37,451 nt of DNA from Bdellovibrio sp. ArHS (GTDB lineage Bacteria > Bdellovibrionota > Bdellovibrionia > Bdellovibrionales > Bdellovibrionaceae): contig NZ_JTEV01000002.1 in assembly GCF_000786105.1 (NCBI RefSeq), forward strand, positions 1 to 37,451. Reading direction: 5' to 3'. Positions 1 through 37,451 of the stretch are shown one piece after another; the first letter of the stretch is position 1, and every line of letters begins with the position of its first letter. Under the pieces are notes generated by a model. That model did no database searches and was not told the DNA's origin. It saw nothing but the letters and a program-made list of their open reading frames with translations. Position numbers and translations under genes: made by a program.

Positions 1-2445
1 GAAAAAGGGGCGAAAGCCTATAAAGAGTATGCTTATCTGATCAAAGAAAAAAGGCATCGTTTGCACACCTTCGCTCTGTATAAGGGAGCTTGGTGTCTTT
101 TCCGTATTGGAAAAGTGCAACAGGCCATGAATTACCTAGAGTTTATTATTAAAAGCGGTAAAGCCGAAACCGGCGAACAATTGGCGGGTCGTCGTACCGT
201 CAACCGCACTCGCCTTGAAGGCGAGGCCTTGCGCGATATCGTGATCTTCTATGCTGAAGGCGGAGATCCTGGCAAAGCCGCTTCGTATTTTAAAAACCTC
301 GTAGGCAACGAATATTTGCCTTACCTAGAGCGTCTGGCTTATCAGTACTCTGATCGTGGTAATAAAGACGCCTCCAGAGACGTCTTTAAACTTTTGATTT
401 CACAGAATCCGACAGCTCCCAAGGCCTTCGAATACCAATATCAAATTGTTCAGAACTACTACTACGCGAAGAACACGTCTCGCTTTAAAACAGAGCTTTA
501 TGGCTGGGTGAAAGACTACGATGCCAATGGCACGTGGTACGCAGCCAATAAGAACAACAAGGAGCTGATCGAAAATTCTTACAAGCTTCGCGAAACGACG
601 CTTCGTAACTACGTTTTGCAACAGCATCAGACGGCGCAAAACTCTCGGGCTCCTTACTCGCAATCTTTGGCCAATGAAGGTTACCAGTTGTATTTACGCG
701 AATTCCCGGATTCTGCTTCGGCAGGGGATATGCACTTCTACTACGGTGAACTTCTTTATGATATGCAGAAGTATGACGAATCGGCGATCCAGTATAAATG
801 GGTTGTGGACAATGCCCCGCAAAGCAAGTTCTATGGCAAATCAGCACAGAATCTGATTCTGGCGGTTGAACGCAGTATTCCTTCGGATCAGGAAATGCAA
901 AAACGCGTCGGCACATCGTTGGATCCGGTTCCTTTAGAGCCGAAAGTGGACCGTTTTATCAAAGCCGGTCAATGGTATATCGAAAAGTTCCCGGGCACTG
1001 AAAAGGCTGCGGAGATCAAGTTCCGTATTGGCCGTCTTTACTATCAAAGCAATCACTTTGATGAAGCGACCAAACACTTCCGCGAAATCGTGCAACAGCA
1101 TCCGAACACGAAGTATGCAGAATATTCCGCCAACCTTCTTTTGGATATCTACAATCTGAAGAAGGATTACGTCGGTTTGGAAAAAACCGGGGCCGAACTC
1201 TTGGCGGTGCCTTCCATCGCCTCTTCCAAGGCGGGCGCGGACATCCGCGGTGTTCTGGAGAAAGCCTCTTTTAAGCGTGGGCAGGACTTGGAGCTTGAGA
1301 AGAAGTATGCGGACAGTGCCCAGGTGTACCAGGCATTTGCAAAACAAAACCCAAAATCATCTTTGGCAACGACGGCTTTATTTAATGCCGGTGTGAACTT
1401 CGAGCGTGCGGGTATGAATGGCCCGGCGATCGAATCTTATCAAGGTGTTTTGGATTCTAAAGATCCTTCAGCGGATAAGCTCAAGCCAAAGGCGCGACGT
1501 TTGTTAGCAAAACAGTATCAGGATTCCGCCCAATTTGAAGAGGCTGCGAAGCTCTATAAACAATCCGCTCAAGAAAACCCAGCGGACCCGTTGACACCAA
1601 ATCTGATTTTCAACGCGGCCGTATTGTATGAAGCTTTGGGTAAATCCGATGAAGCGATTCGCGCTTACACGGAATTCACCAAAGTGAATAAAAAACACGC
1701 TGACAATATTGAAGCGGTATTTAGTATGGCGCAGATTCACCGCAAAGCCGGACAAATCGGAGCGGCTGTAGCTCGTTATACAGAGTATGTTGAAGGCGGC
1801 GGACGCGATCAGGAAAAAGTTGTGGAAAGCGCTTACTGGGTCAGTGAACTGTCCGAGAGATCACGCGCGAAAACTAAGGCCGACGAATGGAGACAGAAAA
1901 CTCTGGCGATTCAGAAAAGATTTGCTCCTAATAAAAAAGGTGCGGGGGCCTCATGGGCGGCGAAAATCAAATTCGCTGAAGCACAACAGACCTTCAAGGA
2001 TCTAAAAGCAGTTACTTTCCCTGCGGATCCCAACAAACAGAAAGCTGCTGCCGACAAAAAAGTGGCTCTGTTGACGAAGTTAACTGGGGAACTGGCAGAC
2101 GTTATTAAATACGACAGTGCCGAAGAAATCGTCAGTGCCTTAAGTGTTCTAGGGGAAGCGAATCTGAACCTGGCACAGGCGATACTTAATGCGCCTTTGC
2201 CGCCGGGGTTGAACGCGGAGGAGACCAAGCAGTACAAAGCCGGTGTCGAAAAATTCGCAGAGCCGTTCAACACCAAAGCGAAAGAGGGCTTCAAGCTTGC
2301 CGTGGAACGCGGTTGGGAACTTGAGGTTTATAACGACGGCTTTAAAACGGCCTATGAATACATGAATAAACTCGATCCGAAAACTTACTATAACGGTGGT
2401 GAGATCGGATCAGACATCCGCCTGGTAAACTGGATGGGGCAATAG
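1..2445 (+). CDS. TPR-repeat protein, 5' end outside the window (GltD/AgmU-like by position)
   Basis: The reading frame is open from base 1, so the true start lies upstream and at least 814 residues are visible. The protein is made almost entirely of helical tetratricopeptide-type repeats with recurring patterns such as 'KYDESAIQYK', 'FDEATKHFREI' and 'FEEAAKLYKQSA'. It is probably a periplasmic scaffold, but the N-terminus that would carry a signal sequence is missing. The next genes encode a TPR lipoprotein, a small exported protein, an FHA/TonB-like protein and a TolQR-type motor. That order matches gltD-gltE-gltF-gltG of the Myxococcus gliding machinery, where GltD (AgmU) is a large TPR protein. 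The TPR nature is seen directly. Equivalence to GltD rests on gene order and fold, so it is inferred; the paralogous Nfs spore-coat system is an alternative. Confidence 0.8.
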   Translation, partial: EKGAKAYKEYAYLIKEKRHRLHTFALYKGAWCLFRIGKVQQAMNYLEFIIKSGKAETGEQLAGRRTVNRTRLEGEALRDIVIFYAEGGDPGKAASYFKNLVGNEYLPYLERLAYQYSDRGNKDASRDVFKLLISQNPTAPKAFEYQYQIVQNYYYAKNTSRFKTELYGWVKDYDANGTWYAANKNNKELIENSYKLRETTLRNYVLQQHQTAQNSRAPYSQSLANEGYQLYLREFPDSASAGDMHFYYGELLYDMQKYDESAIQYKWVVDNAPQSKFYGKSAQNLILAVERSIPSDQEMQKRVGTSLDPVPLEPKVDRFIKAGQWYIEKFPGTEKAAEIKFRIGRLYYQSNHFDEATKHFREIVQQHPNTKYAEYSANLLLDIYNLKKDYVGLEKTGAELLAVPSIASSKAGADIRGVLEKASFKRGQDLELEKKYADSAQVYQAFAKQNPKSSLATTALFNAGVNFERAGMNGPAIESYQGVLDSKDPSADKLKPKARRLLAKQYQDSAQFEEAAKLYKQSAQENPADPLTPNLIFNAAVLYEALGKSDEAIRAYTEFTKVNKKHADNIEAVFSMAQIHRKAGQIGAAVARYTEYVEGGGRDQEKVVESAYWVSELSERSRAKTKADEWRQKTLAIQKRFAPNKKGAGASWAAKIKFAEAQQTFKDLKAVTFPADPNKQKAAADKKVALLTKLTGELADVIKYDSAEEIVSALSVLGEANLNLAQAILNAPLPPGLNAEETKQYKAGVEKFAEPFNTKAKEGFKLAVERGWELEVYNDGFKTAYEYMNKLDPKTYYNGGEIGSDIRLVNWMGQ

Positions 2446-2446
2446 A

Positions 2447-3304
2447 ATGAAAAAGCTAGGACTACTACTGACATTGCTTATTTTGGCCGGCTGTTCATCC
2501 TCTTCAAAAAAAGAGAGTAAGACGGAGGCAGCGGATTCTCGCCCCACGGTGATGGACGCGCCGGTGGCGCAAAAAGAGGAGCCTAAGCCGGCACCAATTG
2601 CCGAAGAACCAGTCCGTCCCCAAGTGCCGACGACACCTTCGCAATACGCGGCATTGAATGAAGCTATTAAAGCCCAAAGCGATGAAAAGATTTATCAAGC
2701 GGCTACGCAAATTCTGACGCAGTCACCGAATGATGCCAAAGCCTTGAATGCACTCGCGATGTATCACTACAAACGCGGTCGCTTTGATCTTTGTCGCTAT
2801 CTGCTTTCCAAGGCGATTGCGGCAAGTCCAAAGATGGCAGAACTCTATTCAAACCTGGGTATTGTACAACTTGCACAGGGTGAAAGAAGAGAAGCCATCA
2901 AATCTTTCCGAAAAGCTTTGGATATTAATAATGAAGAAGCGGTAGCCGCGGCCAACTTAGGTGCGATCTATGTTCAGGAAAAGGACTATGGCAAAGCTCA
3001 AGTCGTTTTGGAAACGGCCTACAAGCGCGGGGTGCGTGATCCTCGTGTTTTGAATAACTACGCGATAGCTTTGACGGCCCATCGTAAATATGAAAAAGCG
3101 GCAGATTTGTATTCGCAGATTTTGAAAGATAACGGCAACAACAAAGAAACACTCTATAATTATGCAACACTGTTAGTAGAAAATATGGGCAAGTATCAAG
3201 AGGGACTGGACGTCATTAACAGACTAAAGTTTGTAGGTGGACCCTCGGAGACTCGTAATAAAATTATTGCTTTGGAAAATAAGGCGAAAGCTGGTTTAAA
3301 ATAG
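2447..3304 (+). CDS. TPR-repeat lipoprotein (GltE/AglT-like)
   Basis: This 285-residue protein starts one base after the stop of the upstream TPR gene, so the two are surely co-transcribed. The N-terminus is a lipoprotein signal with lipobox L-A-G-C (Cys16), followed by a Ser/Lys-rich linker and a Pro/Glu-rich stretch to about residue 65. Residues 70-285 hold four to five TPR units, e.g. 'AELYSNLGIVQLAQGERREA' and 'EAVAAANLGAIYVQEKDYGK'. It should be an acylated periplasmic or outer-membrane scaffold. In Myxococcus the gene after gltD is gltE (aglT), which also encodes a TPR lipoprotein. Lipobox and TPRs are plain in the sequence; the GltE assignment is inferred from gene order. Confidence 0.85.
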   Translation: MKKLGLLLTLLILAGCSSSSKKESKTEAADSRPTVMDAPVAQKEEPKPAPIAEEPVRPQVPTTPSQYAALNEAIKAQSDEKIYQAATQILTQSPNDAKALNALAMYHYKRGRFDLCRYLLSKAIAASPKMAELYSNLGIVQLAQGERREAIKSFRKALDINNEEAVAAANLGAIYVQEKDYGKAQVVLETAYKRGVRDPRVLNNYAIALTAHRKYEKAADLYSQILKDNGNNKETLYNYATLLVENMGKYQEGLDVINRLKFVGGPSETRNKIIALENKAKAGLK

Positions 3305-3319
3305 ATGAAGGTGGAAACT

Positions 3320-3628
3320 ATGTTGCGATTGGTTAAACAACTTACTGTAATGGTGGCAATGATCTTGGCTTTTGACGTGAGCTTTGCCCAATCATCCAGT
3401 CGTACGGCCACCACAACAACCACGACAACGACAGTTAAAAAAGAAAGAAAGGCAACGTTGAACTTCGAAGATGAATTGATCGAAGGTTCCACGCAAAAGC
3501 CGGATCTTTTTTATCTCTTCCAAAAGAAGAATTTTAACTACAAGAGATTGATCAAGCTTAGAGAAAATTTTTTACCCGAGATGAGACGTACAACAGAAGA
3601 TATTCAGCGGGTTCGGGGTGGTAATTGA
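3320..3628 (+). CDS. small exported protein (GltF position)
   Basis: This gene encodes 102 residues from ATG 3320. That start is preferred over an in-frame ATG at 3305 because AAGGTGG (3308-3314) sits five bases upstream, and the product then begins with a clean signal peptide (hydrophobic 'LTVMVAMILAFDV', likely cleavage after Ala-Gln near residue 24). The mature protein has a Thr-rich tract, a basic patch and a charged C-terminal half. I recognise no domain. Its stop overlaps the TTG start of the next gene. It sits exactly where gltF lies in Myxococcus, between the TPR lipoprotein and the FHA/TonB-like protein, which is the only argument for a role. Confidence 0.7.
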   Translation: MLRLVKQLTVMVAMILAFDVSFAQSSSRTATTTTTTTTVKKERKATLNFEDELIEGSTQKPDLFYLFQKKNFNYKRLIKLRENFLPEMRRTTEDIQRVRGGN

Positions 3629-5724
3629 GAGCGCCTTTAATATTCAGAATTTTCAAAAACAATCAGCTCGTAGGCGTTAAGCAGTTTGACCAGGATCAGA
3701 TCGTGATCGGTCATAACGCCGAAGTGCATTTGGACTTAGACGGGGACGGAGTGTCTCCGATTCACTGTCTGATCGAGTTGCGCGACAGCGGCTACTACGT
3801 CTGTGATCTAGGCTCTTTTTCCGGAACCTTCAAGAATGGCCAAGCCGTCCTAGATGAAGCGGTTAGTTCCGGTGACGAAATTGAAGTCGGTCCTTTTAAA
3901 ATTGCCTTCTTTGTGGGTGTTCCTAAACCTAAGGTGACTCCGGGACAAAGTGCCGCGGCTACGCCGGTTATACCTGTCGCACCAACAGAACCGAAAAAGC
4001 CCGAAGTGGCTCCGATGCCGCCCGCCGCTGTGGTAAAGACAGAAGAGATCAAGGTGGCTCCACCAGTCATTCCCGTGGACGCGCCGAAAATGGAAGAAAA
4101 ACCTGTTATCACGGCCGCCCCTGTTAAGCCAGAAATTCGCCGTGAACGGGTCTCCTATAAAAAATTGAAGAAATCAAAAACCTTTGCTCCGCCCAGCGAG
4201 ATTCACGATCTGCGTAATCACTTGAAACCGGGCAAAGGCAATACTGTTGAAGTTCTGGTGACGTGGAAAGAACGTGTTCTGACGACGTACCACTTTAAAG
4301 GAAATAAAACGATTCGTGTAAATGCGGGGGGCGATCACTCGATTTCTCTTCCCGATGGACTGGTCCCTCGCAACTATCCTCTTTTGGATATGGCTGGCGG
4401 CCTGAAGGTAAATACAACGGCCGAGATGGGCGTTGAGCTGGTTTCGTCGGCGGGTATTCAACCTGTCGAAGATTTAGCTCGTAACGGAAAAGCCCAACGT
4501 GGTGGTCAAGGGTACAATGTTCGTGTCGATCAGAACGAAATGTTATGCGTGACTTTGCCAGGTGGTAACATCTGTATCTATATTCGTTTTGTACCGCAAG
4601 CTCCGATTGTTCCCATGTTGCCGCCATTGATGTTGACGGGCTCGGAAATGACGGGCGTGGTGATGTCCATTGTGATGGTGGCTTTATTGGCCCTATACAT
4701 CTCTGCGACAATTCCAAAAGACTGGCAGGAAAACAAGCAAGAGGAAGTTCAGCGTATCGCGCAAGTGATATTTAATAATCCTCCTCCAGCGGCGACACCG
4801 GTTCCAACTCCGCCGCCACCGACGCCTCCTCCGGCTCCGACGCCAACACCAACACCTTCTCCGACGCCACAAAAAGTGGTGGTTTCGGATCAAACGAAGG
4901 AGGCGCAGAAAAAAGGGCAGACGGGCCAGAAGGCTCAACAAGCTCAACAGGCGGCTCGTGCTAGTGAAGTGGCACCGAAACCAAATGCCAAAGATCGTAC
5001 GAAAAAATTCACCTCGACTCGTCAAGGTGGCGCGATCAAGACGGGCAACACGGCTGGGGCCAACGCGCAATCCTCGAATAAAGATCTTTCTAAGGTCGGA
5101 CTTTTCAGCGCCTTTGGTGGTGGTGGAAGTCGTGCAAATATCGACAAAGCTTATTCGGGTGCCGGTGAAGTTTTAGGTATGGCCGACAAAGCGACGGGAA
5201 CGGCGGGCTTTAACGAAGACCGTGCCGGAGATGATCTTGGTTCGCGATTCAAAGATGCCGGTGCTGGCGGCAAAGGAACGGCGACTCAGGGTATTGCCAA
5301 TATTGGCACCAAAGGTCGTGGGTCGGGTCAGGCCGCTTATGGGGCCAGTGATGGCTTCGGAAGCAAAACGACAGTGGCGATCGAGGGCGGTGGTTTTGAA
5401 GAGTCTTTTGACGGAACCATCGACAAAGAGGCTATTCGCCGAGTGATTCGCGCGAAGAAGCACGAACTGCAAAGTTGTTATGAGCGCGCCTTGAATACAC
5501 TGGAAAAAGGCCGCCGTCTTGAAGGAAAAATCGTCTTGTCTTGGGAAATTATCGCCCAGGGGCAGGCGCGTAATGTGAAAGTGAAAAGTTCAACTTTAGG
5601 TAACACTCAAGTTGAAAATTGCATCCGTGATCGTTTGGCAAGCTGGACATTCCCGGAGCCGCCACCAGGCCTTGTGGCTGAAGTGCAGGCGTATCCGTTC
5701 GTATTGAACCCAGCAAGTAACTAA
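3625..5724 (+). CDS. FHA domain-TM-Pro linker-AgmX/PglI C-terminal (TonB-like) protein, GltG-like
   Basis: This is a 699-residue modular inner-membrane protein. Residues 1-95 form an FHA domain (IGHN at 28-31, SPIHC at 44-48, then G-S-F-S-G-T and a later NG). His30 replaces the usual Arg of the G-R motif, so phosphothreonine binding may be altered. A Pro/Ala-rich cytoplasmic linker follows, then a globular part, one membrane helix near residues 341-362 ('GVVMSIVMVALLALYISA'), a Pro/Thr-rich periplasmic tract and Gly-rich segments. The last ~100 residues ('LQSCYERALNTLEKGRRLEG', ending 'WTFPEPPPG') match the AgmX/PglI C-terminal domain, a TonB-C-like fold. This architecture is that of Myxococcus GltG (PglI). 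TTG 3625 is chosen because GGGGTGG lies just upstream and the FHA strand begins immediately; it overlaps the previous stop. Confidence 0.85.
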   Translation: MRAPLIFRIFKNNQLVGVKQFDQDQIVIGHNAEVHLDLDGDGVSPIHCLIELRDSGYYVCDLGSFSGTFKNGQAVLDEAVSSGDEIEVGPFKIAFFVGVPKPKVTPGQSAAATPVIPVAPTEPKKPEVAPMPPAAVVKTEEIKVAPPVIPVDAPKMEEKPVITAAPVKPEIRRERVSYKKLKKSKTFAPPSEIHDLRNHLKPGKGNTVEVLVTWKERVLTTYHFKGNKTIRVNAGGDHSISLPDGLVPRNYPLLDMAGGLKVNTTAEMGVELVSSAGIQPVEDLARNGKAQRGGQGYNVRVDQNEMLCVTLPGGNICIYIRFVPQAPIVPMLPPLMLTGSEMTGVVMSIVMVALLALYISATIPKDWQENKQEEVQRIAQVIFNNPPPAATPVPTPPPPTPPPAPTPTPTPSPTPQKVVVSDQTKEAQKKGQTGQKAQQAQQAARASEVAPKPNAKDRTKKFTSTRQGGAIKTGNTAGANAQSSNKDLSKVGLFSAFGGGGSRANIDKAYSGAGEVLGMADKATGTAGFNEDRAGDDLGSRFKDAGAGGKGTATQGIANIGTKGRGSGQAAYGASDGFGSKTTVAIEGGGFEESFDGTIDKEAIRRVIRAKKHELQSCYERALNTLEKGRRLEGKIVLSWEIIAQGQARNVKVKSSTLGNTQVENCIRDRLASWTFPEPPPGLVAEVQAYPFVLNPASN

Positions 5725-5773
5725 GTTTTTTAAACCGACAATGTCGGATAAGATTTTTTAAGGAGGAGTCCCC

Positions 5774-6439
5774 GTGAACCCAACAGTAACAGCAGACAAC
5801 ATGAATTTCATCCAGCGTGCTTTCGCTGAGGGTGGCTTCGTCATGTACGTAATCGCAGTCATTGCCATCTTGGCGATTTTTGTGATCGTAGAAAGATTGA
5901 TGAAACTAAAAAACCTTTCGGTGGATAAAAAAGAATTCACTGATCAGATTTTCCGTATGGTTGTAGCCGGCGACCTGCGCCAGGCAATTTCCTACTGTGA
6001 TGCTCGTCCCGCACCGCTGACGAACACGGTGAAAGCGGGTCTTGTGCAAGCGATGAACAAACGTCCTGACGAAGAAGTGCAAGTAGCCATGGACGCGGCG
6101 GTGATGAGAGAGATGCCGAAAGTCGAAGGTTGGACATCATTCCTCGCCGTTTTTGGTAACGTCGCCGTTCTGGCGGGTCTTCTTGGTACAATCATCGGTA
6201 TGATCGGTTCATTCCGCGCGGTGGCTGCGGCGGACCCAGCGACCAAAGCTTTAGAGCTTTCAAAAGGTATCTCGCATGCCTTGAATTGTACGGCATTCGG
6301 TCTTTTGGTGGCGATCATTTCTATCGTGGCTTACGGATTATTCCAGCATCGTATTCAAAGAACAGAAAACGAAGTTGTTGAAACCAGCATGAGTCTTTTG
6401 AATCTGGTCGTAGCGAATAGAGAAAAGATTAAAGACTAA
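5774..6439 (+). CDS. TolQ/ExbB/MotA-family proton channel subunit (AglR-like)
   Basis: This 221-residue protein starts at GTG 5774, behind an excellent ribosome site AAGGAGGAG (5760-5768). It has three membrane helices: about residues 18-38, then a pair near 125-150 ('FGNVAVLAGLLGTIIGMIGS') and 168-190 ('ALNCTAFGLLVAIISIVAYG'). A cytoplasmic loop lies between the first and second. The 'LAGLLGTIIGMIGSF' and Thr-containing third helix are hallmarks of TolQ/ExbB. Two ExbD-like genes follow, so the trio forms a proton-motive-force motor. With the upstream FHA/TonB-like protein, the closest model is AglR of the Myxococcus gliding motor. A hairpin (CCGAC-AAT-GTCGG, 5734-5746) precedes the gene. Confidence 0.9.
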   Translation: MNPTVTADNMNFIQRAFAEGGFVMYVIAVIAILAIFVIVERLMKLKNLSVDKKEFTDQIFRMVVAGDLRQAISYCDARPAPLTNTVKAGLVQAMNKRPDEEVQVAMDAAVMREMPKVEGWTSFLAVFGNVAVLAGLLGTIIGMIGSFRAVAAADPATKALELSKGISHALNCTAFGLLVAIISIVAYGLFQHRIQRTENEVVETSMSLLNLVVANREKIKD

Positions 6440-6458
6440 GTCATCTTAGAGGTTTTCA

Positions 6459-6935
6459 ATGGCTCACATAGATAGTGGCGAATCCAGCGGCAGAAAAAAG
6501 AATATCGAGTTGAATCTCGTGCCTTTCATCGACTTGATGAGCGTGCTGATCACGTTCCTCTTGATCACGGCCGTATGGACTCAAGTGTCTATGATTCAGA
6601 TTGGCAGTTCACTTTACGGGAAAAAATCAGATACGCAGCCCAATCCGACGCCTCCTCCTAATGCCGATGTGGTTTTGAAGGTGGACGTGAAAGAGGGCGG
6701 TTATGTCTTAACTGTTGGAAGACAAGTGATCAGTCTGCCCATGGTGAATGAACAGTTTGACGATGCGGGCCTTGTCGCGCAATTGCAACGCGTGAAACAG
6801 CTTTATCCTGAAAAAGTGGATGCAGTGGTGAGCGTTGCGGATGCGATTCCTTATGAACAGCTTATTAAGGCGATGGACAATTGCTTAAGCGCGGGCTTTT
6901 CAGCAATTTCTGTCGCAACGGGAGGGCCTCAGTAA
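6459..6935 (+). CDS. ExbD/TolR-family motor subunit 1 (AglQ-like)
   Basis: This 158-residue protein has a short basic cytoplasmic N-terminus, a single membrane helix that includes the motif 'NLVPFIDLM', and a periplasmic domain. Asp25 in that motif is the expected proton-carrying residue of ExbD/TolR/MotB-type stators. The start is ATG 6459, 19 bases after the TolQ-like gene, with GAGG upstream at 6450-6453. Its stop overlaps the ATG of the second ExbD-like gene. Two ExbD-like subunits behind one ExbB-like subunit is the AglR-AglQ-AglS arrangement. The family call is firm; the gliding-motor label is inferred. Confidence 0.9.
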   Translation: MAHIDSGESSGRKKNIELNLVPFIDLMSVLITFLLITAVWTQVSMIQIGSSLYGKKSDTQPNPTPPPNADVVLKVDVKEGGYVLTVGRQVISLPMVNEQFDDAGLVAQLQRVKQLYPEKVDAVVSVADAIPYEQLIKAMDNCLSAGFSAISVATGGPQ

Positions 6936-7525
6936 TGGCCATCTTCAGACCGGGTGAAAGACACCGTTATCACAATATTCTTAGCAAACGTAAGGGGAAG
7001 CGTGACGTCACAGCGTTGCTGTCTTTGACGGCAATGGTGGACATGTTCACGGTTCTCGTAATCTTTCTTTTGCAGAACTACAATGCCACGGGCGAAATTC
7101 TTTATATTCCTAAAGAAGTCGTTTTGCCTAAGGCTTCCAGTGTGCGAGAATTAAAGCCCGCTCACGTGGTGACGATCTCCAACAAAGAGATTCTTTTGGA
7201 TAAAGACACAGTCGCGACTTTCGAGGAAGTTCAGGCCGCAGAAGACTGGAATATTCAAAAATTGAAAGAAACTCTGCAAGAGGCGTTGGCAAAGTCCAAA
7301 GCCGAACAGGAAAGCAAACTTCAAAACAAAATTCGGGACGTTGTCGAAACGACACGAGGCGAAGTTGAAGAAGACCCTAATGCTTGGAGTAAAGTGACGA
7401 TCCAGGCCGACAAGGGCGTCGATTTCCTAACTGTTAAGAAGGTGTTGTACACGGTGACAGAGGCGGGTGCTGGCGAAATTAATTTCGCAGTGACTAAACA
7501 GCCTCAAGAATCGACTTCCAATTAA
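6935..7525 (+). CDS. ExbD/TolR-family motor subunit 2 (AglS-like)
   Basis: The gene encodes 196 residues from ATG 6935, which overlaps the upstream stop (TAATG) and has GGGAGGG about eight bases before it. The open frame extends 54 bases further upstream into the previous gene, but no ribosome site supports that. A basic N-terminus leads into one membrane helix with 'TAMVDMFTVLVIFLL'; Asp36 corresponds to the ExbD proton-binding Asp. The periplasmic part carries an extended charged helical insertion (about residues 95-145, Lys/Glu/Gln-rich) before the terminal beta-alpha fold. This makes it longer than a typical ExbD. Confidence 0.88.
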   Translation: MAIFRPGERHRYHNILSKRKGKRDVTALLSLTAMVDMFTVLVIFLLQNYNATGEILYIPKEVVLPKASSVRELKPAHVVTISNKEILLDKDTVATFEEVQAAEDWNIQKLKETLQEALAKSKAEQESKLQNKIRDVVETTRGEVEEDPNAWSKVTIQADKGVDFLTVKKVLYTVTEAGAGEINFAVTKQPQESTSN

Positions 7526-7547
7526 AGTTCCGATATGATGCGCAAAT

Positions 7548-8573
7548 ATGGCGAAATTTAAGAATCTCATATTTGCGGCTCTTCTCATCATTCTGTTTGT
7601 TGAGATTCTGATTATTTTCCCCAATCACCTAGAACATGAAGACGAGGCCGCTGTTCGAAAGCGCGTCGAAGCGCAAGAACAACTCGCCAAGGAACAGGCC
7701 GAGGCCATCAGCCGCGGTGAAAAACCCCCGGAACAACCCAGCAACCTGACCGAACAAAAGATGCAGGGCGTGCACCTTGTTGAAAGTCAGCAAGGCACCC
7801 GTGATTGGGAACTGTTCGCGATTTCCGCAGAGGGCAGTCAGACGGCCGGAACGTGGAAGCTTCGCCAAGTCCGAGTCCTTTTTTATAACAACGAGAAGGT
7901 GGAATTCACGGTGACCGGAGATACCGGGACGATTAATGATAAAACCAAAGATCTGAGTGTCGAAGGCAATGTCGTGACCCGCTCTGAAAACGGCTATGTT
8001 TTTAAAACCCCTTCGATCTTTTACTCTTCGAAAACCCGACAGATCGAAAGCCCCGAAGATGTTGCCATGCAGGGACCCAATGATAATTCGGGCGGCGGCA
8101 TGAACTTAAAAGGTCGTCGTATGAAGGTCCTCGTCGATCAATCGAAAATGTTGATTCAAGATCAAGTCAGTGCGGAAAAGCCTCTTAAGGATGGCAAAAA
8201 GTTCGATATCGTGGCTGATGGTGCTGAATTCAGTGGCAAGAATAACGAGGCCAAGTTTTTCGGCAAGGTGCGCATGAACTACGACAATATGAAACTTGAA
8301 GGGCCGGCCGCCTCATTCCTCTATGATCGTGCTTCCAACTTTTTGGGGTCCGTGGCCGTGACGGGGGGCGTGCGGGTAAGTGACGTGGATAAATTTGCGA
8401 CATCAGAAAGCGTGAATCTGGACCTCTTAGCTGATAAATACACCTTTAAGGGCCGCCCTAAGGTCATTCAAAATAACGATGAGCTGACGGGCGAGGAAAT
8501 CATCTTTCTTGAGGGCGGAAAAAAGGTTAAAGTAGAACGGGTCCGGGCCCGAGTGGAGAACAAAGAACAATGA
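7548..8573 (+). CDS. lptC: LptC-type LPS export protein with LptA/OstA-like C-terminal half
   Basis: This 341-residue protein has one N-terminal membrane helix (about residues 5-22, '[18 protein letters not shown]') and a charged linker. Repeated beta-strand segments of the LptC/OstA beta-jellyroll follow ('[20 protein letters not shown]', '[20 protein letters not shown]'). From about residue 215 a second block repeats the OstA pattern ('[20 protein letters not shown]', '[20 protein letters not shown]'). LptC alone is usually about 190 residues, so this protein probably combines LptC with an LptA-like bridge segment. No separate lptA lies between it and lptB. It would pass LPS from the LptBFG extractor across the periplasm. 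The lptB start overlaps its stop (ATGA). Confidence 0.8.
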
Positions 8574-9292
8574 GTATGCTCACCATCAAAGACATCTCGA
8601 AATCCTTCAAAAAACGCAAGGTCGTTGATGGCGTTTCTTTTTCCGTGGAATCTGGCCAGGTCGTAGGGCTTCTTGGACCTAATGGCGCCGGTAAAACGAC
8701 TTCGTTTTATATGGTTGTTGGGTTGATTCAGTCAGACTCTGGAACTATCAACATCGACGAAGTGAATATTTCCAAGGAACCCATGTATCGTCGCGCGCGG
8801 GTGGGGCTTAGTTATCTGGCGCAGGAACCCAGCATTTTCAGAAAACTCACGGTGGCCGAAAACATCATCGTCGCTTTAGAGGCGCACGGGTATTCGGGCG
8901 CCCAACGTTCCGAAAAACTGGAGCAGTTGATTGGCGACTTCCATGTCGGCCATATTCGCGACAGCTATGGTTATGCTTTGTCGGGTGGTGAGCGCCGTCG
9001 TGTGGAAATTGCCCGAGCTTTGGCGGGGTCGCCGAAGTTTCTTCTTCTGGATGAGCCCTTCGCCGGGATCGACCCCATTGCGGTCGCCGACATTCAGAAT
9101 ATCATCCGCGATCTTAAGGCCAAAGGTATAGGAGTTCTGATCACGGATCATAACGTGCGTGAGACTTTAGGTATTTGCGATTATGCTTATATACTGAAGG
9201 ACGGGAAGATTCAGGTTAGCGGAAGTTCTGATGAAATCGCAAATTCTGAAATAGCTCGTAAATTCTATCTTGGGGAAAACTTTAAGTTATAA
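8570..9292 (+). CDS. lptB: LPS export ABC transporter ATP-binding protein LptB
   Basis: This 240-residue ABC ATPase has Walker A GPNGAGKT at residues 36-43, signature LSGGERRR, Walker B '[13 protein letters not shown]' and the switch His in 'ITDHNVRET'. The motif set and length are typical of LptB, which drives LPS extraction with LptF/LptG. No lptF or lptG is in the window. The ATG overlaps the lptC-like stop, showing translational coupling. A second in-frame ATG six bases later could also be used. Linkage lptC-lptB-rpoN is conserved in many Proteobacteria and supports the assignment. Confidence 0.93.
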
Positions 9293-9333
9293 TTCTATAG
9301 CCGCACCTTAGTGCGCACGAAAGGATACTCTTA

Positions 9334-10764
9334 ATGGCTCTCAGACAGACCATGAACCTGAGCCAGTCTCTGGTGATTACTCCGCAGCTGCAACAGGCCA
9401 TCAAGCTTTTGCAGATGTCGCGTATGGAGTTGGAGTCTGCGGTTCGTTCTGAGCTGGAAGAAAATCCTATTCTTGAAGAAGCAGAAACCCTCAAGGAAGA
9501 AGATCTTCAGCGCACGAAAGAAGCTGCAACTGAAGTGGAGCACTCCGAGTCTCCCGACCACAACGTCCAGGACCCGCAAAAACAAGATGAGTTCGAGTGG
9601 GAATCCTATATCGAAGCCAACCAAAAACCTCCTCAGTCAGGCATGGCGGGCTCTGAAGAAATCATGAACTATGAGAACGTCATCACGGCGTCTCAGACTT
9701 TGCATGATCATCTTTATTGGCAAGTAAAAATGAACGGCTTTTCCGAAGAAGAGGAACAGGCGGCGGATGCCTTGATCGGCGCAATCGACGACGAAGGTTA
9801 TATCAAAATTCCGTTGGAGCAGATTGCCGAAGAGGAAAAAATTGATTTGGGTCTGTTGGAAGATACTTTGACCCTGATCCACGAATTCGATCCTCCGGGC
9901 GTCGGCGCTCGTGATTTGAAAGAATGTCTGTTGATTCAGGCCAAACACCTGGAAGAAGACACCCATGATCTAGTCAGCCTGATTAACAATCACCTGAAGG
10001 ATCTTGAAAAGAAGAATTATGAAGCCATCGCGAAAGCTTTAAGTCGGGACGTCGAAGACGTTATCGAGATGTGTAAAATCATCTACGCGATGGATCCGAA
10101 GCCGGGTCGCGCTTTCGTCAGCAGCGATACACACTACGTGACCCCGGATGTGTACGTTTACAAAGTCGGCGACGACTATGTGGTGTCTTTGAATGAAGAC
10201 GGTTTGCCGCGTCTGAAAATTTCAAATTTCTATAAAAATATGCTTAAAGGTGGCAAGACCACTGGTGATAAAACTCAAGACTACATCCAGGATAAGCTGC
10301 GTTCCGCAGTATGGCTGATCAAGTCGATTCATCAAAGACAGCGGACGATTTACAAGGTGGCGGAATCCATTGTGAAGCATCAACGCGAGTTCTTTGAAAA
10401 AGGTTCCGAGTATTTAAAACCGATGGTTTTGCGCGATATCGCCAATGACATCGGCATGCATGAGTCGACAGTCAGTCGGGTGACGACGGCCAAGTACGTG
10501 CACACGCCCCAAGGTATTTACGAACTGAAATATTTCTTCAACTCCGGGATCAGTTCTTCGGACGGGGATGCTTTGGCATCCGAGTCGGTGAAGATCAAAA
10601 TCAAAGACCTGGTGGTGAAGGAAGACCCCAAGAACCCGCTTTCGGATCAGAAGATTGTGGATCTTTTGAAAGTGGAGGGGATTCAGATTGCTCGTCGTAC
10701 GGTGGCGAAGTACCGCGACATGCTTAAGATTCTTCCTTCTTCTCAGCGGAAGAAGTACTTCTAG
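9334..10764 (+). CDS. rpoN: RNA polymerase sigma-54 factor RpoN
   Basis: This 476-residue protein has all three parts of sigma-54. A Gln/Leu-rich region I (residues 1-50, 'SLVITPQLQQAIKLLQMSRM') contacts activators. An acidic region II spans about 50-125. Region III carries core binding, a helix-turn-helix ('MHESTVSRVTTAKYV') and the RpoN box ARRTVAKYR at residues 453-461, which reads the -24 element. AAGGAT precedes ATG 9334. A small hairpin CGCAC-CTTA-GTGCG (9302-9315) lies in the 41-base gap after lptB. The usual downstream neighbour hpf is displaced about 2 kb by a palindromic element and the apt/nucleosidase pair. Confidence 0.97.
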   Translation: MALRQTMNLSQSLVITPQLQQAIKLLQMSRMELESAVRSELEENPILEEAETLKEEDLQRTKEAATEVEHSESPDHNVQDPQKQDEFEWESYIEANQKPPQSGMAGSEEIMNYENVITASQTLHDHLYWQVKMNGFSEEEEQAADALIGAIDDEGYIKIPLEQIAEEEKIDLGLLEDTLTLIHEFDPPGVGARDLKECLLIQAKHLEEDTHDLVSLINNHLKDLEKKNYEAIAKALSRDVEDVIEMCKIIYAMDPKPGRAFVSSDTHYVTPDVYVYKVGDDYVVSLNEDGLPRLKISNFYKNMLKGGKTTGDKTQDYIQDKLRSAVWLIKSIHQRQRTIYKVAESIVKHQREFFEKGSEYLKPMVLRDIANDIGMHESTVSRVTTAKYVHTPQGIYELKYFFNSGISSSDGDALASESVKIKIKDLVVKEDPKNPLSDQKIVDLLKVEGIQIARRTVAKYRDMLKILPSSQRKKYF

Positions 10765-10781
10765 TTATTATCGGAGTGCTC

Positions 10782-10934
10782 GTTTGCTTGAAGAGGGGCT
10801 GGGTATAGCTCCATGCTTCGAGCGGCACGCCTTCCTGGCTCGGTCACCGCCGCGCTTTGCGCGGTTCGCGCCATCGTGGCGCCGGCTAAGGCCGCTCTGC
10901 GATGGAGCTATACCCAGCCCCTCTTCAAGCAAAC
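10782..10934. repeat. 153-bp palindromic element, possible MITE- or REP-like repeat
   Basis: Bases 10782-10814 and 10902-10934 are perfect 33-bp inverted repeats. After a short internal loop the arms pair again (GAGCGGC 10820-10826 with GCCGCTC 10891-10897). The core holds two more GC-rich hairpins: CCGCGC-TTT-GCGCGG (10850-10864) and GCGCCA-TCG-TGGCGC (10868-10882). As DNA it could extrude as a branched cruciform; as RNA it would form a very stable multi-arm fold after rpoN. The small open frames across it look incidental. No target-site duplication is obvious. The inverted repeats are seen directly; membership of a multicopy family is inferred. Confidence 0.85.
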
Positions 10935-11033
10935 TTTGTTTCTCGGTAAAAAAGATTTTACTTCGTTTTGGAATAAGAAATTCATCTTCTATTTTTTTTG
11001 GGCTGGATCTTTGCTGATGGGCTTTGGCTAAAC

Positions 11034-11062
11034 TTTACTCGACAGGGTTCTGTATCTAAGAT
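11034..11062 (+). promoter_or_regulatory. possible sigma-70 promoter for apt-nucleosidase
   Basis: TTTACT (11034-11039) and TAAGAT (11057-11062) are separated by 17 bases, each with 4/6 matches to consensus. They lie 41 bases before the GTG start of apt. The palindromic element just upstream would probably block read-through from rpoN, so a local promoter is expected. The rest of the 10935-11102 gap shows only T-rich sequence. Confidence 0.35.
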
Positions 11063-11102
11063 ATGGGTTTTGGGTCGTTTTCTTTTCTGCTAGGAGAATG
11101 CC

Positions 11103-11600
11103 GTGGATTTGAAGAGTTTGATTCGTGATGTGCCTAATTTTCCCAAAGAGGGAATTCTTTTTCGGGATATGTCGCCTCTTTTGCAAAATGCCGAGGCGAT
11201 GGACTTTGTATCTCGTAATTTGGTGAAGGATGTGGATCTTTCGCAGATTGATTATTTTGCGGGAATTGAATCGCGGGGTTTTATTCTGGCGGCGCATATG
11301 GCGGCGACTCATAAGAAAGGTTTTCTGCCGATTCGTAAGGCGGGGAAATTGCCACCACCGACTTTGAAGCTTTCTTATGCTTTGGAATATGGCTCGGCCG
11401 AAATTGAACTGCCTTTAGGAAATTCTCGGATCATGATTATTGATGACGTTTTGGCGACTGGCGGAACCTTGCAGGCGGCGATTGATTTAAGCAAACTGGC
11501 GGGCTACGACGTGAAAGCGGTCGCGGTCCTGGTGAATCTGACTTTTCTGAATAAGATGAAATTTAATAACAAAGAGGTGCATTCCCTTGTTCAATATTAA
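11103..11600 (+). CDS. apt: adenine phosphoribosyltransferase
   Basis: This 165-residue type I phosphoribosyltransferase converts adenine and PRPP to AMP. Evidence is the N-terminal 'IRDVPNFPKEGILFRDMSPL', typical of Apt, the 'GIESRGFILAA' loop, and the PRPP-binding 'IMIIDDVLATGGTL' at about residues 110-123. GTG 11103 is the start because AGGAGA (11092-11097) lies five bases upstream; a nearby ATG at 11098 is out of frame. Its last 14 bases overlap the next gene, an MTA/SAH nucleosidase that would release adenine. The pair forms a compact adenine-recycling unit. Confidence 0.92.
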   Translation: MDLKSLIRDVPNFPKEGILFRDMSPLLQNAEAMDFVSRNLVKDVDLSQIDYFAGIESRGFILAAHMAATHKKGFLPIRKAGKLPPPTLKLSYALEYGSAEIELPLGNSRIMIIDDVLATGGTLQAAIDLSKLAGYDVKAVAVLVNLTFLNKMKFNNKEVHSLVQY

Positions 11601-12162
11601 TGATGTCGCTTTGGTGATGGCTTTGCCTGGGGAATCCCAAGGTTTTTTCGAAAAAGAAAAATTTCAAATTTTCTATACCGGCATTGGCAAGGTGAACGCG
11701 GCGGCAACCGCCATGGATGTCATTCATAAAACCAAATGCAAGGTGATGATCAATCTGGGAACGGCGGGAAGTTCTAAATTTAAAACGCATGATCTGGTCG
11801 AAGTTTCGGCGTTCGTGCAAAGAGACATGGATATTTCCCCTTTGGGATTCAAAGTCGGCGAAACTCCCTTTGATCCACTTCCAGCGGCGATAGAGCTGAT
11901 CCCTTATTTTAACGAGCTTTCCAAGGGGATTTGCGGAACAGGTGATAGTTTTGAAACAGGAACTCCGAAAGTTTCTTGCGATCTCGTTGATATGGAAGGC
12001 TACGCACTGGCAAAAGTGTGTCGCAAAATGGGAGTTCAACTTATTTCGCTTAAGTACATTACAGACGGAGCCGATCATAATGCTCACAACGACTGGCAAG
12101 AGAATCTCGTCCACGGGGCGAAGAAACTTTTAGAGTATTATAAAAAAATGGTGACGCTTTAG
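11587..12162 (+). CDS. short 5'-methylthioadenosine/S-adenosylhomocysteine nucleosidase-like protein
   Basis: This is a 191-residue nucleosidase of the MTAN (Pfs/MtnN) family, shorter than the usual ~230. Recognisable parts are the N-terminal strand ending in P-G-E (Glu16, equivalent to the water-activating Glu12), 'YTGIGKVNAAATAM', 'INLGTAGS', 'GTGDSF', 'VDMEGYALA' with ribose-binding Glu137, and 'ITDGAD' with catalytic Asp160. It should cleave SAH or MTA (or 5'-deoxyadenosine) to adenine plus the thio-ribose. TTG 11587 is supported by AGAGGTG seven bases upstream. Overlap with apt, and metK about 2 kb downstream, fit SAM by-product recycling. Substrate preference cannot be told from sequence. 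Confidence 0.85.
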   Translation: MFNINDVALVMALPGESQGFFEKEKFQIFYTGIGKVNAAATAMDVIHKTKCKVMINLGTAGSSKFKTHDLVEVSAFVQRDMDISPLGFKVGETPFDPLPAAIELIPYFNELSKGICGTGDSFETGTPKVSCDLVDMEGYALAKVCRKMGVQLISLKYITDGADHNAHNDWQENLVHGAKKLLEYYKKMVTL

Positions 12163-12174
12163 TCGCCGAACCTT

Positions 12175-12210
12175 GGCTGAAGCTTCGTTAAATCGGGGCT
12201 TCAGCCTTTC
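12175..12210 (+). terminator. Rho-independent terminator after the nucleosidase gene
   Basis: GGCTGAAGC (12175-12183) pairs perfectly with GCTTCAGCC (12198-12206), with a 14-base loop and a short T-run after it. It lies 13 bases past the nucleosidase stop. The weak T-tract makes efficiency uncertain. Confidence 0.7.
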
Positions 12211-12275
12211 CATTTCTGCCCTTCCTCTCCGCGGTTAAAAAAAGCGAGCCGTCTCGACCTGAGACACGAATTTAC

Positions 12276-12302
12276 TCATCTTTGGTCGGGGTCTTCCGAT
12301 AA
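12276..12302 (+). promoter_or_regulatory. sigma-28 (FliA)-type promoter, copy 1
   Basis: TCATCTTT (12276-12283), 11 bases, then TCCGATAA (12295-12302) fits the FliA layout TAAAGTTT-N11-GCCGATAA; the -10 is 7/8. The 16-mer CTCATCTTTGGTCGGG (12275-12290) and its 5-base distance to CCGATAA recur exactly at 12822-12849. Transcription should begin near 12309, almost at the ATG (12310) of the next gene, implying a leaderless mRNA. Confidence 0.65.
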
Positions 12303-12309
12303 GTTCAGC

Positions 12310-12807
12310 ATGAGATTTCCGCATTCTTCCTTCGCACAATGGGGAGTTTTATCCCTGGTCGCTTTTGCCGGTTTAAGTTTAGGCTATATCGCCCATCCCT
12401 TTAAAAATAAAGTGCCAGAACAAGATCACCAAGAAGTCGCGCAATTCTATGCGAAAGCTCATCAGTATTTTGCCGCCGGCAATTTTGAGGGGGCCCTGGA
12501 AGCTTCGGAAAAAATTCGTCGGCCGATTCCTCCGCGCTATGCGGATATTGAACAGTTGCAAAGAAAAGCGCGGGGAGCGCTGGCTGAGTATCAAAAAAAG
12601 TTAAAAGACGGAAAACTAAATCCAACCCACGTGGATCGGCTGCCTGCCGCGCTTCGAGATTCTTATTTCGATGCGCGTATTGAGGCGGATCAGGGGCGTT
12701 GTCGGGCGGCTTATGATCATATGGCCCCGGTCAGTCGATATTTAAATAATAGAGAACACCTCGAAATTTTTAAGCACTGCCGATTAACCAAAAATAAATC
12801 CAAATGA
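12310..12807 (+). CDS. membrane-anchored helical (TPR-like) protein
   Basis: This 165-residue protein has one N-terminal hydrophobic helix (about residues 11-28, 'GVLSLVAFAGLSLGYIAH') and a helical periplasmic part containing a TPR-like pair ('VAQFYAKAHQYFAAGNFEGA'). Two Cys lie near the C-terminus. I do not recognise a specific family. No Shine-Dalgarno precedes ATG 12310, and a FliA-type promoter ends eight bases before it, so a leaderless transcript is likely. A second promoter of the same design follows before hpf. Function is unknown; the context suggests expression in motile cells. Confidence 0.75.
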   Translation: MRFPHSSFAQWGVLSLVAFAGLSLGYIAHPFKNKVPEQDHQEVAQFYAKAHQYFAAGNFEGALEASEKIRRPIPPRYADIEQLQRKARGALAEYQKKLKDGKLNPTHVDRLPAALRDSYFDARIEADQGRCRAAYDHMAPVSRYLNNREHLEIFKHCRLTKNKSK

Positions 12808-12822
12808 GTCTCAAAATAAGGC

Positions 12823-12849
12823 TCATCTTTGGTCGGGTAAGGCCGATAA
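12823..12849 (+). promoter_or_regulatory. sigma-28 (FliA)-type promoter, copy 2, before hpf
   Basis: TCATCTTT (12823-12830), 11 bases, then GCCGATAA (12842-12849), an exact match to the FliA -10 consensus. The 16-base block upstream is identical to copy 1 at 12275-12290. Expected start of transcription is near 12856, giving a leader of about 37 bases with AAGGAGAAG before the hpf ATG. Confidence 0.75.
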
Positions 12850-12892
12850 AGAACTAAGAGCTGAATAAGCAGCCAATAAGGAGAAGAAACCC

Positions 12893-13243
12893 ATGAAACT
12901 CAACTACACATTTAAGCACCTTGATCACTCCGACGCACTTGTGAATTATACCGAGGAACGTATGGAGGAAATCGGTCGCTTTTTGCTTAGAGAAGGCTAT
13001 GGCAATATTTATTTCTCTAAAACAAAAAATGAATTCTGTGTTGAAGTTTCCATAAATACCCGCGAAAAATATTTTAAAGCCTCCGCTTATGGTGCGGACG
13101 TTTACGGTGCGGTGGATGCCGCGGCTGAGAAACTGGAAAAACAATTCTTGAAAACCAGCAAGCAGTACAAGAATCACAAAAAGCCGGAGCTTTCTAAAGA
13201 AGGACGTTTGGATCAGGCCATTCGCTTTAAAAAAGCAGCTTGA
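12893..13243 (+). CDS. hpf: short ribosome hibernation promoting factor (HPF/RaiA family)
   Basis: The gene encodes 116 residues with the beta-alpha-beta-beta-beta-alpha pattern of the HPF/RaiA (S30AE) fold: 'MKLNYTFKHLDHSDALVNYT', 'EFCVEVSINTREKYFKASAY' and 'DVYGAVDAAAEKLEKQF'. It lacks the C-terminal dimerisation domain of long HPF, so it is the short form that binds the 30S decoding site in 70S/100S hibernation. A strong AAGGAG precedes ATG 12893. Linkage to rpoN is classical in Proteobacteria, although about 2 kb of other genes intervene here. The FliA-type promoter in front suggests activation in the motile stage. Confidence 0.92.
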   Translation: MKLNYTFKHLDHSDALVNYTEERMEEIGRFLLREGYGNIYFSKTKNEFCVEVSINTREKYFKASAYGADVYGAVDAAAEKLEKQFLKTSKQYKNHKKPELSKEGRLDQAIRFKKAA

Positions 13244-13282
13244 TATTTTTTAAGATATAAACGAAATTTTATGGAACAACAA

Positions 13283-13314
13283 ACAGGGTGGCGCAAAGGC
13301 CACCCTGTTTTTTT
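13283..13314 (+). terminator. strong Rho-independent terminator after hpf
   Basis: ACAGGGTGGC (13283-13292) pairs with GCCACCCTGT (13299-13308), a perfect 10-bp stem with a 6-base loop. It is followed by a run of seven T. It ends the hpf transcript. Confidence 0.93.
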
Positions 13315-13340
13315 ATTTTCTGGCACGTTTTGGACAATTT

Positions 13341-13949
13341 ATGACGACGCACGATTCTCAAGGTTATTGGGGAAGCTTTCTTTTTTCCGCAGCTGTAGCT
13401 GACGACAGCATGACGATTCGCTATAAATCTCGGTTGCTGGTTTTGATTACGCTCATTACGGGACTCTTGATGTGGACGTATTCGTTCATATCCATTTTTT
13501 TTGTTCAGGGAAGAACCCTGGGGATGATCGGCGTAATCTGTTCCACAATTCATCTTTTATCGCCTGTGGTGTATCGGCTCAGTCGTTCGATGACGGTCGC
13601 GGCCTACAATATGGTCGTCGCCGGGATGGCATTTCAGTTTTCTTTTTCCTTTTTTACGGGCGGCTTTTACGCTCCCACGCTCATTTGGTTTGCTGTTTTG
13701 CCCCTGATTGTCGGCCTTTTGACCAATCGGGCGCATGCCGCTTTGTGGACGCTGATCTCAGCCACTGCTTATGTCGGGATGTTTTTCCTGCAAGAGGCGG
13801 GCTGGGTTCCAGAGTCCACGCTTTCCGAGCTCGGTCGAACTTTAACTCAGTTTATGATTGGTTTGGGGCTTATCGGTCTGGTGGGTGGTTTCACCTTGTT
13901 TTTCCTGGAGCTGAGCTATTTTTACTATCATAAACCCAAGGGTTCTTGA
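13341..13949 (+). CDS. multi-pass membrane protein resembling a sensor domain without an output domain
   Basis: This 202-residue protein has a soluble N-terminus and then about six membrane helices ('LLVLITLITGLLMWTYSFI', 'TLGMIGVICSTIHLLSPVVY', 'NMVVAGMAFQFSFSFF', 'TLIWFAVLPLIVGLL' and two more). The 'TGGFYAPTLIWFAVLPL' motif recalls the six-helix N-terminal domains of some membrane histidine kinases and diguanylate cyclases. Here the frame stops right after the last helix, with no kinase, PAS or GGDEF domain. The resemblance is from memory and the role is unknown. No ribosome site precedes ATG 13341; ATG 13410, just before the first helix, is an alternative. It lies between the hpf terminator and metK. 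Confidence 0.7.
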   Translation: MTTHDSQGYWGSFLFSAAVADDSMTIRYKSRLLVLITLITGLLMWTYSFISIFFVQGRTLGMIGVICSTIHLLSPVVYRLSRSMTVAAYNMVVAGMAFQFSFSFFTGGFYAPTLIWFAVLPLIVGLLTNRAHAALWTLISATAYVGMFFLQEAGWVPESTLSELGRTLTQFMIGLGLIGLVGGFTLFFLELSYFYYHKPKGS

Positions 13950-13974
13950 CCCCTTTTGAGTCGTTTGCTAGTTT
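13946..13974 (+). promoter_or_regulatory. candidate sigma-70 promoter for metK
   Basis: TTGACC (13946-13951), a 17-base spacer and TAGTTT (13969-13974). The -35 is 5/6 and the -10 is poor. A second good -10-like hexamer, TATACT, lies at 14017-14022 without a clear -35. No SAM riboswitch architecture was recognised in 13950-14080. Confidence 0.4.
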
Positions 13975-14080
13975 GGCCGTTCGCTGAATGCGTAGGGTAT
14001 TCAGGATGGTTTGGAGTATACTTTTTCAAGGCTCCATGCCGAGCTCATTAAACAACTTTCCTAATGAGGAAACGAAAGCA

Positions 14081-15244
14081 GTGAAAAATTACCTTTTTAC
14101 GAGTGAATCCGTATCTGAGGGGCATCCCGATAAAATGGCAGACCAAATTTCCGATGGCATCTTGGATGCGATCTTGGATCAAGATCCCAAGGGCCGTGTT
14201 GCCTGCGAAACTCTCCTGACAACAGGTTTGGTTGTTGTTGGCGGTGAAATCACAACGTCAGCGAAAGTAAACTTCTCTGAAGTGGCTCGTGATGTTATTA
14301 AGCGTATTGGCTATGACCACTCTGACAAAGGTTTTGACTATAAAACTTGTGGCGTCATGATCGCCGTAGGACAGCAATCTCCAGATATCGCCGTCGGTGT
14401 TAAAGAGACATTGTCTGACGATCAAGGTGCTGGCGACCAGGGTTTGATGTTCGGTTATGCCGTAAATGAAACTCCGGAATTGATGCCTCTTTCAATTGCT
14501 ATGTCTCATAAACTTGTGAAGGATCTTGCTCAGCTTCGTAAAGAAGGTCGTGTCGACTGGTTGCGTCCTGATGCAAAATCTCAAGTAACTGTGCAGTACG
14601 AAAACGGTGTTGCAAAGCGTATCGACGCTGTCGTGATCTCTACTCAACACTCTGAAAGCGTTTCCAACGCGACAATCAAAGAGTTTATCACGGAAGAATT
14701 GATTAAAAAGTCCATCCCAGGAAACTGGCTTGATGCCAAAACGAAATTCTTCATCAACCCAACAGGCCGTTTCGTTACAGGTGGCCCGATGGGAGACGCT
14801 GGTTTGACCGGTCGTAAGATCATCGTGGACACCTATGGTGGTCACGGTGCTCACGGTGGTGGCGCTTTCTCTGGAAAAGATCCTTCGAAAGTGGACCGTT
14901 CTGCAGCTTACGCATCTCGTCATATTGCTAAGAACATCGTGGGAGCCGGTTTGGCTGACAGATGTTTGGTGCAAGTAGCCTACGCGATCGGCGTGGCAGA
15001 GCCGGTAAGCATCACTGTTAATGATTACGGAACAAGCAAAGTGGGACCTGAGGTTCTTGAACAAGCGGTTCGTAAGGTTTTTGACCTTCGCCCGGCAAGA
15101 ATTACGAAGGAATTGGATCTATTACGTCCAATTTACAGCAAAACGGCTGCTTACGGTCACTTCGGCCGCAATGAAGACTCTTTCACTTGGGAAAAACTAA
15201 ACAAAGTGGACCAATTGAAAGAAGCTGTAGCGACTTTAAAGTAA
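14081..15244 (+). CDS. metK: S-adenosylmethionine synthetase
   Basis: MetK makes S-adenosylmethionine from methionine and ATP. The 387-residue length matches E. coli (384). Visible motifs are '[19 protein letters not shown]' near the start (ATP/metal binding), '[12 protein letters not shown]' and the P-loop-like '[16 protein letters not shown]'. GTG 14081 is chosen because the family begins Met-(Lys)-Asn-Tyr-Leu-Phe-Thr-Ser; the frame is open to ATG 13988 but those extra 31 residues have no family counterpart. GAGGA is at 14066-14070. The nearby apt/nucleosidase pair would recycle products of SAM use. Confidence 0.97.
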
Positions 15245-15297
15245 TCAGTCTTGTGCCGGGAAACACCCTGTCCTGACTAAAAAAAAGCTTAATCATT

Positions 15298-15333
15298 GCG
15301 CCGAGTTGTTTCTAGCAACTCGGCGCTTCTTTT
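15298..15333 (+). terminator. Rho-independent terminator after metK
   Basis: GCGCCGAGTTG (15298-15308) pairs with CAACTCGGCGC (15316-15326), a perfect 11-bp stem with a 7-base loop. It is followed by TTCTTTT. Confidence 0.93.
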
Positions 15334-15334
15334 A

Positions 15335-15340
15335 TATAAT
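15335..15340 (+). promoter_or_regulatory. possible -10 box for lepA-lepB operon
   Basis: A perfect TATAAT follows immediately after the metK terminator T-run, 23 bases before lepA ATG 15363. A convincing -35 at 16-18 bases is not visible because the terminator stem occupies that stretch. Promoter status is therefore tentative. Confidence 0.35.
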
Positions 15341-15362
15341 GGGCGCACGAAAAAGAGGCTCA

Positions 15363-17162
15363 ATGGATCCTAAGTTTATACGAAATTTCTCAATCATTGC
15401 TCATATCGACCACGGTAAATCTACGTTGGCAGACGGGTTGCTTTCTGCGACGGGAGCTCTCTCTGATCGAGAAAAGAAGGATCAGTTCTTGGATAACATG
15501 GAGCTTGAGCGTGAACGTGGTATCACGATCAAAGCGCAAACGGTGTGTTTGGATTTCAAATCCAAAGATGGCAACATGTATCAGATCAATCTTATCGATA
15601 CACCGGGGCACGTGGATTTTTCTTATGAAGTGTCGCGCTCTTTGGCGGCCTGCGAAGGGGCGATCCTGGTTGTCGATGCCGCACAGGGCGTGGAAGCGCA
15701 AACTTTGGCCAACGTTTATCTGGCCATCGAAAACAATCTGGAAATCATTCCTGTTCTGAATAAAATTGATCTGCCTTCCGCAGACCCGGAAGGTGTTGCA
15801 AAACAGATTGAAGACACTGTGGGCTTGGATTGCACAGGGATCATTCATGCATCCGCAAAGGAAAAAATCGGAATCACCGATATCCTGGAAGCCATTGTCG
15901 AGAAAGTTCCTCCGCCGAAGGCCGATCGTAATTTGACGCCTCGAGCTTTGATCTTTGACTCATGGTTTGATGCTTATCAAGGTGTTGTCGTTTTGGTGCG
16001 CGTGATGGATGGCGTGATTAAAAAAGGCGACAAAATCAAATTCATGGCGACGGATCGCGATTACGAAGTGTTGCGCATGGGTAAATACAAACCCTTTCCG
16101 GCGATGCAAGACACCTTGGAAGCTGGCGAAGTGGGCTTTATCATCTGCGGCATCAAAGACATTCGTGACGTTCAAGTCGGTGATACCGTCACTTCGGCCA
16201 AAAATCCTGCGACAGAACCTCTGGCTGGTTTCCAAAGAATCAAGCCGATGGTTTTTGCGGGTATTTTTCCGGTCGTTGCTTCTGAATATGAAAACTTGAA
16301 GGACGCTTTGGACAAGCTGTGCCTGAACGATTCCTCTTTGACATTCGAAGTTGAAAAGTCTGCGGCGCTGGGCTTCGGCTACCGTTGCGGATTCCTCGGA
16401 CTGCTTCACATGGAAATCGTGCAAGAGCGTTTGGAGCGTGAATTCAATCTCGATCTGATTACGACAGCTCCGACGGTTGTTTATCGAATCACGAAGACCG
16501 ATGGCACCGAGCTGATGCTGGAAAATCCCTCCGGGATGCCGGTGGAAACACAGATTACGAAGTTTGAAGAACCTTATGTAAAAGTGACTTTGCATACGCC
16601 CACGGATTATATCGGTGGTATTTTAAAGCTGTGCGAGGACAAGCGTGGTATTCAGCTGAAGATGGAGTACGTCACCGACAAAAAAGTCATCATCGAGTAC
16701 AAGTTACCGATGAATGAAATGGTGATGGATTTTTACGATCGTCTTAAATCCATCTCCAAAGGATATGCTTCTTTGGAATACGAGTTCATCGGTTTTGAGG
16801 AATCGGACCTGGTAAAACTGGATATTCTTATCAATGGTGAAGCTATTGATGCTCTTTCTCTGATTGTTCACCGCTCAAAGGCACAGAACCGCGGACGCCT
16901 TTTGGCCGAGAAGATGAAAGAACTTATCCCCCGCCAGCAGTATCAAGTGGCGATTCAGGCGGCTATCGGTGCTAAAATTATTGCCCGTGAAACTTTGGGT
17001 GCGATCAGAAAAGACGTGACCGCGAAGTGTTATGGTGGTGATATTTCTCGTAAGCGTAAGCTTTTGGAGAAGCAGAAAGAGGGTAAAAAACGCATGAAGG
17101 CCATCGGCCACGTGGAAGTCCCTCAAGAAGCCTTCCTGGCAATCCTCAAGGTTGAAGACTAA
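15363..17162 (+). CDS. lepA: elongation factor 4 (LepA)
   Basis: This is a 599-residue ribosomal GTPase, the same length as E. coli LepA. G-motifs are AHIDHGKS (residues 13-20), DTPGH and NKID. Domain II, the '[20 protein letters not shown]' EF-G-like domain and the LepA-specific C-terminal domain ('[20 protein letters not shown]', '[16 protein letters not shown]') are all present. The start is ATG 15363 with AAAGAGG upstream, giving the standard N-terminus; the frame is open to 15306, but that part overlaps the metK terminator. It is followed at 9 bases by a signal peptidase, reproducing the lepA-lepB operon of other bacteria. Confidence 0.97.
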
Positions 17163-17171
17163 GGAGACAGC

Positions 17172-17939
17172 ATGACGAACAACAAGAACGGCTGGAACTG
17201 GCGTACGAAGTATTTTTGGACTGAAGGTTGGGGATCTCTTTTCCTCGCCGTCTTCATCGCACTTTTCATCCGCTGGGGATTTATCGAAGCTTATGTGATT
17301 CCTTCCGGCTCAATGCTTCCGTCTCTTTTGATTCATGATCATATCTTCGTGAATAAGCTGACCTACGGTTTGCGCGTTCCTTTCAGTGAAAACTGGCTGG
17401 TGAAATTCAATGAGCCCGCGCGTGGTGAAGTGATTGTCTTTAAGTACCCAAAAGACATGAGCACCTTTTTCATCAAGCGTATTGTGGGCGAATCTGGCGA
17501 CAAGATTTATTATGAAAACGGGACCCTTTACATCAACGATAAACCTGTTGATAAAAAAGTTCCCGCGAACATGGACGACTTCAATTGGTTGCGTGATGCG
17601 GACTTTCAACGCGACGGCAACATCAATGATAGTAAAGAAAATTACGTCGAGTTTACGGAAGATCTGCCGGGTGGAAAAAACCATGCAATTCTTCTTCGTA
17701 AAGGCGATATCTACGAAACCTTTGGGCCGGTGACGGTTCCTCCTGATCATTTATTTGTTATGGGGGACAATCGCATGAACTCGTCCGATGGCCGCGTGTG
17801 GGGTTTCTTGCCGAAGCAAAACATCCTAGGTCGCGCCATGTTTGTATGGCTTTCTTGTGAAGAAACGATTCCGGCATTGCCCTTCCTGTGCAATCCTTTG
17901 ACGATCCGCTGGGGACGTTTCTTTCACTCTGTTAACTAG
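17172..17939 (+). CDS. lepB: signal peptidase I, copy 1
   Basis: This 255-residue S26 peptidase removes signal peptides at the periplasmic face of the inner membrane. One N-terminal membrane helix (about residues 15-36) precedes box B with catalytic Ser47 ('VIPSGSMLPSLL'). Box D has the Lys general base, Lys102 ('FFIKRIVGESGD'), and box E is 'VMGDNRMNSSDGRVWG'. AAGGAGA lies ahead of ATG 17172, nine bases after lepA. It is the first of three consecutive paralogues. Copies 1 and 2 share C-terminal Cys-containing segments ('WLSCEETIPALPFLC' here) absent from copy 3. Confidence 0.95.
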   Translation: MTNNKNGWNWRTKYFWTEGWGSLFLAVFIALFIRWGFIEAYVIPSGSMLPSLLIHDHIFVNKLTYGLRVPFSENWLVKFNEPARGEVIVFKYPKDMSTFFIKRIVGESGDKIYYENGTLYINDKPVDKKVPANMDDFNWLRDADFQRDGNINDSKENYVEFTEDLPGGKNHAILLRKGDIYETFGPVTVPPDHLFVMGDNRMNSSDGRVWGFLPKQNILGRAMFVWLSCEETIPALPFLCNPLTIRWGRFFHSVN

Positions 17940-17942
17940 TTG

Positions 17943-18647
17943 ATGGTCAATAACGACGAAACCCGCAATTTAAAAGGAACGTGGAATCAGGCGATTCTAA
18001 CGTTCCTTTTTCCTATTCTGCTGGTGATGGGATTGCGTTGGGCTTTGATCGAACCTTTTGTAATTCCCTCGGGAAGTATGATCCCGAATCTTTTGGTGCA
18101 CGATCATATTCTGGTAAAAAAGTTCTCTTATGGTCTGCATGTTCCCTTTAGCGATAAATGGCTTTTCCAGTGGGCGCAACCCCAGCGTGGGGACATCGTT
18201 GTTTTTAAGTATCCGGAAAATCCTGAAGTCTATTACATCAAACGCTTGATTGGCGTTCCCGGTGACAATGTGGAAGTTCAAAGCGGTCGGATCACACTGA
18301 ACGGTGAAGAACTTCCTTTGCAGCCGGTAGAGCGGCCAGATAACGAAAAAGGTTTTTCTTATTTTCACGAAACTTTGGGTACGCATACGCACACCGTGCG
18401 CTTTCTCTATGAAAGAAACACCAGCGAAGTGCAAGTCTTCACAGTGCCTGAAAATCAGTACTTTTTCATGGGCGACAATCGTGATCAGTCCAGTGACTCG
18501 CGTTTCTGGGGCTTCGTGAAAAATGACTACATTGTTGGAAAGGCCTGGATGATCTGGTTGTCCTGTGAAAGCACCTTGCCGACGATGACGTTTGTCTGTG
18601 ATCCGTCACAAATTCGCTTCAATCGTCTTTTCCAAAAACTCCAATAA
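17943..18647 (+). CDS. signal peptidase I, copy 2
   Basis: The gene encodes 234 residues from ATG 17943; a TTG three bases earlier is equally possible and no strong ribosome site distinguishes them. It has one membrane helix, catalytic Ser45 ('PSGSMIPNLL'), Lys100 ('YYIKRLIGVPGDN') and box E 'FMGDNRDQSSDSRFWG'. Like copy 1 it ends with a two-Cys segment ('WLSCESTLPTMTFVC'), suggesting duplication of copy 1 and a possible conserved disulfide. It begins three bases past the copy 1 stop, so the two are co-transcribed. Confidence 0.93.
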   Translation: MVNNDETRNLKGTWNQAILTFLFPILLVMGLRWALIEPFVIPSGSMIPNLLVHDHILVKKFSYGLHVPFSDKWLFQWAQPQRGDIVVFKYPENPEVYYIKRLIGVPGDNVEVQSGRITLNGEELPLQPVERPDNEKGFSYFHETLGTHTHTVRFLYERNTSEVQVFTVPENQYFFMGDNRDQSSDSRFWGFVKNDYIVGKAWMIWLSCESTLPTMTFVCDPSQIRFNRLFQKLQ

Positions 18648-18688
18648 AAAACCTTTGCGGCCCTGCATTCATTAGGTAGCATTTAAGA

Positions 18689-19366
18689 ATGAGCCGTTGG
18701 CGTGAGTATTTGACCACTTTGATTTTAGCTGTTGTCTGTGCCTTATTTGTGCGCAGTTTTTTGGTGACGGCTTATAAAGTGCCAACGGGTTCCATGCAGC
18801 CGACGCTAAAGCCTGGCGATTTTATTTTTTCTTCACGAATCTCCTATGGTTTTCCTATTCCATTCTCGCAACAGCGGTGGGGTGCTTCATTGCCCGAGCG
18901 TGGGGACTTAGTGGTTTTTACTTATCCCAATCAGCCCGGCGTCACCTATGTTAAGCGTGTCGTGGGTTTACCGGGCGATCGTGTGCAGATTGTAAAGAGT
19001 CGTTTGGTTCTGAACGATGAGCCTCTTGTTTATCAAAAGGCCGAAGAAATTCCCGGCGATAATCCCAATCCCGAGCTCTTTGACATCTTCGACGAAGCGA
19101 CTGGCGATAAAACTTGGAAAGTGATTTTCCAAAAACAGCCTGAAGAAAAGGATTTTGGTCCTTTAGTCGTTCCTCCCGGAGAGGTTTTTTTGCTCGGAGA
19201 CAATCGGGACGCAAGTGACGACTCGCGCTATTGGGGCACAGTGCCCATGCCACAAGTGATTGGCCGAGTTGTGTTTATTTGGCTCTCGCTGGATTGGCAG
19301 CACAAATGGGGTGGAGATCGCTATCCTTCAGTGCGTTGGCAAAGAGTTTTTTCCACGGTGTATTGA
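18689..19366 (+). CDS. signal peptidase I, copy 3
   Basis: This 225-residue S26 peptidase has a membrane helix (about residues 8-27), catalytic Ser35 ('VPTGSMQPTLKPGD'), Lys89 ('YVKRVVGLPGDR') and box E 'LLGDNRDASDDSRYWG'. It lacks the paired C-terminal Cys of copies 1 and 2 and has a more standard sequence, so it is the more divergent member. A 41-base gap separates it from copy 2. TTGCGG (18655-18660) and TAGCAT (18677-18682), 16 bases apart, form a weak promoter whose start would fall at the ATG; no good ribosome site is present. Confidence 0.94.
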   Translation: MSRWREYLTTLILAVVCALFVRSFLVTAYKVPTGSMQPTLKPGDFIFSSRISYGFPIPFSQQRWGASLPERGDLVVFTYPNQPGVTYVKRVVGLPGDRVQIVKSRLVLNDEPLVYQKAEEIPGDNPNPELFDIFDEATGDKTWKVIFQKQPEEKDFGPLVVPPGEVFLLGDNRDASDDSRYWGTVPMPQVIGRVVFIWLSLDWQHKWGGDRYPSVRWQRVFSTVY

Positions 19367-19391
19367 CATCTCGAAACCCGAGCCATAGGCT
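19363..19391 (+). promoter_or_regulatory. candidate promoter for pyrB-carA-carB
   Basis: A perfect TTGACA (19363-19368, overlapping the lepB3 stop) is followed after 17 bases by TAGGCT (19386-19391), a weak -10. The -10 lies inside an inverted repeat. Transcription would start near 19398, a few bases before the pyrB ATG, so little or no leader is expected. Confidence 0.5.
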
Positions 19392-19397
19392 TGGGTT
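19375..19397 (+). promoter_or_regulatory. inverted repeat over the pyrB promoter
   Basis: AACCCGAGCC (19375-19384) pairs with GGCTTGGGTT (19388-19397) across a 3-base ATA loop: ten pairs with one G-U wobble. No T-tract follows, so it is not a standard terminator. It covers the putative -10 and could be a repressor site or an RNA hairpin at the end of the lepB3 transcript. Confidence 0.6.
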
Positions 19398-19414
19398 CTA
19401 GATGTCATCTAGAA
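19396..19414 (+). promoter_or_regulatory. perfect palindrome centred on the pyrB start codon
   Basis: TTCTAGATG-T-CATCTAGAA is a perfect 9+1+9 palindrome containing the ATG (19402-19404). As RNA it can form a 7-bp stem with a 5-base loop, placing the start codon in the hairpin. It shares its first two bases with the preceding inverted repeat, so the two RNA folds compete at the junction. No ribosome site is visible. Confidence 0.6.
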
Positions 19415-20307
19415 ATAATAAATCCATTCTTGATCTTCGTTCCCTTGAAAAAACAAAAATCGATTCTCTATTCTCTGTGGCAGACAGAATTGCTGCCTCT
19501 GACAAGGCGTTGAACGTTGAGGGCTTCGGAAAAACCGGAGCCCTTTTGTTTTTTGAGGCAAGCACGCGCACCCGCATGAGTTTCGAGACCGCTTGTGCGC
19601 GTTGGGGGATTTATCCTCTGCGCCTGGATGGAAAATCAGGAACCAGTCTTGAAAAAGGTGAAACATACGAAGACACCGTGCTGAACGTCGATGCGATGAA
19701 GCCTTCTTTCTTGGTGATTCGTTGTGGAGATGATTTAGATCTGGAAGACCTTGCAAAAAAAGTTCAGGCGCCGATCCTCAACGCGGGTTGGGGTAAAAAA
19801 GGTCATCCGACCCAGGCCTTGTTGGATGCTTACACTCTTCGTAAACATCTGGGAACGTGCGCAGGACAAAAACTTCTGATTGTGGGGGATGTTCGGCACA
19901 GTCGTGTGGCTTCCTCGCATTTTGAACTGGCTGAAAAACTGGGTTATGAAGTGGCGCTTTGCGGACCGGCGGAATTTTTACCTGAAACAGCTTCCTGCAA
20001 AGTATTCTCTTCGTTGCGCGAAGGGCTCTCTTGGGCGACGGCGGCGATGGCCTTGCGAGTGCAACTTGAGCGTCACGCGACGAAATATTCTTTGACGGAC
20101 TACCGGCAGCACTATGGATTTACCAAGGCGAACTTGCAGTTTTTATCAGAGAAAGCCTTGATCTTGCATCCAGGGCCGATCAATCAGGGAACCGAGCTGG
20201 ATACGGATGTTTTGCACGATCCGCGCTGTCAGGTTTTGGATCAGGTTTCAAATGGCGTATTAATTCGTCAAGCCATCGTGTATGCCACGGTGACGGAGGG
20301 AAAATAA
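19402..20307 (+). CDS. pyrB: aspartate carbamoyltransferase catalytic subunit
   Basis: This 301-residue enzyme joins carbamoyl phosphate and aspartate, the committed step of pyrimidine synthesis. The carbamoyl-phosphate loop STRTR is at residues 54-58, 'GHPTQALLDAYTL' carries His135 (E. coli His134), and the aspartate-side 'HPGPINQGTEL' is near residue 257. The usual GPVNRG is here GPINQG, a substitution at the family's Arg position that is worth noting. No regulatory pyrI is present. carA overlaps its stop (TAATG), then an unknown gene and carB follow, so the carbamoyl-phosphate supply is in the same operon. Confidence 0.93.
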   Translation: MSSRNNKSILDLRSLEKTKIDSLFSVADRIAASDKALNVEGFGKTGALLFFEASTRTRMSFETACARWGIYPLRLDGKSGTSLEKGETYEDTVLNVDAMKPSFLVIRCGDDLDLEDLAKKVQAPILNAGWGKKGHPTQALLDAYTLRKHLGTCAGQKLLIVGDVRHSRVASSHFELAEKLGYEVALCGPAEFLPETASCKVFSSLREGLSWATAAMALRVQLERHATKYSLTDYRQHYGFTKANLQFLSEKALILHPGPINQGTELDTDVLHDPRCQVLDQVSNGVLIRQAIVYATVTEGK

Positions 20308-21371
20308 TGAAGGGTTATCTCGTACTAGAAAGTGGTGAAGTTTACACGGGCCTTTGGCATGGTGGAGAAGATCGCGCCGGTGAAGTCGTGTTCAATACCT
20401 CTCATTCCGGTTACGAGGAAATTGCGACGGACCCTTCCTATTTCGCGCAAATCGTGGTGATGACGGCCCCCATGCAGGGCAACTACGGTGTTGAAGACGA
20501 CGTGTGGGAATCCAATCGTCTTTGGATCGAAGGATTTATCTGTCTGGAGATTCAAGACACGGAACGAGATCAGGCTTGGAAAAAAAGGCTTACAGAAAAC
20601 AAAATTCCTCTCTTAACTGAAATTGACACCCGTAACTTGGTTCTGCGTTTGCGCCAAGGGGGAACTCCGTGGGGCGCTCTGGTTCAGGCCGCCTCTGAAA
20701 CGGACGCGCGCCAAAAGGCCGACGTCTTGATTGCGGAAAAGAAGAAAATGGATAAAGACTGGGTTTATCTCGCCTCCCGTAAACAGCCCGAAACCCGTCG
20801 CGGAGACAACATGGTCGGACCGCGCATCGCAGTTTTGGATTTTGGCAGCAAAGAAAATATTTTGCGCGAACTGCAAAAGCGTTGTTCGGAAATTCGTATT
20901 TTCAACAGTCGTTCTGCCGTCCAGGAAATCATGGATTACAATCCCGACGGTATTATGCTGACAAACGGTCCAGGCGACCCGTCAGATGTCAAAATGGCAG
21001 TGGGCACCGTGCGAGAATTGATCGGGGTAAAACCTGTTTTTGGAATCTGCATGGGGCATCAGATTTTGGGGCTCGCTTTAGGTGCTAAAACTTATAAATT
21101 GAAGTTCGGCCATCGTGGCAGCAATCATCCTATTCGCGACACCCTGCTTAATCAGATTTACATGAGCAGTCAGAATCACGGATATGCTGTGGAAGCCAGC
21201 AGTTTGCCTGCGGACGCACAGGTCACGCACACAAACCTAAATGATGGCACTGTGGCAGGTTTTTATAGTGAAAAGAAGAAGTATTTAGGAATACAATATC
21301 ACCCTGAAAGTTGTCCGGGGCCGCATGAAGCGTCCGGGCTGTTTAGTTTCTTTATTGAGCGGATGATATGA
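20307..21371 (+). CDS. carA: carbamoyl-phosphate synthase small (glutaminase) subunit
   Basis: This 354-residue glutamine amidotransferase supplies ammonia to CarB. The N-terminal CPSase small-chain domain ('GEVVFNTSHSGYEEIATDPS') is followed by a class I GATase with nucleophile Cys248 in 'GICMGHQILGLALGAK' and the His/Glu pair in 'QYHPESCPGPHEA'. It is somewhat shorter than E. coli CarA (382). GGAGGG precedes ATG 20307, which overlaps the pyrB stop. Its own stop overlaps the next ATG. Confidence 0.95.
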   Translation: MKGYLVLESGEVYTGLWHGGEDRAGEVVFNTSHSGYEEIATDPSYFAQIVVMTAPMQGNYGVEDDVWESNRLWIEGFICLEIQDTERDQAWKKRLTENKIPLLTEIDTRNLVLRLRQGGTPWGALVQAASETDARQKADVLIAEKKKMDKDWVYLASRKQPETRRGDNMVGPRIAVLDFGSKENILRELQKRCSEIRIFNSRSAVQEIMDYNPDGIMLTNGPGDPSDVKMAVGTVRELIGVKPVFGICMGHQILGLALGAKTYKLKFGHRGSNHPIRDTLLNQIYMSSQNHGYAVEASSLPADAQVTHTNLNDGTVAGFYSEKKKYLGIQYHPESCPGPHEASGLFSFFIERMI

Positions 21372-22015
21372 ACGACTACGAAAAACTGATTGAAAAAATT
21401 CTGAATCACTTTGTCGGCGACTCTTTCAAAGATGAATTAGTCATGGCTAAAAAAGAGTTCTTCGATAATGCCGGAACTCTGGATGAAAACTCAGAGCACT
21501 ACGAATCCCGTATGGCTCAGTTTTATGATTGGTATTTTTTCACGCGCGAGCTCAAAGGTTTTGGTCAAACTCCTTTGGACGCTTGTTTGCTGGTGCGCGA
21601 GCTGCGTTTTTCAGATGATGAACTGAAGACTTTAGAGATTTTAAAGCAGCACCGTCATTCTATTTTTGAGTTTATTAAAATCAAAAACGGCGACGTCTAT
21701 ATCAAAGATCTTTTGGCGAATAAAAAGCTGATCGTAAAACAGTCGTCTTATGTTTTCGGCTTTGATCCGGATGAACTTTTCGAGGTGCGTCTGATTCCGC
21801 AAGGGGATTCTTATGTTTTCGCCCGCGGCTTCTGTTTTCATCCGGAAAGTGCGAAGAAGTTTATTCTCAGCGAAGTAAAACGCCATCGTAAGGATCCTGA
21901 TTTGGATCCGGATGTGTTGATGCTTCGTTTGATTAAAATGCGTTATAAATTTGAACAGTACAAACATGTAAGGCCTGAAATGATTTACTCCAATGAGGGG
22001 AAATTAGGCATTTAA
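21368..22015 (+). CDS. unrecognised protein between carA and carB
   Basis: This 215-residue soluble protein has no signal or membrane helix. It overlaps carA (ATGA) and ends 12 bases before carB, so it is translationally embedded in the pyrimidine operon. 'FYDWYFFTRELKGFGQTPLD' and the later 'GDVYIKDLLANKKLIVKQSS' / 'DELFEVRLIPQGDSYVFARG' loosely resemble a domain seen in some SEC-C-type bacterial proteins, where a tryptophan-aspartate strand is followed by G-x-T-P-L and a beta-rich half. That comparison is from memory and weak. There are no obvious catalytic motifs. Function unknown; co-expression with CarA/CarB is the only firm context. Confidence 0.75.
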   Translation: MNDYEKLIEKILNHFVGDSFKDELVMAKKEFFDNAGTLDENSEHYESRMAQFYDWYFFTRELKGFGQTPLDACLLVRELRFSDDELKTLEILKQHRHSIFEFIKIKNGDVYIKDLLANKKLIVKQSSYVFGFDPDELFEVRLIPQGDSYVFARGFCFHPESAKKFILSEVKRHRKDPDLDPDVLMLRLIKMRYKFEQYKHVRPEMIYSNEGKLGI

Positions 22016-22027
22016 AAGGGGGAAAGA

Positions 22028-25000
22028 GTGTCGCGTAAGTCCAGCCTAAAACGGGTATTGATTATTGGATCTGGACCCATCGTAATTGGACAAGCCTGTG
22101 AGTTTGATTACTCCGGCACTCAAGCCTGTAAGGCCCTGATGAAAGAAGGATTGGAAGTGATTCTTGTCAATTCCAATCCTGCGACCATCATGACGGACCC
22201 CGAGGTGGCCACCCGAGTTTATGTCGAGCCCCTGAAGGTTGAATATCTTGAAAAAATCATCGAAAAAGAAAAGCCCGATGCTGTGATCCCCACGTTAGGG
22301 GGGCAGACGGCGCTGAACTTGGCGCTTGATCTTCACGCTAAAGGCATTCTGCAAAAACACAAAGTCCAACTGTTGGGGGCGACTCCTGAAGTTATCAAGG
22401 CCGGAGAGGATCGCGAGATCTTCCGGGGATTGTTGGATAAAATTGGCGCGCGCTATCCGAAAAGCCATCTGGTGCGCACTTTCGAACATGGCATGCAGAT
22501 CGCGGAGGACCTAGGTTATCCAATGATCCTGCGACCCAACTACACGCTAGGCGGTGGTGGGGGCGGGATTGCCTATTCGCCTGAAGAATACAAAAAGATG
22601 CTGGTGACTGCTTTGCATGAAAGCCCGACGTCTGAAGTTCTGGTAGAAGAAAGTATTCTGGGATGGAAAGAATTCGAGCTGGAAGTGATGCGTGACCATA
22701 AGGGCACATTCGTCGTCGTCTGCAGTATCGAGAATCTTGATCCTTGCGGCGTGCACACCGGTGACAGTATTACGGTCGCTCCTCAGCAAACCTTAAGTGA
22801 CCGCGAATATCAGCATATGCGTGATGAAGCGTGCAAGATTATCAATGAAGTAGGTATTCAAACAGGCGGAGCTAACATTCAGTTCGCGGTCCATCCAACA
22901 ACACGCGAACGCGTCGTGATTGAGATGAATCCGCGCGTAAGCCGTTCGTCCGCGTTGGCAAGTAAGGCGACGGGCTTTCCCATCGCCAAGATCGCCGCTT
23001 TGCTGGCGATTGGCTACAGCCTTGACGAACTTCAAAATGACATTACCAAGGTCACTCCGTCTTGTTACGAACCCGCGTTGGACTATGTCGTTACAAAAAT
23101 TCCTCGATTTGCTTTTGAAAAATTCTCTGGTTCTAAGGACTCTTTGACGACACAAATGAAAAGCGTTGGCGAAGTCATGGGGATTGGCAGAACTTTACAA
23201 GAATCCCTGATGAAAGCGTTGGCAAGTCTTGAGAAAAATCCGCAAGGAATTCCGGAAGTGGCTTTGGAAATCGGAAAAGTTTCTTATCCGAATAGTCAGC
23301 GGATCTATCATCTTTTCCAGGCCTTCCGCGATGGAAAAACTGTGGCGGAAATCGAAGAATTGACTCGCATCAATCCGTATTTCCTGGAACAGATCGAGGC
23401 TCTGATCAAGTTCGAAGGCAAAATCAAAAATGACTTCAGCGAGGCGAATGCAGATCTGCTTCTTGCCGCGAAAAGAAAAGGTTTCACCGATGCCCGCATC
23501 GCCGTTTTGGCGGGAAAAAAGGAATCCGAAGTGCGCGCCCTCAGGGAAAAACAAGGTATTTTGCCGAAGTATCAACAGGTGGATACCTGTGCCGGAGAGT
23601 TCGAATCGACCACGCCTTACTTCTATTCTTCTTATTGGCCTTCGGTCTCTGCAAAAGTGAACGCCGCCAACGCCGTCGTGGTGATTGGCAGTGGGCCTAA
23701 TCGCATTGGGCAAGGTATTGAATTCGACTACAGCTGCGTGCGTGGCGTGAAGGCCTTTCAAAAGGCCGGCAGCAAAGTGGTGATGGTCAATTCAAATCCC
23801 GAGACTGTTTCCACAGATTACGACACTTCAGACGTCTTGTTCTTTGAACCTCTGACGGCTGAAAGTCTGATTGAAATTATGCGCTTCATGCAGCCAATGG
23901 GTTTTGTGGCGCAGTTAGGCGGTCAAACGCCGATCAACGTCGCGCCGGAATTGGTGAAAGCTGGTTACAAACTTTTAGGCTCTTCTTTGGAAACCATCGA
24001 TCTTGCGGAAGATCGTGGTCTATTCTCTAAAATCTGTCGCGAGTTGAACTTTGCCATTCCTAAATCGGCAATGGCGGGTTCCGTCGTAGAAGCTCTTCAA
24101 CACGAAGAGGCTGTGGGCTATCCCATGATCTGCCGTCCTAGCTATGTGTTAGGCGGACGTCGCATGGAGGTCATCGAGAATCGTGATGAACTTCTTTCTT
24201 ACTTCCAGCGCCACAAGGATTATATCTCGGCAGAAAAGCCCTGTTTGATGGATCAGTTTCTGGCGGGCGCCTTGGAAGTGGACGTGGATTTAGTACGTGG
24301 TCAGGATTGGACTGTTGTGGGCGGAGTCGTCGAACACATCGAAGCCGCCGGCGTGCACTCAGGGGATTCCATGGGTGTATTGCCACCACATCGCTTGAAA
24401 GATGAGACCTGTGAACGCATTGAAGACTTAAGTAAACGTTTGGCTGACCGTATCGGTGTGATTGGTCATTTGAATCTACAGCTCGCCGTTAAAAACGACG
24501 TGGTTTATATGCTTGAAGCCAATCCTCGCAGTTCACGCTCAGTGCCTTTTGTGGCTAAAGCGACCAGCATCCCGTTGATTGATTTGGGTGTTGCGGCCAT
24601 GTTGGGCAAAAGGAAGAAAGATCTGAAGCTCGATGGCTTGAAATGGCGAAAGACACAGACTGTGTCAGTCAAAGGCGTGGTTTTCCCTTTCAAAAAGTTC
24701 CCGGAATCAGACTCGTTACTGGGGCCTGAGATGAAATCCACCGGTGAAAGCATGGGACGAGGAAAGAATTATTCCGAAGCGCTTTCCAAAGCCTTTCTTT
24801 CAAGTAACATAAGACTTCCGAAGATGGGGCAGGTCTTCTTCTCGCTGCGTGATAAAGATAAAGAGGGAATGCTCACTTTGGCGAAGGAACTGCAAAGAAT
24901 GGGTTATGGTGTGTCGGCAACGACGGGCACCGCGACCTTCTTTAATGACCATGGCGTGAACTGTCTTTCGTTAAGAAAAGTCGATGAAGGACGTCCGCAC

Positions 25001-25222
25001 TGTGTGGATAAGATCCGCTCAGGCGAAGTGGCCTTTGTCATCAATACCACCTCAGGCAAACGTGCCATTGAAGCCAGCTTCGACATTCGTCGAGCTTGCA
25101 CGGATTACAATATTCCTTGTCTAACGGAAAGTGATGCTGCCGAGGCGTTTGTTCTTGCTTTGAAAAATGAAAGAAATGAGTCATCATCTGTCGAGGCCCT
25201 GACCCCGATGGAGGAATTTTGA
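22028..25222 (+). CDS. carB: carbamoyl-phosphate synthase large subunit
   Basis: This 1064-residue synthase has the usual internal duplication. The first ATP-grasp half (carboxyphosphate) begins '[20 protein letters not shown]', with '[13 protein letters not shown]'. The second half (carbamate kinase) begins '[20 protein letters not shown]', with '[13 protein letters not shown]'. The C-terminal allosteric MGS-like domain (about residues 935-1045) contains '[14 protein letters not shown]'. GTG 22028 has GGGGGAAAG upstream. Full length with no disruption. Its TGA overlaps the TTG of the next gene, formally joining the pyrimidine operon to the pilus cluster. Confidence 0.97.
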
Positions 25223-26106
25223 AAAGACTCATTCTAGGACTTTGTACGCTGTTGGTTTTTTCAACTGTGAAGGCGGCGGAAACCAATGGTGCTGAAGCCA
25301 CCCCACCGGCGATCACCATTGGTGTGATCCCGGGCGGAAATCCGGAAATTTTAAGAGAGCAAAGCCTTGGTTTGGCCAAAGAGCTGCAAGCCAAGCTCAA
25401 TATCCCAGTGAATATTTACGTTTCCAAAAACTATGACGGCTTGATTGAAGCGATGAAGACGAAAAAAGTCGACTTCGCGTTCTTTTCATCGGCGACCTAT
25501 GTTTTTGCCGAACAACAGGCGCAGGCGAAGGTGCTTTTAAAAAAAGTGTGGCACAATCCCTATTATTTTTCAGCGATCATCACGCCGGAAAAATCAGGAA
25601 TTAAAAAGCTGAAAGACCTAAAAGGTAAACGCATTGCTTTTGTCGACGATAAGTCGTCCTCAGGTTATTTGTACCCGCAGGTAGCGCTGAGAAAAGTGGG
25701 ACTTCAGCAAAAAGATTTTAAAGAAGTGGCGTTTTCTGGAAACCATCAGGCGTCCATTCAGTTCTTAGAGGCCAAAAAGGTCGATGCCGCCGCGGTTTTC
25801 AGTGATGACGAAAAAGGCGAGCAGGGGGCCTGGAAGCTTTTTGCCACGGATAAAAAAGCCAAATACCGTGTGCTTTGGATGAGTGCTCCGATTCCCAACG
25901 ATCCGTTCTGTGTTCGTCAGGACTTCTATGATCTGTATCCTAAAGTCACACATACTTTGATGTTCACCCTGATCGATATCTTGGAATCTTTGAAAGATAA
26001 AAACACATACTCGGAAATTTTAGGGACTCGCGACTTGATGCCAGCCACTTCTAAACAGTATGATCCTGTCAGGGAGATGGTAAAAGCACTTGAGCTGAAA
26101 CCTTAA
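25219..26106 (+). CDS. PhnD-like periplasmic binding protein (pilG position)
   Basis: This 295-residue exported protein has a signal peptide (residues 1-19, cleavage near V-K-A-A) and a phosphate/phosphonate-type (PhnD, type 2 periplasmic binding) fold: '[18 protein letters not shown]', '[16 protein letters not shown]', '[20 protein letters not shown]' and '[11 protein letters not shown]'. No cognate PhnC/PhnE-type importer is adjacent; instead an ABC-2-type ATPase and permease follow. TTG 25219 overlaps the carB stop, with GGAGGAA upstream. In Myxococcus the gene before the ABC pair pilH-pilI is pilG; whether this protein is homologous to PilG cannot be judged here. Confidence 0.8.
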
Positions 26107-26111
26107 GCTAC

Positions 26112-26855
26112 ATGTCGGTACTGACAGTTCGTAATCTGAATAAGACGTTTAAAGGCGGTCTTTTTGAAAAGGACCGTCACGTTCTTCGGGATGTCAGCTT
26201 CGCATTGCCAGAAGGCCAAACTTCCGGTTTCGTGGGCAGTAACGGCTCCGGCAAAACCACCTCCATCAAATGCCTTTTTGATTTCATCCGGCCTGATAGC
26301 GGGGAAATTCTTTTTTTTGGGCGCTCTCTTAGCAGTGAAATAAAAACGCGCATAGGGTACCTTCCGGAACGGCCCTATCTTTATGAATTCCTGACAGGCA
26401 TGGAATTTCTTAAGCTGCACTGGAACCTTTGTTACGGTTCGTCTTTAAAAGGATTTTACGAAAGAGCGCACGAGGCTTTGAAAAAGGTCGACTTGATGGA
26501 GGCCAAAGACCGTCGTCTGCGGACTTACTCCAAAGGAATGTTGCAAAGGATTGGTATCGCCCAAGCAATTCTCACGCGTCCTGACTTGCTGATCTTGGAT
26601 GAGCCGATGTCGGGTTTGGACCCCGATGGTCGGGCCATGGTCAAAGATATCCTGCGCGAAGAACAAAAGCGGGGAGTCAGTCTTTTCTTCAGCAGCCACT
26701 TGCTTCAAGACATGGAAGAGCTTTGCTCGCACCTGGTGGTGATTAATCGCGGTCAAATTCTCTATGACGGGGTGCTGACTGCGTTTATGTCCGAGTTCCA
26801 AAGTTTGGAAAGAGCATTTTCTGTTCTGAAAGGCAAAGAGGAGGCCCATGGCTAA
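26112..26855 (+). CDS. ABC transporter ATP-binding protein (PilH-like by position)
   Basis: This 247-residue ABC ATPase has Walker A GSNGSGKTT, a divergent signature 'YSKGMLQRIGIAQA' (SKGM rather than SGGQ, as in many ABC-2 exporters) and Walker B 'LLILDEPMSGLDP'. It pairs with the permease gene that overlaps its last eight bases. The order ABC ATPase-permease-pilD-pilMNOPQ parallels Myxococcus pilH-pilI-pilD-pilMNOPQ, where pilGHI are needed for pili. Family is certain; the PilH role is inferred. Confidence 0.88.
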   Translation: MSVLTVRNLNKTFKGGLFEKDRHVLRDVSFALPEGQTSGFVGSNGSGKTTSIKCLFDFIRPDSGEILFFGRSLSSEIKTRIGYLPERPYLYEFLTGMEFLKLHWNLCYGSSLKGFYERAHEALKKVDLMEAKDRRLRTYSKGMLQRIGIAQAILTRPDLLILDEPMSGLDPDGRAMVKDILREEQKRGVSLFFSSHLLQDMEELCSHLVVINRGQILYDGVLTAFMSEFQSLERAFSVLKGKEEAHG

Positions 26856-27618
26856 ATTGTGGGCTTTGGCCAGAACGACCTTGCGGGAAATGTTGCGCGA
26901 ACGCGTCTTTTTGGTCGTGGTTTTAATAGCGGTGGCTCTTTTGGCGCTCAGTTTTTTATTGGGAGCCCTGTCCTTCGCGGAACAACAAAAAATTCTTACT
27001 GACTTCGGTTTTTTAGCCATCCAAGTGGCCGCTTTAGGGGTGGCTCTTTTTTCGGGTTCGTACTTGCTCGCGAAAGAAATCGAAAAACAAACCTGTCTTT
27101 TGATCTTATCTCGGCCCGTCACGCGGGATCAGTTCATTCTGGGTAAACTCTTTGGGGTCCTGGCCTTGAACACTCTTTTGATTGGCGCCCTCGCCGTCCT
27201 TTTATGGGGCCTCTTAGGTCTGTGGAAAACTCCGAACCTTTGGGGAAATTATTTTTTTATTTGCTTAAGTCTGTGGTTTGAAAGCGCTGTGGTGCTTTGC
27301 CTGGTGATTTGTTTCAGTTTGCTTGTGCGGCCGGTTCTGGCATTAGGGGCCGGTGTGATGGTGTTTTTATTGGGACACTGGCTGGGGGATCTGGCGTTTT
27401 TTGCGGAAAAAAGCAAAGAGCAGGCTTTTATCTACGCAGTTGAAGTGTTTCACTGGATCACGCCCAATCTTTACCGCATGAACTGGAAGTCGTTTTACTT
27501 TCTTGAGCAGGGCATTCCCGCTTCTCACGTAGGTTGGATGGTGGCTCACATGACCGGCTGGGCTCTGATTTTAATTCTTGTAACGAATTTTTTCTTCAGG
27601 AGAAAAGACATTGTTTGA
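26848..27618 (+). CDS. ABC-2-type permease (PilI-like by position)
   Basis: This 256-residue inner-membrane protein has about six helices and the ABC-2 N-terminal pattern 'LWALARTTLREMLRERVFLV'. The cytoplasmic segment 'LLAKEIEKQTCLLILSRPV' is typical of this permease class (NosY/CcmB-like group). AGAGGAGG precedes ATG 26848, which overlaps the ATPase gene. It probably forms the membrane part of the exporter with that ATPase. By gene order it corresponds to Myxococcus PilI. The substrate is unknown. Confidence 0.85.
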   Translation: MAKLWALARTTLREMLRERVFLVVVLIAVALLALSFLLGALSFAEQQKILTDFGFLAIQVAALGVALFSGSYLLAKEIEKQTCLLILSRPVTRDQFILGKLFGVLALNTLLIGALAVLLWGLLGLWKTPNLWGNYFFICLSLWFESAVVLCLVICFSLLVRPVLALGAGVMVFLLGHWLGDLAFFAEKSKEQAFIYAVEVFHWITPNLYRMNWKSFYFLEQGIPASHVGWMVAHMTGWALILILVTNFFFRRKDIV

Positions 27619-28399
27619 TCAGGATATCTTCTTTTTAGTTGTTTTCTTTATTCTGGGCGCTCTTTTTGGCAGTTTCGGCAATGTCGTAATCTATCGTCTT
27701 CCCAAGGATGAAAGCGTGGTTAAGCCGCGTAGTTATTGTTATAGCTGCAAAAAACAGATCAAATGGTACGACAACATCCCGATATTTAGCTGGTTCCTTT
27801 TGCGCGGGCGTTGTCGCCACTGTGGTGCTAAATTCTCTTTCCGTTACCCTTTGGTCGAGTTGATCATGGCGTCGCTGTTCGCGCTCAGCTATCACTATGT
27901 GGGATTCTCTTGGTCGTTGCTCGAATATCTGATTTTCATTTTTGGTTTGGTGGTCTGCACTTTCATCGATTTCGATCACATGATCTTGCCTGACGAGTTC
28001 ACTTTATCCGGAATCGTCATCGGGCTCGTGGGGGCTGCGTTGAATCCACAGCGTGAATTCGTGGATGCTCTTTTAGGCGTGTTGATGGGGGGCGGATTCC
28101 TCTGGGGAATGGCCTATGTGTATTACCTACTGACTAAAAACGAAGGCATGGGTGGAGGTGACATCAAGCTTCTGGCTTGGATCGGAGCTCTTTTGGGTTG
28201 GAAAGCCATTCCCTTTGTTATCATGTCATCCGCCATCGTCGGGAGTGTTGTCGGAATCGTAATGTCGCGAAAACAAAAGGCTGGACTAAAGACGGTGATT
28301 CCCTTTGGGCCCTATCTCGCTCTGGGTGCTATTTTCTATCTTTTTGGCGGCGAAACGATCGCTCTTTGGTATTTCGATCTGTTCTTACCCGGGGTCTAG
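27611..28399 (+). CDS. pilD: type IV prepilin peptidase / N-methyltransferase
   Basis: This 262-residue polytopic aspartyl protease cleaves and methylates prepilins. The cytoplasmic methyltransferase domain keeps both zinc Cys pairs (Cys43/46 and Cys68/71). Catalytic aspartates are Asp120 in 'TFIDFDHMILPDE' and Asp184 in the GxGD-type 'GMGGGDIKLLAW'. TTG 27611 follows AGGAGAAA and overlaps the permease stop by eight bases. Its stop codon lies inside the left arm of an inverted repeat. No pilin gene is in the window. Confidence 0.95.
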   Translation: MFDQDIFFLVVFFILGALFGSFGNVVIYRLPKDESVVKPRSYCYSCKKQIKWYDNIPIFSWFLLRGRCRHCGAKFSFRYPLVELIMASLFALSYHYVGFSWSLLEYLIFIFGLVVCTFIDFDHMILPDEFTLSGIVIGLVGAALNPQREFVDALLGVLMGGGFLWGMAYVYYLLTKNEGMGGGDIKLLAWIGALLGWKAIPFVIMSSAIVGSVVGIVMSRKQKAGLKTVIPFGPYLALGAIFYLFGGETIALWYFDLFLPGV

Positions 28400-28452
28400 G
28401 TCTGGCTGGACCTAGGACTATAAGCTTATATTCGTCTCAGAAGCTAGACCCC
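28391..28452 (+). terminator. nested inverted repeats after pilD; possible attenuator or terminator
   Basis: GGGGTCTAG (28391-28399) pairs with CTAGACCCC (28444-28452), followed by TTATTT. Inside, CTAGGTC (28396-28402) pairs with GACCTAG (28409-28415). Both folds use 28396-28399, so they exclude each other. A 12-bp palindrome TATAAGCTTATA (28419-28430) lies between. The outer fold resembles a terminator with a weak T-tract. Confidence 0.5.
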
Positions 28453-28456
28453 TTAT

Positions 28457-28485
28457 TTGACATTCACATTCCAAGCAGAAATAAT
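28457..28485 (+). promoter_or_regulatory. strong sigma-70-type promoter for pilMNOPQ
   Basis: TTGACA (28457-28462), a 17-base spacer and AATAAT (28480-28485): a consensus -35 with a 5/6 -10. Start of transcription is expected near 28492, giving a leader of about 76 bases before pilM. It sits just after the inverted-repeat block that closes the pilD transcript. Confidence 0.75.
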
Positions 28486-28497
28486 TTTATTATTTAG

Positions 28498-28533
28498 GAC
28501 TTGCGTCTAAAGGACGTAAGTCTTTGAAAAGAC
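28498..28533 (+). promoter_or_regulatory. overlapping alternative hairpins in the pilM leader
   Basis: GACTTGCGTC (28498-28507) pairs with GACGTAAGTC (28513-28522) over ten pairs with one wobble. GTCTT (28520-28524) can instead pair with AAGAC (28529-28533). The shared bases 28520-28522 make the folds exclusive. The leader then runs through GGTGG and GGGGAAG to the ATG. No known riboswitch was recognised. Confidence 0.45.
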
Positions 28534-28567
28534 ATCTGGTGGATACAACTGGGGAAGCAGCGTAAGC

Positions 28568-29623
28568 ATGTTTTTTAAGTCAAAGAAAGTTATCGGACTC
28601 GACATCGGAACGAGTTCCATCAAGCTTGCTGAAATGGACTTCAATGGTAAAGGAGCCCAACTGCTTTCCTTTGGTTTCGCGCCAACACCTCCCAATGCCG
28701 TTTCTGGTGGCGAGATCGTGGACATCGGATCTGTAGGGATCGCAATTCAGTCTCTGGTCAACGAAGTCAAATCCAAGCGCAAAAGTCTTGCGACGGCCAT
28801 GTGGGGAACTGCGGTGATCGTGAAAAAAATCACGATTCCACGCATGGATAAAAAACTGATCAAAGACCAAATTCGTTTTGAAGCTGAACAATACATCCCG
28901 TTTGATATTAACAATATTAGTTTGGCTCACCACATTCTCTCGGGCAGCAGTTCGCCCGACACCATGGATATTCTTCTGATTGCCGCGCAAAACGAACTTG
29001 TTACTCAGTACACTCAGGTTATCGAGATCAGCGGACTGAGCTGCGGTGTTCTCGATGTGAGTGGTTTTGCGTTAGCCAATGCCTTCGAACTCAACTACGG
29101 AAAAATTCCTGGTGAGGTGGTTGGCATCCTGAACTTCGGTGCGGCGATCACGAATTTCGTGGTTCTGCAAAATGGAGAAGTGATTTTCTGTCGCGATATT
29201 CCTGTGGGTGGTGCGAACTACACAAATGAGATTCATAAAGCAATGGGTGTCACGGTGGCCGAAGCGGAAGCCTTAAAGCTCAGTGCGATTTCTCGTCGGG
29301 AAGTTCCTGACGAAGTCCATTCGATTATCAGTGCCACCAATGAGGCCGTGACAGAAGAAATTCGCAGCAGTTTGGATTTCTTAAGTGCGACGACCAATGG
29401 CTTGGTGTTGAACCGCTGTTTCTTCACCGGAGGAAGCTCGGCGACTTCCGGTTTAACGGAAACTGTTTCTCGCGTTACGGGTATCCTGATGGAGCCCTTC
29501 AATCCTTTCTTGCGCGTGAAAGCCAATCCCAAAAAATTCTCTCCGGAATATTTGGAGCAGATCAGCTCATTTGCGGCCGTAGTTACCGGTTTGGCTCTTC
29601 GTGAAGTGGGGGATTCGACATGA
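28568..29623 (+). CDS. pilM: type IV pilus assembly protein PilM
   Basis: This 351-residue actin-like cytoplasmic protein binds the PilN N-terminus at the inner membrane. Nucleotide-binding phosphate-1 motif 'VIGLDIGTSSIKLAEM' (residues 7-22), 'FEAEQYIPFDI' and the phosphate-2/adenosine motifs near 'VVGILNFGAAITNF' and 'CFFTGGSSATSG' identify it. A weak ribosome site (GGGGAAG) lies about ten bases before the ATG. It starts an operon in which each following gene through pilP overlaps the previous one by four bases. Confidence 0.95.
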   Translation: MFFKSKKVIGLDIGTSSIKLAEMDFNGKGAQLLSFGFAPTPPNAVSGGEIVDIGSVGIAIQSLVNEVKSKRKSLATAMWGTAVIVKKITIPRMDKKLIKDQIRFEAEQYIPFDINNISLAHHILSGSSSPDTMDILLIAAQNELVTQYTQVIEISGLSCGVLDVSGFALANAFELNYGKIPGEVVGILNFGAAITNFVVLQNGEVIFCRDIPVGGANYTNEIHKAMGVTVAEAEALKLSAISRREVPDEVHSIISATNEAVTEEIRSSLDFLSATTNGLVLNRCFFTGGSSATSGLTETVSRVTGILMEPFNPFLRVKANPKKFSPEYLEQISSFAAVVTGLALREVGDST

Positions 29624-30219
29624 TTAAGATCAATCTTGCCACCTCTACCGTCAGTCCTTCCGTCGGAGCCTCACTCGGAATTTCATCCGATGGTTTTGTT
29701 TCTCCTGATGAGGCCCGCAAGGAGGCGCTGAAGCGTCTCGTCCTACTTTTGGTGGGGCCTGCCGCTCTCTATATTTATGAAAATCAGAACATTCCAGGCA
29801 AGGTCGCGGACCTCAATGCAAAAACCCAGGTCTTAAGTGAGCTGCAAAGTTATAACTCGCGCCAGGCGGCTTCGGTTGCAGAAATTAAAAAATTTAAAGA
29901 AGACGAAGCTCTGATGGCAGCGCGTATTTCGGCGCTGGAAAAATTGGCCAAGGACCGACAACGGGAAGTTCGGGTCATGGATCTTTTGCAGTCGTTGATT
30001 CCGGAAAAAGCCTGGTTAACCCGTATCCAAATCAACCCGGATCGCGTGAACATCCAAGGCTTGGCATTGAGTGATTTCGAGGTGTCCACGTTCCTGGAAG
30101 CTTTAACAAAAAGTGTTTTCTTGATGGATGTCAATCTGGTCAGCTCTAGCGAGGTGACCCAGGACGGCTCCATTCTTAAGAAGTTTGAAATCAGCTGCTT
30201 GTTGGAGAGACCGGAATGA
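29620..30219 (+). CDS. pilN: type IV pilus assembly protein PilN
   Basis: This 199-residue bitopic inner-membrane protein begins 'MIKINLA', the short N-terminal motif inserted into PilM. A single hydrophobic segment near residues 40-52 is followed by a coiled coil (about 55-120) and the PilN fold ('WLTRIQINPDRVNIQGLALS'). ATGA overlaps pilM and pilO. With PilO and PilP it makes the alignment complex connecting the motor to the secretin. Confidence 0.92.
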   Translation: MIKINLATSTVSPSVGASLGISSDGFVSPDEARKEALKRLVLLLVGPAALYIYENQNIPGKVADLNAKTQVLSELQSYNSRQAASVAEIKKFKEDEALMAARISALEKLAKDRQREVRVMDLLQSLIPEKAWLTRIQINPDRVNIQGLALSDFEVSTFLEALTKSVFLMDVNLVSSSEVTQDGSILKKFEISCLLERPE

Positions 30220-30812
30220 ATAAGTTTTTTGAAGTTCTCGCAGCTCAACAGGTCGGTAAAATTCTTCTCATCGGTTTGGCTTTGACCGCTTTTTATTGGT
30301 ATGCCCTTTACGATGATGGTTCCACCATTGATTCGCAAGTAGCTTCGGTCACACAACAGCTGCAAGAAGAAGAAAAGAAAAAGAAAGATACGGACGCGAC
30401 CTTAAAACAAGTGCAGGAAATGCAGGAAAAAGTAGGTCAACTCAGCCAGAAATATCAGGAGATTTCTCGTCGTTTGCCTTCGGCTTTATTTTCGATTGAT
30501 ATCAATAAAGCCATTGATGATTTTGCTCGTAATGCGGGTGTCAGCGTGAAGATGAAAAAGCCCGCTGAAAACATCAAAAGAGAAGTCGTTGAAGAAGTTC
30601 CGGTTGAGGTGACTTTGGAAGGAACTTACGCCGAGTTGGCTCAGTTTGCCTATCTGGTATCTGCGGCAGAGCGTATGTCTCGCGTGAAAAATGTTATTGT
30701 GACAAGACCCGAACCGGTGACCGGCGGGAAACTAAAATTTGAGGGTCAGGTTGTAGGATACAAGCTTGCGCCTGAACAAAAGAAACCTGAGGGTACGGAG
30801 ACTCCCAAGTGA
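30216..30812 (+). CDS. pilO: type IV pilus assembly protein PilO
   Basis: This 198-residue bitopic protein has a membrane helix near residues 14-31 ('GKILLIGLALTAFYWYALY'). A Lys/Glu/Gln coiled coil spans about 45-85, and the PilO periplasmic ferredoxin-like domain follows ('VPVEVTLEGTYAELAQFAYL', 'RMSRVKNVIVTRPE'). Its stop overlaps the GTG of pilP. It is the PilN partner. Confidence 0.93.
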   Translation: MNKFFEVLAAQQVGKILLIGLALTAFYWYALYDDGSTIDSQVASVTQQLQEEEKKKKDTDATLKQVQEMQEKVGQLSQKYQEISRRLPSALFSIDINKAIDDFARNAGVSVKMKKPAENIKREVVEEVPVEVTLEGTYAELAQFAYLVSAAERMSRVKNVIVTRPEPVTGGKLKFEGQVVGYKLAPEQKKPEGTETPK

Positions 30813-31492
30813 AGTCTGTAAGATGGATTGTGTCTTACATTTTAGTGGCGGCAATAGGACTCTGGCTTGCATTTGCAGTCAGCGTGCGATTTATTACGCC
30901 CGCGCAGTCTCAGGAAGCCCCTTCGTCGGGTGACCTTCCCGCTGACTTTTTGAAAGAGGTCGAGGCGACCCAAGTTCCACCTACAGGGGGGACGGGAAAA
31001 CCCGCGGCCGCTCCGGCAGAAACACCTGCTGCTCAAACGCCACCCGCAGCTCAGCCGACAGTGCCGCCACCACCGATGGATATTCCTGTGGGCGACACGG
31101 TGACAGCACCGGCCCCTTCGGCCTCCGATATTCTTCCCCGCGATGGTTATATGTATGACCCAACTGGGAAACGCGACCCTTTCAAACCATTCCGAACGGT
31201 TCGTCCGACACTGACTGAAGCGAACAAGTCTGCGGCTGAAGTGTTGGAACCTTTGCAGCGGTGGGAAACCGATCGTTTGCAGATCGTGGGTATTTTGTGG
31301 GACGTATCAACGCCTCGAGCGATGGTGCGTGATCCCGACGGTGCCGTATTTACAGTTACAAAAAACTCTAAGATTGGTCGAAACGAAGGATTTGTAGCGG
31401 CCATTCGCGAAGGTGAAATTGTCGTCGTTGAAACAAAATACGAGGACGGGAAATCCATCAAAGAATCTCGCATTTTAGAGTTGAGAAAATAG
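30809..31492 (+). CDS. pilP: type IV pilus assembly protein PilP
   Basis: The gene encodes 227 residues from GTG 30809, with GGAG eight bases upstream and the ATGA-style overlap with pilO. A hydrophobic N-terminal segment (residues 5-25) has no lipobox Cys, unlike many PilP proteins that are lipoproteins. A Pro/Ala-rich linker leads to the C-terminal beta domain ('YDPTGKRDPFKPF', 'LQIVGILWDVSTPRAMVRDP', 'KNSKIGRNEGFV'). This is the canonical PilP domain that contacts the PilQ secretin. Confidence 0.93.
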   Translation: MKSVRWIVSYILVAAIGLWLAFAVSVRFITPAQSQEAPSSGDLPADFLKEVEATQVPPTGGTGKPAAAPAETPAAQTPPAAQPTVPPPPMDIPVGDTVTAPAPSASDILPRDGYMYDPTGKRDPFKPFRTVRPTLTEANKSAAEVLEPLQRWETDRLQIVGILWDVSTPRAMVRDPDGAVFTVTKNSKIGRNEGFVAAIREGEIVVVETKYEDGKSIKESRILELRK

Positions 31493-31516
31493 TTTTTTAT
31501 ACCTAAGGAGGAGCTA

Positions 31517-33631
31517 ATGAAAGGATTCATTAGATTATTAATCCTAAGTGCAATGATTGCATCCCTGACCTCTTGTGCCAGTCGTCCGGTAGAGGATGAC
31601 GAATTATCTTTGGATGGCGCTGATTCGGCCGAGGTCGCTCCTGCGGACTCTGGAGCTCAAGATGATTTCGCGGAATTCGACGAATCCGGCTCTGGCCAAC
31701 AGGCCGAAGCGGCTCCTGCGGAGCAAGGGGACCAAGACCTCGCCATTGAAGAAGAGATCAATCAATCTTCTGACGTGCCTCAACAAGCAGAAGGAGCTCC
31801 TGCACCTGAGGAAACGTCTCCGACGGAGGACCCCTTCGCGGATACGACAGTTGCGGATGCGCCAACACCAACTCCAGATGTGCCGGCGGAGCCGACGGTC
31901 ACAGAAACAATTCCCACGCCCGTTCAAGAAACAGCGCCGGTTGTTAACAATGGTGAGCCGGCAATGATCACGGATCTTCAATTTAAGGCTAACGAAACCG
32001 GCGGAACGGTGATCGTCAATGCGAACAAGCCTTTGACTTACACAACCCGCACGAATCCGGATTTGCGTCAGTTTGTTATTGAAGTCGACAATGCTACGTT
32101 GCCAGACCGATTAAAGCGTTCTTTGAACACTCGTGATATCAAGGGCAGCGTTGGTGCGATTGATGCCTATCAAAACCCGGGTTCGACAACAGCCCGCTTT
32201 GTGATCCAGTTGCGCGAAGGCGTGGCAGAGCCGACGGTTCAATCTGAAGGCAATGCTCTTTTGATCGTAGCCAATAGTTCTGGAGAAGCGAGTTCTACCG
32301 TTCAGGCCACACCCGTGGAAGAACCACCGCAACAGCAAATTCTTCCGAGTCAAAATCTTCAGGAATTTTTGGCTGGAAACACGAAGTTCTACGGTAAAAA
32401 AATTTCTATCGAAACGAACAATATGGATATTCGTGACGCTTTGAACTTCATCACTGAAGAAAGCGGCGTGAACATGGTTCTTTCCGAAGATGTGAAAGGC
32501 AACATCAGTCTGAAGCTTCGCCAAGTACCTTGGGATCAGGCCTTGGTTGTCATTATGAAAGCGAAAAAGCTTGGTTACACTCGCCAAGGCAATGTCCTGC
32601 GTATCGCCCCTCTTCAGGATTTAAGAGCCGAAGAAGATGATGCCAATAAGCTGGCTCAAGCGCGCAAAAATATTGAGCCTCTTAAAGTTCGCATGTTTCC
32701 AGTTAGCTATGCCCGCGTTGATGAGCTTGAAAAGAAAATCAAAGATTTCTTAGGTGATCGCGGTCGGGTGGTCGGTGATGTGCGCACGAACGCCCTGGTT
32801 GTTACCGATATCGAAGAAAATCTGGAAAGAGCGGCAAAGTTGATCGCCAGCTTGGATACGCAACCACCGCAAGTTCTGGTTGAAGGAAAAATCGTCGAGG
32901 CGAAAGAAAGTTTCACTCGCAACATCGGGATCAATTGGGGAGCCACCGGTTCGCCTATCAAATTGGGTTCGACCGCTCGCGGTCCTGTGAATATGAATCC
33001 CAGCTTTAACGTCAATCCGACGGCAACAACCCCGGGCAACTTCAATTTCAACCTGAGCGTTGGTACTTTGGATGTCTTCGGAACTTTGCAGGCGGCTTTA
33101 GCGCTTTCTGAAACCGAAGAGCAGGTGAAGGTCATTTCCGCGCCACGAATCATGACCATGACGAATGAAAAAGCGGACATCACGCAAACGACGGAAGTGC
33201 CTGTACGTCAGGTGACTCAGAATGGGACAGCCACTCAGGAAACGTTCCAGTTCAAACCATTGACGATGAAATTAGAGGTGACTCCTCAGGTGACTGCCGA
33301 TGGTTCTGTTATAATGAAAGTGAACGTGAACAGACAGTTCCAAGGTGCTGATACGAGCGGGGCTGGTCAGGGCGCTTTTGCCGTGAACAGCCGTGAAGCC
33401 AACACTCGTGTCCTTGTGAAGAACGGCCAAACAGCCGTGATTGGTGGTATCTATCAAAGTGATGCCACCGACGGTGAAACCGGTGTTCCTTGGTTGCGAG
33501 ACGTCCCGTATATCAGCTACCTGTTTAAAACGAAGAACGTGAGAAAAGATAAAACCGAGCTTTTGGTCTTCTTAACTCCGAGAATCATCGGAGCCCTGGA
33601 CGCCTCAAGCCCGCAAACTCAGGACTTCTAA
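31517..33631 (+). CDS. pilQ: type IV pilus secretin PilQ
   Basis: This 704-residue outer-membrane secretin starts at ATG 31517 behind AAGGAGGAG. It has a lipoprotein-like signal with Cys20 (L-T-S-C), unusual for PilQ. A long acidic Pro/Ala-rich region (about 25-145) precedes an AMIN domain (150-240), an STN/N0 domain (295-355), a secretin_N domain (392-460) and the C-terminal secretin channel ('GQTAVIGGIYQSD', 'WLRDVPYISYLFKTK', 'ELLVFLTPRII'). Only one AMIN domain is visible; many PilQ proteins have two or more. Confidence 0.95.
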   Translation: MKGFIRLLILSAMIASLTSCASRPVEDDELSLDGADSAEVAPADSGAQDDFAEFDESGSGQQAEAAPAEQGDQDLAIEEEINQSSDVPQQAEGAPAPEETSPTEDPFADTTVADAPTPTPDVPAEPTVTETIPTPVQETAPVVNNGEPAMITDLQFKANETGGTVIVNANKPLTYTTRTNPDLRQFVIEVDNATLPDRLKRSLNTRDIKGSVGAIDAYQNPGSTTARFVIQLREGVAEPTVQSEGNALLIVANSSGEASSTVQATPVEEPPQQQILPSQNLQEFLAGNTKFYGKKISIETNNMDIRDALNFITEESGVNMVLSEDVKGNISLKLRQVPWDQALVVIMKAKKLGYTRQGNVLRIAPLQDLRAEEDDANKLAQARKNIEPLKVRMFPVSYARVDELEKKIKDFLGDRGRVVGDVRTNALVVTDIEENLERAAKLIASLDTQPPQVLVEGKIVEAKESFTRNIGINWGATGSPIKLGSTARGPVNMNPSFNVNPTATTPGNFNFNLSVGTLDVFGTLQAALALSETEEQVKVISAPRIMTMTNEKADITQTTEVPVRQVTQNGTATQETFQFKPLTMKLEVTPQVTADGSVIMKVNVNRQFQGADTSGAGQGAFAVNSREANTRVLVKNGQTAVIGGIYQSDATDGETGVPWLRDVPYISYLFKTKNVRKDKTELLVFLTPRIIGALDASSPQTQDF

Positions 33632-33642
33632 AAGGAACACGA

Positions 33643-34191
33643 ATGAAAAAAATAATGTACGTTCTGATCCTTGTTTTAACGGCCAATCTGATGGCTTGCG
33701 CCCAAGAAGATGGAAATGTGGACGTGTCGATCACGTCCTCAACACTGCCTCTCATTCCGGCGACAGCGGTGAGTTGTTTAGCGCAAAGAAACGCCGGTTC
33801 GGATGCGGCAACACCTGATGTGTCAGCGAGCTATTTTAAGATTCCCGTCATCACATTTACCCGCAAAGACACCAGCAAAACATTGATTATCGCCTTTATC
33901 CGCGTTTCCATCCAAATTCCCGGAAGTGCCTCGCCAGTGACGTGTGAATATGGCGGAGACCAGTTGGCGGCTTTGCGCACAGAGTGGTTCAACAATGCGA
34001 CCAAAGAAGCTGCCATTCCCGTGGGGGAGGCCTCCTATGCGACAGGCTGTGCGATGTATTGCGGCGGCATCAACTCCACGAATCAGTTTGTTGCGACAGG
34101 AACCCTGGAGGTCTTCGGTTTAGAACGAGACGACAGCCAGAACGAAACTCCGGTTAAAGTGCAGACGACGATCACGATTCAAAGCTACTAA
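33643..34191 (+). CDS. lipoprotein downstream of pilQ
   Basis: This 182-residue protein has a lipobox (L-M-A-C, Cys19) after a hydrophobic signal. Its predicted mature part is beta-rich and has four further Cys ('AVSCLAQ', 'VTCEYGG', 'GCAMYCGG'), which suggests disulfides. AAAAGGAAC precedes ATG 33643, 11 bases after pilQ, so it is in the pil operon and ends at the operon terminator. I recognise no family. It is not TPR-like, so it does not resemble the pilotins PilF/Tgl, but its place makes a pilus-accessory or secretin-partner role possible. Confidence 0.8.
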   Translation: MKKIMYVLILVLTANLMACAQEDGNVDVSITSSTLPLIPATAVSCLAQRNAGSDAATPDVSASYFKIPVITFTRKDTSKTLIIAFIRVSIQIPGSASPVTCEYGGDQLAALRTEWFNNATKEAAIPVGEASYATGCAMYCGGINSTNQFVATGTLEVFGLERDDSQNETPVKVQTTITIQSY

Positions 34192-34206
34192 GAAGTTTAA
34201 TACTCG

Positions 34207-34234
34207 AAAAACCCCGGTCCAAGCCGGGGTTTTT
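34207..34234. terminator. bidirectional Rho-independent terminator
   Basis: AAAAACCCCGG (34207-34217) pairs with CCGGGGTTTTT (34224-34234), an 11-bp stem with a 6-base loop and T/A tracts on both sides. It serves the pil operon (+) and the convergent small secreted-protein gene (-). Confidence 0.93.
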
Positions 34235-34511
34235 ATTTTATGCAGGAAATCTGCGGAGCCGAAATCACACTTCCCGAAACTCCCGAGATCCCATAGCAAA
34301 CCGTTCCATCTGCCTGTTTAATTTGATAAAGATATGCCGTAGTGCTGGAGCCGGTAACCAGCAGAGAGACGGTTTCCACCGAGGTCCCATCAGAGAAGGC
34401 TCCTGTCGCCTTTGGCAAGAGGGATGAGCTTTGACCTCCAGCTTGATAGGCTGCCACAGAGCCGCCGATCACCATCGCAATCGCCGCCACGACACATAAT
34501 GAACTGCGCAT
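34233..34511 (-). CDS. small secreted protein, unknown function
   Basis: This 92-residue protein has a Sec signal peptide ('LCVVAAIAMVIGGSVAAYQA', cleavage near A-Y-Q-A) and a Ser/Thr/Gly-rich mature part of about 70 residues with two Cys ('GTVCYGISG', 'ISCIK'). On the minus strand AGGAGG lies five bases before the ATG, a strong sign that the gene is real. It is monocistronic, convergent with the pil operon and divergent from rarA. No family recognised. Confidence 0.75.
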   Translation of the reverse strand: MRSSLCVVAAIAMVIGGSVAAYQAGGQSSSLLPKATGAFSDGTSVETVSLLVTGSSTTAYLYQIKQADGTVCYGISGVSGSVISAPQISCIK

Positions 34512-34655
34512 GCATTCCTCCTATGTCTTCAGTGAACAGGCACCACTTTGCGTCGGCAAGACAAACTCCTGCAATGTCAGCCTGTTAGGCGGCAAGATCT
34601 TAAAGTTACATAATCTTTCAGTGATTTCTGCGGATAAATGGTTTACGACAGGGGC

Positions 34656-35969
34656 ATGGATCTTTTCTCATCATCTAGCGCCGCCTTAAGTTCATCGCCG
34701 TTATCTGAGATTCTTCGCCCGAAGAACCTTGATGAAATTATTGGACAGGATAAAACTTTGGGGCCGAAATCGAAACTCGGCCAGATGTTAAGAAAAGGAT
34801 ACCTTCCCAGCCTGATTATTTGGGGGCCTCCTGGGACAGGAAAAACCACGTTTGCATTGGCCTTGTCCCAGCACTTCAACGCTCATTTTGAAAATATCAA
34901 TGCAGTCGATGCTGGCGCGAAAGTTTTGCGCGAAGTGGGAGAAAAGGGCAAAGACCGTCGCCTGCAGTTCCAGCAAAAGACAGTTCTTTTTGTCGATGAA
35001 ATCCATCGGTTTAATAAGGCTCAGCAGGATGTGCTTTTGCCATTTGTGGAAAAAGGCGATTTGGTTTTGGTGGGGGCCACGACCGAAAACCCCAGCTACG
35101 AATTAAACCGCGCTCTTTTAAGCCGCTGTCGCGTGGTGATTTTTGAACGTCTTTCCGAAGAGGATTTAAGCAAGATCCTTCTGCGTGCGGAAGTCCACTA
35201 TAAAAAACCTCTCGAACGAATTCTGACTAAAGAGGCGATTAACAATCTTCTTGAGTATTCCGACGGGGATGCTCGTCGCCTGATCAACAGTCTGGAAATT
35301 CTTTATAACTTCACGAAGGATCAAGAAGACGGGGAGCGCCTTGATGTCAACGACATGCGTGAGCTTTTGCAGCAAAACCCTTTGGGTTACGACAAAAGTT
35401 CCGAAATGCATTACGACCTGATTTCCGCTTTTATAAAAAGTGTGCGCGGCAGTGATCCCGACGCCGCCGTTTACTATTTGGCCCGCATGATTGATGGCGG
35501 AGAAGATCCCGTCTTTATCGCGCGCCGTCTGATCATTCTGGCCTCAGAAGATATCGGGAATGCTGATCCGCGTGCCATTTCCGTCGCCGTTTCGGGTCTC
35601 CAAGCGGTCGAAGCAATTGGACTTCCAGAAGGGGCTATCACTCTTGCGCAAGTGACCACTTACCTAGCTTGCTGTCCCAAATCGAATGCGTCTTACATGG
35701 CGCTAAACAATGCGCGCGCACTGGTTGAAAAAACACGGACTCAGCCTGTCCCATTGCACTTGCGCTCGGCGAAAACGGCGTTGGCCAAAGATTTGGGCTA
35801 TGGGCGTGACTACAAATATCCCCATAATTATCCCACAGGCTGGGTAGAACAAAATTATTTGCCCGAAGACTTACAGACTGAGCCTCTATATGAACCGACG
35901 AACCGGGGTTTTGAAAAGAATATCCGCGATTATTTGAATTGGATGAAGGGGCATAAACCTGAAAAATAA
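34656..35969 (+). CDS. rarA: replication-associated recombination protein A (RarA/MgsA), AAA+ ATPase
   Basis: RarA acts at stalled replication forks. The protein is 437 residues from ATG 34656; an ATG 18 bases earlier is in frame, but family members commonly begin Met-Asp-Leu-Phe as here, and neither start has a convincing ribosome site. Walker A GPPGTGKTT is at about residues 57-65, Walker B/sensor 'VLFVDEIHRFNKAQQD', 'LVGATTENPSYELN', the Arg-finger region 'LLSRCRVVIFE' and the C-terminal tetramerisation part ('HNYPTGWVEQNYLP'). It stands alone with its own bidirectional terminator. Confidence 0.95.
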   Translation: MDLFSSSSAALSSSPLSEILRPKNLDEIIGQDKTLGPKSKLGQMLRKGYLPSLIIWGPPGTGKTTFALALSQHFNAHFENINAVDAGAKVLREVGEKGKDRRLQFQQKTVLFVDEIHRFNKAQQDVLLPFVEKGDLVLVGATTENPSYELNRALLSRCRVVIFERLSEEDLSKILLRAEVHYKKPLERILTKEAINNLLEYSDGDARRLINSLEILYNFTKDQEDGERLDVNDMRELLQQNPLGYDKSSEMHYDLISAFIKSVRGSDPDAAVYYLARMIDGGEDPVFIARRLIILASEDIGNADPRAISVAVSGLQAVEAIGLPEGAITLAQVTTYLACCPKSNASYMALNNARALVEKTRTQPVPLHLRSAKTALAKDLGYGRDYKYPHNYPTGWVEQNYLPEDLQTEPLYEPTNRGFEKNIRDYLNWMKGHKPEK

Positions 35970-35998
35970 AAAAAGAGAAAGAAGCCCTTTCTCTTTTT
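35970..35998. terminator. bidirectional Rho-independent terminator
   Basis: AAAAAGAGAAAG (35970-35981) pairs with CTTTCTCTTTTT (35987-35998): a 12-bp stem with a 5-base loop and T-tracts on both strands. It lies between convergent rarA (+) and the cupin gene (-). Confidence 0.88.
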
Positions 35999-36020
35999 TA
36001 TTTCGCGAATTTGGTGAAAC

Positions 36021-36326
36021 TTAAATAGCTCTTTGCGCGCATACACAGACACACCCTTGCGCCCCTTGTGCCACGTGCGAATGTTTGGTGTTAGCGGGTA
36101 TTTCAACACGGTCCCCTGGACGCAGAACGAACTGATTTCCTGAAATATTAAAGATCATTTCTCCAGAAACAATAATGCGAACCTCAGCAAAAGGATGGCG
36201 ATGATCTTGAACCTTCATCTGCGGTTCGTAAACCTCATCATAAGGTTCCAACCCCTCTGATTCCAAAATCATATGAACTTGTTCTTTGCTCGGAACGACC
36301 GGAGCCTGCCAGCGTGTGATGATCAT
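36021..36326 (-). CDS. small single-domain cupin
   Basis: This 101-residue beta-barrel protein has cupin motif 1 'DHRHPFAEVRIIVSGEM' (metal ligands His42, His44, Glu48) and motif 2 'LRPGDRVEIPANTKHSHVA' (His82). All four metal ligands are present, so it probably binds a divalent metal. Catalytic or sensor function cannot be told. Minus-strand AAAGAGG lies about six bases before the ATG. The C-terminus has a Cys-Val-Cys-Val-Cys run. It is divergent from the gene at 36548. Confidence 0.85.
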   Translation of the reverse strand: MIITRWQAPVVPSKEQVHMILESEGLEPYDEVYEPQMKVQDHRHPFAEVRIIVSGEMIFNISGNQFVLRPGDRVEIPANTKHSHVAQGAQGCVCVCAQRAI

Positions 36327-36429
36327 AAGTAGCCTCTTTCGTTTCCCTTATCTCAAATCGGCACAGCGAAAACAAGTCACAGCGCCGCTGAATCTCTTGA
36401 TGAAACACTATCTCCAATTTTAGTTCAAA

Positions 36430-36459
36430 TTGCGACAGGATAAGGGACCTGTTTATTAT
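36430..36459 (+). promoter_or_regulatory. candidate sigma-70 promoter in the 36327-36547 divergent gap
   Basis: TTGCGA (36430-36435), an 18-base spacer and TATTAT (36454-36459). It would give a leader of about 80 bases for the gene at 36548. Separate 8-base inverted arms CCCTTATC (36345-36352) and GATAAGGG (36439-36446) flank the gap and could be operator halves. Nothing else stands out. Confidence 0.45.
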
Positions 36460-36547
36460 CTTTTTTTGTTTTGTCGTTAAGTCCTTTTGTGGATTGTCGA
36501 TACCTACCATGTATGAGAGGGACACCCTTTAATTAGGGGAGGGTATT

Positions 36548-37060
36548 TTGAGTATTAAATCTAAGTCGACACATGCTGAATTAGATCACATCTTGAATTT
36601 TGTCGATGCATCGAAGGGTCTTCGTGCAAAGATCAACGAGTCAGGACGAGTGCAAATTCGCCAGGACCTGGACGGAAAGCTCTTCAGCTTTAATTCTCAA
36701 GAAGTGAACGAAGTCCTTCATCGTGCGGATTCAGAAGGTAAGCCGTTCATTCAAGTTAACTTCAAGAATGGAACAAAAGTTCTTCTGACGGAAACCCTTG
36801 TGGGATTCAAGCCGCTGGAAACACTGGGTCTGGATATGGGGCGTATTCCTAAAGTAGTGACCACGCCAGATCTTGTTAGTGTCTTCGATGCCATCGAAGA
36901 GTCTTTAGGCGCCGACAATGGACTTGATCATGAAGTTGAGATTCTTAAAAAGGTATATATGGCCATTGTTTCTGGTGGAGAAAAGGTCGGATTTGACCTC
37001 ACCACGGAAAGAGCCTGGCTCAATAGGCTTGTTGCGTCAAAATTTAAAGCCAGCGCATAA
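36548..37060 (+). CDS. unrecognised cytoplasmic protein
   Basis: This 170-residue soluble protein starts at TTG 36548 behind a very strong ribosome site, AGGGGAGGG (36535-36543). The N-terminal half is beta-rich ('GRVQIRQDLDGKLFSFNSQE', 'FIQVNFKNGTKVLLTETLVG'); the C-terminal half is helical ('LVSVFDAIEESLGADN', 'ERAWLNRLVASKFKASA'). It has no signal, membrane helix or motif I recognise. It is monocistronic, with its own promoter candidate and terminator. Confidence 0.75.
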   Translation: MSIKSKSTHAELDHILNFVDASKGLRAKINESGRVQIRQDLDGKLFSFNSQEVNEVLHRADSEGKPFIQVNFKNGTKVLLTETLVGFKPLETLGLDMGRIPKVVTTPDLVSVFDAIEESLGADNGLDHEVEILKKVYMAIVSGGEKVGFDLTTERAWLNRLVASKFKASA

Positions 37061-37098
37061 ATTAACGTAAAATCAGATACTTAAAGAAAGATTGCTAA

Positions 37099-37122
37099 AA
37101 ACCGAGGCAGAAACCTCGGTTT
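37099..37122 (+). terminator. Rho-independent terminator before tRNA-Ala
   Basis: AAACCGAGG (37099-37107) pairs with CCTCGGTTT (37114-37122), a 9-bp stem with a 6-base loop. It is followed by ACTTATT. Confidence 0.85.
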
Positions 37123-37214
37123 ACTTATTAAGCAACTTCGACCGCGAATTAAATTTTCGAAAAAAAGCTATTGACCTTTTTGGGCCGTTACGAGAAAACA
37201 GCTCCACTTTGTTC

Positions 37215-37290
<76 letters not shown>

Positions 37291-37340
37291 ATTTTTTATT
37301 TATGACGTTCGTCTCGAACGAAAAAAATAAAAAAAGAACA

Positions 37341-37368
37341 TTGACGGGGACAAAAAAATCGTTAAGAT
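37341..37368 (+). promoter_or_regulatory. probable rRNA operon promoter with UP-like element
   Basis: TTGACG (37341-37346), a 16-base spacer and TAAGAT (37363-37368), with an A-rich block (37317-37340) directly upstream like an UP element. GC-rich bases follow the -10 (CCTCGCGC), as in growth-rate-controlled rRNA promoters. Together with the leader motifs downstream this suggests the rRNA operon begins here. Confidence 0.7.
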
Positions 37369-37379
37369 TGGTTCCTCGC

Positions 37380-37421
37380 GCTTCGGCAACGAAGCTTTGA
37401 ATTAAGAATTTTCGCTCTTTG
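37380..37421 (+). promoter_or_regulatory. rRNA leader with hairpin and boxA-like antitermination motif
   Basis: GCTTCG-GCAA-CGAAGC (37380-37395) is a perfect 6-bp hairpin with a GNRA loop. CGCTCTTTG (37413-37421) resembles the Nus-factor boxA (TGCTCTTTA). The following GAAAACTGAATAG is a run often seen in rRNA leaders or spacers. The 16S gene itself is not in the window. Confidence 0.65.
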
Positions 37422-37451
37422 AAAACTGAATAGCTAGAATGATAGATTTTT

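Follow-up and report, generated by a model that had tools for sequence, protein, structure and literature searches.

Two near-identical sites, here named P1 and P2, precede a small gene and hpf in the window, i.e., the whole 37,451-nt stretch of Bdellovibrio sp. ArHS DNA that was analyzed. We consider it quite likely that both are FliA promoters of one terminator-bounded unit, by which hpf would be switched on in the attack phase and the ribosomes silenced. The matter bears on how a predator keeps its ribosomes intact during a non-growing hunt and restarts them inside prey. If this reading is true, the order-wide flagellar-type promoter of hpf ties the ribosome switch to the attack-phase sigma factor in one step. 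The link between hpf and FliA is directly testable in B. bacteriovorus.

Twin sites and the genes behind them

The sequence CTCATCTTTGGTCGGG-N5-CCGATAA is present at 12275-12302 (P1) and at 12822-12849 (P2), on the same strand and 547 bp apart. The sequence-only reading had described a 16-base block, a 5-base gap, and CCGATAA occurring twice with equal spacing, and both 28-bp sites are as it described them. When up to three mismatches are allowed, the window contains two matches to the 28-bp site, and 100 shuffles contain none. The genome scan proposed by that reading, with the same tolerance, returned P1 and P2 as the sole matches in 3.54 Mb; there is no third copy in the 3,539,424-bp genome. 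A mobile repeat was rejected, as only two copies exist. Rfam gave no match at the P1/P2 site.

Both sites lie on the + strand. In P1, the -35-like element TCATCTTT (12276-12283) is followed by the box RGTCnnG (12285-12290) and by the -10 element TCCGATAA (12295-12302), which agrees with the -10 consensus GCCGATAA at 7/8 positions. In P2, TCATCTTT is found at 12823-12830, and the -10 element at 12842-12849 is GCCGATAA itself (8/8). The 11 nt expected between TAAAGTTT and GCCGATAA are present in both. The -35-like element matches TAAAGTTT at 5/8 positions in both sites and the published Bdellovibrio TTAAG at 2/5; compared with the whole published Bdellovibrio site, a site bearing TCATCTTT reaches 8/11. 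From the proposed FliA-type fit with N11, the spacing and the perfect -10 of P2 were confirmed, but the -35 agrees only in part. This departure from TAAAGTTT and TTAAG counts against the FliA reading. On the 16-base consensus, P2 scores 13/16, which is the joint best value in the window, and P1 scores 12/16.

The upstream regions of the flagellin genes contain loose FliA-like sites only; therefore, promoters were scored without an organism-specific weight matrix. Across the genome, the published consensus TTAAG-N16-CCGATAA is not enriched (388 matches vs 414 in the reversed control), and TCAAGTTT-N12-CCGATAA shows a weak excess (189 vs 125). FliA is encoded in the genome of Bdellovibrio sp. 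ArHS (TIGR02479, 281 bits; cut-off 189.6) and has a match in 58 of 60 relatives. The two genomes with no FliA match keep motif-like sites, which counts against the FliA reading, although both genomes are incomplete (83-86%). Because of this incompleteness, FliA loss failed as a test of the motif. A sigma-54 promoter was also considered and rejected, since GG-N10-GC is absent: after GG at 12831, 10 nt lead to CC, and many relatives have AGTC with no GG.

The order of the locus is rpoN (9334-10764), apt, a nucleosidase-like gene, a terminator, P1, a 165-aa gene, P2, hpf, and a terminator. Upstream of P1, the preceding unit is closed by an intrinsic-terminator-like hairpin (12175-12206, + strand) with a 13-pair stem and a T-rich tail. 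Another terminator-like hairpin (13281-13310, + strand; 12-pair stem and T run) is located 3' of hpf. The + strand showed no terminator in the interval from the small gene to hpf; hence, transcripts from P1 could extend through hpf.

The hpf product (12893-13243, + strand) is, by its profile matches, a ribosome hibernation-promoting factor of the HPF/YfiA family, with 57.3 bits for TIGR00741 (cut-off 40.9) and 55.2 for PF02482 (cut-off 23.7). Its PDB matches include chains of HPF and RaiA. With 116 aa, it is a short form, and the HPF and RaiA equivalog models are both far below their cut-offs. The small gene (12310-12807, + strand) encodes 165 aa, for which the predicted structure has an N-terminal hydrophobic helix followed by helical hairpins, i.e., a membrane-anchored TPR-like helical protein. 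The libraries searched contain no family to which it could be assigned, and comparison of the model with the PDB gave TPR-like neighbours only, none of them significant (best E 0.19). The earlier statement that the sites precede an anchored helical protein and HPF is therefore in line with both genes, and the interpretation of P1 and P2 as FliA-type sites in front of them is supported at the level of sequence.

Conservation of the hpf promoter and its spacer box

Of the Bdellovibrio genomes, 23 have an hpf match, and each of them carries CTCA(T/G)CTTTRGTC-N8-CCGATAA upstream of the gene. The information content at P2 is 1.90 bits per column for TCATCTTTRGTC and 1.89 for CCGATAAG, compared with 0.80 for the 8 bases between them and 0.30 downstream. 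As the rows for this calculation had been chosen by motif, we added a motif-free test with all 4096 hexamers in the 180 nt before hpf, using 26 genomes from other genera of the order. CCGATA ranks first there (17/26 genomes; opposite strand 0). In the control region, the 180 nt before metK, which lies downstream of hpf, CCGATA occurs in 0 of 27 loci. Given 23/23 genomes within the genus, 17/26 outside, and controls of 0, the FliA-type promoter of hpf is by these comparisons an old, order-wide feature. Some other genera have a near-canonical FliA -35 at hpf, e.g., TCGAGTTTT. Hence, the less usual TCATCTTT seems to be a variant of the FliA promoter local to Bdellovibrio.

GGTCGGG in the spacer of both sites had been suspected to be an extra binding site. 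An additional element at this position is supported, but its conserved form is RGTCnnG, and GGTCGGG is particular to this genome. RGTCnnG is accordingly described here as a putative extra binding element. The pattern CTCATCTTTNGTC-N8-CCGATAAG (≤ 2 mismatches) has hits in 35 of 60 genomes, in most of them one or two, and the reversed control gave 0.

With looser patterns, three further genes show the box. In almost every Bdellovibrio genome, the RGTCnnG extension accompanies the gene of a conserved protein of 130 aa (CTTAACTTTGGTCnnGTCCTGCCGAAGAG). This protein is conserved in 59/60 genomes of the order and has no Pfam match. The gene of a secreted 70-75 aa protein has the box as TAAAGCTTTNGTC, and a PapD-like chaperone gene is located downstream where the flank was read. 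At a FlaG-like gene, whose FlaG match is weak and below the Pfam cut-off, the box is combined with the canonical TTTAAGTTT, and its final G is missing in 2/3 cases. Here, TTTAAGTTTAGTC-N8-CCGATAAG has the same register as the hpf site, so that one register is common to P1, P2, and the FlaG-like gene. Because the -35 of the FlaG-like gene is canonical, the register of the box is tied to a standard FliA -35.

Some observations on these genes may be added. In the present genome, the gene of the 130-aa protein is located at C19:138749-139138 on the minus strand, and its promoter has the box AACTTTGGTCnnG and a CCGA -10. The protein appeared PilZ-like by eye, which is an impression; its structure model (pLDDT 40.6) is unusable. 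In 8 species, the FliA-type promoter of the secreted 70-75 aa protein gene places the start codon 7 nt after CCGANAA, which looks leaderless. The promoter of merRNA, an abundant attack-phase RNA, reads TTGAAAATAAAACTTTGGTCGAGCTATCCT and has a CTTTGGTCnnG box inside a sigma-70-like layout. This box is present in most Bdellovibrio species tested.

Start of the small gene and control of the unit

The small gene is present at the corresponding place in 13 species. In all 13, CCGATAA is kept and the ATG follows 7-8 nt after it, with differing intervening bases and no Shine-Dalgarno sequence. Box and CCGATAA together are kept in 12/13; the remaining species has lost the -35 box and retained CCGATAA and the 7-nt gap. 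By contrast, the gap between CCGATAA and hpf ranges from 26 to 159 nt. A 7-nt gap to ATG or GTG also occurs at the secreted 70-75 aa protein gene (8/8 species) and at the FlaG-like gene (3/3).

The genome of one relative is presumably that of B. bacteriovorus HD100. For calibration, start positions from Table 2 of PMC3627812 were read in this genome. For the three FliA-labelled RNAs, the distance from the -10 heptamer to the start is 7 nt in two cases and 11 nt in the third. The reported start of merRNA is at least 13 nt after a -10-like hexamer and was left out of the calibration. With a distance of 7 nt, transcription would start on the A of the small-gene ATG. Together with the position of the ATG in all 13 species and the lack of a ribosome-binding site, this predicts a leaderless mRNA for the small gene. 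Applied to P2, the same 7-nt rule gives a predicted hpf leader of 12857-12892 (+ strand) with the Shine-Dalgarno sequence AAGGAG at 12878-12883.

FliA is already known as a regulator of the attack phase. TTAAG-N16-CCGATA was reported in 92/140 attack-phase promoters, about two thirds of those mapped (PMC3627812), and FliA drives the promoters of two operons in a reporter assay, while fliA could not be deleted (PMC5430801). The association of FliA-type motifs with attack-phase genes in Bdellovibrio, named in the sequence-only reading, was thus correct. P1 and P2 share the CCGATA -10, a similar spacing, the genus, and the sigma factor gene with these promoters, but they have TCATCTTT instead of TTAAG and, in addition, the conserved RGTCnnG (PMC3627812). 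In the text consulted, supplementary tables apart, neither report names hpf as a target. Among the papers searched on Bdellovibrio and FliA, as judged by their titles, abstracts, and selected passages, none describes FliA control of hpf or FliA transcripts that lack a leader, and neither the order-wide link to hpf nor the leaderless gene set came up there; the supplement of PMC3627812 may list hpf.

As FliA-type promoters precede hpf and FliA acts at attack-phase promoters, the most economical view is that FliA would drive hpf during the attack phase. P2 would give an hpf mRNA with a normal leader and a ribosome-binding site. From P1, transcription would begin on or beside the ATG of the anchored helical protein, and the mRNA could read on into hpf. 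With FliA active in the motile, non-replicating attack phase, hpf would be turned on together with flagellar and attack genes. HPF made while swimming would then inactivate and preserve the ribosomes. This points to a joint onset of swimming and ribosome shut-down. In Legionella in water, a short HPF homologue is likewise induced in a non-growing stage, and fliA is also up (PMC4549902). In the passages considered, that report describes no FliA promoter for hpf, whereas here a flagellar-type promoter is located directly before hpf.

A second signal may be added to FliA. Directly 5' of P1 is the palindrome GTCTCGACCTGAGAC (12251-12265, no strand assigned; one mismatch to GTCTCANNNTGAGAC), a candidate regulator site, and a degenerate palindrome, GTCTCAAAATAAGGC (12808-12822, no strand assigned; two mismatches), abuts P2. 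GTCTCA at the latter place is conserved in most of the genus. The window overall has no excess of GTCTCANNNTGAGAC-like matches. Outside the genus, GTCTCANNNTGAGAC is found before hpf with 11-12 of 12 matches in 8/26 genomes, well above chance. GTCTCANNNTGAGAC is possibly an activator site, where a dimeric regulator, perhaps with a factor reading RGTCnnG, would act and supply much of the promoter activity; we hold this version only tentatively, and it is less a rival of the main explanation than an addition to it. Besides the palindromes, the weak -35 of P1 and P2 and the conservation of RGTCnnG where sigma-28 promoters have no consensus argue for it. There is a precedent in E. coli, as the sigma-28 promoter of aer is activated by CRP centred at -49.5 (PMC2859248). 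The aer and trg promoters resemble the present sites in the sigma-28-type core and a palindrome around -50; however, the palindrome here differs, and regulator and activation are putative. Against an activator, the palindrome is placed at variable distances from the -10 (about 35-126 nt), and its helical phasing is not significant (p about 0.05-0.12 over three periods tried). Moreover, the second half-site is degraded at P2, and the palindrome could instead be a short RNA hairpin. The atypical -35 could also mean that P1 and P2 are recognized by a different attack-phase sigma factor, e.g., the sigma-70-like protein encoded by the 372-aa sigma-like gene that adjoins the FliA gene, and the box in the sigma-70-like merRNA promoter would agree with this. 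We regard such a reading as quite improbable, because the -10 of P2 is an exact FliA -10 at the right spacing, near-canonical FliA -35 elements occur at hpf in other genera, and the register is common to the FlaG-like gene.

The identity of the first 16 bases in this genome, and the presence of small gene and P1 in a part of the genus only, could also mean that a single promoter was recently duplicated (or copied by gene conversion) and that P1 has little function. This is hardly credible, as P1 keeps box and CCGATAA in 12 species in which the small proteins have diverged to about 32-60% identity. In these species, P1 and P2 differ from each other at the variable positions, which argues that both are under selection and that their exact identity here is partly coincidence. 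Start positions do vary, as the HD100 RNA with a distance of 11 nt indicates, so that the small gene might have a start further upstream or a later start codon. A start other than the leaderless one is nevertheless unlikely: a larger distance would remove the ATG instead of creating a leader, P1 and the terminator at 12175-12206 are directly upstream, and later start codons fall within the membrane helix. In addition, the spacing is held at 7-8 nt across 13 species, and two unrelated gene families show it as well.

FliA control of hpf with a leaderless small gene, the reading preferred here, could be part of a wider scheme. In the whole order, FliA and the putative GTCTCANNNTGAGAC regulator would hard-wire hibernation to the motile stage, and leaderless FliA genes (small anchored, secreted 70-75 aa, and FlaG-like proteins) would remain open to translation by intact 70S ribosomes when ordinary initiation is shut down by HPF. 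This scheme is speculative, and we consider it fairly improbable in its entirety. The predicted leaderless FliA transcripts bear on whether attack-phase translation uses a route left open by hibernation.

Further features of the locus

In many Bdellovibrio species, the hpf leader has a conserved AAGGCCTTGAAAGGGGC hairpin directly before the Shine-Dalgarno sequence, and others have a GGCUG...CAGCC hairpin. The folding of the leader hairpin was no better than that of shuffles for the window sequence, nor in most species.

TTAACC and GTCTCA are further blocks conserved in the genus 5' of P2 (12768-12821). They overlap the end of the small gene here and are intergenic in species without this gene.

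In the present genome, rpoN and hpf are separated by apt, the nucleosidase-like gene, and the small gene. One or several of these three genes are missing from some relatives, which suggests a stepwise insertion into an rpoN-hpf pair.
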